Positions 1 through 64,000 of a stretch of DNA of 64,000 nt are shown piece by piece; positions within the stretch are counted from its first letter, which is position 1, and every line of letters starts with the position of its first letter. The stretch is from Labia minor. Its lineage: Eukaryota > Arthropoda > Insecta > Dermaptera > Spongiphoridae. Where the stretch lies: contig OY720344.1 of the NCBI GenBank assembly GCA_963082975.1, forward strand, positions 85,622,107-85,686,106. Direction: 5' to 3'. The translations under genes and the position numbers were made by a program. The notes beneath the pieces were generated by a model, which ran no database searches, had not been told where the DNA came from, and saw only the letters and a list, made by a program, of their open reading frames with translations.

Positions 1-45
1 TTTTTTATATTCTTTATTGTTTTTGTTTTTGTATGTTTTTATGAA

Positions 46-205
46 AGGGCGCCACATGGTGGGAAGTAGCGAAGCTGCCCCACATTCTTGTGGTCCCGGG
101 CCTGGCAAGGGAATTTCTTTAGCTGGAGCCTATGGGACGGAGTCACTCCAGCCTCCGGGATCAAAGCTTGATAGCGCCTCCGATCAAGAAAATCAAGGTA
201 AAGGT
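46..205 (+). repeat. RepY dispersed repeat, copy 1
   Basis: This GC-richer block recurs, diverged, at 3170-3353. Both copies begin near a cgccac motif, carry a 'cccgggcctgg/cccaggcctag' stretch and end with the shared string cgatcaagaaaatcaag. A 63-codon frame (start near 17) is open through this copy, but stops and indels break it in the other copy, so I read it as a repeat and not as a host exon. It ends at a donor-like AAG|GTAAAG, which is changed to AAGATAAAG in copy 2. The class is unknown: it could be part of a SINE or the end of a non-LTR element. Confidence 0.55.
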
Positions 206-1009
206 TGATTGATGACATTTAATTGATATAACCGACTTGATGGGAGTTGTCCTTGCGTAGGACGTACAAAAGTTAGAGGAATATGTTTTTTTGAAGATTG
301 TTTTAAAAATATTAAGATTGTTATACTGCCCTTAAGTTAATGGCATTTATTACCATGAATTTATATGTAAATCTTTTGTAAATATGTGAATATATAATTT
401 GTTACCAAGAAGGGAAAGAAATAAATTAGAAAAATGATTATATCAAATTTCTTAACAAACAAACAAATAAATAAATAAATAATGGTAGGGAATTGTTATT
501 AATTTAAAATAACATTAAATTTGTTAATATATCAATAAAATTATAAATGATCTATAGAATATTTAATTTAAGTTAGGTAGATAATTTTTGTTAAAATATT
601 CGATTAGATCCAGGGATAAAGAACGCATCTAGATAAGAAGGCCGGCGGATGCGAACTGAAGAGTAAATATGTAAATATTTATTATCAGCGGTAAGATATT
701 AATAAATTTTAATATAATCTATAAAAAGCTCATTTTAACTTTAGGGAACTAAATTCTACATTCATATAGAAGTAATATTCTTTTTGTTAATTATTAATTC
801 ATTTGATCTTTATTAATTTAGTAATTTGGTTTTTGTTTCGGTAAACTAATATTAGAATTAGTTATTTTTTGGTGAAAATCTTATTTTAATAATTAATTTA
901 GTAAATAAATCATAGAATTTCTCTATTTTTTTTTTAAATTATAATGCTATAATCATATGACATTGTATATATAAATATACTCATGGCAATTACAATATAA
1001 TTCAATATG
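206..1009. other. AT-rich spacer, nothing recognised
   Basis: AT-rich sequence with short homopolymers. A small GC-richer patch at 610-655 (gccggcggatgcgaactg) has no open frame or repeat partner that I can see in the window. Confidence 0.5.
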
Positions 1010-1215
1010 TAAGGATATATGTGACTAGAATGAGAGAGGAACCGATGGGTGAAGACCGATTGGGAAGAGAACGGCTGATAGACCAAGGACGCGGGTAGAC
1101 AGATAAATGAGGGACGTGAGGGTTTTGGAAGGATGTGGCTCAGTTTAGGGACTTTTAGAGAAATGTGGTTGCTGCTGTCAAGAATTTTCGAGTTCCGTAT
1201 TCTCACTGATTTTGA
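1010..1215 (+). pseudogene. Non-LTR reverse transcriptase C-terminal remnant
   Basis: A decayed copy of the C-terminal tail that also occurs in the HelA Helitrons at 15.3, 25.7 and 31.1 kb. The plus strand reads in broken pieces as TRMxEE, then an arginine- and proline-rich stretch, then RNVVAAVKNFRVP, matching the RNVVVAAKNFRVS of the better copies. In insect non-LTR elements this tail follows the reverse transcriptase domain (AGHVxRM ... GRPRxRW). Several frameshifts and stops are present. No Helitron end is visible here, so this could be a relic of the parental retroelement. Confidence 0.55.
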
Positions 1216-1327
1216 TAGATTTTCAATATATAATAATGAAATAATATAATATAATAATATTTATAAGTCAAAATTCTACAAGAGTTATAGGTTAAGGGGA
1301 TCAATTAATGTTAAAATGTAAAAGAGA

Positions 1328-1363
1328 CTAAACTTATATATATATATATATATATAAGTTTAG
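1328..1363. repeat. (TA)n inside a perfect palindrome
   Basis: A (TA) tract flanked by ctaaactta on the left and its exact complement taagtttag on the right, so the whole interval can fold as one hairpin or cruciform. Confidence 0.7.
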
Positions 1364-1469
1364 TATATTACGTCAATAAGATAGCCTGCCACTAGAACAT
1401 TAAGGGCACTTTCAACAAAGCAAAAACTCAAACAAAACAATCCCTCATCAAAGGGAAACAAATACTAAC

Positions 1470-1558
1470 CTCCCCTGGAGGAATAACAATACCAACCAAA
1501 TTCACAGGGATTCTTATATCCCTTTCTCTGTTCGTTTCAATTTCCTCTCCATTTGTAA
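1470..1558 (-). CDS. Candidate internal coding exon, minus strand
   Basis: On the minus strand, an acceptor-like CTGTTAG (its AG is the complement of 1559-1560) is followed by 89 nt with one open frame. That frame reads TNGEEIETNRERDIRI and then PVNLVGIVIPPGE, and stops at the donor GAG|GTTAGT. The entry phase is 1 and the exit phase 0. The mix of charged residues followed by a hydrophobic proline-rich end is unlike the surrounding AT noise. The opposite strand is also open, but it reads as a serine/phenylalanine/leucine run of the kind produced by the antisense of charged codons, and its splice signals are poorer. Protein unknown. It does not fit the phase chain of the plus-strand gene. Confidence 0.4.
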
Positions 1559-2040
1559 CTAACAGTTTAATTTTGATCTTAATAAATAAATATCTATACG
1601 TATACTATAAATATATCAAGAATCTTTCTCTCTCTTTAAATTAATTTAATCTGATTTATTTTCAAATCACTATTCTCAGGAACTTTTAAATAAAATAGGA
1701 AAAAATATTAATCTATTTAACCTTCACAAATTTAATTATTAGAATATATATTTATTTTTTTTATTACAAAATTTATATGTAATATTACTAAATCATCATA
1801 ATCCATTTATAAATGATTGACATTCAAAATAGACAGTCAATTTTTTTCTCATAACTATTTATTTATTTAATAAAATTTTATTTTTATCTTAAATTGTAAT
1901 AAAAAATTTAATCATAAATACAAATATGTATTTTTTTATTCATATATGAAGATATACACAATCAATTATAAATTTGATTTTTATTAAAAATATTTATTTT
2001 TTAATAATGATTTTGCAGAATTTTTACAAATTTGTATAAT
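1559..2040. other. AT-rich spacer
   Basis: Low-complexity AT-rich DNA. Nothing recognised. Confidence 0.5.
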
Positions 2041-2044
2041 TATC

Positions 2045-2075
<31 letters not shown>

Positions 2076-2078
2076 CTA
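2041..2078. repeat. (TATC)n microsatellite
   Basis: About nine imperfect TATC units that run directly into the TC 5' terminus of the HelA Helitron copy at 2075. Confidence 0.85.
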
Positions 2079-2943
2079 TATATATATAAAGGTTTTTGTC
2101 TGGACATTACTCAGAATTTAAAATTTTTTGCGTATCTTCGCGTTTCATGACTCTAGAATCCAAAAGTTTAGAATTTTTCATGTCTGTCTGTCTGTCCGTC
2201 CAGACGTTATAGACTCAAAATTGACTGAACCGATTTCGATGAAATTACATCACAATATTGTAACATACCTCTATTTTAACTTAGGCTATAATTTATTTAT
2301 CTATTCAATAACCGCAGAAATTAATTTTTTTAAAATTTGATATGTATTATGTATATTCAGCAGCGCAAAAAATACAATACAGAGAATGTTTATAATATTT
2401 TATTTTTATTTTTCTAATATTTACAATATTTCAATTGATCATATTGGCCTTTTTAACTTATTTAACACACTGAAAACATTCACATTGAGATTATATTACC
2501 TCTTTTAATTTTTAATTTGAATAAATAATTTGACTTTTGATCTCATAATTGGATTTTCACGTAAGTTTTTAATATGGGTGGACAATGTAGGAAGGGACGT
2601 GAGAGAGATGTGACAGGGTAGAAGTTAGAAGTTATAGCTCCGGATAGGGACACTTGGAGAAATGTGGTTATTGCGGCCAAGAACTTTCGAGTACCGTGAA
2701 GCCACAAAGATAGATAGATATAACATATACTATAATAATATATAATTAATTTATTGATTAAATTAAAATATATTTTAAATAAGAACACAAAAACAAATGA
2801 ATGTTTTATGTAATATACTGATTGAAGCAAAATGGATGAAAACCTTTTACATATAAACTTTCATCCAAATACTATGTATTACTTCGGGGGTACAGAGCCC
2901 CCCGTCTAGGTGTCAAGAACGCCGAAGGCAGTCTGAACGCTAG
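2075..2943 (+). mobile_element. HelA Helitron, internally deleted copy (0.87 kb)
   Basis: It starts with TCTATATATATATAAAGG and ends with paired hairpins and CTAG, like the longer HelA copies. The 5' part carries the tctgtctgtctgtccgtcc microsatellite, then ctgaaccgatttcgatgaaa and the ataaccgcagaaattaa block. The 3' part carries the reverse transcriptase tail (RNVV.AAKNFRV) and the terminal block with an imperfect gaacgccgaaggca hairpin. About 2 kb of the middle found in other copies is missing. Helitrons move by rolling-circle replication; this copy encodes no Rep/helicase and is non-autonomous. Confidence 0.75.
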
Positions 2944-3169
2944 TTTTTAATAAATGATACAATATGTTATAAAAAGTATCATTGACTATATATAATTTGC
3001 TGAAAATATCGTTATCTGTATATTTGATATGGAATGATCAACAAAAATCTTATTTAATTTTCAATCGAAACTAAATAAACCTTATTGAAATGAAATCAAT
3101 AAATGAAAAAAATGTCTTTATTTTATTTTTATGTAAAAAATTAATTATTTTGCTTGTGATTTTTTTAAA
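2944..3169. other. AT-rich spacer
   Basis: Nothing recognised between the Helitron end and the second RepY copy. Confidence 0.5.
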
Positions 3170-3353
3170 AACGCCACGCAGTCTGGAGAGCAACACGCTT
3201 GACTATTAACCTCATAGTCCCAGGCCTAGAAAGAGAATTTCTCTCTAGTTGGCGTCTTTAGGAACAAGGTTTACCCAGTCTACGTGTTCTAAATTGGGAA
3301 GCTACTTGAAATAAGAAATAGCAACCTCCGATCAAGAAAATCAAGATAAAGGT
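3170..3353 (+). repeat. RepY dispersed repeat, copy 2
   Basis: Diverged partner of 46-205. It shares cgccac, the 'gtcccaggcctag' region, 'gaatttctctctag' and cgatcaagaaaatcaag at the end. Compared with copy 1 it keeps extra sequence (ggtttacccagtctacgtg and gggaagctac) in the middle, so the two copies carry different deletions. No open frame survives. Confidence 0.55.
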
Positions 3354-3630
3354 TGAGAAGGTCCGTTGTTTATTTTACATTGTATATTATATTACATTTT
3401 ACATTAAATTAGAAAAATCCCTGAATAAGGTCTTGTAAATTCATATTAACATTTATAATGAATTTAATAAAAAGTAAAATTAATGAATTATGGAAAATCT
3501 TTGGAAGACATAAATGAACATTCATTAAATTAACTACAATGAAATAAATTTTTGATTTAATAATCACATTTAAATTATATATATATATAATTTTAAAAGG
3601 GTAATCATGTTTTTTTTATTTAACTTCCAG

Positions 3631-3679
3631 AATGAGGAACAAACTAGTGATTAGTCGTGCCATGAATTGCATTGCTGTG
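3631..3679 (+). CDS. Candidate coding exon 1 of the plus-strand gene
   Basis: A strong acceptor (a run of eight T, then atttaacttccag) precedes an open frame reading RNKLVISRAMNCIAV. The frame ends at a modest donor GCTGTG|GTGATG. Entry phase is 2 and exit phase 0, which matches the phase-0 microexon at 5841. If this donor is not used the frame runs on to a stop about 50 nt later. The minus strand is also open here (it reads ...VWRDCITTAMQFMARL), so strand is not certain. This is the weakest member of the chain. Confidence 0.3.
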
Positions 3680-4211
3680 GTGATGCAATCCCGCCAAACA
3701 CTTTCCTCTTTGCAGTCTACACACATTTAAACTTGACCTGATCTCAATTACACGATCTCACTACTGTTTTGCTTTGCACTGAATATAACTGAAAAATATC
3801 TATCGAGTCAAGTTGATTTATCTTTGAGATATATGAATTTGTTAAATATAATAGAAAAATTCTAATTTTAATAATTATACAATAATAATCTGTATTTTTA
3901 TTTTTTTAATAATTGATTCTTATAAAAATCAAAATAAGATTATTTTTTACAGTGTTTTATTTAACTTGCTTTGTTGTCCTTCTGTATTGTTCAAATTTAG
4001 TAACTCATTTTTAACACAGTTGACCAATCGAACTAAAACTTTGCACATTTGGATGACAATACATGTCTATGAATAAAAGTTTTCATTTTCTTAATTATTA
4101 ATTAATTAATTAATAATTTAATTAATAAATTTTAACCCATCATTAAATATCATTTATAATCTCAAAGTATATACAAATAAAACTTAAAACCTTAAAAATT
4201 TATTTACTAAA
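3680..4211. other. AT-rich spacer
   Basis: Intronic if the plus-strand gene is real. 'Attaattaattaattaa' runs at 4098-4125. Nothing else recognised. Confidence 0.5.
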
Positions 4212-4738
4212 AATTTAAAAATAAAATAAATAATTAAAAAAAATTAAGTTAGTGTTTTATTTATAAATGTACTAAAAAATAGAAAATAATTTTTCTCTTA
4301 GCCTCAATAACTTTATTCTTCTTCATGATGGGGTTGTATAATGGTCCTCCTACTTAGCACTTCAACAACAATGGTCTAGATACTTTGAAAAAAGAGCATA
4401 ATTAAAATGAATTAGTTAATTAATTTTCTAGGGATCTCTCAAATAAAACGCTTGCCGTTTATTGCCATTTAATTTTGTCACCATTTTTAATTTAAATGCA
4501 AGCGTTTAATTTGAGAGATCCCTAGAAAATTAATTAACTAATTCATTTTAGGCTCTTTATTTTAACTATCTAGACCATTGTTGTTGAAGTGCTAAGTAGG
4601 CGGACCATTATACAACCCCATCATGAAGAAGAATATAGTTATTGAGGCTAAGAGAAAAATTATTTTCTAGTTTTTAGTGCATTTATAAATAAAACACTGT
4701 AACTTAATTTTTTTTTAATTATTTATTTTATTTTTTAA
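4212..4738. repeat. Long inverted repeat (foldback hairpin)
   Basis: Two arms of about 240 nt are reverse complements of each other with few mismatches. They are separated by a loop of about 42 nt (4456-4497). Matching landmarks include agtgttttatttataaatg against its complement near 4679-4698, ctagggatctctcaaat against atttgagagatccctag, and aaacgcttgc against gcaagcgttt next to the loop. The outer ends fade into AT-rich sequence, and I see no clear target duplication. It is either a foldback/MITE-type element or a recent inverted duplication. A transcript through it would form a long double-stranded RNA. Confidence 0.85.
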
Positions 4739-5340
4739 AATTATAATCCACTACCATCACATATTTTGAATTTTTAAACCTACCCTCATTAAATTGATTA
4801 ATTAATTTAAAAAATGTAAAAAAACAATATACATTGAATTCAATAATAATAAAAAGAAAATAAATTATTAATTTTTATAGTAGGATATATAAGAGAGATA
4901 TTTTATTATTACTAGTGCTTTCAGAGTTATATTTATATATTTTTAATATTATTTTGTTATATATATATATTCTTATTAACACACCAAGATGGATCTACTA
5001 TAATATTTTAACCACCATAATGATTTAAGTGTAACCAAAACAATTTAGTTTGTTTTTTCCGATAAATACTTTTTAAATAGTTAATTTTATTATTTCTCAT
5101 TAATTATTAAGGTTTTTTTTATAAATCTTTTATTATTAATTATTATGATTCACTTAAAATAAAGAATTATATTAATATGTTCTAATACAAAATGTAAAAT
5201 GACTTAAACTTTTTAGACAATGTCGCCTATTAATTAAGGTTCTGTAATGCAGGAAATCTACTTAAAAGGGGTTCTATTGGAATATTGATAATTATTAATG
5301 AAAATTTATTTGAAATTATAAAATGTACTTAGATCATTTT
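4739..5340. other. AT-rich spacer
   Basis: AT-rich sequence with short repeats. Nothing recognised. Confidence 0.5.
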
Positions 5341-5545
5341 ATTTCTGACTTATTCTCAATCTCTTTTTTTGATCAATTTATCTGTCTTTTTCTGTGGTTC
5401 TGCGAAACTCGAAAGATCTTAGTCGCAGCAACAACATTTCTCCAAACATCCCTATCCTGAGCTACTTCCATCAGACTCCTATTTTCTCCCATCTCTCTTA
5501 CATCAGTCTGCAGTGTCCTGATCATCACAACTTTCTCGATTTTTT
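5341..5545 (-). pseudogene. Non-LTR reverse transcriptase C-terminal remnant
   Basis: Read on the minus strand, this gives pieces such as REMGENRSLMEVAQDRDVW followed by RNVVAATKIFRVSQNH. This is the same tail as RNVVVAAKNFRVSLSH in the HelA copies (25.8 kb), but diverged enough to be a separate older copy. No Helitron ends were found around it. Confidence 0.55.
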
Positions 5546-5840
5546 ATCCTAAAATTTCTATATATATATACATATATATATTAATTGATTGTATAATAAC
5601 TACGGTTAGATATATCAGTTGTTTATAATTTTCATAAATTTAATTCTAACAATTTAAACTAAATTGATAAATAATAATTTATTATATTAATAAGAAGAAA
5701 AAATCAGGCCTTAATATCAATTGAAATGTAGAAAATGTAATATTTGGTACTGTTAAATTTTTTGTTTATTTATTTATTTTATATTAATTTGAACATTGTT
5801 ATATTTAACATTTATCAAAGGAAGGCCATTTCCCTTTCAG

Positions 5841-5868
5841 GTGATACCTGGTGGTCCTCCTTATAAAA
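5841..5868 (+). CDS. Candidate 28-nt microexon of the plus-strand gene
   Basis: A good acceptor (catttccctttcag) is followed by 28 nt reading VIPGGPPYK, then a donor-like AAAA|GTAAAT. Both other frames hit stops (TGA, TAA) within the exon, so only entry phase 0 and exit phase 1 work. Those are the phases needed between the candidates at 3631 and 19072. The peptide is G/P-rich, with codons unlike the AT background. The donor lacks G at -1, and with so few bases chance is not excluded. Confidence 0.3.
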
Positions 5869-6829
5869 GTAAATCTTATTAAAAGATTAGATTGTGAAGA
5901 TCCTATATAATTACAATTACATTATATTTTTATTATAAACGTATATAAGTGAAAGTATAAAGTTTAAAAATACTTTTTGTTGTTGTTTGTATTTTTTATA
6001 TACTGAAGAGTGAACTGGCAAAAAATATCGAGGTCAGGGATAAATGAAAAATGAAATGATAAAATGAAATGCATATATATGTGTGTACTAGTAAAATAAA
6101 ACATAAACGAAAAAAACAGATGATGTTTAATTTGTTTTTGATTACAATTGCATTTAAGATAAAACTTTAACACTTTAAAAATTGCTGAGTAATTCAACGT
6201 AAACGAAAGAAAAGTACTTCAAGATAAATGAATGAAAAATAATTGTAGTCTTACTTAAGAAGGTCATTGTCCACTCAACCATTTTTTTTTATTTTATTTA
6301 CCACCGTCATCAACATCAATTCATAGAAAATGAATAGTGCAATCAATTAAATTGTTCATAAATCATCATAAAATAAATTTTCACTTTCACTTATCTACTA
6401 ATATTATTATATTAGATATTAAATAAAATGAATAATATTTATTTAAATGTATTTTAAATAATTGAAATCTAATCATAAAGAGAAGGAGACAATTTATTGA
6501 TTTTTAAAATTCAGGTAATATGGTTTCGTCCAAAATTATTAACTGTAGGTTAAAAAGAAAGAAATATTTAAATAAAGGATGTATTATATAATCTCGCATG
6601 ATGATGCACGCCGTAGAAGTCAACGTTACTATAATTAATAAACTACTTTTTTGATGAACACCAACCATATCCAATAACATATATCTATATACAGTACAAT
6701 TTGTTGTTGTATATATATATATATATTTATAATATTATTTACTAATTTTAATAAATCCTACTCCTTGTGATTGAAGCGGTTAATTATTTGCACTATAGTA
6801 TTTTAATTGAATGTTACATAAAAGTTATT

Positions 6830-6870
<41 letters not shown>

Positions 6871-7346
6871 CCAACCCCTTGCAAACGGTCTTTGCAATTT
6901 CAGTTTAAAATGATTTTATCGTGGAGTGAAGCAATTAATTAAATAGTTTTTTGAAAACAATATTTTTCATATACCAATAATCATTAGTAATTAGTAATTT
7001 ATTAGTGGAGAGTTTTCTTTAATTTTTATTATGATGTTGACAGTTCTGGTCCTGGATATTAAAAATTTAAAAAAACGAACTATTTTGTCGATAAGTTTAT
7101 GATTAAGATTGACATATGTTGGTTGCTCTAATCTATCGGCTGTTGCCTGTGTGAAATCCATGATATAGGGTTGGGCGTATTTTTTTGAATATCCGTCTTG
7201 TGGGTTTAAATGTGAGTTTTTTCTCTATTCAAGCGTCTTTTTTTTTAATTAGAACTTTCCATTGTTATATCTGTATGAAAGTGAGCGAATATATAATTCA
7301 TTTATTTTATTTTAATTAAATAGAAAAAATATTTTTTCAAACATTA
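5869..7346. other. AT-rich intronic DNA with (TA)n
   Basis: Holds a (TA)n tract of about 35 nt at 6832-6866 and a shorter one at 6710-6725. A slightly GC-richer patch at 7110-7215 (ggttgctctaatctatcgg) has no partner in the window. No coding signal was accepted. Confidence 0.5.
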
Positions 7347-7680
7347 TACTAGGTTAGTGATAAGATATGGTATTGGAAGACCGTCGATTGACTGAAAGAG
7401 ATTTAACAGGCTTTAGGTATTTCATTGGGCACAATGAGCAATATTTTGAGTGTTAATTTGGGTTTCAGAAAACTATGTGCAAAATCGCATTCTCTAACGA
7501 TAGAGAAAAAACACATTCGACTTTGCCAGCAACATTTGGAGCTTTTTAAGAAGAATAAAAGCGAATTTATCCGTCGATTTATCACAATGGAAGAAACTTG
7601 GATTTACAATCATGACAAGCAGGAGGATAAGCGAGTTCGTGTGCAAAAATCAGCCAAGAAGGTATTAGCATCAGTTTTTT
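7347..7680 (+). pseudogene. mariner transposase, first part (split by HltB)
   Basis: Plus-strand translation from about 7425 gives TMSNILSVNLGFRKLCAKS, then a divergent stretch, then FIRRFITMEETWIYNHDK and VQKSAKKVLASVF. These are mariner-family landmarks: SNIL.VNLG, the catalytic region around (M)(D/E)ETW, and the K.MASVFWDAKG lead-in. The catalytic Asp of MDETW reads Glu here. The region just upstream matches the mariner at 50.2-50.8 kb but lacks its terminal repeat. The frame runs straight into the inserted HltB element at 7681 and resumes at 8867. Non-functional. Confidence 0.8.
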
Positions 7681-8690
7681 ACTTTCCCGCATACTTCGTA
7701 TAAGGGAAGTATTGGAATCGTCAAAAATTTCGACTTCGAGATTTCGATAGATCTTGACGTTTTAGACCTCCCTGAGTCGGAAAATACAATTTTTCGAATT
7801 ATGTCTGTGTGTGTATGTATGTATGTATGTATGTATGTAATGTCTGTAAGCAAATTTACTCAAAAACTAATCAAGCTAGGACTTCGAAATTTGGTACACC
7901 GATATTATTCACAGTTTGTAGATTTCTATCAAAATTTCGTCAAAATCGGTTAACCGGAAGTGGTACTTTACCTACACTGGTTGCGTTTACCTTTCAAGTA
8001 AAGTACCAGTTTGCTTCGAGATATTTGCTTCATATTTTGTATATAGATTTAAAAATATGAAAAAAATTGAGATACCAAATTTCATCATGATCTGACTACC
8101 GGAAGTGACATTTTACCTATACAAGAAGCGTTTCTTTTTTACCGACCGACGATAGTAAGGGAGGTATTGTTTTCACACCAAATTTCACCTATGGATATTT
8201 TTAGGTACATATCTCCACGAATCATGCATTTTCTTAACAGAAAAAAGTATTTTTAGCATGATGTCTGTCCGTCTGTCCGTCCGTCCGTATAGATGTGTAC
8301 AGCCTGAACGGCTGAACGGATTTTGATGAAATTTGGTATATTTACTTAATGCATCAGTGGGATGAATTGGTCAACTTTTGGTGCAAATCCGGAAATCGAA
8401 AGTGCTAGTATTGCCGATCGAAGAGAGGAAGTGAAGGGTTATTTTCATATCAAATTTCACGTGAGGACATATCTCCACGTGTTATGCACTTTGTATTGGT
8501 TTTATCCTCGAGAAAAATCATCTTCATTAGTTTTTTCTTAATTTAAAATTATATGACGTGACCCAGCACTTCATGACGTCACAGCCAGCCCTTATATATT
8601 ATAAATAAAATAAAATTAAAAATATTTATATTATATCCATATCTGTTTTTTTTACATTTAAAATATCAGTTAACCGGAAGTAGCACTTTA

Positions 8691-8721
<31 letters not shown>

Positions 8722-8866
8722 TGTTATCAAATATCAAATTTGACACCAATAAACTAATACGAACTGGCTCTTTATCAATACCAAGTTTACACATTCTAAA
8801 TATTCATTCACAACTCTTTATACCTATTTATATGCGGAAAAGTCTAGGGGAGGACACTCCCGCTTA
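7681..8866 (+). mobile_element. HltB Helentron-like element, copy 1 (contains HltD sequence)
   Basis: The 5' end ACTTTCCCGCATAC is matched by an inverted copy (gcggaaaagt) at 8834-8843. That copy lies inside a 3' hairpin (ggggaggacactccc) and a final CGCTTA. After about 130 nt comes a GTAT microsatellite (7808-7838), then an AAATTTGGTA block. From about 8139 to 8660 the body is HltD sequence, starting ttaccgaccgacgatag and including its own gtctgtccgtccg tract. It then returns to HltB tail sequence. It encodes no protein. The asymmetric inverted repeat, 3' hairpin and T-rich target are features described for Helentrons and their non-autonomous derivatives. It is inserted in the mariner. Confidence 0.75.
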
Positions 8867-8975
8867 TTTGGGATGCAAAAGGAATTTTGTTTAAATGTTT
8901 AAATTTAATTTTGTGGGTAAATTTGGTAGGTAGAAAAACATTTTGCAACACATGTTGAAGACAATGCCCTTCGAG
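8867..8975 (+). pseudogene. mariner transposase, second part
   Basis: Directly after the HltB end, tttgggatgcaaaaggaatt continues the mariner frame as FWDAKGILF. This is the sequence that follows VLAPV in the intact-order copy at 50.4 kb. Further on, GRKTF resembles the C-terminal part of mariner transposases. The remnant then decays into AT-rich DNA. Confidence 0.7.
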
Positions 8976-9191
8976 GGTCCGTTGGCCAAAATTTTCACAA
9001 AACTTACAAAACAGACAGTGAGTGATTATGGCTTTTATATATATATATATAATTTTTAATAAAATACAATAAATATATTTATAAAGTAAATTAATTGTTA
9101 AATCGAACATATTACTTTGGAAAAGGTTTTACCAATATTAAAATTAAGTCAAAATCTGATCGAATATATAAAGATAAATATCTTATAAATG
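8976..9191. other. AT-rich spacer
   Basis: Spacer between the mariner remnant and a hAT MITE. Nothing recognised. Confidence 0.5.
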
Positions 9192-9199
9192 CTATAAAG

Positions 9200-9488
9200 C
9201 AGGGCTTCTTAAACTTTTTTATACAGCGACCCCCTTCAAGCTTAGGAAATTTTAAACGACCCCCTCCTCCAAATAATGAAATATATATTAACCGTAGATG
9301 TAGATGTAATTTTACTATGTAAATAAAATAAGGATTAAAGAATACATACTCATTCATTTCACATATATATAATTTAATAATTTTAAAATTTTATTTATAA
9401 TGATTCAAAAGTATCAGATCTTTGCGACCCCCTTTCAGTAGTCTTGCGACCCCCAGGGGGGTCGCGACCCACAGTTTAAAAAGCCCTG
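9200..9488. mobile_element. hAT MITE with 8-bp target duplication
   Basis: A 289-bp element with terminal inverted repeats cagggcttcttaaact and agtttaaaaagccctg (15 of 16 paired). It is flanked by a perfect 8-bp duplication ctataaag at 9192-9199 and 9489-9496. GC-rich patches (gcgacccccttc and gggggtcgcgaccc) lie next to the ends. An 8-bp duplication and CAGGG-type ends are the hAT signature. It has no coding capacity. Confidence 0.92.
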
Positions 9489-9665
9489 CTATAAAGATTT
9501 TAAAATAAATATCGATAATGAAAATGTTTCTTTCTAAATGTGAATTGAAATATTTTCCCCTACTTATGTAATACCAATGGGTAGTTGAAATTGAGAAAAT
9601 AATTTATTGAAAAATCACCAAATTATTGATAGTTTTAGTTTATTATACATAAATCATAAATAAAT

Positions 9666-10299
9666 AAGTTGACCTGTGGCCAGGTCCGAACCGACCAACG
9701 GTTTGAAGTAAATTAATTTCCAGCTACAGAAACAATTTCAAATAATTTTAATAAATCTATTAATGTAATAAAAAACATATGGATACATAAATAATAAATA
9801 TAAACATTTTTAATTTTATTTTATTTATAATATATATGTGCAAGACCAGGCTGTGACGTCATGAATGGCTGGATGACTTCATATAATTTTAAATCAAGAA
9901 AAAACTAATAAATATGATTTTCCCGAGGATAAAACCAATACAAAGTGTATGATTCGTGGTGATATATAAAAAAATCTCCTCATGTGAAATTTTGTGTGAA
10001 AATAACCCTTCCCTTCCTATCGCCGATCGCTAATACTACCACTTCCGGTTTCCGGATTTGCACCAAAAGTTGATCAATTCATCCCACTGATGCATTAAGT
10101 AAATATACCAAATTTCATCGAAATCCGTTCAGCCGTTTAGGCTGTACACATCTACACGGACAGACGGACGGACGGACGGACAGACATCTTGCTAAAAATA
10201 CTTTTTTCTGTTAAGAAAGATTCGTGGAGATATGTAAAAATCTCCACATGTGAAATTTGGTGGGAAAACAATACCTCCCTTACTATCGTCGGTCGGTAA
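9666..10299 (-). mobile_element. HltD Helentron-like element, full copy, inverted
   Basis: Reverse complement of the copy at 20522-21152. On the minus strand it begins TTACCGACCGACGATAG and carries a GTCC/GTCT tract, then ggatttcgatgaaatttgg. It ends with the inverted terminal motif (cgttggtcggtt), the hairpin GACCTG-GCCA-CAGGTC and AACTT. No coding potential. Confidence 0.8.
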
Positions 10300-10743
10300 A
10301 AATGATGCAATCTGGATGAAAAGTCTTTTCTATCAGTAAATGAAATTAAGTTTTATCAACTAAAATTTATTATTTAGATTTCCCTCTCATCATAAAAAAA
10401 TACTCAAGTTAATGAAACAGAAAAATATCAGATAATTTGAAAAGTAAAGATTGATGATGGATATGAATAGACACTCTCAATTATCATTCAAAAAGTTTTA
10501 TATTGAAAAGATTTGCAAATAAACTGATTGAGAGAAATTATCATTTAAAAACTTTGGATTGTAACTTTATTAATCCTCTTTGGTTTTTTGGAGGCCTATT
10601 TTCCTTCAATTTATAAGCTAATATCTATTAATTTCTAAATTAATATAATAACTAAATTTAAAACTATATTAATTCTAATGTTTCAAATGTATATTATATC
10701 TAAATAAATTATAGATATAATTTAGATTATTTATAAATAAGTC
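10300..10743. other. AT-rich spacer
   Basis: Nothing recognised. Confidence 0.5.
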
Positions 10744-11230
10744 AATAAGTCCGTGTCTTTTTGAATGAAACTGATTTTTTTGATAAAAAATTATTTTATT
10801 TTTCGATATACTCTTCTTTGAGGTCTATACACTTTGTCCAACGTGTCTCCAATTTTTTTATCCTTTCCAAAAAAATAAGATTTATCGAGGACATCTTGGG
10901 TGCCGATTCACCCCGAAAAACCCACCGTTTTGACTGCTCTTTGGTTTCTGGTGTGTTCTTGTGGATCCACGTTTCATCCACGGTTACGAACTCGGTTTCA
11001 GTGATGTTTTTTTCTGCAAGAAATATTGTTTAATAAGCTCACGAAATTCACTTTTTTCCATTTTCTTCTCAGAGGTAGTCTGCTATTGATAGATGTCAAA
11101 CAAAAACTAAAAGACCCAGCTGGTTCAAATTTCGACAAGGATCAGCTGATGGTTGCCTGTTGATAAGTAGGAGCACTGCTGCCATTTCATTTAAGAGACG
11201 GGAAATTCAAAATGTCACAGACTTATTAAC
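10744..11230 (-). mobile_element. mariner element, internally deleted
   Basis: The ends aataagtccgtgtctttt (left) and the complement of the right end (aataagtctgtgacattt) form imperfect terminal repeats containing TA. On the minus strand a transposase piece reads MDETWIHKNTPETKEQSKRW and then VFRGESAPK. It jumps directly to the C-terminal LETRWTKCIDLKEEYIEK. The catalytic core between them is missing, so only the ends and the first and last coding parts remain. This second mariner lineage is distinct from the 7.4 and 50.4 kb copies. Confidence 0.8.
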
Positions 11231-12100
11231 CTGCCCTCGTATTAGAAACCATAAAATCACTAATGGAAAATCTTCAATACATAATAAAATTAAAATTCGA
11301 TAATTCAAACGGAATCTTATTAATTTAACAAACTAAATAAATATATTTAAAATTATCGATGATTTGTGACTGATGATGAAATAAACACTCTCTAAGTGAG
11401 GTTTTATCATTCACATGTATTTAATTTATTTAATTTTGTTCATTAGAAAAAGAACAAAAAAAGGATGTGGTTACATATGATTAAAAATATATACTGATTT
11501 ATTAATAAAAAAAATAATAGATAATAATAAAATTACTTTTATTTGCATGATATAAAGTTATTTAATGTCATTAAAAGAAAATTTAAGAAATAGTGAAGAT
11601 TTTACTTTTTAATTAGAAAAATATCATAAAAATGAATAATTCTTTTCAAGTCTAAATTTAACTTATAAAAATTTTTCTAAGATGAATTTTTCTTCTGATT
11701 CAGTCTAAGATCTATATCATTATATTTTTTTGATTGATTCTGATTTCCCTGCTTCTTCCCTTCTTTTTACCTTTCTCTCTACTCTTGGGCTGTGTTTTTT
11801 TTTGATTTCCAGGTCAAGTTCATCAAGATTCCAAATTTGTTAAAAGATTGCTTCACGGTTATTTCTAACTATACATAAAAATGACGCTTACAAAAAAAAA
11901 CTTTATGATATACCATATTAACTTTGTATCACCAAATGTATATATATATATAATGTTTTGATAAATGATTGATTAAATAGATAGATTTTCTTAGAAGGTT
12001 GAATTATTTTTAATTGCACTTAAGTTACGTTTTTTAGCAAGAGGTCTCAAAAACAAATCAAAAAAATAAAAAATAAAATTAAATCTCATTGAGTGGACTA
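11231..12100. other. AT-rich spacer
   Basis: AT-rich DNA with a (TA)n at 11938-11952. Nothing recognised. Confidence 0.5.
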
Positions 12101-12393
12101 CCTTGAAATGTTAATTCTGTGATTAGAGGAAGAAATAAAAGTAGTAAATCTCATTAGGTATGTGAGTGATATGGAACAGTGGAGGGAATTCCCTGCAAGG
12201 ACAGTGGCTCGTACGTCTAACAACCAAGGCCTCCCACTCCTCCTCCTCCAAATTCCTCTTTCCTCTAAGGGTTCTACAATTCCACTCTTTAAATTCACCT
12301 CTTAACTCTATTCAACAACACATGTTTTATGTAGAATAATACTAAAACCTGTTTCTGAACTAAATTAGTACAACATAGATTTGGATTGGTTAA

Positions 12394-12421
<28 letters not shown>
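12101..12421. other. GC-richer island followed by a poly(A) tract
   Basis: The stretch 12170-12300 is clearly less AT-rich than its surroundings (gctcgtacgtctaacaac, cctcccactcctcctcctc). It is open on the minus strand for about 66 codons and on the plus strand for about 40, so coding strand cannot be decided. An uninterrupted A tract of about 26 follows at 12396-12421. This is the order expected of a retroposed plus-strand sequence, but no reverse transcriptase motif or target duplication was seen. Confidence 0.35.
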
Positions 12422-12425
<4 letters not shown>

Positions 12426-12751
12426 AATGGTGGCAATTGATCTTCCGTTTAGATTTTGCAATCACTACGATTGCTGCCTAGACATACCTACAAACCAATT
12501 TAAAGCGAAAGGACAAAAAAGTCACACTCACTCACACTCATATATATCACAATTAGTTTCTTAAAATATCACAAAAATTGGCAAATAATTTTTTTTACAT
12601 GAAAATATATTGACTTGTATTTTTGAGTGGTTGATTAGATTCTTCTACTTTCCCGTATCCTCTATAATAACTGATTTGACATACCACTCCTATATTGATT
12701 ATTATGAAAAAATAAATATTCTATCTTATTTAATAAAAAATATGCGTTCAA

Positions 12752-12789
<38 letters not shown>

Positions 12790-12857
12790 CGATATATTAT
12801 GATAGACAATTTTCATTTTATAATAAGTTTTTTATAATGTGAATGTTCAGTTATAAG
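12422..12857. other. Spacer with (TA)n tract
   Basis: Includes (TA)n at 12757-12788 and a moderately GC-containing patch at 12421-12540. Nothing recognised. Confidence 0.5.
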
Positions 12858-15758
12858 TCTATATATATAAAAAAAGGTTTTTGTCTGCACATTGCTCAGA
12901 ATTTAAAAATTTTTGCATATCTTCGCGTTTCATGACCTCTAGAATCCAAAAGTGACTTTAGAATTTTTCACGTCTGTCTGTCTGTCTGTCTGTCTGTCGG
13001 TCTGTCTGTCCGGAAAATTACTATTTTATAGACTCAGAATTGGCTGAACCGATTTCTTTGAAATTACATCACAATATTCTTATATACCCCTAGAGTAACA
13101 TAGGCTATAAATTTTATTTATATGTCAACAATAACCGCAGAAATTAATTTTTAAAGTTTATATAATTCTCCGTGTTGTTCATTCAAGAGCAGCTCGCGGC
13201 TCACTGTCGGCCTAGCGGAATCATTTCAAACAATGAATTATCATAGCGATTCCCAATAGAAGAATTATTATAATATTTCCCTTTTTATTTTAAATTCTAA
13301 TATACAAATATCAATTCAATTAAATAATTTATTCTAAAAGTTCTCAATTTAATTAAAATATTTATTAGATCATATTTTTATCTTAAATTATTTTTTATTT
13401 AATTGAATATTTCTTCTTTTCTATAATATATATATAATAATATATAAATTTTATCATTGAATAATAAAAAAAAATATTATTTAACCTGAATTAAAATGAC
13501 TGAATTATATTATCTTTGTTTTTTATTTTAATTTAATTACTCTATTATTAATTACTAAATATATATATATTATTATATTATATAAAAATTAAAATATGAT
13601 GATATAAAGTTGTTTTAAATTTTTGACATTTTTAAATTGGGTATATTTTTTAAATTTATTAAAATGTCTTTTTTATTTATTATGTTTAAAAGATTCATTT
13701 TTATTAGGTGATATTAATAAAAAATAACGATGCTCTGTGCAAGTCGAATCATGTTGCACATAATTAAATAACAATTGCCAAACAAAGAATATAATATTTT
13801 TTTAAATTCTTATATTTAAATATCATTTCAATTAAATAATTTATTCTAAAAGGTCTCATTTTAATGCAATTTATAATTTTCTTCTAATTCAGATTTAGGA
13901 CAAATCGTACAACATTATATCAAATCTCGCTAAGAACATTCAATATTTTTGTACACAAATTATTCAGAGTATTGGCTAAGCGTATCACTCACAATCAGTT
14001 TATATTGAAATTTATATAAATTAACAAAGTAAAAATTTTTATTTGTTTAAATTTTATTACAATGAATCAAAAAAAATTAAATATATAGATCACATGATTT
14101 AGAGAATCAAGAAACTTGAGGGAAATAACTGTTGGACGGAGGTCGGACATGACAGAAACTGTAAGCGAAATCTTCATATTGCGGCGAATAATTTTCAAAT
14201 CCCCTAGCACCACAGAATTTAAGTTTCTTTTAAGGAAAATAACTATGATCTAAAAAAATTAATAAATGAACTTAATAATTAAAAAAACAAATAAATCAAT
14301 TAATTTAAATTAATACTATTAATGAATGTATATATTGGTCATTTATCTATAGTTTTATACCGTTAATTTTTATAAATTGTCTCAAGTCTCTATTTTTGCA
14401 TTTTCTCAAGTTTCATTATAATTAAAAATATTCAATAATAATCTAGCAATGAAAATAAAATACCAAAATGTAATGATCAAGAAATATTATACTCTATTTC
14501 ACTATTATAACATATACAATACTTAAGAACCATAGGCGGAGGAAATATTAGGAGATATCATTGCGGGTTCAGGCCAAATCGACCAACATTAATTAAGATA
14601 TTTTCATTATGACAGATATTAGGAAAAAAACCGCGAATTCAATATTTCTGTTCACTAATTATTTGTAGACTTTAGTAAAACATACGCATGACTCAATAGA
14701 TCCGGATAAACTTTTTCAAATTTTCAATCTTCAAATTTCTCTTGAAGGTAGTAAAGAAAGAATAAGATGCGGAAATCAATTGTAAAATATTAGGTTACTC
14801 AGACGACTTAAATATAATAGGAGATTCGGCAATTTCAATTACAGATAGCGAGGAAAATTTAATGGAGGTTTGAAATTAATAGTGATAAGAAAAAATATTT
14901 AGTAACAAAGAGGAAGAGTATTAACATACAAAATCTTAAGATACAAAATGTAGAATTTGAATATGTATAAAAATTGAATGTAATCACGAAGGATAATAAT
15001 ATTTGAGAAGAATTTAAATCGGGGTTGCAATCGGGAAACGCCTGTTATCTGCAATAAAGAGGCTTATCTCTTCAAAATTATTATCAAAGGGAATATATAA
15101 AAAGATTATTTTGCCTGTTGCATTATATGGGTGGGAGGCATGGTCTATGACCCTTGGAGATGAGAGTAGATTCAGAGTATTTGAGAATAGGATTCTTCCC
15201 TGCATTTATTGGCCAAAGAAAGATGAGGTCACCGGGTATGAGGGAGACTGTATAACAAGAAATTACATGGCCTCTCTGCATCTTCAGAAATAGTTAGGGT
15301 TATAAAAGGGAAAAAGCTGCGATAGGCAAGGCACGTGGCTAGAATGGGAGAGGAAAAAGATATTGGTGGGAAGACCGATTGGAAAACGTCCGCTTGGAAA
15401 ACCAATGACGCGTAGGAAGGGACGTAAGAGAGATGGAACAAGGGCTCAGGATAGGGACACTTTGAGAAATGTGGTTGTTGCGGCTAAGAACTTTAGAGTA
15501 TCTTTGAGCCACATAGGTAGATAGATATAACATATACAATAATAATATATATAATTAATATAGTGATTAAATTAAAATATATTTTTTAAATAAGAACACA
15601 AAAAGAAATGAATGTTTTATGTAATATACTGATTGAAACAAAATGGATGAAAACCTTTTAATACTTTCAACCACCAAATACTATGTACAACTCGGGGGTA
15701 CAGGGGGCGGAGCCCCCGTCTAGGTGTGAAGAGCGCCGAAGGCGCTCTGAGCAGCTAG
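12858..15758 (+). mobile_element. HelA Helitron, 2.9-kb copy
   Basis: The 5' end is TCTATATATATAAA. Inside lie an aggtttttgtctgcacattg leader, a long GTCT microsatellite (12969-13011), the block ggctgaaccgatttctttga and ataaccgcagaaattaa. The 3' half carries reverse transcriptase remnants (separate entry). The 3' end has two hairpins, gggggc-gga-gcccccg and agagcgcc-gaa-ggcgctct, then gagcag and CTAG. A TC start plus a short hairpin some six bases before CTAG is the Helitron signature. No Rep or helicase sequence is seen, so it is non-autonomous. Confidence 0.8.
14561..15505 (+). pseudogene. Non-LTR reverse transcriptase fragment captured in HelA
   Basis: Broken plus-strand frames give, in the order found in non-LTR reverse transcriptases: GFRPNRPTL, VDFSKTY-like text in decayed form, YSDDLNIIGDSA (the Y.DD active-site block with S for A), QNVEFEYV, LYGWEAWSMTLGDESRFRVF, IYWPKKDEVTG, RHVARMGEE, GKRPLG and RNVVVAAKNFRVSL. 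The N-terminal endonuclease and the first part of the polymerase domain are absent. The same segment sits at the same place in the other HelA copies, so it travelled with the Helitron. Stops and frameshifts make it non-functional. Confidence 0.8.
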
Positions 15759-15884
15759 TTACTTAATAAAAATACATAGATCCTATTTTTCATAAATGTA
15801 TATAATATTCCTTTTACCTAAAACTTAATAATAATAAATTTAATAATAAAATTTAATTAATTTGTTTACTTTATTCGCATTTTT

Positions 15885-16472
15885 ACTATCTCGCCAGTAT
15901 TTCGATCACGAAAATTTTCAATGTCGAGATTTAGATGTTTTTATACGTTTTGAAGGTCCCCGAGTCATTTTCACTTAGGTCAAGAAAAATGTCTGTGTGT
16001 GTGTATATGTGTATTTAGACAAAATTACGCAAAAATGGTTTGAGCTAGAATCATAAAATTTGGTAGCCGGGCATTATTCAAAATTCGTAGTTTTCTATCA
16101 ACTTTTGAGAAAAGTAGCTCAATCGGAAGAGGGTAGTTTTGATTTTTTTTTCCTCTAAACTGGTTGTAAAAATGTAAATATATGTTTGATAATTTTTCAC
16201 ATGATTAAAAATTGTATAAAACTTCTATATATAGAATTTCAGCTTAATTGAATTGCTGAAAATATCGAAATTAATTATTTAACACGTTGACTGGCAATCA
16301 CGCTCCAGCACGTGACGTGGTGCCATCAACAAAGAGCCAAAGACGCGCTGGTTTAATAAATATTATTTATTAATTTTAATTTATAATTTAGTAAATTAAA
16401 TTTAATTTAAATATAATATATGTTAATTAATCCAATTCAAATTTGCGAGATAGTCGAGTGGAGACACTGCAG
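15885..16472 (+). mobile_element. HltC Helentron-like element, copy 1
   Basis: The 5' end ACTATCTCGC is repeated exactly inverted (gcgagatagt) at 16445-16454, followed by the hairpin gagtg-gaga-cactg near the 3' end. The body carries tgtctgtgtgtgtgtatatg and then aatcataaaatttggtag. The order of motifs after the 5' end (gatcacgaaaattttc, gtcgagatttagatg, acgttttgaagg, ccgagtc) parallels HltB, although the sequences differ. No coding potential. Confidence 0.7.
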
Positions 16473-17048
16473 ATTTTTGTATTTTGCGTACATTAAGCTT
16501 CGAATCTCGCTACTTTGTTTAATATAATGAAACAATTTCGATTTTTTAAAAAATGTGTATTTTATATTAAACAGATATGTATAATATAAATCAATATAAT
16601 TATGTTATAATCATTTATACCTCGCTTTATGTGTGTGTATTTGTTTACAATCTTTTTTTATTTTAAATAAATGATGACATGAAAAAATTTATATTCTTAG
16701 AATTACCACTATAATTATCAACTCAAATACGTTTCTTCTATTTGTTTTTATAGGTGTCTATATAATCAATCATCATTTTTTTACTTATAAATTTTGCGGA
16801 ATTTCTAATGGATGATCGATGTTGATTGCATTTTATTCACGACATTTTCTAGTAATAACTTTTTTTTTCTTTTTTAAATGCTTTACCTTAGTAGAAAGAG
16901 AGAATGAAATATACATTTTTATTTACCTACCTATATTATTAAGAAAAATTTACAATAATGATTAAAATAACAAAAATAAATAAATAAAAGTTATTCTTGA
17001 TTCTGTAATGCCTTTTGGATTTTTTTGATTACATTGATTATATAGAAG
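16473..17048. other. AT-rich spacer
   Basis: Immediately after HltC, ttcgaatctcgc resembles a tRNA B box, but no tRNA fold is complete. Nothing else recognised. Confidence 0.4.
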
Positions 17049-17313
17049 AGTGATTCTCAACCTTTTTTTTTTACCGAGGCACACTTTTAACGGTTTAAAA
17101 ATTTGGCGGCACACAAAGAAAAAAAATTGAAAAAAGTCGAAAATGTTTAAGAGCCTGATTTCAAAAACATTTGACTTTTTTTTTGTTTTTTTAGAACCAT
17201 ATTCAAAAAATTTTACCATTTTTACATTTTCTTAATTTGAACTTTAGATTTGTAAAATTTGGCGGCACAATTTGAAAATCTCGTGGCACACAAAAGTGGT
17301 GGTTGAGAATCAC
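17049..17313. mobile_element. hAT MITE (CAGTGATTCTCAACC type)
   Basis: The ends agtgattctcaacc and ggttgagaatcaca form inverted repeats. The interior has 'ccgaggcacacttttaacgg' and 'ggcggcacac', also present inverted in the MITE at 39359-39569. The flanking target duplication is not legible here, so the borders are approximate. Confidence 0.75.
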
Positions 17314-17659
17314 AATTCTTTGGTGGGTTTTAATTGTAATATTTTTTTATTTGTTATATATAAAAAATAATTTAAAAAGAAGAGCATATAGTCATGTAAA
17401 ATAAATAAATAGTTATATAAATATTATATATATATATATATAGATATATTATATAAATATAATAAATAAAATAATAAATATTAATATTTAATTGAAAAAA
17501 AACCATTTCCCTTATATTAAACGATTTATTAATACACAAGATATTAATGAGAAAATAAACAAAATAATTAAATTTAAATATTAATCTCCTTTAATAATAA
17601 AAACATTAATTCATAAACCCAAATCAATATCATTATCTATTGAACAAATAATTTTTTAA

Positions 17660-17903
17660 CACACTATGAGCGGGGCGGGTATTTTTACCCGTTGCGGGGA
17701 CTGCCACTTATAAGCGGGGCGGGTATTTATACCCGTTGCCACTTATATGAGGGATATATATTAGTTATCGTTTAAAATAAGTAATTTTAAGTGACACAAG
17801 GGAAAATATATATTATATAAGTGGCAACGGGTCTAAATACCTGCCCCGCTTATAAGTGGCAGTCCCCGCAACGGGTACAAATACCCGCCCCGCTTATAGT
17901 GTG
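17660..17903. mobile_element. GC-rich MITE flanked by TTAA
   Basis: A 244-bp palindromic element between two TTAA sites (17656-17659 and 17904-17907). Each arm of about 100 nt carries two gcggggcgggtat units interleaved with acccgttgc. The arms are inverted copies around an AT-rich centre. A TTAA target with terminal inverted repeats suggests piggyBac-type mobilisation, but the terminal bases (CACACTAT) are not diagnostic. Its GC content stands out sharply. Confidence 0.75.
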
Positions 17904-19064
17904 TTAATTAAAAAAAAATCATTGATTGAAACTTTTTAATACCTAACACCAATAATTCCATTCCTAAGCAACCAGAAGAATATGGAGACTGGCACAATGA
18001 TACTTTTGATCTTCAGAATAATTAGTGTTGTTTAAAATCCTAATAATAATATTTTTTTTCTATTTTTATCATTAAATTAATTCGACATTTATATAATACT
18101 ATATTGTAATCATTTTTTCATTAATATAGAATTTTATATTCTCTTTTTATATTGAAATTAATATGATCAAAATATTTAAACGGTACGGTATAATGCGAAT
18201 TCACGAATTTATCTCGGACAAATTCAAAGTAATGTTCGACCTGGCATTAACGTGAAACACTATGCCTTTTCTCTTAATTATATCCGGGTGGTTTTGTTTA
18301 TCTCTTAACTCTAATTAATAGTATACTTCTAATATTTCTAAAGTTTAATTAGCTTAGTTATGTGAGAGAAGATTCCAAGTAATAACTATTTTTTGATTTG
18401 AATGATTTTTCAACATTCTTTTTCAAGACATATTGTCTTATGTTTTGAATCGTTTTAAATATAAGAATTGTTTTATAAAATTTATTCAAATTAATCATAT
18501 TATAGTAGCAAAAATTATATCTTCTCCAAAAAATATTTTTGTTATATCTATAATAATATAATAATAATAATACTGACTGGGGTAGGTCAAAGTTTACCAG
18601 CACTTGTGCTGAGTAAGTGTGAAAACTCGGAAATAATAATAATAATATATGAATTATATTCGTATGTATTATATCTATATTTGTTTGGATGAACATATCT
18701 TAAAGAATTTTTATAATTTTTATGAACTAAAGATATGTAATCAATATACTTTGAAAACCTGATTTTAAAATATCAAGTAGCTTTTCATTGTTTCAGTTAT
18801 TATTATTACTATTAATGTTTATTAAAATCAAATCAGCAGAGGCAGATCATTCCAAATTTAATTCTTTTTACATAAAAAAGAAAAAAATTTTTTAGGTCAA
18901 TAATTAAATTATTTAAATTTTATTTGGTTTATAGTTAAATAGTTTATTTTGTTTTAATCTATCAAATCATAATTCAGAAATTTAAAGACAAATGATTTCT
19001 GTATAATAATTTTAAGATAAAATAAAATTTATTATGTTTGTTTGTTTTATAAATAATATTTATA
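17904..19064. other. AT-rich spacer
   Basis: A 112-codon minus-strand open frame (18358-18696) is I/N/Y/K/L-rich and looks like AT noise. A small palindrome cagcacttgtgctg lies at 18598-18611. Confidence 0.45.
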
Positions 19065-19071
19065 ATGCGAG

Positions 19072-19127
19072 ACGGATTTGATTGTCCTGATTTGCTACTA
19101 CTAATGCTGTCACCTGTGCTTTTGAAG
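19072..19127 (+). CDS. Candidate coding exon of the plus-strand gene
   Basis: Open frame reading GFDCPDLLLLMLSPVLLK and ending at the donor TTTGAAG|GTTGCC (exit phase 0). Entry uses the AG at 19070-19071 (phase 1). An in-frame ATG at 19065 would make it an initial exon instead. The leucine-rich amphipathic peptide continues naturally into DFIKEMALKF of the next candidate at 21628. The upstream phase fits the microexon at 5841. The acceptor is weak. Protein family unknown; possibly helical-repeat type, by composition only. Confidence 0.4.
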
Positions 19128-19409
19128 GTTGCCAATGAGAGTTGTTATCGTTGTTACTTTTCCTACTCTATGATTTACTTGCGATGTATAATGATATACA
19201 TTTGTTGTTTTAAATATTTATGTGTTGAAATAATACAAGGACAAAATTAATCATATTACTTTTTTCTTTTATTTTGCTTTTATGAAATCTTTTTCTTAAA
19301 TTTAATAATTTATTTGATAAATTTATATAAATTATACTAGTCTAAGAATATATATATTGAAAAATAAGCATAAATTGGAATAAATAAAAGAAAAAACTAT
19401 TTATAGATT

Positions 19410-19444
<35 letters not shown>

Positions 19445-20126
19445 GTATATATATAATAAATAAATAACAGTTTGCATCTTTTACAGATGAAGAATAATTA
19501 ATCTATGACTGTACAGTTTCGAGGACGTATTTCTCACCATTAGTAATCATTAAAGAATGTTTATATGTTAAGAAGATTTTTCTAAACTGAATTAATTTCT
19601 CTGTTATATATTTAATTTATTGGAAAAAATAATTCCACATGCGGTGACCCCGCCACTAATATCAGTTTTTCACCATGAATTCTACCTTTATCTTCTTCTT
19701 CTTCTTATATTAGGATTTCTCCTGTTGGTTTCCAGATTCCTCACCTTTATCCATTTGTCAAATTGATATCGTGTAACTTTTCAATTATTTATTCATTCAT
19801 TCATGTTACCCATTAATTACATTATGATTTATTTAGATTCATTGAAAATTTATTGATAATTAACATTTTAATTATATTAATTACTTAATAAGTTAAAAGT
19901 TAAATTAAAATATTGAATCGATTGTAATCCTATAACATCACAGAAATATTGTTCTCTAATTTACTTGCCAGTACTTAAATTGTACTGATTAGTTATTTGT
20001 AGCTTAATCAATTTTGAATTAATATTTAAAAATGTGTTTTGATTTTATGTAAATTAAAGGCTTACTTAATCGAGAATACGAAGCAGAATGAATTACGCTA
20101 TACACGACGTACAATCTAGTATATAG
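19128..20126. other. AT-rich intronic DNA
   Basis: Contains a (TA)n tract interrupted by TAC/TGT at 19411-19455. A GC-richer patch around 19640-19760 (ggtgaccccgccac) has no recognised identity. Confidence 0.45.
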
Positions 20127-20383
20127 CAGGGGTCGGCAACCAGGATGACCGCGAAGCTAAGTATTGAATTATTACAAAAAAAAAGGTAAAATGTTTTTGT
20201 CATCAGGATCTTAAACATTTTCGATTTTTTTCAAATTTTTCAATCTGGTTCTAAAAAAAGGTAAAATGATTTTGCGATCAGGCTCTTAACATTTTCGATT
20301 TTTTAAGTATCACCAAGTGTGCCCACCCCTGTTATATTATTTCAGAAATGTGCCCGACTATTTAAAAAGGTTGCCGACTCCTG
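20127..20383. mobile_element. hAT MITE (CAGGGGTCGGCAACC type)
   Basis: The ends caggggtcggcaacc and ggttgccgactcctg are inverted repeats with one mismatch. The interior has gtgcccacccctg and two related 'tttttgtcatcaggatctta / ttttgcgatcaggctctta' segments. The 8-bp duplication is not clear. This end type is common among non-autonomous hAT elements. Confidence 0.75.
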
Positions 20384-20521
20384 GTGTCATTTACATTCAG
20401 TAAATTTCTTCTTAAAAATTAAATAAAATTTCAAAAAGTCAATGTATAGTCGATACATTTAAATATAATTGTATATTACGTAATATAATTGTGTATTAAT
20501 ATATCATATAAAGAGTATTTT

Positions 20522-21152
20522 TACCGACCGACGATAGTAAGGGAGGTATTGTTTTCACACCAAATTTCACATGTGGAGATTTTTACATATCTCCACGAAT
20601 CTTTCTTAACAGAAAAAAGTATTTTTAGCATGATGTCCGTCCGTCCGTCTGTCCGTCCGTATAGATGTGTACAGCCTGAACGGCTGAACGGATTTTGATG
20701 AAATTTGGTATATTTACTTAATGCATCAGTGGGATGAATTGATCAACTTTTGGTGCAAATACGGGAACCGGAAGTGGTAGTATTAGCGATCGACGATAGG
20801 AAGGGAAGGGTTATTTTCACACCAAATTTCACATGAGGAGATTTTTTTATATATCACCACGAATCATACACTTTGTATTGGTTTTATCCTCGGGAAAATC
20901 ATATTTATTAGTTTTTTCTTGATTTAAAATTATATGACGTCATCCAGCCATTCATGACGTCACAGCCTGGTCTTGCACATATATATTATAAATAAAATAA
21001 AATTAAAAATGTTTATATTTATTATTTATGTATCCATATCTGTTTTTTATTACATTAATAGATTTATTAAAATTATTTGAAATTGTTTCTGTAACTGGAA
21101 ATTAATTTACTTCAAACCGTTGGTCGGTTCGGACCTGGCCACAGGTCAACTT
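20522..21152 (+). mobile_element. HltD Helentron-like element, full copy
   Basis: Reference copy of HltD. The 5' end is TTACCGACCGACGATAG. A GTCC/GTCT tract at 20636-20662 is followed by ggattttgatgaaatttggt. Two TGACGTCA-like segments lie at 20935-20960. The inverted terminal motif cgttggtcggtt (10 of 11 against accgaccgacg) precedes the hairpin GACCTG-GCCA-CAGGTC and AACTTA. No protein is encoded. Confidence 0.8.
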
Positions 21153-21627
21153 ATTTATAACTAATTAATCACTTTAGTCAGTCTCTCTAATGTTAATTGA
21201 TTAACTTAATTGATTAATTGATTAATATTACTTTAAATGATTATTTCAAAAATAAATTATTCAAAAGATTGAAAAATAAAATAAAATTTCAAAATCACAT
21301 ATTTTTGATTGAAATTAAATAGTTCGATAGGAAATATTATTATAAACACAAGACAACATTAATAGTAGTGATTAGTTTGAGAATAATTCTACGCAAAAGA
21401 AAAATTTGAAAGCTGTCTTATTAGATTAATTTATTAATTTATTATGTGTGTGTATGTTTGCGTGTGTTTGTGGAAATATGAAATATAACTCTGCTATAGT
21501 ATTGATAATATTTTTACATTAATTTTATCATTTGTCTATATTTCATTAATTTTAAATCTTTCAAAATAAATTTAAAAATTCAGTCATATTATTTACATTT
21601 CTCAAGCGTCTCTTAATCTTCATTTAG
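21153..21627. other. AT-rich intronic DNA
   Basis: Nothing recognised. Confidence 0.5.
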
Positions 21628-21691
21628 GACTTCATTAAAGAAATGGCATTGAAGTTTTTATACTTCTTTTCATTTTTTGAAGGAGACAAAT
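21628..21691 (+). CDS. Candidate coding exon of the plus-strand gene
   Basis: One of the best splice pairs in the window: acceptor tcttaatcttcatttag, 64 nt, then donor AAAT|GTAAGTAA. Only one frame is open (the other two stop within 30 nt). It reads DFIKEMALKFLYFFSFF then EGDK, with entry phase 0 and exit phase 1. Those phases fit the candidates at 19072 and 38883. The aromatic hydrophobic stretch could be a helix of a repeat protein or part of a membrane segment. Identity unknown. Confidence 0.5.
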
Positions 21692-22962
21692 GTAAGTAAA
21701 ATAATTATTGATATTTTATTTTATTTATATTTTATTTTAAATTTTTATATTCTATTGAAATATATAATGATTCATGTTTCATTCATGATTTAATGTTTGT
21801 AACTTTTAAATAGGTTAATCAAATATCTAACTAATGATGATGAAAATATGTTGTTAGTAAATGAGATAAAGGGTGAAAGAGAGAGTGAGAGATGGAGAAC
21901 ATTTCTGAATACGTTAGTTAGTCATCATGAGAGTAAATATTGCAAGATTAACAAACTAATCGATTTACATTCATTATGTCAATGATATTGAACGAATGGA
22001 TAATGTAAATTCACTCTCTTATCATTTGTTTATAAAATTAAATTATACTCCTATTTAATAAATAAGACAAGTATTTTTGATATCTACTCAATAAATATTT
22101 ATTTAATTTGAAGTAATATATTAGAATAATTACTTGTTATGATCATATTTTTTTTATTAGTATTATCATGATTTTATTTTATATAACTAAAAACTAAACA
22201 TAAATATATAAATATTTAATAAGGATAATTTAAATTTAAACTGTCGGTGAAATTTCAAATGATCGTCAGGTAAAAACCATAAAACCGCGAAATATTCAAG
22301 TAAATAATATAATTTAAGATAAATATGGTCTTAATATTTTAGTAAATTAACTAACTACTCAGACCGATTCGGCACTTTTCGCATATTTAACTCAAATTAT
22401 TATTTTTTAAATTAATCTTATTTTATTTGAATATTCCTTCTTTTCATAGACTATAAAATTTATCTATATCTAATGAAAAAAAATAGAAATTATTTAATTT
22501 AGTTTTTACGAAACAGACATTATTTTTAAAACGTCAATTAATATTACTAAATTATAAAATCTTTGTTTTTTTGATTTTAGTTTAATTACTAATTTCTTAA
22601 TTACTACTAAATTTTAAGTACAAAAATGATTCGTAGATTATTTAAAAATTAAATTATGCTTTTTTATAGACAAATGATTTAAAGTAGTCGTTTTAAATTT
22701 ATTTTTTTGTTATAATTGAGTAAATTTTTTAAATTTATTTTAAATCCAAATTTATTTAAAGGTTTCTTTCTTTCATTTATTATGTTAAATATATTCTCTT
22801 TTGAAAATCAACTTACTATTAAATTTAGAAATATGAGTTCAATTATAATAACTTAAAATTTGTATATTTAATTATAATATTAAAAAATAAGTATTGTTTG
22901 AAACTCTGAGACTCTACGGAACTCGAATATTATTCTTTAAATATTTAGAATAAAATTATATA
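21692..22962. other. AT-rich intronic DNA
   Basis: AT-rich, including a slightly GC-richer stretch at 22350-22385. Nothing recognised. Confidence 0.5.
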
Positions 22963-23789
22963 CAGGGTTATCATAAAAGAATGGTGCGGTTTCAGTAATT
23001 CGTACGAAGATTGTATGGAAATTTCTAAATGTTATATTGGTATCTCTGAAAGCCTACAACCCAAAAGTTTGTTTATAAGCTGTTCTAACCTCAACATCAG
23101 TTCTTGTGCTGTTGTTGCGGTGAGTTTAGTGAGTTACTATGTTCTTTGTTAAAGATAAAGTGTGTTTTATTGATGGCTGAAATCCGTAATTTTAGTTCAG
23201 TGTGCGTTGCGACGTGAATTTGGAAGAAATCCACCACACAAAAATAACATAACACGCTGGTTTAAACAATTTGAAAAAACTGGATCAGTTCAGAAACGGA
23301 AATCAACCGGCAGACCAAGTGTACCAGACGACGGTTGAACTAATTAGACAATCGACAATTAGAAGTCCTGGGAAGTCCTTGCCTCGTCGAAGCGTTGAAT
23401 TAGGTATTCCAAAAACAACGGTTCACAAAGTTTTACATAAAAAACTCAAATTACACTCTTATAAAATTCAGATACTGCAGGAATTGAACCCAATGATGGT
23501 GTAAACCGTTACAATTTAGCTGTTAAAATGTTGTAAAACCTTGCGATTTAAAAAACAGGATTAATGAAGCAATGACAACTATAACCGAAGAAATGTTAGC
23601 GAATGTTTGGAGAGAAGTTGATTATCGTTTGTTAACATTTGTCGAACGACTAAGGGCGCCTATATTGAAATTTATTAATTATGTAAAAATCTGTATGAGA
23701 CGACAAATTAGATTAATAAACAACATTAACTGTAAGTCATTCTGTTTCTCTTTAAACAATGTTCGAAACCGCACCATTCTTTTATGATA
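22963..23789 (+). mobile_element. Tc1/mariner-superfamily transposon, internally deleted
   Basis: Perfect 25-bp inverted repeats lie at 22969-22993 and 23765-23789, each containing aaaagaatggtgcggtttc or its complement. On the plus strand the N-terminal helix-turn-helix part is legible in broken frames: NITxWF.QFEKTGSVQKR, then the open segment TVELIRQSTIRSPGKSLP and LGIPKTTVHKVLHKKLKLH, then YKIQILQELNP. It jumps to the extreme C-terminus (INEAMTTITEEMLANVWREV and YRL). The whole catalytic DDE core is deleted. The left end has an extra cagggt and the right end is slightly shortened. Confidence 0.85.
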
Positions 23790-23814
23790 TTGATAAATTT
23801 TTTATAAAAACAAT

Positions 23815-24126
23815 GTTCAGATTCAGGCCAAATCGAACAACATTAGATCAAATTATCTCACAAAGAAAATTCAATATTTCTGTACACCAATTATTATGAC
23901 TCAGTTTAAATCGTATTTAAATTAAAAAAAAATATTTGAATTTATTTAAATTTTGTATGGCTGTGGGGACTAAATAAATTAAAAGTTATATTTAGTTTTA
24001 TAAATGAAATAAATGAAAACCTATTACATACACATTTTCAACCAAATAATTCGTATTACTTCGGGGATCCAGGGGGCAGAGTTCTCTGTCTAGGTGCGAA
24101 GAGCGCCGAAGGTGGACTGACCAGCT
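23815..24126 (+). mobile_element. HelA Helitron remnant (3' part)
   Basis: It begins in the captured reverse transcriptase (FRPNRTTLDQI and ISVHQLL legible). It continues with the conserved ataaatgaaaacct...tttcaaccaaat 3' segment and ends with a degraded hairpin gcgaagagcgccgaagg and cagctac instead of CTAG. Most of the element is deleted. The Tc1/mariner-type transposon lies immediately upstream. Confidence 0.7.
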
Positions 24127-24286
24127 ACTTTAAAACAAAAAAAATGAGCTCTGGCTAGGCAGACGATTTAAAAATAATTAAAAACAATTATATTAATATG
24201 TAACTATGTATTTTTTATTTCACCAATTAGTTTAATGTAATAATAAAAAATTTCCGACAATGAATATAAAATTAATACTTTGTAAA

Positions 24287-24565
24287 CTACCACTTCCGGT
24301 TTCCGGATATACACCAAAAGTTGAAGAATTCATACAACTGATGCATTAAGTAAATATACCAAATTTTATCAAAATTCGTTGAGCCGTTCAAGCTGTACAC
24401 ATCTATACGGACACACAACGGACCGATAGACGGACGGACAATCATGCTAAAAAATATTTTTTTTTATTAAGAAAATGCATAATTCGCGGAGATACGCAAA
24501 AATCTCCACATGAGAAATTTGGTGTCAAAACAATACCTTCCCTTCCTATCGTCGGTCGGTAAAAG
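24287..24565 (-). mobile_element. HltD fragment, inverted
   Basis: Contains the 5' half of HltD on the minus strand: ttttaccgaccgacgatagg, the GTCC/GTCT tract in decayed form, and aattttgataaaatttggt. The 3' half with the hairpin is missing. Confidence 0.75.
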
Positions 24566-24978
24566 GGCCAATACAGCTGGGACATTTGGTCATTTGTTTA
24601 ACGTTAATATCTCATTTCTTATTTCTATTAAATTATATACATAATATATAATTTAAAATTACAATTAATTATTTAAAATAGATTTTGTCAATTAAGTGAT
24701 ATCTAATGAATCACAATAGAAATTAAAATAAAAATTATTATAATATAATTTTGGGAATTGCTAGAATTTAATATTTTTATATTCATGTCCTCTTGAATTG
24801 AGGAAGTAGTCGGTAAATTAGTGTGGTAGGAATATACATGTTTGAGTTAATTAATTAATTTTGTATTTAATAAAATAATTAATTTTTATTTGTATATTTC
24901 TTTATTATAAAATATTAAATTGATAATAAAGTATAAAATTATAATTTTTCTTTAGGTTAGTGAATTTTCATCGTAAGA
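24566..24978. other. AT-rich intronic DNA
   Basis: Nothing recognised. Confidence 0.5.
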
Positions 24979-25025
24979 ATGGAGACGAGTGATCTTGAGT
25001 TGAGGAGGGTTGGGCAAAAACAAAG
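24979..25025 (+). CDS. Possible initial exon, unplaced
   Basis: ATG opens a frame reading METSDLELRRVGQKQR that ends at the donor CAAAG|GTCAGT. In-frame stops lie just upstream, so it would have to be a first coding exon. Its exit phase (2) does not fit the plus-strand chain that skips it (1 to 1 between 21628 and 38883), so it would belong to another transcript or be spurious. The frame G-TTA-GTG... from the strong acceptor tttttctttag at 24955 gives a competing short terminal exon. Confidence 0.25.
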
Positions 25026-25082
25026 GTCAGTGTCCATTCACTTTATATACTCATTTGGAAAATCCCACAATTTATTTAAATA

Positions 25083-25170
25083 CTAGCTGTGCAAATTGCC
25101 TCAGGTGATTTTCTACTCTATCAAACAGGCCCGGCCTTTGCCAGCAGTGTGCATCAAATAAGCTATATTT
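25083..25170 (-). mobile_element. Possible Helitron-type 3' end, fragment
   Basis: On the minus strand a GC patch with an aaaggccgggcct hairpin is followed by gaggcaatttgcacag and CTAG. That layout is reminiscent of a rolling-circle 3' end. No matching body or second copy is in the window. Confidence 0.25.
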
Positions 25171-25559
25171 TCTTTATTCATAATACATATACATGTATAT
25201 ATATAAATATTTCAAATAATTTTTATTCATTAGGGGTAGATTTATTTAAATTTTATAAATTCCTTTTTTTTAAGTGTTATTAAAATTATAAAGTTGAAAA
25301 AAATGATTGCAATATTATATAGAATTATATAGAAAGATAGAAAGATTTTAGAAATAAATAAGAACTAATAACTAATAAGAGTTAAGAAAATGTGAATTTT
25401 CATGGCGGTTATTTATTTTTTGATCATGGCTTTGTAAACAATTGTGTAAATAAAACTTAATAAATTTAAAAGTGATTAGTTTTGTAACAGAGAACCCAAA
25501 AGAAAAAAAAACATCTTTAAATTAATTAGTCTAAACGTTATGAACAAATAAATAATTTA

Positions 25560-25638
25560 TTAAGGTCCAAATTTTTTCTGGGGGTGACCCCGGACCACCC
25601 CGTGCTCCCCCGCCAACATAAAAGATCACGCTACGCCA
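25560..25638 (-). mobile_element. hAT MITE half, CAGTGGCGTA type
   Basis: The right side ends ctacgccactg, the same terminus as the complete MITE at 57453-57764. It is preceded by a GC-rich segment (ggaccaccccgtgctcccc). The other terminus is absent. It abuts a HelA fragment. Confidence 0.5.
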
Positions 25639-26055
25639 CTGATCCTTCGTGGGTAGAATGGGAGAGGAAAAAGATATTGATGCGGAGACCGATTGGAAAA
25701 CGTCCGCTTGGAAGACCAAGGACGCGTAGGAAGGGGCGTAAGAGAGATGGGTCCAGGGCTCAGGATAGGGACACTTGGAGAAATGTAGTTGTTGCGGCCA
25801 AGAACTTTCGAGTATCTTTGAGCCACATAGATAGATAGATATAACAAATACAATAATAATATATATAATTAATTTACTGATTAAATTAAAATATATTTTA
25901 AATAAGAACACAAAAAGAAATGAATGTTTTATGTAATATACTGATTGAAACAAAATGGATGAAAACCTTTTACTACTTTCAACCAAATACTATGTACCAC
26001 TCGGCGGAGTCCCCGTCTAGGTGTGAAGAGCGCCGAAGGCGCTCTGAGCAACTAG
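25639..26055 (+). mobile_element. HelA Helitron 3' fragment
   Basis: A 5'-truncated copy containing the best-preserved reverse transcriptase tail. Plus-strand pieces read RRPIGKRPLGRPRTRRKGRK, then AQDRDTWRNVVVAAKNFRV, then SLSHIDR. The conserved 3' segment follows, ending gaagagcgccgaaggcgctc, tgagcaa and CTAG. The long frames on both strands here come from this tail and are not host genes. Confidence 0.8.
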
Positions 26056-26425
26056 TTAATTTATAAATATATAATATTTATCTAATAATTTAATAATATA
26101 GTTTAATTTTTTTATGAAATTTTCTAAATATTTTTATTTAAAAAATAAATTAATTTATGGGAAATATTTTAATGTTTTTAATACCCTAATAAAAGATATT
26201 AGAATGCCTTTATGTGAACATCATGAAGAAATGACAGGTTATATCTAGATTCTACTTTTGAAAGAAAGTAATCCTTATAAAACTGAGTTAAAATTTAAAA
26301 AAATAATATGCTTTTGAAATTAAACTTATTTAATAATTATGGTCTATTATCTTCTTGTAATTGCTTCCATCGTTAACTTTAAGCTTATAGTACAGTAGTA
26401 ATAGTAATAAATTAAATCATTTATC
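26056..26425. other. AT-rich spacer
   Basis: Nothing recognised. Confidence 0.5.
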
Positions 26426-28010
26426 TTATCTTATTATGCTAGCTAAAATTGTATATATATTTGTATATATATATAACCATTGGTTCTCAAAAACCGCTCT
26501 AACGATTTTTTTCAAATTTACACTAGATATAGTATCTATAAAGAAAAATTGAGTTTTATTGATCACATCTCTTGAAACTTACAGCTTCATTATTAATTTC
26601 TTAATTGAAAATTATATATGGGTGTGACGTCATCAATTTTACTTCAATTAATATTTTTTTTATATTTAAAATATTTTAAAATAAAATAAATTTCGAAATA
26701 AAATTAAAAATATTTATTTTTAATAATATATATATATATATATATTTATTAATCTTAATTAATTAATTATTAACAAAAAAATACGGTTGGTTGATTCCCG
26801 CTTTTTTTTAAATGAATTGTATTAACATTTTTTTATATATTTAAAATATTTTAAAATTCATTATTTAATTTCAAAATAAAATTAAAAATATTTATTTTTA
26901 ATAAAATATATATATATATTTATTAATCACTCTCAAAAAAAACAAAAACAAAAACAAAAAAAACATATAATTCTTGCAAAGAGATTAAAAATGTCATTTT
27001 CATCATCTAAATATATTAGTCTATTGGGTAAAGGAACTGTTTTGAATAGTCAACTTAGCAGGATCGAAACCGGCGGAAAAAAATTTTTTTTTTTTTTTTA
27101 TCTATTATTTTATATTTATTTATTCATTGTTCTTTGATTAAATTTAATTTATTTTATTTTATTTTATTAATTAAAATGATGCAACATTTAATAATTGTAA
27201 TATTGTAATAAATTTTATTTTTTTTATTTTATTAATTACTTATTAGTCATTAACTAATAATTTAATATTAATTCAAAATTTTATAAATTTTTATTATTTA
27301 ATTTTGCTTTTGTTTATATATATATTTTAATTAACTTATCTTATCTTTTAATTTATATATGGACAAATGACACTCATATTGAAATTTGACTCCCGCCTTT
27401 TTTTAAAAGATATTTTTTTTATATTTAAAATATTTTAAAATTTTTTATTTAATTTCGAAATAAAATTAAAAATATATATTTTAATAATATTTTATAATTA
27501 TAAATTACGATATATATTTATCATTCTTCCAATAAAAAAAAAATATTCATGCACTTAGAAACATATCTAATAATACATATTTATGTATTATTGAGGACCC
27601 CAAGTTCCATGCAATGATGCAACATTTAATAATTGTAATAAATAATTAAAGAATTGTATATCAGCTCGGTGTCCCAAGTATTAATATTACCAGCCAAACC
27701 CAATATAATAATGAATTATTTTTTTTTAACTTAATTACCTAGCCGAGGCTCGGGGTCCCGGTGTGATCTTAATATATTGTCAGAATTAGATAAATAATGT
27801 AGAGAGAAAAATTATTTAAAAATAGATATTTATTTAAATGAAATAAAATTATTTAATTTACAGAATGAAAATGTCTATAATAATGTCTAAACATTTTTTC
27901 GAGCGACAGCTCGGTATCCCAGGTATTAATATTACCAGCCAAACCCAATAATAATGAATCATTTTTTTTAACTTAAGTACCGAGCCGAGGCTCGGGGTCC
28001 CGGTACTATG
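26426..28010 (+). repeat. RepX dispersed repeat, copy 1
   Basis: It shares its start with 39822-41412: tatgctagctaaaattgtat, then ggttctcaaaaaccgctcta, then cttgaaact/acatacagcttc. It also shares short internal landmarks (tatttatttattcattgttc, taataattgtaatattgtaa) and the end block. A tRNA-like pair of boxes (ctattgggtaaaggaactg and ggatcgaaaccggcgg) occurs near 27020-27075. Two copies of a block of about 100 bp (27662-27771 and 27908-28007) run from gctcggtgtccc to gccgaggctcggggtcccgg. No coding potential. Class uncertain. Confidence 0.6.
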
Positions 28011-28098
28011 CATTAAGGGCAAATTAATTGTTTATAAAATAAATTTCTACAATTTAGATCGCGTTGAGTTAGGTTATTTATATTAAAAATTAAATTAA

Positions 28099-28606
28099 TA
28101 AGTTGACCTGTGGCCAGGTCCGAACCGACCAACGGTTTGAAGTAAATAAATTTCCAGTTACAGAAACAATTTCAAATAATTTTAATAAATCTATTAATGT
28201 AATAAAAACAGATATGGATACATAAATAATAAATATAAACATTTTTAATTTTATTTTATTTATAATATATATGTGCAAGACCAGGTTGTGACGTCATGAA
28301 TGGCTGGATGACGTCATATAATTTTAAATCAAGAAAAAACTAATAAATATGATTTTCCCGAGGACAACCAAAAGTTGATCAATTCATCCCACTGATGCAT
28401 TAAGTAAATATACCAAATTTCATCAAAATCCGTTCAGCCGTTCAGGCTGTACACATCTATACGGACGGACAGACGGACGGACGGACATCATGCTAAAAAT
28501 ACTTTTTTCTGTTAAGAAAATTCATGATTCGTGGAGATATGTAAAAATCTCCACATGTGAAATTTGGTGTGAAAAAAATACCTCCCTTACTATCGTCGGT
28601 CGATAA
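28099..28606 (-). mobile_element. HltD Helentron-like element, inverted, internally deleted
   Basis: Both HltD ends are present on the minus strand: ttatcgaccgacgatagt at the 5' end, and cgttggtcggttcggacctg with the GACCTG-GCCA-CAGGTC hairpin at the 3' end. A deletion near 28368 removes about 125 bp between the ttttgat...cat block and the tgacgtca region. Confidence 0.8.
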
Positions 28607-29545
28607 AAATGTATAGAACTCACTTTTTACTTTCCCGCATACTTCGTATAAGGGAAGTATTGGAATCGTCAAAAATTTCGACTTCGAGATTTCGATAGAT
28701 CTTGACGTTTTAGACCTCCCTGAGTCGGAAAATACCATTTTTCGAATTATGTCTGTGTGTGTGTATGTATGTATGTATGTATGTAATGTCTGTAAGCAAA
28801 TTTACTCAAAAACTAATCAAGCTAGGACTTCGAAATTTGGTACACCGATATTATTCACAGTTTGTAGATTTCTATCAAAATTTCGTCAAAATCGGTTAAC
28901 CGGAAGTGGTACTTTACCTACACTGGTTGCGTTTACCTTTCTAGTAAAGTACCAGTTTGCTTCGAGATATTTGCTTCATATTTTGTATATAGATCTAAAA
29001 CTATGAAAAAAATTGAGATCATGATCATTGATTTCATCATGATCTGACTACCGGAAGTGACATTTTACCTATACAAGAAGCGTTTCTTTTTTACCGACCG
29101 ACGATAGTAAGGGAGGTATTGTTTTCACACCAAATTTCACCTATGGATATTTTTAGGTACATATCTCCACGAATCATGCATTTTCTTAACAGAAAAAAGT
29201 ATTTTTAGCATGATGTCTGTCCGTCCGTCCGTATAGATGTGTACAGCCTGAACGGCTCAACGGATTTTGATGAAATTTGGTATATTTACTTAATACATCA
29301 GTAGGATGAATTGATCAACTTTTGGTGTAAATCCGGAAACCGGAAGTGCTAGTATTGCCGATCGAAGAGAGGAAGTGAAGGGTTATTTTCATATCAAATT
29401 TCACGTGAGGACATATCTCCACGTGTTATGCACTTTGTATTGGTTTTATCCTCGAGAAAAATCATCTTCATTAGTTTTTTCTTAATTTAAAATTATATGA
29501 CGTCACCCAGCACTTCATGACGTCACAGCCAGCCCTTATATTATA

Positions 29546-31559
29546 TCTATATATATAAAGGAGAGTGTTTGTATGTATGTATGTATATATATATGTATGT
29601 AATTTGTTTACTTTTTTGCTGTCATGGAAACAAACAAAAAAGAAATTTCCTACTTAACCGACACTTTACCGGTAATTTAGAATTATGAACATCAAAAAAT
29701 AAGAAACGATTTCTACATCATAATATTCTTATATATCTCTATGGTAACATAGGCTATAGATTTTATTAATATCTAATTCTAATCAATAACCGCAGAATTT
29801 AATTTTTTAAAGTTTATATAGTTCTTCGTGTTGTTGATTCAAGAGCCAGGCGTGGCCCACTGACTGGCGGACTCATTTTACACAATGTATATAACTAGCA
29901 ATCAAAGAATTATTATAATATTTAACTTTTTATTTTAAATTCTAATATTCAAATATCATTTCAATTAAATAATTTATTCTAAAAGTTCCCATTTTAATTA
30001 ATATAATAAAATATTTAAATCATATTTAACTTAAATTATTTTGTATTTATTCTTTCTATATTTGAATACTTCTTTTATTTTAAGGGAGGGAATTAACTAT
30101 GATCTAAAAAAAATAATAAATGAACTTAATAATAAAAAATCAAATAAATCCATTAATTTAAATTAATACTATTAATGAATGTATATATTGTTAATTTATC
30201 TTTAGTTTTATCAATACTTTTATACCGTTAATTTTTATAAATTGTCTCAAGTCTCTAACTTTGCATTTTCTCAAATTTTATTATAATTAAAAATATTCAA
30301 TAAAAATCAAGCAATGAAATTAAAATATCAAAATGAAATGATCAAGAAATATTATACTCTATTATAACATATACAATACTTATAACTATAGGCGGAGGAA
30401 ATATTTGACGATATCATTGCGTGTTCATACCAAATCGATCAACATTAATTAAGATATTTTCATTATGACAGATATTAAAAAAACCGCGAATTCAATATCT
30501 CTGTTCACTAATTATTTGTAGACTTTAGTAAAACCTACGCATGACTCAATAGATCCGGATAAACTTTTTCAAATTTTGATCTTAAAATTTATCTTGAAGG
30601 TAGTAAAGAAAGAGTAAGATGCGGAAATCAATTGTAAAATATTAGGTGACCCAGACGACTCAAATAATATAATAGGAGATTCGGCAATTGCAATTACAGA
30701 TAGCGAGGAAAAATTAATCGAGGTAGGAAAAGAGATGAGGTTTGAAATTAATAATGATAAATAAATATATTTAGAAACAAACAGGAGCAGTATTAACATA
30801 CAAGATGTAGAATTTGAATATGTAGAAAAATTGAATGTAATCACGAAGGATAATAATATTTGAGAAGAATTTAAATCGAAGTTGCAATCGGGAAACGCCT
30901 GTTATCATGCAGTAAAGAGGCTTATCTCATCAAAATTATTATAAAAGGGAATGAAAATTAAAATATATAAAACAATTATTTTGTCTGTTGTATTATATGA
31001 GTGTGAGACATGGTCTATGATCTTAGGAGATGAGAGTGGATTCAGAGTATTTGAGAATAGGATTCTCCCCAGCATTTATGGGCCAAAGAAAGATGAGGGA
31101 ATGACGTACGAGAGATGGAACAGAGGTTCAGGATAAGGACACTTGGAGAAATGTGGTTGTAGCTGCCAAGAACTTTCGAGTACCGTTGAGCCACGCATGG
31201 TCTATGACCCTGGGAGATGAGAGTAGATTCAGATTATTCTTTCCAGCATTTATTGGCCAAAGAAAGATGAGGTCACCGGGGACACTTGGAGAAATGTGGT
31301 TGTAGCTGCCAAGAACTTTCGTGTAGATAGATATAACATATTCAATAATAATATATATAATTAATTTACTATTTAAATTAAAATATATTTTAAATAATCA
31401 CACAATAAGAAATGAATGTTTTATGTTATACATTGTTTGAAACAAAATGGATGAAAACCTTTTACTACTTTCAACCAAATACTATGTACCACTCGGGGGT
31501 ACAGGGGGCGGAGCCCCCGTCTAGATGTGAAGAGCGACGAAGGAGCTCTGAGCAGCTAG
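29546..31559 (+). mobile_element. HelA Helitron, 2.0-kb copy inside HltB
   Basis: It starts TCTATATATATAAAGGAG and ends with hairpins (gggggcggagccccc, agagcgacgaaggagctct) and CTAG. The left flank ends in A and the right flank begins T, as Helitrons require, with no target duplication. Its own microsatellite is GTAT in place of GTCT. The ataaccgcagaatttaa block and the reverse transcriptase segment are present. Confidence 0.82.
30420..31325 (+). pseudogene. Captured reverse transcriptase fragment in HelA (second copy)
   Basis: Broken frames give DDSNNIIGDSAIAITDSEE, QDVEFEYVEKLNVI, LYECETWSMILGDESGFRVF and IYGPKKDEG. The tail RNVVVAAKNFRV is then present twice, because the segment at about 31005-31165 is partly duplicated at about 31192-31320. 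The GFRPNR block is decayed to yeast-like noise. Non-functional. Confidence 0.75.
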
Positions 31560-31820
31560 TTATAAATAAAATAAAATTAAAAATATTTATATTATATCCA
31601 TATCTGTTTTTTTACATTTAAAATATCAGTTAACCGGAAGTAGCACTTTATTCTATATATATATATATATATAAATGTTACCAAATATCAAATTTGACAC
31701 CAATAAACTAATACGAACTGGCTCTTTATCAATACCAAGTTTACACATTCTAAATATTCATTCACAACTCTTTATACCTATTTATATACGGGAAAGTCTA
31801 GGGGAGGACACTCCCGCTTA

Positions 31821-34429
31821 TTATTATAAAAACTAAAAGAAATATCTAAACAAGAAGAACAGGGTTGCTCATCTCTCCCAAAAGCAATAATAATAATAAT
31901 AATAATTAATTGGCTATAAAGTGATAAAACAAATTAAACTTAATATATCATTGTTTAAAAAAAAATTGTTTCAGTTGCACTTTACGTTCAGCAACTGCCT
32001 CAATATATATATTAATATTATATTAATATGTATATATATATATATATATAAAATCTGATTGCCAACTTTTTCAAATTGAACATTATACCATTCATTGAGC
32101 AACTAGACAAGTTTTTTTTAGAATTGCACAGAAATTTCTTTATTTGTTACATATAGGTATATATTTAAAATTTAAATATAAAATTACCAAATGCGCTTTT
32201 TAAGTTAGTAAATTATAATTTATTATCTACTAAATTTTTATATTGTTATTTTTTTATATACAATATATTGCTTCAATATAATAACGAGTGTATAATGGAT
32301 ATGCATTTTTTTCGATATAAAAAATCTTGCATTGGCTAACATGTAAAACTTTCGAAATGGGAGCATGTCTTAATTATTAAAAAGCAGGTGGGCAAACCAA
32401 TAACCGAGATCGGATAGCTGTCTTATATAGATACAATATCAAAAAAATGACAATATATTTTCTATTTATTTAAAGTCAATTAAGTATCATTTTGAATTGG
32501 TTCTTTAAAAAATATGGGAAATCTTATCTTAATAAAACAACACAAATTAATTATGAATCCCTCCCCCTCCTAAATAAAAAGGAAATAGAATTTAATACAA
32601 TTATCTTATTTGTAAATCATTACTCTTAACAGATTTTATAAACTTAGTTAATAATTTGAATACAAAAAAATTAATATAAAGTGAGTTACACTTTACAGTG
32701 AGTTTTAAAGTATTTTTTATGTTTCTGCTATATATAGATATTAGTAAAAACTAAAATTATTATAATTTAAAGAATTTGAATATAATCCTATAATGTTGCC
32801 TATATTGTAAATATTAGACCTCAAATGAAATTTGAAATTTTATTAACTAATGATAAGTACTTATTTCATATTTGATATTGTTGGCTTGGGTTGAATTTAG
32901 ATAAGGATTCAGGTTAGTTGAAATTAAATGGATTATAATAATATTTATTAACTATTACCTATGAATACTAATTTGGTAATCTATTAAGTTTAAATAATCA
33001 TTTTCGAGTAGATATTAAATTTTATTTACATATTAAAAACGGTCCTAATAATAAGTACTCATTCAACAGTTCAACACATAATTTTAAAATTAGTAAAATC
33101 GTAATAAAGCAATTTCAAAATATTTTTTATTAGTTTAAAAAAAAATACAAGGTTTTAATATTAAATTATATGTATTAGGAAAAGTGTTTTTTTATTCATA
33201 TCATAAAGAATTTATGATACATTAAACATATCAAGTTTTTGCATGTTCTTGATTCATATATAAAATTTATTAATTATTTATGAATGATTAGCATTACTAA
33301 TTTTCGAAAAGTATAATAAGAATTTATTTTCTTTATTATCAAAATTATAAGAAACTTGCTTTTCAATTTTTTTTTATATGATTCTCGAAATTTATTAAAA
33401 ATATTATTGGAAATTTATGTTATAGGCTTAATTTATTAGTATTATTTTGCGGTTACAGTTAAATATATACAAATGTACCGTATATACAAATATTTTTCAA
33501 GAAATAGTACATATAATGTATTTATACAATAATTGTTTAAATATACAATAAATAAATTATCTAGAAAAAATATTTTATTAAACTAAGATATGGAAATTTT
33601 TAGTGTATAAGTAACAAACAAATTCAATTAATCATGCAATTATAAAAGAAATATTTTATAATATATATTATATTTGTAAACTATGATATTAACTATTAAC
33701 TAATGATATCAATCATATCAGATTAATTTATCATTATTATGATTTTAATATAAGTGAAAACAAACAAAAATAAATATTAAATAAACAATTAATTAATCTG
33801 TAGAACCACAAAGAAAATCAAGATATCAAACATTAAGGATAAATCCATAATTTGATTTCTTAATTTAAAAAATTATTAATCTAATCTATTTGATTTACAA
33901 AATTTTCGAAAATAATAAAGAGAAAATGCTCTTTTACAAACATTGATAACTAGTAAAGAAAAAGTTGTTTTAATAACTTTAAATGATGTAAAAAAATTGA
34001 TCTGATTGACTTTTGTCTATAATATAGACAGATAATTGAGATGTTTAAATTTTTGAAACAATCTTTAACATAATATAATCTTTTTAAATCATTTGCGGCC
34101 AACATTTATTTATTTTTAGATTAAAATTAGAGATCTAAACATTTTATTTATTTCATCAGATACATATCATATAATATTCATTCATATGGATTATTTAAAA
34201 TTAAATTTATATATTAGTTATACATATAAATTAATAGTTGCATGCAAGATTCATTATTAAATTATAAATGCAAACAATTTATGTATGATTAATATTAATC
34301 GTTAAATAATCAGGAAATAATTAAAATACAAACAATAAGACATTAACAATTTTTAAGGGTATTTATAATATTAAATTGAAATATGTATAAGTAAAATATT
34401 TATATTAAAAAAAATGTATATAATATACT
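31821..34429. other. AT-rich intronic DNA
   Basis: About 2.6 kb of AT-rich DNA with (TA)n at 32027-32050 and an (AAT)n at 31888-31906. The short cag|ttgcactttacgttcagc at 31969 looks like an exon start but runs into a stop without a donor. Nothing accepted. Confidence 0.5.
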
Positions 34430-34660
34430 CGGTGTGGACAATAACCAAGGTGATTCGAGCTGTAACTCCTTTTCTCGGCGCTACACCTAAGATATCAAAA
34501 CATAATTAAATAGGTATACCCTCGATAACCCAAAAAAATTCAGTTTTATGGGAATTTTTAATTAAAAATTTGTCATTTATAAGAATCATAGTAAAACTTA
34601 TGAATTTATAACATTTTTTTATGCAACCCTAGACCCCTATAACGCATGGACTGTTATTTT
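34430..34660. other. Unidentified moderately GC segment
   Basis: Contains gtgattcgagctgtaactcc and ctcggcgctacacctaag. The layout resembles the ends of dispersed repeats, but there is no partner in the window. Confidence 0.25.
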
Positions 34661-34817
34661 TCTGTAGATTCTGTATTTTCCTTGGGAAATTAACTTTTTT
34701 TAATTTTAATAACAATTAAACAGAAAGATAAATGTACCTATTCGCAAAATATTATAAATAAAGATGTAAATTTAAAACATTAAAATTAAGTTTCTATTTA
34801 TTGAACTCAGAATAGAA

Positions 34818-34900
34818 AAGTAAGGCCATCACCGCCCCCCTAGATCGCTGCAGCACCCACGAGGGGGCGATAGCGCCTACTTTGGGAATCACTGCTTTAG
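34818..34900. mobile_element. Solo end of a hAT-type element
   Basis: A GC-rich patch (gcccccctagatcgctgc, gagggggcgatagcgcc) ends in tttgggaatcactg, a typical hAT 3' terminus. The partner terminus was not found upstream. The following 34905-35000 (ttgccttttacgcagag, gggcttattctagaaaccc) looks like another repeat fragment. Confidence 0.4.
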
Positions 34901-35279
34901 ATGGATGCCTTACCTGACTTACAGTACCATCAAACCCTTCCTTTTAGTTGCCTTTTACGCAGAGTATGGGCTTATTCTAGAAACCCAGTCCATAGAGGTA
35001 ATGAATTTTATTTCTAAGTTAATTTTAAGGAATTAAGTTTTCTTTTAATGAAGAGAGAGAGAGAGATATGCTTAAGAATCTGTCCAGGAAAGCTTTAAAT
35101 GAAAGATTACCTGAAAAAATATGATTTCACATGGGGATTGTGTATCGAAAAATTATATCATCTTTATACATTTTATTTCAATAAATAATTATGCTCATAA
35201 AAACGAGGAAGGTGGATAGGTGTCTTGAATCAGTGAATAAAGTCTAACAGGTAGTTTGTTTAAACAAAAAGGGGCTGGA

Positions 35280-35435
35280 AAATGAAACTGTATAGATATA
35301 TGGGAAGACAATAAAAATGTAGATAGAGAATTGGGGAAAGATTGGTATTGAATGGAGGTGGATCAGAAGTAAGGCTAGAATTTGATAGATTCGATCAAAA
35401 ACTTTTGTGTCTAGTAACGCCATAGAAATAGAAAA
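35280..35435 (+). pseudogene. Possible retroelement C-terminal remnant
   Basis: Broken plus-strand frames give EVRLEFDRFDQKLLCLVTP-like text after a W/G-rich stretch. This resembles the tail of a non-LTR polyprotein distinct from HelA. No motif is decisive. Confidence 0.2.
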
Positions 35436-35869
35436 TAGATAGTTATCAACTATTTATATATTATTATCAAAATATAAATAACATTTAAAATAATACATTT
35501 TTTATTAATTTTATTTTATTCATTAATTAAAAAGAAATGTATTTTTTGACATAACTTTTATCAAATAAATTACAATAGATTTATAATTTACATTTAACAA
35601 CGAAGTGCGTTATTTAATATAATATTTATTTATTTATAGATATCCGCATTTATAATATTGAGAAATTCCGGAAAAAGGACATTGACAACTTTGCTGACCA
35701 AACTTGTTATTATTTCAAGGTTGAATTATTTCAGATTTATATTTTATAATAATATAATATCAAGACAAACATTACTCTCTCTCTCTTTCCCTCTTTCTGT
35801 CTATTTCGCATACACGCAAATACACTTATAATAATTTACCATATATATTCTTTAATATTTAGATTGGGT

Positions 35870-36020
35870 AATAACCCACCCGTCTAATTTGACATAAAGA
35901 GTGCACATTGAAAGCTTGCTTGAGGTTAGAGACCCTGGTATTTAGATTACGGCTCACCAGACACGGTCCTGTGATTAAACATTGAGCAAGTTGAGGGGGG
36001 TTCAATATAACCCCCACCAC
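35870..36020. other. GC-richer island of unknown nature
   Basis: Contains ggttagagaccctggtat and acggctcaccagacacgg. It resembles a repeat end, but I find no second copy and no consistent reading frame. Confidence 0.25.
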
Positions 36021-36258
36021 AATCTCTTTGTAGTTGAATATGATAAAATAAATATTTAATATATACCTATATTTATATTTATATAATATAAAATTACTAT
36101 ATTAAAAATAAAATATTTCTGAAATTCCTTTGATATATATTTATTATAATAAATAAATACTAGTAAATACACTACATTAACTTAGTGTCTATATAAAAAT
36201 ATATTCCTAAGATTAATGTTTGTAATAAAAATACATAGTATAGTTATAATAAAAAAAT

Positions 36259-36711
36259 CTGGTCTCCACTCAACTATCTCGCAAATTTGAATTGGATTAA
36301 TTAACATATATTATATTTAAATTAAATTTAATTTACTAAATTATAAATTAAAATTAATAAATAATATTTAATAAACCAGCGCGTGTTTGGCTCTTTGTTG
36401 ATGGCACCATGTCACGTGCTGGGCGTGATTTGCAATGATAAAAAAAAAATTCCGGTACTTTCAGCGATTCAATCAAGCTGAAATTCTATATATAGCAATT
36501 TTATACAATTTTTAATCATGTGAAAAATTATCAAACATATCTTTATTTTTACGGTTAGTTTCGAGGAAAAAAAAATGAAAACGTGTTAGGTAATGACCCT
36601 CACAGACATTTTTCTCAATCATAGTGTAAATGACCCAGGCACATTCATAACTTATAAAAACATGAAAATCTCAACATCGAAAATTTTCGTGATCACAATA
36701 CTATCTCTGGC
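36259..36711 (-). mobile_element. HltC Helentron-like element, copy 2, inverted
   Basis: On the minus strand it begins gccagagatagtattgtgat (5' half-hairpin partly lost). It lacks most of the tgtctgtg microsatellite and ends gcgagatagttgagtggaga. The interior matches copies at 15885 and 62810 (agccaaacacgcgctgg against gagccaaa-ac-cgctgg in those copies). Confidence 0.7.
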
Positions 36712-38809
36712 GTGAATACGAAGAATATTTAGAATGACCATAGAGAAAAAAAAATTTTATAAATTAATTAACAGTAATTATATATATTTTTAATAATTAA
36801 TATTTTTAATCATTAAAATTTAAAAAAAAACATGTTGATTGTGTACTATAGATTTATTTGACGAAATATTTCTCACTCTAATCCATCCACTACTATATTA
36901 ATTAATATTTAATGTTCAATTGGTTTGTTGCTAAGGTGATAAACACAAAACTTATAAATTATTCTTAGAAGTTAAGAGATTATAAATATTTAAAAGTGGC
37001 TTAGAGTAGTATAGTGCATATATAAGGTGAGAGGTGAGATTTCAAATCTCAACCTCATTAAATTATTAAAAATAAATTAATACGAATACATTTAATAGGT
37101 ATATATCAATATTTTTTAATCTCAAATAATAAATCAAATAGATTCAAATTACTAATTTCAACATATAAAAAGAGAAATACAATAAAAAATTGTTTTTAAC
37201 TATATTAAAGTACTGTAAAAGCAATAAGTTCCGTTCAATTACTTTTTTATTTTAACATAATATATATTAACCTTATATTAAAAATGCATTAATATCGAGT
37301 ATACATTAATAGGCATATCTAATATTAATTTCATCAAATTAATTTATATTATTCTTGTTATTGGAATTAGAATACAATTAATTTTATTAATATATAGAAA
37401 TATTACAATTTACAATAGATATAGAATTTAATTAATATTAAAATCAATATATTATATTTCTTTAAATATATGCATATTTATATAAATATATACTAATTCA
37501 TTTGTTATTTAAATTATTATTTAAATTGTCAAGTTTTTGGAAAATTATTATTATACACGTTAAATGAGTTTTTAATGTTATAAAGGTAAATAATAAAATT
37601 AAATTTTAAATTTATTCTTAATTTTTTGAATTTTATAAAACCATATGTAGCCAAGTGTATAGATATTTATAGATAATATCAGATCATTTTTAGATTAGAT
37701 TAGAATGACCTTATTATAAAAAGGTATAAAATAATTATTATTCCATCAAAATATCAATTTTAAATAAAAAATACAATTTAATATATGTAATTAATTGTAA
37801 AAAAATAATGTAAAATATAAAATTCACGATTAAAACGTAATTTACAGGTAAAATTAATTTCTAATGATTACTATTTATAATATATATGTATAATATAATA
37901 TAAAATATAATTTAATGTATATATATAGGATTTACAAATTAAAAAGTAAAACAAAGAATTTTATTTCCTTATTCCGTAAAAAAAATTAATTTTTTTAAAT
38001 AATACTCTTATCTAAAATTTAACTTCGAAATTAAATATATATTATTATTATTAATAATATTTTCTAAATCTAACAGATTATAATTTTTTTGACTTTTGCG
38101 ATTTTCGGTAAAATTAAAAGTTCACCTCTCTGAAGAGTTCATATATATTTTTATTTTAAGTAGTTTAAAGCATGACTAAAGCTGATTGTATAATCAAATG
38201 AAATCAAGATGAGGTAAATTATAAATGCTATATTATGTGAATTTCAAAATTAAAGGCTTTGTATTCGTTGAATCAAATACGAAATGACGTAATAAAATCT
38301 CCTAATTTATGTATATATATATATATATTTACCAAAATATGACTTAATTATTATAAATGAATCAAACACTAAAATTATTTTTTTTGTTTCTTTAATTATT
38401 TTTAATTTATTTGTATAATAATCATATTAGAATACTAATGAATTCCATTTTATATTAAATAATTAATGATTTGATGTCTGCTCTATTTTATAAATATATA
38501 TTATATTCAAATATTTAATTATAATATTATTTTGTATTTTATTGAAGAAATAAATAAATTATATATATGTGCGTATAAATTCATCATAAATTTCAATTAG
38601 TTTATCTTTGATGCCCATTTTCAAAATTTAAAGATAATATTTTTTTTTATTTTTCCATCATTTCAAAACATTATCTTAAATAATTACATATTCATTTTTA
38701 AATTTCTTTTCTTTTATTTTATTTAATAAATCATCACCTCATTTTTAAATTATAATTATTATCCTGTCCCTTTTATTTATTATATTTTAAATTGTTTAAA
38801 TTAAATTAT

Positions 38810-38842
<33 letters not shown>

Positions 38843-38882
38843 ATAATCAAGAACTACCACAATCATTTATTTAAATGACCAG
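36712..38882. other. AT-rich intronic DNA
   Basis: Very AT-rich. The stretch 37000-37060 (gagatttcaaatctcaacc) is faintly tRNA-like but not foldable. A (TA)n tract at 38811-38842 lies only about 40 nt upstream of the exon candidate at 38883. Confidence 0.45.
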
Positions 38883-38975
38883 CAGTATCGAAGAAGCATA
38901 GGAGTGTTGAGAGATCCGTACCTTTATCTTATGATACACTCAAAGTGGAGGAGAATCGTCTTTCAACAAAAATTG
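38883..38975 (+). CDS. Candidate coding exon of the plus-strand gene
   Basis: The acceptor aaatgaccag is followed by 93 nt with a fluent frame: VSKKHRSVERSVPL then SYDTLKVEENRLSTKI. It ends at the donor AAATTG|GTAACT. Entry and exit phases are both 1. The composition (K, R, E, S, V spread, low I/N/F/Y) is typical of coding DNA and very unlike the AT background. The opposite strand is less open. Its phases fit both the candidates at 21628 and 47918. Confidence 0.5.
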
Positions 38976-39350
38976 GTAACTCATGCTCCTTACATATCTT
39001 TCAATAGATTAAGTAGATTAAGACTAATGTCCTGCTCTTTAATCATTTTTAACCAAAAATTATAAATATTTTCTATTTTGAAATTGATAGAGTTTAATAA
39101 GCAATTGGAAGATCAAATGATGGAGAAATAATCATTAATCAGTTAATGTCATATTGATAGATTAAATTTTAAATATATATGTAACTATTTAAGTAATAAT
39201 TTTTTTATACTTTTCCGTCCAACACATGTTAAAAGTATGTATAAAATTAAAAATATTCTCTTATTTCAATGATTACGAAATTTTAATATATCTATGTAAT
39301 ATTACTGAAATTAAAAGAATTGACAGCAGCAACCAAAATCCAGCAATTCA
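38976..39350. other. AT-rich intronic DNA
   Basis: Nothing recognised. Confidence 0.5.
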
Positions 39351-39358
39351 CTCTAATA

Positions 39359-39569
39359 CAGTGATTCTCAGCACAAAAGAGGCTCTTAAACATTTCCGAC
39401 TTTTTGTCTAAATTTTTTTCAATTTGGTTCTAAAAAATAAAAAGGTAAACCGTTTTTGGGACCACTTTTTTCCAATATAGTAAACTACACTTATCTTTTT
39501 CTTTGTGTGCCGCCAAATTTTTAAACCGTTAAAAGTGTGCCGCGGTAAAAAAAAGGATGAGAATCACTG
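39359..39569. mobile_element. hAT MITE with 8-bp target duplication
   Basis: 211 bp, with ends cagtgattctcag and gatgagaatcactg. A perfect 8-bp duplication ctctaata lies at 39351-39358 and 39570-39577. The interior segment gccgccaaatttttaaaccg is the inverse of that in the MITE at 17049. Same family, opposite orientation. Confidence 0.92.
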
Positions 39570-39821
39570 CTCTAATATAAGAAAATTTAAGATATAATAA
39601 TCACAATGTTTTTTTTAAGAATTATTTTATTCAAGATAGTAATTTGGAAAATTTTTATATAATAATAATAAAAAAATGATTATTAATAAATTTATATTAA
39701 AAATCGTATACTTATAGAAATAAATTTTAATTGGTAGACACAAAAAATTGAATTTTAATGGAAATATAGGTTTTTGGGATTCCAGAGACCAAAATAAAGG
39801 TATTAGCAATCAATCTTATCT

Positions 39822-41412
39822 TATTATGCTAGCTAAAATTGTATATATGTATTTATCTATATATCATGGTTCTCAAAAACCGCTCTAACGATTTTTTTCA
39901 AATTCACACTAGATATAGTATTTATAAAGAAAAATTAAGTTTTATTGATGATATCTCTTGAAACATACAGCTTCATTATTAATTTCTTAATTGAAAATTA
40001 TATATTATATGGAAAACGTCAAAATTTTTAATACTGCCTGCTAAGACAGTAAAAAAATGACAATTTTTTATCTAAATACATATAGTCCAGCGGTTGGACT
40101 GATGTTTTAACGAGTGGATTTCGTCGGTTCGAAACTCGCCGGGTGAATCGTTATTTAAAAATGAAAATAATGATTTTGTTATTTTTTTTTCTTTTTATCT
40201 ATTGTTTACTTTTTAATAAATTACTATTCTATATTTATTTATTCATTGTTCTTTTATTAATAAAGTTTTAGATAGTTTTATAAGTTTTAATATTTTTTCA
40301 ATAAAATATTATTCAATATATTTATTAATATTATTTTATTTATTATTATTGAGTACCCGAAGTTCCATTCATTTTAATCAGATTGATGCAATGATGCAAC
40401 AGTTAATAATTGTAATATTGTAATAAATTTCTATCTTGAAAATTGTTACATATTATTCAGGATATTTTAAAAACTATTTCTTTCTTTAATTAATATTCAT
40501 TTTTTCTATAAGTCAGATATATTTCCAAATATTAAATAATTTTTGAAGTGAAAACTTCTTTAGCGGCGTTGAGCACTTTTGCGGGATGGGGAAAAAGTAT
40601 AGAACTCGCGTGATCGTGACCAACACCATGAAACCATCTGCTTTCAAATTTCTTATAACAGAGCGCGAAATTTGAATTGTCATTAGAACTGTTTTATAAA
40701 TTATCTCTAACATATAAATATATATTTATTATGTAAAGTTCATTTCATATATACATATATAATCAAAATTATACGAAATGAACTTCACATAATAAATATA
40801 TATTTTATGTTAGAGATAAGAATTATAAAACAGTTCGTATTGCAATATTTTAAACAAAGTTGTGTATTTATATATATATAAATATAAGTTACAAATTTGT
40901 TTAAAATATATGTTTAAAATAATATATAAGTTATATATATATACATGCATATGAAATTCATCTTTCTCGTGAAATAGCGCGAATTTCGTCTGTTTTAAAA
41001 TTTCTTACGCAGAAGTTTTCACTTCTGTCGGCCAGTCCCACGACTGCCAATTTTGCTTTTTTAATTCCGAAAAGCTGCAAAGCACGTTTTTTTGTCTTTA
41101 GTTTGTTTTATAACCACTTGGGGCGCTAAACAGTTTTTCAAAAAAACACTATAGAAAAAAAATATATGTACCTATATATTATATATTTATGTATTATTGA
41201 GGAGCACAAGTTCATTAATTTTAATCAGATTGATGCAAATGTGTAACATTTAATAATTGTAATAAATAATTAAAGAATTGTGTATCAATATTTTTTAAAG
41301 GGTAGAGCGAGAGCTCGGTGTCCCAGGTATTAATATTACCAGCCAAATCCAATAATAATGAATCATTTTTTTTAACTTAAGTACCGAGCCGAGGCTCGGG
41401 GTCCCGGTACTA
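39822..41412 (+). repeat. RepX dispersed repeat, copy 2
   Basis: It shares start, internal landmarks and end block with 26426-28010. It contains a clearer tRNA-like promoter pair, agtccagcggttggactg (A-box-like) and gtcggttcgaaactcgcc (B-box-like), at 40084-40141. It also has a hairpin (40686-40748 against 40773-40836) and an end block 41311-41412 running from gctcggtgtccc to gctcggggtcccgg. The GC-richer parts at 40550-40640 and 40970-41150 include an inverted pair, gaagtgaaaacttc against agaagttttcacttc, absent from copy 1, so another element may be nested here. Confidence 0.55.
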
Positions 41413-44400
41413 ATATTAATAATAATAAAAAATCAATTTTTATGTATATTAAAGATTTTACTAATCCAAAAAGTTAAATGATATATTTAAATTTTTAATG
41501 AACAAGAAATCGATTGGTTTTCAAAGGGGTCTTAAGTGATGATTTTGATTAATATTTCAATATATCTATGTAGAATATTTTTCTATAAGACTTTTTATAA
41601 ATTTTTTTATATTTGATTTATATATATATCACTGTGTAATTTGATTATTTATTTTATTAAATAAAAAATAAGTGATACTAATCAAATTTTTATCAATTAA
41701 TTATTTTAATATATATGAAGAAGTATGTAATAATAATTTTTCAATAAAACAAGTGATTATGTTATCTTGTTAAATTAAGACAGATTTTTTTTGAATTTAT
41801 TTATTTTTAAAATGTTAATGGTATTTATTAATTTTGAAGATAACTCTACCAAACGATAGTAAAGCAAAGGTAAGTGGAATTATTATTCTTATAAAATATT
41901 AAATAAGACGATATAATTTTGAAATATATATATATATATATATAAAATATTATTCAAATATTAATTAGTGTTTGTATCACATACTTTCTAAGTAAACACA
42001 AGCATTAAAACCATTTCTTAATATTTTTTCCTATTCTTATTCTATCACTTATTGATAGTGTAGATAATGGTTTTTATAAGAATTTCTCTAATTCAATATT
42101 CTTATGGTATTGAAATTTTTTGATTATTTATTGGAAATTTTAATTATACTTATATGTAATCGTAATAATTTCTAATTTTGTAAACATTTTGAATACAGAA
42201 TGAGTTGAATTTATAGGATAGTTTACTTGAATCATTAAAAAAATAATTAAATTTAAGTTATTAAGATATAGCAAGATAACTGAAAATTAAATAGAAGGTG
42301 AATATAAATTAAAAAAAAAAAATTATTAGGCAATTAATTTTTAATATCACTTATGCAGATATGAATTTTTGTTTTTAACATCAAAAACATAAAATTGATT
42401 ATAAATCCATCCACTTTATAAGATGAAATGATATCTCTATCTAAAAAATCACATTCTTTTTGAGTATAAGGGTAAAATATTTAAATAAATTTATCACATG
42501 AATATTAAATCTTTTTGTTATTACATTATGTAAAATTAATTTTTTTGATATTCTATAGTTTTTTTTTTCTTATTTTTATGTTTTATATTAATTTAGAGGA
42601 AAAAATGTGTATGTGAATAGGATAAATGAATGGATAATATTATATTGAATATACTTATATATACAATATTAAAATTTGTAAATATTTGCATATAAAAGTA
42701 TCTGTTACTCTCACAAAAAATATTTTTATTTTTTTGTTTAATGGAAAAATTTTAAATGTGAAATAATAAATGAAAAATAATAAAAAAATATGTATTAATA
42801 TTATTTTTAATTGCAACATATACTTAGAGGTAAATTAATATTAAATTTTATTTTTAAAATTAACAAATAAGAAAAAAATTGTATGATATACTCACCATTT
42901 TCATTGAAATACGTATATATATATATAAATATTATATAATTTTATAAAATACTTTATAAATTGTTTTCTTTTGCAATCAACTTTGTAATTTTTGCATGAG
43001 TCGCGATGACAAACCATTTAGAGACAAAATAATGATATATTTATATAAACGGCACTTTCCGTTGAAATATTCAATAGGACATATTTATATTTTGTTAATT
43101 ACTTTTTAATTACTTAAAAGTAGCAAAGCGAAATAATTTAAACCTTATTAGATAAAGGTATTATTAATATATCAGCTATAAAAGAAATTATTCAAATGAC
43201 ATTCAATTAAAATTAATACGAATTATTTTATTATACTGATAACTGATGATTTATTTTTAAAATTTTTATTAGTATTTTAGTTCTTCCTGGCAGTGTAAAT
43301 ATATTTATTTATTTATTTATTATTACTTTCAAAACAACAATAGAAACAATGACAAGCAAGATTTTTAAGTTAAATTATAATTAAAATTATATCTTCTATT
43401 AACATGAAATTATTTATAAACTCTTAGTTATATTTGTCATATTAGGTGTTATTTTAAATAGTATATATAAAATTTAAATTAAATATAATAAAAATTTAAT
43501 TGATTTTGATTCAATATATTTTCTTTTTATATATTTCATTTGTTTTAATTGTGCATATTATTTAACGAAAAATACAATTATAATAACTATAATTATATTT
43601 TGAAATTTGAATTTGTGTTCAGAATAGAAAAAAATTTAATTCTACTTTGATGTGAAATTAGTTAACTCTCTAAAAACTTTCAATAATATTTTTGTTGTTG
43701 TTTTAATTAAATATATTTTCAAAAATGACAAACAATTTATTAAAAATCATATGAATATTTTAATAGTAGTTTTTATTAAATCTATGATTACAGTTATGGT
43801 TGGTTAACTCTGAAAGTACTTTAATAGAAATTTTTAATATATAACTTTGTATAACGTGTTCCTTATTTTGTTTATATTTAATTATTATTTGTGCTAATAT
43901 TTATCAAAACAACTTTTCGTTTGTGAAGTTTAAATGAAATAGTATTATCTATTTAAAAGAAAATTGACTAATGATAATTATTATTATTTTATAATATATT
44001 TTAAAATTAAGTGATATTAATTATTAAATTAAATCTTAAATAATAAGAAAAAATATACAACATGGCTGAAATGGCCTTGCATTGCATAAAAATATTAAAC
44101 TAATGAAAGTTTGGTGGATGAACATTTGTTTTTAATAATTTTGTTAAGAAACAAACTATACATTTTGACAAAATAAGATTAATTTAGAATTTAAAAGGGA
44201 ATTTCAAGTTTATGTGTTTACTTTATGCGCATTCGTTAGTTCTACCTTCCCCAAAAACAATCAACGGAAGTTTTTAAAGATATTAAATCCTAACTAATTT
44301 ACATTTTCATATAAATATACTATTATAAATGATAAATAATTTTTTGATAGGTATCAAAATTAATTATATAATGTCATTAATATAGATTTAATAATTTTCT

Positions 44401-44499
44401 TCACTTTCGGATGTTATAAATGAAAGTAGTGTGATGTTCTGTCACCAATTTATTATTTTTTCATTTTTCTGTTTTCATGTTTTTGTTGATATAGTTATT
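41413..44499. other. AT-rich intronic DNA
   Basis: About 3 kb of AT-rich DNA. A 30-nt string at 41840-41869 reading ITLPNDSKAK before a good donor AAAG|GTAAGT was considered as a microexon (see rejected items). The patch 44215-44280 (ttcgttagttctaccttcc) is not interpretable. Confidence 0.45.
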
Positions 44500-44830
44500 A
44501 CTTACTGGTGATGGTGATGTCTTGAGTGGTTTCTATGTTAAACTGGTGGATCAGGTGTGCACAGTGCTGGGGGCGATTGTGGATGTTGGGATGTATCTGT
44601 ATCAATAGAGACGTAGCAAAAGAGACAGACACTCGCGGCACGGCAGCCGGCAAAACACTGAACGAAGGCGCTGGAGAAAGAAGGTGGCCCTCGCTTACAT
44701 AAGCATAAGAGCCCTGGGGGGCGACTCCTTTCCACAGTTCGGCAAAAAAATCACTCGCACTAGTTCAAGTCGACTGACGAAACGTCAAACGACACATTCA
44801 AAGTGGGGAGAGGAAATCCACCAAACAACC
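44500..44830 (-). promoter_or_regulatory. CpG-rich island, putative minus-strand promoter and 5' UTR exon
   Basis: The most GC- and CpG-rich non-repeat stretch here. On the minus strand an initiator-like CGTTCAGTG puts +1 near 44659. About 154 nt of pyrimidine-rich leader follow, then a strong donor CACCA|GTAAGTAA (GT at 44504-44505). The leader has no ATG, although it is open in one frame, so I read it as a 5' UTR. It lies inside an intron of the plus-strand gene. The plus strand also has a short open stretch (TGDGDVLSGFYVKLVDQ), so an exon in that direction is a real alternative, but its phase does not fit the neighbouring candidates. Confidence 0.35.
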
Positions 44831-47800
44831 AATCAAACTTACCAAATCAATCAATCAATACTTAAAACAAGAACATCCCATTGATTCCTCATCATATACA
44901 TAATCAATAAATATATCAATGTTAATTGAAATATTAAAAGAAATCCATTTCTGTGAAAATAGATCGACCTTTACACTTATATATAAATAAATACCTATCA
45001 ATCTATGTGTATGTGTATAATTATAATATATAAATTTATATTATAGATTTATAAAATATTTAAATCAATCATTTTAATATTGACTTGTATAAATAATAGA
45101 GAACACCAATTGAAAAAAAAATATTTATAAAAATTCACTTTCCTATAAATATATTTATAAAAAAGCAATTCAAATGAACTCTCTTTATATAAGAAAAATT
45201 GATCAAATTTAAAAAATATATTTTTTGATTTTAAATTTTTTCTGAAATATTTTTTAAACATAAATGAATGGAATATTATTTTAAAATTGGGTATATAAAA
45301 ACTTTTACTTTAAAACAGATCAAATCAATAACTCAATAAGTATTATTTTTTTGATTCAAGAATTCTAATAAGTTATAATCTCAATATATATTTCATGAAA
45401 ACAATATGATTGTTTATTGTTCATTTTATATTTTTTCAAAAAAACCTATTGAAATTCTCTCTCTCAGAGTATAAACATAATAAATTTTCAACATCATTTA
45501 TTAACTATTAATAATATTGTTCTTCAAATAAAAAGATCAAGAACTACCTTTGATTTGGCATTTTAACTCAAATTAATCTTTTTTTTCTAATAAATCTCGT
45601 ATTGCTTTACTTTCGGTTTATATTATAAATAGAAAAAAATTCAATTAATAAATATTTCCTTAAAATATATAAAATAGATAATATAGTTTTATTATTATTA
45701 GTTATCTGGATCTAGGTCTATTTTAGTCAGTATTTATTTATGAACTGAAGTTTAAATCCTCAAATTAGTTTTTTTTATATTCACTACAATTATATACTAA
45801 AAGTGTGCTAGTATATTTTCAATTCCAAATCTGCATTTCTTACTTTTCAGTAATAGTCCCTAATTTTTTTTAATGACATGTGAATATTTAATTACAAAGT
45901 CAAATTTATATTATATATATATAATCTATCACTGTTATGCGTAAGAATACAAGAAATCAAAAAAAAAAAAAAAATTGGGTATTGAAAATTAGACTCAGGG
46001 TCGATTTTAATATTACCCTTCATACAAGAAATGAAATAAAAAAACCTAAAAGAAAATTATAATGTAAATGTAGAATGTAATTATAATTAATTCGAATATT
46101 ATTTTTTTTTTGTATAAGATGAAAAAGTTAAGATTTTATAGAATAAATTAAATTTGTTAAATTATAAACCATTTATATTCAACTAAAAATTTTATGTTAT
46201 AAGTAATTGGTAAAGTAATTTATTTTATTTGTTATTGAATAGGAAAAATAAATCAAATTCTTAATTTAATCAATTTTTTTTTAATTAAATAAATAATCAT
46301 TAACTATTGAGAAAATCAGAGTTTCTTCCATTGCTGTGTTTGTTAATTTTTTATGTAAGTTGGCAGGAATAAAATATGATGGTTGAATATCTTGTAATTA
46401 AGTAAGGAAAAACCGGCTAAGAATTTTAATTTTATTCAACATTAACAATCATTTATTAAGAATTTTACACAGGATTCTTTAAAATAAAAATGAATAATTT
46501 TATTTTCTTTTTGTTTCATGAGAAACTATAAATTTTCCATTAATATTATTCAATTAGTTAAATTATTGTTTTCAAATGCTCAAGCCAGATATGAAAATTA
46601 GAAATATTTATTGAACTATTTGGGAAAGATGTTCAAAAAATATTTAATTTCAAAAACGTAGCTTTTATTATTTACAAATATATTAATCCACTCAATATTT
46701 CTAATTACGTTAAAAAAAATTCCTTAGTCAATCCTTAAACCCTTCATTTTATATTAATGATATTAACTAATTTATTAAATTTTATTTTTGTTCAGACTAT
46801 TTATTGTATAAAATTTAAAATTTTATAAATTGATTATAAAATAATTTAAAAAATAAATATCAAATATTTCTAGAAAAATGTCGCTTATTAGTTATAGATT
46901 ATTGTAATCCTTAAAGGGAAATAATAATAATAATAATAATATCAATACTGATGAAAATTTCTTCAATTTTACTTAAAACAAGAACTTATAATAATATAAA
47001 CCATTTTATAAACCATTTTAATATTGATATATTTAACAAAATAACACATCCTGTTATTTAATTTAAATAAAAATATAACTGTAACATTTGGGAAATAAAT
47101 AAAATTTCTACCCTTTCACTTTTCATCTTACAAACACAGACCCGGATTTATAAACTAATAAGATAAAGAAGCTACTATTTATTTATAAATAAATTAAAGG
47201 GTCTTCATATTGGATTTAGTGTCATTTTAAATTCTGGAATTCATAAACTCATTATTATTTTTATTATAATTATTTTTTTTGGATTAAAATTTCTAAATAA
47301 AATAAATTATAATTTTAAAATTAATTCAATATAAATTATAATCTATTTAATTAAGATTAATAATTTATGAAAAATATGTTTTATACTATTTGTATGATTT
47401 TGAGATGATATGAATGGATTGATGAATAAGCCGGTCAGGGGTATAATACACACCTATTCAATCTTCAAAAAAATATATTGAGAGTTTCTGAGAATAAGAA
47501 TGTTCTTTTTTGTTACCTTACCATTCTTTATATTAATATTTCTGGGAATTTTTTCTAGGCATTTCCTGACTAACTAAAAATATCAAGATATATAAATTAT
47601 CAAGAATCAATCGGTAATATTAAAAAATAATATATAAATTTTTCATATTTATCTTTAGATTTAATTAATAAATTAATTATAATATAAATAATTAATTAAT
47701 TTCTTTAGTTAATACATGACTTTCAAATTAAATGAATGCATAATATAATTAATATTTATTTTTTTATGATTATTTATTGAAACAATCCTTGAACTATTTA

Positions 47801-47917
47801 AACTAGCCCTCCATGACATGTGGAAAAATTTATCAAGGGAGTGAATTAAAGAACAAGAAAGAATAAGAGAGAGTGGAAGAAAGAAAAATGGAGAGTATAA
47901 TTAATGCATAATTTCAG
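44831..47917. other. AT-rich intronic DNA
   Basis: About 3 kb of AT-rich DNA. A poly(A) run is at 45959-45974 and (AAT)n at 46918-46941. Nothing recognised. Confidence 0.5.
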
Positions 47918-48022
47918 TTGCGACCTCTGAGCCCTCTGGGCCTGGCTGGCTTGTTGGCTTTGCCGAAAAGGACCTTGAACTCTTTTCATCAACATCACTG
48001 GAACGAGAGACTTTAATGCCCG
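47918..48022 (+). CDS. Candidate coding exon of the plus-strand gene
   Basis: A strong acceptor (ttaatgcataatttcag) opens a frame reading ATSEPSGPGWLVGFAEKD, then LELFSSTSLERETLMP, ending at the donor ATGCCCG|GTGTGA. Entry and exit phases are both 1, as required between 38883 and 60223. Without this donor the frame ends at TAA 17 nt later. The minus strand is also open and reads as a plausible terminal exon (KQITPGIKVSRSSDVDEK... to a TAA after EIMH). I favour plus because of the acceptor and the phase fit, but strand is not settled. Confidence 0.45.
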
Positions 48023-50225
48023 GTGTGATTTGCTTCTTCTAACAATCATCAAAAAAACAAATTATTTTATAAATTATAGAACATGTATTTTCAATTTATT
48101 TTATTTATAGTTGTAGAAGATAGTAATTAAGCAATGGTTGAATATTTTTTTTGTTTCTGTTTTAAAAAAAAAGATAATGAATACATTTCTAATGACGTAA
48201 AACAAAATTTTCAAGGGCAGTCCTTTGAAAAGAATTAAATAAAATATCTATAATATAAAATATTCTACAATAAATTAAGACAAATTATCTAACCATAAGA
48301 AAAAAATTATGAGTGTCAATGAAAATATCTTTTAATTATAATATTATACAAATAAATATTTTCGAAATTTGTCTTTCCGAATTTCTATAATATTTAATAT
48401 TATTTACAAATTGAAAAGTTACATATTTTACTAATCATTCTATTTTTATTCGAATATAAATAATTATTTGAATATTAGTGTAAATAATTAATTTTAAATT
48501 CTCTATAAAATATTTAGATATCGATTGATTATCAATTAATTTTAAAATTCAATAAATCAACATTTACTATAATACTTACTTTTTTTAACTCATTTCATAT
48601 AGAAAATATATTCTAGAAAATTTTTTATATAATTAATCCTTAATAATAAAACATTCCTACCAATCATTTAAATATACTCGTAACTATTAAAATCGACCAA
48701 AAGATTTGAGATTTAGAGTTAATATTTCAACAAATCAATAAAACAATTAATTAATTTAATAAAAATAAAATAATTATAAAATAACAATGACCAAACTGGC
48801 AGTAAAATGAACCAAGAAATTACAGAATGTGTTTTATCAATAAATTATTGTGTAGAAATACTTTGATTTTTGTATTTTTTTTTTTAATATAAAACAATTT
48901 TTATGGATTTAGGCCTATCAGAAGCCATTGTGTGTATGTCATTTGAAATTGGTAAACAAAAATTCATGTCAAGAAAGTTGAAAACGAAGTATGAAGAAAT
49001 CATTGCTCTGACCACGTAACACTTTAAAAATCTATTAAAACACACCATTAACCTATTAATGAAAATAAGATAAATTTGTGAACTTTGCGGATGTTTCCGG
49101 TCAAAATTTAAAGCGAAAATCAATAATTTTTTTCTTTAACCGTATATTTTGACTTGTTTATTATCACGATTGAACAATTTTTTTATTTTCCCACATAATT
49201 GAATTTTTAATATAAAAATTTGAATAAGAATATTTATTCATTAATTTATATTTTTTATTCAAATAATTATAAAAAAATAATAATTAATATGAATTTATTT
49301 AGATTCAATAACATTGGTTATATAATTGATGATATTTAAAATTGTCGTTATATAATATACAACTATTATACTAATCATTTTTCTATAAATGTAGTAAATA
49401 AAAAATTTTAAAACAATCTTAAACTTTCAATGAAATTTGTATAAACGGACCCAACACTTTTTTAAATTAATATTGAATTAATGTAACATAAGATTGAATA
49501 AATTATTACTTTTTGATAATGATATGACAATAAATATTTATTATCAATTCTATGATTTTGTTTATCAAAGTTATAAATTCAGTTTTTAATTGAAAATTGA
49601 GATTCAAGTAGACATTAAAAAAATGTTCATTTAATATTACAATTTATTCTTTTATTAATTATTTTTATTTCAAATTATTTTTTATATATTTATAAATTTC
49701 AGTAATTAATGTTCTCTCTTACAATGTGTCATTTATTTATTTAATATTTACTGAGCAGTATCTCTGTGTATTATCAATCTGATTAGATTGGTTATATGAC
49801 CGTGAATATTAATAAATTGACTGGACCACTTTTTAAGAATATTCTTAATTTCAAAAAACATATAACATAACTATTCATGTTTGTGTATGGTCCATAATTC
49901 ATCAAACAATTTATGTAGGTATTTATTAAAAAATTCGGATATTTATTTATTATAAAACCATTAATAAATTGTGTAAAGTTCTCCGCTTCGATTCTGAGAA
50001 TCTGTCCATGCATGTTCGACAATACCCAGAATTAATAAAATAAATATACTTTCATAGTTTTTTTTTATTTTAATTTTTAATATTCAAATATTTAAATATT
50101 TTAATTTTTTTAAAGGTTGTCGTAATAAATAGTTTAATATATTATTAGTTCTTTATAATTATTTCAGAAAAAATAATATTTGAAGTTTCTTTATTTACTA
50201 TTTTAAATAGGTATCACATATTCTA
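48023..50225. other. AT-rich intronic DNA with one short open frame
   Basis: Mostly AT-rich. A plus-strand frame at 48903-49019 (MDLGLSEAIVCMSFEIG then KQKFMSRKLKTKYEEI) is fluent but only 38 codons. It resembles, weakly, the N-terminal region of Tigger/jerky-type transposases. The segment 49790-50030 gives scattered minus-strand coding-like text (EHAWTDSQNRSGELYTIY) of unknown origin. Confidence 0.35.
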
Positions 50226-50761
50226 TGTTGTTCAATAAGTTCGCGAAACGGAAATATAGAAATCAATTTTTATTTGTAAAAATTTGTAAAATTGTTTCGA
50301 GAGGTTACAATAATAATCTGAATTGATTATTTTGCCAGTAAGGAGATAATCTATAAACAAAATTCCTTTAGCATCCCAAAAAACTGGTGCTAACACCTTC
50401 TTGGCTGATTTTTGCACATGAATTCGCTTCGGCGCCGAAGAGACGGGTTCACACCACTCTTTAACCTCCTGTTTTGTTTCAGGATCATGATGGTAGACCC
50501 AAGGCTCATCCATTGTGATAATTCTACAGGTAAAGCTTTTATTCTTCTTAAAACGCTCCAAATGTTGCTGGCAAAGACACATCCGAATGTGTTTTTTTTC
50601 ATCATTAGAGAATGCGGCACCGATTTTGCACATCATTTTTTGAAACCCAAATTAACACTCAAAATATTGCTTATTGTGCCCAATGAAATGTTAAATCTCT
50701 TTCAGTCAATCGACGATCTTCCAATACCATATCTAATCGCTCCGCGAACTATTGAACAACC
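50226..50761 (-). mobile_element. mariner element, internally deleted
   Basis: Terminal inverted repeats tgttgttcaataagttcgcg and the complement of gcgaactattgaacaacc lie between TA dinucleotides. The minus-strand transposase reads SNIL.VN.GF, KKHIRMCLCQQHLERF, RIITMDEPWVYHHDPETKQE (MDEPW in place of MDETW), VQKSAKKVLAPVFWDAKG and ILFIDYLLTGKIINSDYY. It then drops into the terminal repeat region, so the second half including the last catalytic Asp is lost. A one-base frameshift separates the N-terminal part. It supplies the uninterrupted version of the site where HltB entered the 7.4-kb mariner. Confidence 0.85.
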
Positions 50762-51538
50762 TAGTATATCATTTTTAAAAATAATGATTGTTTTTAAAAG
50801 TTTATATATATATATATATATATATTTATAAGATCCTAAAAATTTCTTTCTCAACATTCTTTTGAACATGGGTACCGAAACAATCACAAAAAAAAAAAAT
50901 CACGTGATAATAACCCGGAAATAATTTTTCATACTATATATATACATATATACTAGTATTTAATAATATTTTTCAAAGCAACATTGAATTATTGTATTGA
51001 TTTAGAAATTAGTTATTATATTATTATAGAATAAATCAATTAAAATAATTTTACTTTTAAATAATAACTATTCTTTATCTCAATTAAATTTACTTTTGAT
51101 TGTGTCAGTCACTAGAGAAATACTATATGTTCATAACTTTATTTGATATACTTATAAATAAAAACAATATTAAATATGTCTGAGAAATTTTTTCATTGAG
51201 ATTTAAATGATTTAATTTATAAATAAATTAAAAAATTGTTAGCGTTGGTATATTGCAAAAAATCATTACCCCATCTCTTTATTTGTTCAAGTAAACATTT
51301 GCATCTCCTGCTCTATAATTGACTCTAGAATTCTGTTATTTACTTAGAAATAAAGGTGTTGATTTTCTTACAGGACTGATAATGAGATTTTCAATATAAA
51401 TGATTAAAATTTATTCATTAACAAGACGAAAATTTACGGTATATGATTATATCATAGTTCTTCTTCTTTTATACTCCTAAGTAATTGAATTATAAAAAAA
51501 TGTAAAACAATTATACAATACAAAACAATTATAGCAGA
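50762..51538. other. AT-rich intronic DNA
   Basis: (TA)n at 50803-50826. Nothing else recognised. Confidence 0.5.
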
Positions 51539-54500
51539 CTAGCTGCTCAGTGCGCTTTTCACACCTAGCCGAGTGGTACATAGTATTTGGTTGAAAGTAG
51601 TAAAAGGTTTTCATCCATTTTGTTTCAATCAGTATATTACATAAAACATTCATTTCTTTTTGTGTTCTTATTTAAAATATATTTTAATTTAATCAGTAAA
51701 TTAATTATATTTATTATTATTGTATATGTTATATCTATCTATCTATGTGGCTCAAAGATAGTCGAAAGTTCTTAGCCGCAACAACCACATTTCTCCAAGT
51801 GTCCCTATCCTGAGCCCTTGTTCCATCTCTCTTACGTCCCTTCCTACGCCTCCTTGGTCTTCCAAGCGGACGTTTTCCAATCGGTCTCCGCACCAATATC
51901 TTATCCCTCTCCCATTCTAGCCACGTCCCCTGCCTATCGCAGCTTTTTCGCTTTTATAACCCTAACTATTTCGGAAGATGCATAGAGGTCAGGCAATTCC
52001 TCGTTATGCAGTCTCCGCCATTCCTCGATGACCTCATATTTCTTTGACCAATAAATGCGGGGAAGAATCTTATTCTCAAATTCTCTGAATCTACTCTCAT
52101 CTCCCAAGGGTTATGACCATGCCTCACACCCATATAATACAACAGGCAAAATAATTGTTTTATATATTTTAATTTTGATTCCTTTTGATAATAACTTTGA
52201 TGAGATAAGCCTCTTTACTGCATGATAACAGGCGTTTCCCGATTGCAACCGCGATTCTTCTCAAATATTATTATCCTTCGTGATTGCAATTGCAATTGCA
52301 ATTGCCGAATCTCCTATTATATTTAAGTTGTATGGTAAGCTAATATTTTACAATTGATTTCAGCATCTTATTCTTTCTTTACTACCTTCAAGACAAATTT
52401 GGCGATCAAAATTTGAAAGAGTTTATCCGGATTTATTGAGTCATGCGTATGTTTCACTAAAGTCTACAAATAATTGGTGAACAGAAATATTGAATTTGCG
52501 GTTTTTTTCTAATATCTGTCACATAATGAAAATATCTTAATTAATGTTGATCAATTTGGCCTGAACCCGCAATGATATCTCCTAATATTTCCTCCGCCTA
52601 TGGTTCGTAAGTATTGTATATGTTATAATAGTGAAATAGAGTATAATATTTCTTGATCATTTCATTTTGATATTTTATTTTCATTGTTTGATTTTTATTG
52701 AATATTTTTAATTATAATGAAATTTGAGAAAATGCAAAGTTAGAGACTTGAGACAATTTATAAAAATTAAGGGTAAAAACTATAGATAAATTAACAATAT
52801 ATACATTCATAAATAGTATTAATTTAAATTAATTGATTTATTTGTTTTTTTATTATTAAATTCATTTATTAATTTTTCTAGGTCATAGTTAATTTCCTCC
52901 CTTAAAAGAAACTTATCTAATTCTGTGGTGCTAGAGATTTCAAAATTATTAGTCGCAACATGAAGATTTCGCTTACAGTTTCTGTCATGTCCGGCCTCCA
53001 TCCTACAGTTATTTTCTCCCAAGTTTCTTGCTTTTCTTCTTCATGTGATCTATATATTTAATTTTTTTTTTTGATTCTTTATAATAAAATTTAAACAAAT
53101 AAAAATGTTCACTTTGTTAATTTATATAAATTTCAATTTAAACTGATTGTGAGTCATACGCTTTGCCAAGACTCTGAATAATATGTGCACTGAAATATTG
53201 AATGTTCTTAGCGAGATTTGATATAATGTTGTCCGATTTGTCCTAAATCTGAATTATGATGTTGTATAAGGGATCTTAATTTCTTAACACTCCGTTTTTT
53301 TAAATTTAAAATAGAAGGAGAGAAAGAGTTTTAAATTATATTCGAATAGTCTATATATTCTATATATCAGTATTTTTTCCTGAATTTAATACCAAGTTGA
53401 TTTTCAAAATTTTCCATTCTTAATGCATATGATTATTGATTACATGAGTTAAAATTTAAAAAATTCAAATATTCTAATTTTTAAATTTATATACAATTTA
53501 ATATTATTTTTTATTAATATCATATCAAAAAAAGAGAATTTATTAAAAATTAAAAATAAAAAAAGAAGCCTATTATAAAAAAAAATATAATAGAATACAA
53601 TTATTTTGATTTAAAACAAATTTTAAAAAAATACTCAAAATTTAAAAAATCTCGTTTATATCATTTGTCTAAAAAATCATATTTTAATTTTTATATAAGC
53701 AAAAAATCATTTTTGCACTTAAAATATAGTTGTAATTTATAATTGAATCAAAAACAACGATATATAATTTAGTCATTTTAATTGACGTTTTGAACATATT
53801 TTTGTATTCATAAAACATTAAAAATAATAATTTCTGTTTTTTTATAAAACTTTCTAAATAGAAAAGAAGAAATATTTAAATATAGAAAGAATAAAAACAA
53901 AATAATTTAAGTTAAATTGATTTAAATATTTTATTAAATTAATTAATTTATTAAATTAATTAATTGAAATGATATTTAAATATAAGAATTTTAAAAAAAA
54001 TATTATATTAATTCTTTGTTTGGGAATTTTTATTTAATTATGTGCAACATGATTCGACTTACACAGACCATCGTTATTTTTTTCTTAATATCACATAATA
54101 TAAAAGAATCTTTTAAATATAATAAATAAATAAAAAAACATTTTAATAAATTATAATAGAATATAATTATCTGGATTTCAAACAAATTTAAAAAATATAC
54201 CCAATTTAAAAATGTCAAAAATTTAAAACAACTTTATATGATCATATTTTAATTTTTGATAATATATATATTTAGTAATTAATAATAGAGTAGTTTAAAT
54301 TAAAATCAAAAACAAAGATAATATAATTCAGCTATTTTAATTGAGGTTTTAAAATTTATTTTCACTTCATAAAATACTAAATAATATTTTTTATTATTAT
54401 TAAATGATAAAAAATTTATTAATTATTATATATTATAGAAAAGAAAAAATGTTCAAATATAAATAAAAAATAATTTAAGATAAAAATATGATCTCTCTAA

Positions 54501-54984
54501 ATATTTTATTAAATTAATTTAAATGAGAACTTTTAGAATAAATAATTTAATTGAATTGATATTTGAATATTAGAATTTAAAATAAAAAGTGAAATATTAT
54601 AATAATTCTTTGATTGGGAATTGAATGATAATTCATTGTTTAAAATGCTTCCGCTAGGGCCAGTGAGCCGCGAGATGCTCTTGAATGAACAAAACGGAGA
54701 ATTATATTAACTTTAAAAAATTAATTTCTGCGGTTATTGATTAGATATAAATAAAAATTATAGCCTATGTTACTATAGAGGTATATAAGAATATTGTGAT
54801 GTAATTTCATAGAAATCGGTTCAGCCAATTCTGAGTCTATAAAATAGTTATTTTCCGGACAGACAGACAGACAGACATGAAAAATTCTAAATTCACTTTT
54901 GGATTCTAAACGCGAAGATATGCAAAAAATTTTAAATTCTGAGCAATGTGCAAACAAAAACCTTTTTATATATATATATATAGA
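51539..54984 (-). mobile_element. HelA Helitron, longest copy (3.4 kb), inverted
   Basis: On the minus strand it starts TCTATATATATATATATAAA and ends with gcgcactgagcag and CTAG. The usual 3' hairpin is degraded in this copy. The 5' region has the GTCT microsatellite and ggctgaaccgatttctatga. A middle AT-rich part (53.3-54.6 kb) corresponds to 13.2-13.9 kb of the plus copy, with shared landmarks such as caagtcgaatcatgttgcac. It shows the fullest arrangement of the family, yet carries no Rep/helicase. Confidence 0.8.
51770..53280 (-). pseudogene. Captured reverse transcriptase fragment in HelA (third copy)
   Basis: Minus-strand pieces in order include LGENNCRMEAGHDRNCKRNL and HVATNNFEISSTTELDKFL (upstream of the polymerase), then FRPN-region text, LYGCEAWS in decayed form, NHLRIYWSKKYEVIEEWRR, ELPDLYASSEIVRVIK, AGDVARMGEGKDIG, KRPLGRPRRRRKGRKRDGT and AQDRDTWRNVVVAAKNF. 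More of the connecting region between polymerase and tail survives here than in other copies. Stops and frameshifts remain. Confidence 0.75.
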
Positions 54985-55670
54985 TATAGTATGAAATTAA
55001 CTAACAAATAAGATAAAATATTAAATACAGGTGCAATTTAATATAATATACAATTGAAACATTTTTATAAGCAATTATTTTTAAATATTTAGTTATTTAG
55101 TAACTATTGAAAGTATAATTAATTTTTTATTTGTGTTAAGAAAATTTTATTAATATAAATTAAATTTTTTTTCAGGTAATAAAAAAAATAAGCAATGAAA
55201 AATCTTTGATGACGTAAATGCTTATACGATTATACTAATTGTATACAAAAGGACATAGAGGAAATAGAGTTGTTTTTTTAAGCTTAAGTTAATCCCAGTT
55301 AATTAATGTTAATGTAAAATACTTGTTTCAAAAGTTTTAATTGAAATTTTATTTCAATTTTTTGTTTGTTTGCATCTTTAATTAAAGAAAGATATATTTA
55401 ACGAAACAAAAACAAAAATTAACGATCAAAATGGAAAGATCTCATTATATTATTTGAATTTGAATTTATTTTTACATTTCAAAATTTTCCAGAGAAAGTG
55501 TTTTATTAATTTAAATTGGATTGAAAAGAATAGGAGAATGTCCGAAACAATAGCAAACGTTTTTACTAAATACGTAATAACTATAGTCGCCCAGTACCAT
55601 AATATAGGGAAAGGTTGCTATTGATGGGTATTCAAAAGAAAAGGTGAATTTTGTATTATTTCTAAAAGTA
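54985..55670. other. AT-rich intronic DNA
   Basis: Nothing recognised apart from short AT repeats. The 55.58-55.66 kb part may be the non-coding end of the adjacent mariner. Confidence 0.45.
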
Positions 55671-55675
55671 TTTAT

Positions 55676-56330
55676 TTATTCATTAGTATCTATTTTGTCC
55701 CCTTCAAAGTAATTCCCCTTAGATATAATGCACTTATGCCAGTGCTTATTCCAATCGTCGAAGCACTTCTGAAATGCGAATTTCGGTATGGCCATCAGCT
55801 CGATCTTTGTTTCCGACTTTATCTCATTAATTGTGATAAAATGCATTCCTTTCATTGGTCTCTTCAGTTTTGGAACTAGGAAAAAGTCGCAGGGAGCCAG
55901 ATATGGTGAATATGGTATTTGAGGCATGATTACGGTGTTGTTGTTGGCCAAAAAATCATGAACAAGCAATGATGTGTGAGCTGGTGCATTATCTTGATGC
56001 AGAATCCATTTGTTTTCCTCAATTCCGATCGTTTGAGGCGTATTGCTTCACGCAAACGTTGCATAACTTCATTGTAGTATTCCTTATTAACAGTGACCTG
56101 TTGACAAGAACTCATGATGCATCACGCCATTGTAATCAAAGAAAACAGTGAGCAAGACCTTCACATTTGATCGAACTTGGCGTGCTTTTTCACCACTTAT
56201 AAACAATTTTCTGAGACAAAGTAGACTCGCCGAATGCGACAGTCAACATTTGCGTTGGAGCACTTTATTCCATTTTTAACGCAAAATTGAATACAGATTC
56301 ATTGTTCCATTTTTTAAGTAGAAAATCGAA
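55676..56330 (-). pseudogene. SETMAR-type mariner transposase, C-terminal half
   Basis: Minus-strand frames give NVKVLLTVFFDYNGVMHHEF (with a catalytic-type Asp), VTVNKEYYNEVMQRLREAIR, a frameshifted HQDNAPAHT region, LVHDFLANNNTVIMPQIPYS, PYLAPCDFFLVPKLKRPMKG, HWHKCIISKGNYFEGD and a stop at 55676. The order and motifs are those of the mariner lineage domesticated as SETMAR in primates. YSPDLAP has become YSPYLAP, and at least two frameshifts are present. The N-terminal DNA-binding part is largely missing. Terminal repeats were not identified. Confidence 0.85.
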
Positions 56331-57452
56331 GAATACATAAAAATGTAACTAACGTTATCAGTTGCCAAAAACAAACTACTAATCCAAAATGGCTGATAAT
56401 GTCAACATATGAGAAACTGTTATGTGTACCAAAATAAAAAAAAAATTTCGATAATCGAATGAACACAGCCCGCGAAAATTCTTATCTTATGGACAGATCT
56501 CGTACAAATAAAAAATAATAACCGACTGAATAAAAATAAAAGAGAATTATTTAGTTTTTTGATAACATTTGAAGTGTAATAATTAAATGAATAATTAATA
56601 CATAATTAAATTAATGATAATTAACTTACAATTCAATTAATTGATAACCTATTAATTATAAATTCATATTATAACGACATGGTTAGTCCTTCAGTTCTCA
56701 TTTATCTTTTAGAATGGTGAAGATGGGAACTACCCAGTTGCCTAAAATAGACCGAATATAAGTATTTTTATTTTTTAAGCATCTTTTTAACGTTGAATAT
56801 TTATTACTTCTGTGTCTACTATAGTGAAAAACAATATATGATATATCTATAGCAATAACAAATATATATATACAAATTCTTGTTATGAATCGATAATGTA
56901 TCGATAGTAGCCTTTCTCTATAGAAGTAGAAGTACTTCCAACGAGTCAGTATGATTCAGAATTGACACCGATAACGGATAGTCTGTGATTGACTCTGAGG
57001 AAACTGATGTGATACCCATCTATCGACCTTTTCAATAGTTTTCATATTTTGTACCCTATTGGACATTTTTGTTGTTTAATATTCAATTGCTTTGCGAATT
57101 GTTTTTATTGTAAATGATCTAATAATGTTTGAATTTTCACCTTATTGGAGATTAGCCATGCTGCTTGTTTCCAACATACACGATAAGGCCATCGTTGATA
57201 TGCCCTTGAAAATAATTTAATAACTCAAAAAATATATTTTTTTTTTTTGAAAAGCTTTTTTATTTTATTTATGAATTTTTTATAATGAGTTTCAATAAAT
57301 TCAAATTTTTTTAAAAACTTCCCCATACAAATAAAATTTCAAATTTTCATTATATTTATTTTCTATTTCAGATAAGAGCATAATTTTTGAATTTTTGTAA
57401 ATATATCTATTATTATTATTTTGACCAATAAATATTATAGTAATATAATATT
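56331..57452. other. Intronic DNA with unexplained semi-coding text
   Basis: A strong acceptor-like ttctcatttatcttttag at 56713 is followed by two short open frames without a donor. The segment 56935-57210 is less AT-rich and gives fragments such as PYWRLAMLLVSNIHDKAIV, possibly an old transposase. Nothing firm. Confidence 0.3.
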
Positions 57453-57764
57453 CAGTGGCGTACCGTGAGGTTCTTGCGCCTGGGATACGGATACTCTGTG
57501 GCCTGGGGGCAACTGAGAAATCAGCGCCCCCTTTCGTATATATATATAATTTAATTTTTTTTAAAGAATATTAATGACGAATAACGAAACAGGTTTAACA
57601 GATTTTAATAAGCGTATAAATAATATTTATTGACTTACACAAAATACAGTTTAACTTTAAATATTAATTCTTCTTTTGTTCCAAATTGGCTTCCCTAATT
57701 TTGCGCCCCCTAAATTTGGCGCCCGGGACATATGTCCCCCCTGCTCCCCCTAGTTACGCCACTG
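57453..57764. mobile_element. hAT MITE with 8-bp target duplication
   Basis: 312 bp, with ends cagtggcgtaccgtgag and ctagttacgccactg. A perfect 8-bp duplication ataatatt lies at 57445-57452 and 57765-57772. GC-rich subterminal parts (ggcctgggggcaactg, gcgcccgggacatatg) surround an AT-rich core. The half element at 25560 belongs to the same end type. Confidence 0.92.
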
Positions 57765-60222
57765 ATAATATTTATAGGTATATAAATATATATATATATA
57801 TATATAATAAATGTATTAAATTTAATTTATTCTATTGAAAATTATCGTGACAATGATTTTCTTTTAATAAAATAAAATTAACACACACAAATTGAGATTA
57901 TATATTTATATTATATATAATTTACTAATCATTCATTCAAATGAAAATATAACAAGAATGGTAGTGACATCTCTTGAGTAAATTGAGAATTAAAGACTTC
58001 TAAAATATATTTTGCATAATTTTTCTATAAAATATATAGTAGTCTGTTTTGTTTTTAAATTTAAATAAAATTTGAAATTATATTAATTAATAAATTATTA
58101 TTTTAAGTAAAAAATTTAAGATAATTTATTTAATATATAGTAGACAAAAGACATTTTTACTTTACTGAAAAAAAAAAATTATATACCAATTGATTTGAAG
58201 TATTTTCGTAAAAATTCACATATATAATATTTAATTATTATTTACATTTATTTTATTAATAAGTTTAATATTTAAATTCCACATTACACTTTTGATCTAA
58301 TATATAATATAATAAAACTATTATATTTAATCTAATTTATAACCATTAATTAGAATGGAAGTCATTTGAAAATATGGAAATTTATAATAGGTTCCCAAAA
58401 CGGGGAAAGAAATAAAATACCAAACAGATGTATCAAAATGTCTTAATAAATAAATAATAAATTTTTAATTCAAAACTATTTTTTTTTATAAATTTATCTG
58501 CAGATAAAATGTCTTTAAATAAAATTTGTATAAAATGATCTATTTCTACATTTTACAAAATTAAATTGCGTCATTTTTCATATTTAATGAAATATACTTT
58601 CACTTATCATTTTCTTCAAGCTTGCACCCAAAGGGTATAAGAGGGGAGTGGCTATCCACAAGACCCATGAATTGTAAAATTTTAGACTCCATTTAAAAAT
58701 AAAAAATATAATTATGTTGGTAAAAAATAAATTTATTCATATTTAATAATTAATAGAATATAAAATGATTTAACAGAATTTTATCATTTTAAATAATGAT
58801 TTGTTCAAGCAAAATAAATATCACTGTTGTATATCTAAAGTTATTTATAATCATTGTTTTTTATATTAAATTATTAAATAATAACCATATAAATAGACAA
58901 TTAATTATTCAACCAAACTAAATAACTATATATATGTTATTTATAATTTGAAATTTTATTTTTTTAGTTAATAAAATAAATTATAAAATAAAAAATTAAA
59001 CAAAAATATTGACTAACACAAATTATATCACAATCTTTATGACAATAACTATTATCATTTATTTGATGAGTAATTAAATAAGATTTTTGAAACTAATTTC
59101 AAATTTATCTTAATAATATTATAATGATATATACATATACTATTTATAAGATTTTTTTTAAGTAATAATTATTCTCTCTTGCTAATAGATGTCACTAGTA
59201 TAAGCACAAGCATGTAATATTTTTTTATTTAACGTAATCGCCTGCTCTTTAGACAACCACCTAAACAAAACGGTAAAGCCAAGTAATTGTGTATGTTAAC
59301 AACCGGAGGGAGTTGTTTCATAATCAGAACCAATGAAAGTGAACGAACATTGAAAAAGAGTGAATAACACTTTCACCCGGCAATTTCTCCACAATCAAAA
59401 CTAGCAAAACACTCTCTTCAATATTTCTATTTTATATCTGAAACGATACATTCATTCATCAGCCAAATGTAAAAGAATATAAATAAATAAGGAAATGTTC
59501 ATTTTTAATGTATATATGACTAAAACTCATTTAAATGATAAATATATGTACTGGCAATAATTTAAATGGAAATTATTGAAATATTAATTAATAAAATTAT
59601 TATTGAATTTAAACTATTTTTTAAAATATATATTTGTGAAAACCATAAATTTTTTTAAATATCATTTTTAAGATTATAATGAATAATATAATAATAATAA
59701 ATAAATAATTTCTAAATATGATTATATATAATATGTTTATAAATTACTTATATGTGAATTTGTTACTCTTTATTATTATTATAAACATTTTAATAACCTC
59801 TAAATTATAATTTAAAATAAAAATTTGCTTTTCTAATTATTAAAGAATAAATCTTTACTCTTTTATATATATATACTTTCAAAGACAATTTCATTATACA
59901 TATATTAAATTAAATTACGATTATTTTCTATTTAGTTATTTAAAAAATCGAAAATACCGATTAACATCTATTAACAATACATTTTACTGAGGAACTTGAT
60001 TATAAGTATATAATATAATAATAATAATATATATGTTTGTTTTTTTTAAATAATTTTTATTATCAGGCAATGAATAACACATAATATTATCTTATAATGA
60101 AGTATTAATTCAATTTAATATAAATAAGATAAATCTACAATAATAAATTATTGTTTGTTTGATTATATACTTGATAAATAAATATTTAACATTAACAAAA
60201 AAATTTTGTACCAATATTGTAG
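57765..60222. other. AT-rich intronic DNA
   Basis: About 2.5 kb. (TA)n at 57788-57806. Modestly GC-richer patches at 58615-58670 and 59235-59410 show no repeat partner or acceptable exon. Confidence 0.5.
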
Positions 60223-60298
60223 ATGTAATTGGTTTATTGGAGAAAGGTGTGGAAGAACGGACATTATTCCTTCCAATGGATTATACAATCGGAGGAGG
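60223..60298 (+). CDS. Candidate coding exon of the plus-strand gene
   Basis: The acceptor caatattgtag opens, in entry phase 1, a frame reading VIGLLEKGVEERTLFLPMDY then TIGG. It ends at a modest donor GGAGG|GTCAAG (exit phase 2). Those phases connect the candidates at 47918 and 61273. In this frame a TGA follows 14 nt after the proposed donor. The GC-rich, coding-like character continues to 60418 in another frame (next entry), so the exon end is uncertain. Confidence 0.4.
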
Positions 60299-60418
60299 GT
60301 CAAGCAACGGATGAAAGTGATCCCGAGATCTCCTACGAAGATGAAGGGGGAACAAGAAAGAAAAAGGAGAAAGATTCCACTCCTCTTTTCATTCGTAGCA
60401 ATTGCTCAGCAGATTCAG
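60299..60418 (+). CDS. Overlapping coding-like stretch with strong donor (alternative exon?)
   Basis: Shifted by one base from the frame used upstream, the plus strand reads GQATDESDPEISYEDEGG, then TRKKKEKDSTPLFIRSNC, then SADS. It ends at a good donor GATTCAG|GTGAAA. This acidic-then-basic low-complexity text looks genuinely coding. Its exit phase (1) does not fit the next candidate at 61273 (entry 2). It may be an alternative exon, an exon with a one-base indel in this assembly or allele, or part of a decayed exon. The frame is open back to 60229, and a weak acceptor could lie at 60241-60242. Confidence 0.35.
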
Positions 60419-61272
60419 GTGAAATTTTGCATTCTCTTAACTGAATGCTTCCCCTCTCTTCTCTTATTATAATATACTCTTATAAAACAAATGCATATTC
60501 CTATTAAACAATGAACAGACTAAATCATAATGATTTTGTTATGTTGTTAAATAAAATACTTATATGTTGTTATATTTAAATAAATTCATAAATTTATTTA
60601 AATATAACTTCAATAATTTTCATTAAGATGGAACAATTTTTGAATGAACCAAACAAGTGCTGTATAAAATCTTTCTCGACCTAAATCTAACATAATAAAT
60701 AGAAAATTAGAAACAATTTGAAATAAGTTTTTTTTACTAAGAAACAAAAAAGATATAATTACATTAAATTAAATTAATAATCATTAATAAATAAATGATT
60801 ATTATTAAATTAAATTTTTAAAGATATTATATAATAATTGTAAATTTTAAATTTGGTATAAGATTCCAAATTATGAGTCCTAAATTACTAAATACTAAAA
60901 AATTATTAATTTCTCTAGTTTTTAAAATATTAAATATCTATTCAAAAAGATTATGATATATAAACAATAATATAGCATAACATTTTTATATGCTAGTTTA
61001 TTAATAAGATTTTTTTCACACATAAATTTCAACCATAATTAATTTTAGAATTTTGTAAATAAATAAAAAAAATATATAATTAATTGTAATAGTATAGGGA
61101 TAAGGTTTTATAACAGAGCTTAAAATTTTTATTTTGTTGTTTTTTTTTGGAATTTCATTACTTAATGTGTTTTGTTTAAAAATAATTTATCTAAATTTTT
61201 TTTTCACTTTTTTGTGTTAAATATTATTATTTATTAAATTAAATTGTAAACTTAATTAAACTTTATAAACAG
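60419..61272. other. AT-rich intronic DNA
   Basis: Nothing recognised. Confidence 0.5.
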
Positions 61273-61353
61273 TGATTTCCGGGTTCATGGAGTCATCCCA
61301 GACCCAGAATCCATTCTCCCAGTTAATATAGATGTAAATATAGGGAAACTCAG
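61273..61353 (+). CDS. Candidate coding exon of the plus-strand gene
   Basis: The acceptor ctttataaacag and donor ACTCAG|GTTAAT enclose 81 nt. Its only open frame reads DFRVHGVIPDPESILPVN then IDVNIGKLR, with entry and exit phase 2. The other two frames contain stops. Codons are balanced (V, P, D, G, H, R) and stand out from the AT surroundings. The length is a multiple of three, so skipping would keep frame. Family not recognised. Confidence 0.5.
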
Positions 61354-61690
61354 GTTAATTTTTTTATGTTTGTCAAACAAAAGAAAAAGTTAAGTATAGA
61401 CCAAAGAGTGGTGAAAGTGAACGATTATTATAAGATGCTTCGTTACTAGATAACTTGAAATTTTAATACAAATCTTTACACCCAATGATTTTTGAAAATT
61501 ATTGTTTCCAAAATCTTAAAAATTAAAATTATTCTGTTAGCTTTTATTAGTTTAAATGTTTTTAAGGCATTCTAATTGAAATTCTATATATTCTACTGTA
61601 TATTATATATTTTAAATTTCAAAAATTCGAGGTGAAATACAACTGATCTGTATATATTATATAACTTCAAGTATATTTGAATCAATAATC
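61354..61690. other. AT-rich intronic DNA
   Basis: Nothing recognised. Confidence 0.5.
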
Positions 61691-62480
61691 TTTTAAAATA
61701 TCAGTTGGTTTTGTTACAAAGGGTACATTGGTTTCAAATGTTTTCTCCTTTAAGGCGTTTTTTACTTTTTAAACAACAAATTGATTGTGTATTTAAGAAC
61801 TTTACAAAATAATTTGATTCAAAATTTGTTAATTCTTAAACTAAATTTGTTTTGTCTCTATGTGATAAATTATACTCCTTAATAAGAAACAAAAAATTAC
61901 ATTATTTAATAGTAACGAAAGATCATTTATAAATTACTCTTATTTTTTTTACTCTAAAGGTCAATCCTTGGCCCCCTATTGTATAATATATTCTTTAGTA
62001 ATGATATTGTTAACATGATAAAATTATTAAATTAATTTTGCTTTTTGCCGATGATTTTAAATTATACATTATAAAAAATGATAATTGTAATAATTTACTA
62101 AAGGATATTGATTTTAGTTCTGCATTAAGTATTGTTAATGATGTGACATTGAATATTAATAAATTTTGTTATTACATTTACTAATAAAAAATATTTAATA
62201 ACGTTGATTATAAATATACTATCAATACTAATCAAATGTTTAAACGTCATATTATAAAAAAATCTTGTTACATTTGATTCTAAATTATCAATTTATATAC
62301 ATACATATTCATAATAATGTGCACAAAGACACTTTCTTAAGATGAATTGTTACCATAATATGAAAACATAAAAAGGTTGTAATTATAAGTTTAGAGTTAC
62401 AACATTTAATTTCTAACTTTTTCTATTATATTTTGATAAACTATATATTTTATTGCTTTATATTTATACGTTTGCTGAAG
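61691..62480 (+). pseudogene. Non-LTR retrotransposon reverse transcriptase remnant
   Basis: In plus-strand order: VGFVTKGTLVSNVFSF (the HGF..GRST..NL block), GQSLAP then IFFSNDIVN after a frameshift (the QGS.LGPLLF...NDI block), LLFADDFKLYIIKNDN (the catalytic FADD motif) continuing open for about 48 codons, and DSKLSIYIHTY (the F...LSF..HI block). These are the successive blocks of a Jockey/CR1-like reverse transcriptase. It is a different lineage from the one captured in HelA. Many stops. No endonuclease domain or 3' end was located. It lies in the intron after the exon at 61273. Confidence 0.75.
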
Positions 62481-62493
62481 AGGATTAGTGATG

Positions 62494-62521
62494 TTAATAA
62501 TAATAATAATAATAATAATAG
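62494..62521. repeat. (AAT)n microsatellite
   Basis: About nine uninterrupted AAT units. Confidence 0.9.
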
Positions 62522-62809
62522 TAATTGGTTGATTGATTGTGCCTTAAATGAATTCATAGTCATACAATAATTTTTGAGATACGGTTAATAATAATTAGTT
62601 TTGCTTCATAACTTGTATTGATTATATGTTTGTTTGTCCACCTTTTTTATATGTATGTGTATATACATCGCTATGTTTTAGGATATATATCATAGATTAA
62701 TAAAGAGGAATGTTGTTTATTTCATAATTCAATAATAATTGAATCAAAAAATTTAGACTAAAAAGAAGAAAACAATAGAGAAATTAATAAAAACAAACAA
62801 GAACTGTTT
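62522..62809. other. AT-rich spacer
   Basis: Nothing recognised. Confidence 0.5.
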
Positions 62810-63415
62810 ACTATCTCGCCAGAGATAGTATTGCGATCACGAAAATTTTCGATGTCGAGATTTTGATGGTTTTATACGTTTTGAAGGTTCCTGAATCATT
62901 TTCACTAAGGTTGATAAAAATGTCTGTGTGTGCGTGTGTGTGCATGTGTGTATGTGTGTATGTAGACAAGATTACGCAAAGACGGTTTGAGGTAGAATCA
63001 TGAAATTTGGTATACGGGCATTATTCAAAATTCGTAGTTTTCTATCAATTTTTGAGAAATGTAGCTATTTCGGAATAGGGTCATTACCTACCAGGTTTTC
63101 ATTTTTTTTTCCTCTGAACTGACATAAAAATAATTATATATGTTTGATAGTTTTCCACATGATTAAAAATTGTATAAAACTGCTATATATAGAATTTCAT
63201 CTTGATTGAATCGCTGAAAGTATCGGAATTAAATTTTTAACACTGCAAATCTTACGCGCCAACAGATGACGTGGTCAACAAAGAGCCAAACATGCGCTGG
63301 TTTAATAAATATTAGTTATTAATTTTAATTTATAATTTAATTAATTAAATTTAATTTAAATTTAATATATGTTATTCAATTCAATTCAAATTGCGAGTGG
63401 AGGCACTCCAGCTTA
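62810..63415 (+). mobile_element. HltC Helentron-like element, copy 3
   Basis: It begins with the terminal hairpin ACTATCTC-GCCA-GAGATAGT. It has a long tgtctgtgtgtgcgtgtgtg tract (62921-62964), then aatcatgaaatttggtatac. It ends gcgagtggaggcactccagc and TTA, where gagtg-gagg-cactc forms the 3' hairpin. The gcgagatagt inverted motif is shortened to gcgag by a deletion fused to the hairpin. The 3' terminus is like that of HltB. Confidence 0.75.
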
Positions 63416-64000
63416 TTTGGCATGAGGTTACTCGAGTCTGTTTTTTTTCAATTAAAAATTATTTTTTATTTTTTTAGTAAATTTATAATTTGTGAAAATA
63501 ATTTTTATTTTAAAGAAATTTCTTAGTTTTCATGAGATTTTATTAAGATTCTTAAAAAACAAATTGGCTAACATGTTCATATGTATCAACGTTTTATTTT
63601 AAATTAATTAAAAATTAAAATGATATATTATTTTTGACATATACATTTTGATTTTTTGATATTAAAATAAAAAAATTAAACATAAATATTTAACATTAAC
63701 TCACATTAAAATTTTGTAAAACTATTTTAATAATTCTGTTTCATAATTTAGATATATTTACTTTAATAAAAATTTTGCGTTTGAGCAAAATATTTAGAAG
63801 AATATTATTACATAAATAAAAAAATTTTGGTTACTAATTTTATACTACAATTAGTATCTTAAAAATTAAATTAAATTAAAATTAAAATTAATTGATTTTT
63901 TTTTTGATATAATATAGAAAATTTAATAATTTATAATTTTTTTTCAAATATATTTAAAAAAAAAATAAGTACTTAATGAATGGAATTTATATAAAAATAA
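63416..64000. other. AT-rich spacer to the window edge
   Basis: Nothing recognised. Confidence 0.5.

What the first reader, a model, noticed from the sequence alone, without database searches (positions are those of the whole stretch)
20522..21152. Three unrelated-looking families share one Helentron-like architecture
HltB, HltC and HltD each have a 10-12 bp 5' terminal motif (ACTTTCCCGC, ACTATCTCGC, ACCGACCGACG), its inverted copy just inside the 3' end, a 3' hairpin immediately after it (ggggag..ctccc, gagtg..cactc, GACCTG..CAGGTC) and a terminus in or near CTTA. Asymmetric terminal inverted repeats plus a 3' hairpin are the published hallmarks of Helentrons and their non-autonomous derivatives. 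Seeing three parallel families that keep the plan but not the sequence suggests the plan itself is what the transposase recognises.
Basis: partly seen in the sequence, partly recalled or inferred. Interest (0 to 1): 0.72.

Follow-up and report, generated by a model that had tools for sequence, protein, structure and literature searches.

The report
Non-autonomous Helentron (HINE) transposon families
These are high-copy, non-coding rolling-circle transposons of a known type; two of the three families turn out to be close relatives, and hybrid copies suggest that the two ends of an element must belong together for it to jump, rather than the general shape being enough.

Summary
HltB, HltC and HltD each have a 10-12 bp 5' motif, its inverted copy, a hairpin 1-3 nt later and usually a CTTA/CTAA terminus. 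Both ends were placed in 73 of 88 fetched copies and their spacings are nearly constant. A strict scan finds the plan 3 times in the window and 0 times in 20 shuffles. Seven filled/empty site pairs show T-run changes and no target duplication. This is the published HINE plan (PMC4067079, PMC7492417). A Rep match and, in the same frame, a PIF1-type helicase end with a probable endonuclease lie elsewhere in the genome; no link to these ends was shown.

The inference is not supported. HltB and HltC are homologous, ends included; HltD has unrelated ends on a probably B-like core. A composite with two 5' ends (B and D) but only the B 3' end is listed at 58 places. Of 39 found without using B's 5' sequence, 19 were read upstream: all 19 have B before D. 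A B5'-D3' hybrid was found once among 40 scored places. Matched ends, not the plan alone, seem needed.

The parts
20523..21153 (+). HltD, complete HINE copy (the finding)
   Evidence: 37 of the 40 scored places (this copy included) match over the whole 631-base query, the others at 93-97% identity; 3119 candidates in the first look
20518..20522 (+). five T's before the 5' motif; exactly five in 16 of 23 D, 17 of 27 C and 10 of 23 B copies, so perhaps partly element-borne
20523..20533 (+). HltD 5' subTIR ACCGACCGACG
20634..20661 (+). GTCC-type microsatellite in the 5' module
   Evidence: read directly
20777..20865 (+). second, degenerate copy of HltD's own 5' end inside HltD (84% to 20515-20601)
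21118..21128 (+). HltD 3' subTIR (inverted copy of the 5' motif)
21132..21147 (+). HltD 3' hairpin GACCTG-GCCA-CAGGTC
21150..21153 (+). HltD 3' terminus CTTA, followed by target T's
9665..10297 (-). second complete HltD
28094..28606 (-). HltD with internal deletion
24286..24560 (-). HltD 5' fragment
7681..8866 (+). HltB composite: B 5' module, HltD 1-535 (3' end missing), B 3' module; inserted in a mariner-like fragment
7681..7690 (+). HltB 5' subTIR ACTTTCCCGC
8141..8658 (+). HltD 5' part with intact 5' subTIR carried inside HltB
8834..8843 (+). HltB 3' subTIR (one mismatch in this copy)
8847..8861 (+). HltB 3' hairpin
28629..29559 (+). HltB composite, 3' part missing
31560..31822 (+). 3' part of an HltB composite, cut by a CTAG-ended repeat on its left
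15885..16484 (+). HltC copy
36248..36709 (-). HltC copy with internal deletion
62810..63415 (+). HltC copy (3' inverted motif truncated)
50354..50429 (-). mariner-like sequence without insertion: the empty-site counterpart of HltB 7681-8866 (90% over 79 columns)

Best explanation
HltB, HltC and HltD are three families of HINEs, the non-coding partners of Helentrons (endonuclease-bearing rolling-circle transposons). Shown here: the anatomy, its constancy across copies, recent amplification of the best-matching copies, and insertion in T-runs without duplication of other bases. Inferred from the published Helitron/Helentron model: a Rep-helicase(-endonuclease) supplied in trans nicks at the T/5' subTIR boundary. 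The helicase peels off one strand, the 3' hairpin pauses it, the nuclease cuts after CTTA at the 3' subTIR, and the product joins a TT in the target. Supported but not proven: the start and stop signals must belong to the same family. The subTIR copies match within each family, and natural hybrids with mismatched ends were not seen to multiply. The shared plan is therefore best explained by descent plus a mechanism that needs each module, with family-specific sequence recognition, and not by recognition of the plan alone.
For: Ends and spacing nearly constant in the 73 of 88 fetched copies with both ends placed. 3 plan hits against 0 in 20 shuffles. Seven filled/empty pairs show T-number changes and no other duplication. 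Young copies: median difference from the family majority 0.9% (B composite), 1.8% (B short), 1.7% (D), 3.6% (C), on best-matching copies only. Rep match in a 2,181-residue frame and, 965 codons on in the same frame, a PIF1-type helicase end with a probable endonuclease. The plan matches PMC4067079 and PMC7492417. Matched ends: 19 of 19 D5'-B3' copies read upstream have B before D (19 of 39 places besides the window's); B5'-D3' hybrid 1 full-length of 40 scored. Common descent: B-C and B-D each 0 of 1000 shuffles with microsatellite and termini removed.
Against: No autonomous element with B, C or D ends was found. The two Rep loci read at length (10 and 9 kb) lack these end motifs, and their long frames show no endonuclease family at E up to 0.01; the stretches may not reach those elements' own ends. 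The ends of the endonuclease-bearing frame, and 2.5 kb between its Rep match and L112, were not read. Its endonuclease match is below Pfam's cut-off (23.2 against 27.4 bits), and the endonuclease part alone finds no endonuclease among solved structures. C-D homology alone is not significant (83 of 1000). Distances differ from the mite HINEs. The matched-ends test rests on the best 40 of 492 candidates ranked by likeness to one query; 0 of 19 still allows up to about 15%.
Confidence: 0.85

Rival explanations
1. The plan alone is recognised: any 5' motif with an inverted copy and a hairpin will do, whatever its sequence.
For: D's 3' end shares no detectable sequence with B's or C's beyond CTTA (B3-D3 765 of 1000 and C3-D3 524 of 1000 shuffles score as high), yet keeps similar spacing. 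In Helraiser the hairpin stem can be swapped with ~90% activity (PMC4778049).
Against: B and C are homologous in core and 3' end. A composite with D's 5' motif (exact in 15 of 19) upstream of a B 3' end has B before D in 19 of 19 read. The B5'-D3' hybrid was found once. In Helraiser, swapping the whole hairpin or its loop cuts activity to the hairpin-deleted level.
Confidence: 0.1
2. MITEs of a cut-and-paste DNA transposon with short TIRs, as DINE-1-like elements were once classified.
For: Short inverted repeats, no long reading frame, high copy number.
Against: The inverted repeat is near-terminal at 5' but ends mostly 19-25 nt inside at 3', with a hairpin after it. No target duplication other than T's at seven sites.
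Confidence: 0.03
3. Canonical Helitrons (5'-TC...CTRR-3', insertion between A and T).
For: 3' hairpin close to a CTNA end; CTAA ends (13 of 27 C) fit CTRR; no duplication; Rep-PIF1 frames without a detected endonuclease are present.
Against: 5' ends are T-run + AC, not TC. CTTA does not fit CTRR. The target is a T-run, not A^T. Canonical Helitrons lack terminal inverted repeats (PMC4778049).
Confidence: 0.07
4. Helitron2-type partner: same asymmetric TIRs and palindromes but a Rep-helicase without endonuclease mobilises these elements.
For: Helitron2 is described with asymmetrical TIRs and palindromes and no endonuclease (PMC4067079). Rep-PIF1 frames without a detected endonuclease exist here.
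Against: L089 and L090, as far as read, carry none of the three families' end motifs. A frame with helicase and probable endonuclease is present.
Confidence: 0.2

Closest known systems
HINE families of Helentrons (HINE-Mo 1-7, mite; Thomas et al. 2014, PMC4067079; passages and two short sections read)
   Same: Several families per genome with different subTIRs, inverted copy at the 3' side, 3' palindrome, T-rich target, no other target change, variable T number at paralogous empty sites.
   Different: Here the 3' subTIR ends mostly 22-25 nt and the hairpin mostly 5-6 nt from the 3' end, against ~38-60 and ~8-35 nt in the mite. No autonomous partner has been linked yet.
Cg_HINE elements of the Pacific oyster (PMC7492417; passages and section 7 read)
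   Same: 11-12 bp subTIR, GTCC-type microsatellite in the left module (as in HltD), 3' subTIR followed by a palindrome, 11 elements some related and some not, T-rich target, no duplication.
   Different: I saw no long central satellite array in the copies read. A complementary IR behind the 5' subTIR is convincing only in HltC (8 bp, 23 of 2000 shuffles); B 364 of 2000, D 1981 of 2000.
DINE-1/INE-1 of Drosophila (PMC4067079, passages read; PMC2374699 seen in a search listing only)
   Same: subTIR, microsatellite, 3' stem-loop, TT preference, high copy number.
   Different: The conserved DINE-1 core sequence was not compared; no DINE-1 sequence was at hand.
Helraiser/canonical Helitrons (PMC4778049, passages read)
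   Same: 3' hairpin near the end as terminator; essential 5' end.
   Different: TC...CTAG ends, no inverted repeats, A-T target.

Membership tests
HINE (non-autonomous Helentron) | 11-15 bp subterminal inverted repeats, 5' copy near the end, 3' copy inside | tested here: met
   Majority ends 12/12, 11/12, 11/11; 0 of 2000 shuffles each
HINE (non-autonomous Helentron) | 3' palindrome between 3' subTIR and terminus | tested here: met
   Hairpin 1-3 nt after the motif in 69 of 73 copies
HINE (non-autonomous Helentron) | subTIR and palindrome at the distances given for mite HINEs | tested here: not met
   mostly 22-25 nt and 5-6 nt here against ~38-60 and ~8-35 nt in the mite; given for one species' families and not as a definition, so treated as variation
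HINE (non-autonomous Helentron) | insertion in T-rich target, no target duplication | tested here: met
   7 filled/empty pairs; T number gains about 0 to 5, so the exact T boundary is unresolved
HINE (non-autonomous Helentron) | microsatellite in the 5' module | tested here: met
   read in window copies
HINE (non-autonomous Helentron) | no coding capacity | tested here: met
   No frame of 130 aa or more overlaps the three families in the window (shorter frames were not listed)
HINE (non-autonomous Helentron) | shared ends with an autonomous Helentron (Rep-helicase-endonuclease) | tested here: inconclusive
   Rep match and, in the same frame, helicase end plus probable endonuclease; its ends were not read; L089 and L090 lack these end motifs
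canonical Helitron | 5'-TC and CTRR-3' ends, insertion between A and T, no inverted repeats | tested here: not met
MITE / cut-and-paste | symmetric TIRs and fixed target duplication | tested here: not met

The most novel reading that the evidence does not exclude
Helentron ends work as a matched lock: transposition needs a 5' and a 3' subTIR of the same family, either because one Rep reads the same site twice or because the two ends pair with each other. An intact foreign 5' end carried inside an element is therefore silent. The 58 listed places of the B5'-D5'-B3' composite would be a natural end-choice experiment showing this.
Probability: 0.35. Interest if true: 0.55.

Novelty: new member of a known kind. 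Interest (0 to 1): 0.3.

Why it matters
The families themselves are ordinary HINEs. What is useful is the end-choice record: elements with two 5' ends and one 3' end, in many copies, let one ask from sequence alone whether Helentrons need matched ends. In the parts of the papers that I read, what reads the subTIRs is not settled. The abutting tail-to-head copies also hint that a finished 3' end plus its T's is itself a favoured target.

Tried and rejected
Autonomous partner: PF14214 gives 104 match rows in the genome. L089 (10 kb) and L090 (9 kb) around two long frames hold Rep, PIF1 and DUF6570 with no endonuclease family at E up to 0.01, and none of the B, C or D end motifs; I did not determine those elements' own ends. 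L112 (1,450 bp) lies in the same frame as the Rep match at C1:47868109, 965 codons on from its start, and holds a helicase C-terminus fused to a probable endonuclease; the endonuclease part alone found no endonuclease among solved structures. Of 119 listed B, C and D places compared with 54 Rep places (of the 104 rows), one pair lay within 25 kb: a D copy 5.7 kb from a Rep; whether they belong together was not examined. Places were not compared.

Most rows are 62-75% matches of AT-rich DNA; I dropped them, and also L075 (83-87%) and L059 (88-89%), whose match is a neighbouring HINE's 3' end on one side. I kept pairs of about 80% or more that span the junction. The first homology test (z 16, 6 and 5) included the microsatellite; after removing it and the termini, C-D is no longer significant. 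I first took the 213-base matches for a new family; L091 showed an ordinary short HltB. A 5' local inverted repeat as a common feature fails in B and D. Species was not determined.

The genome search answered six times. Searches did not complete. only waited. Searches (term too short; wrong frame coordinates) were errors of mine. PMC5148889 was only listed, never read.

Full report
What was checked. The window lies at G000:C1:85622107-85686106 of a 604-Mb genome in 71 contigs. The window's G+C is 24.2%. The focal element is at 20523-21153. The other copies in the window are HltB at 7681-8866 and 28629-29559, HltC at 15885, 36248 (-) and 62810, and HltD also at 9665-10297 (-), 28094-28606 (-) and 24286-24560 (-).

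The anatomy is real. I fetched 30 B copies, 30 C and 28 D with flanks. Both ends were placed in 23, 27 and 23 of these; two of the 73 are evidently misplaced and count as misses. The majority 5' motif is matched by the 3' inverted copy at 12/12, 11/12 and 11/11 bases, and none of 2000 shuffles reaches this in any family. The hairpin begins 3, 1 and 3 nt after the inverted motif in 23/23, 24/27 and 22/23 copies. It ends 5, 5 and 6 nt before the terminus in 14/23, 24/27 and 19/23. The other 9 B copies end right after the hairpin and lack CTTA. A blind scan for the whole plan gives three places in the window (two HltD, one HltB) and none in 20 shuffles. Window HltC copies fail this strict scan; their 3' motif or hairpin is damaged.

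Target. Seven filled/empty pairs at about 80% identity or more span the junction: the window's HltB inside a mariner-like fragment with an empty counterpart at 50429-50354, and L041, L047 (B), L074, L081 (D), L018, L023 (C). What changes is the number of T's: the window's HltB has T6+T3 where the empty site has T6, and the gains elsewhere run from about 0 to 5. In L047 an AA next to the hairpin appears to belong to the short HltB end. For L023 the empty sites differ among themselves at the junction (TTA, TCA or TTT), so it is the weakest pair. No other duplication is seen. Exactly five T's precede the 5' motif in 17 of 27 C, 16 of 23 D and 10 of 23 B copies, with none above five in C. This suggests that some T's belong to the element. 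The exact boundary stays open, as in the mite study.

Relatedness. With the microsatellite and termini removed, B and C score 551 against 243 +- 23 for shuffles (0 of 1000). B and D score 291 against 186 +- 20 (0 of 1000). C and D score 229 against 199 +- 20 (83 of 1000, not significant). The last 34-35 bases of B and C, C typed with its CTTA variant, align with 28 identities of 34 by my count (0 of 1000 shuffles); B-D and C-D 3' ends do not align above chance (765 and 524 of 1000). So B and C are sister families, 3' ends included, and their 5' motifs agree at 8 of 10 bases. D has unrelated ends on a core that resembles B's. The phrase 'keep the plan but not the sequence' holds only for D's ends.

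Which end is used. HltB exists as a short form (565-610 bp in 7 copies) and as a composite (1.1-1.2 kb in 16 copies) in which HltD bases 1-535, with its 5' subTIR but without its 3' end, sit between the B 5' and B 3' modules. D follows B in 21 of the 30 B copies fetched, 19 of them with the B 3' module. A query starting at D's 5' motif and running to B's 3' end, with no B 5' sequence in it, returned 40 scored places of 492 candidates; one is the window copy and the other 39 are not among those 19. That makes 58 listed places. I read the upstream flank of 19 of the 39: all 19 have the B 5' module immediately before D's motif, and D's 11-base motif is exact in 15 of them. None is a free element that begins at D and ends at B. 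The other 20 were not read. The converse hybrid, B 5' to position 216 joined to D's 3' end, exists once in L055, with a T-run before it and CTTA-TTT behind. A search with it returned itself as the only full-length match among 40 scored of 270 candidates. Composites are the youngest group (0.9% from their majority) and D is similarly young (1.7%) (best-matching copies), so lack of time is a poor excuse. The simplest reading is that start and stop must be of one family. Limits: 0 of 19 allows up to about 15%; the scored places are the best matches only; the D part of composites is 78-87% like HltD, so more than the 11-base motif may have been lost; and the L055 hybrid may be a deletion and not a jump.

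Autonomous partner. PF14214 has 104 match rows. Two long frames (1,785 and 1,754 residues) have Rep, PIF1 and DUF6570 without a detected endonuclease, and the stretches read have no B, C or D end motifs. At C1:47868109 the Rep match lies in a 2,181-residue open frame. I read 482 residues that begin 965 codons on in the same frame; the 2.5 kb between were not read. They run from a helicase C-terminus (best solved relatives are PIF1 helicases, with Helraiser also listed) into a region whose best Pfam match is Exo_endo_phos_2 (E 6.4e-5, 23.2 bits, cut-off 27.4). It has GDFN and QIDIVLS motifs that I recognise from memory as endonuclease-like. On its own it finds no endonuclease among solved structures. 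That arrangement fits a Helentron. Whether it carries the B, C or D ends is unknown.

How it most likely works. From the published Helitron model (PMC4778049, passages read) and the Helentron description (PMC4067079, passages and two sections read), the 5' subTIR would be the start site, the hairpin a pause or terminator signal, and the 3' subTIR plus CTTA the stop site. A T-rich target is joined without duplication. In Helraiser the hairpin's stem can be changed with ~90% activity, but replacing the whole hairpin or its loop drops activity to the hairpin-deleted level. So shape matters there, but not shape alone, which agrees with the end-choice result here.

Known or new. The plan, several families per genome with different subTIRs, GTCC microsatellites, T-rich targets and the T ambiguity are all in print (PMC4067079; PMC7492417, passages and section 7 read). 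My searches for Helentron, subTIR and HINE found four papers, one for Helitron with subterminal inverted repeats also four, and two broader ones 18 and 84 (only listings seen beyond the papers named). In the parts I read I saw no end-choice analysis of this kind, but I read no paper whole. The families are new members of a known kind.

Noticed in passing
L078, L019, L075, L059, L067 (5' flanks); also L111: 5 of 73 copies sit directly behind another HINE's 3' end (hairpin 6-9 bp before their own 5' motif, same orientation: C-D, C-C, D-D, D-B, D-B); none of the 73 abuts a neighbour within 20 bp in another arrangement (rows at 24-28 bp are, by position, the 3' subTIRs of the same neighbours). L111, outside the 73, is a further case (composite then D).
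   Followed up: partly
L055:576-926: A single B5'-D3' hybrid element with T-run and CTTA-TTT flanks.
   Followed up: yes
window 31250-31560; L090: A repeat with a GGGGGCGGAGCCCCC palindrome and a CTAG end, probably a canonical Helitron end, has cut an HltB composite; similar sequence lies upstream of the Rep frame in L090.
   Followed up: no
L112 (stored - strand), last ~137 residues: Behind the probable endonuclease the frame continues with a stretch containing GHWICTYFDG that looks protease-like to me; no Pfam family matched it at E up to 1.
   Followed up: partly
G000:C5:46740114-46792979: A cluster of degenerate Rep matches, several spaced about 9.8 kb or 5.7 kb apart, apparently a tandem array.
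   Followed up: no
window 7356-7680 and 50378-50741: Mariner-like transposase fragments (my naming, from the frame's sequence; no family search was run).
   Followed up: no
window 20515-20601 and 20777-20865: HltD carries a second degenerate copy of its own 5' end inside itself (84%).
   Followed up: no
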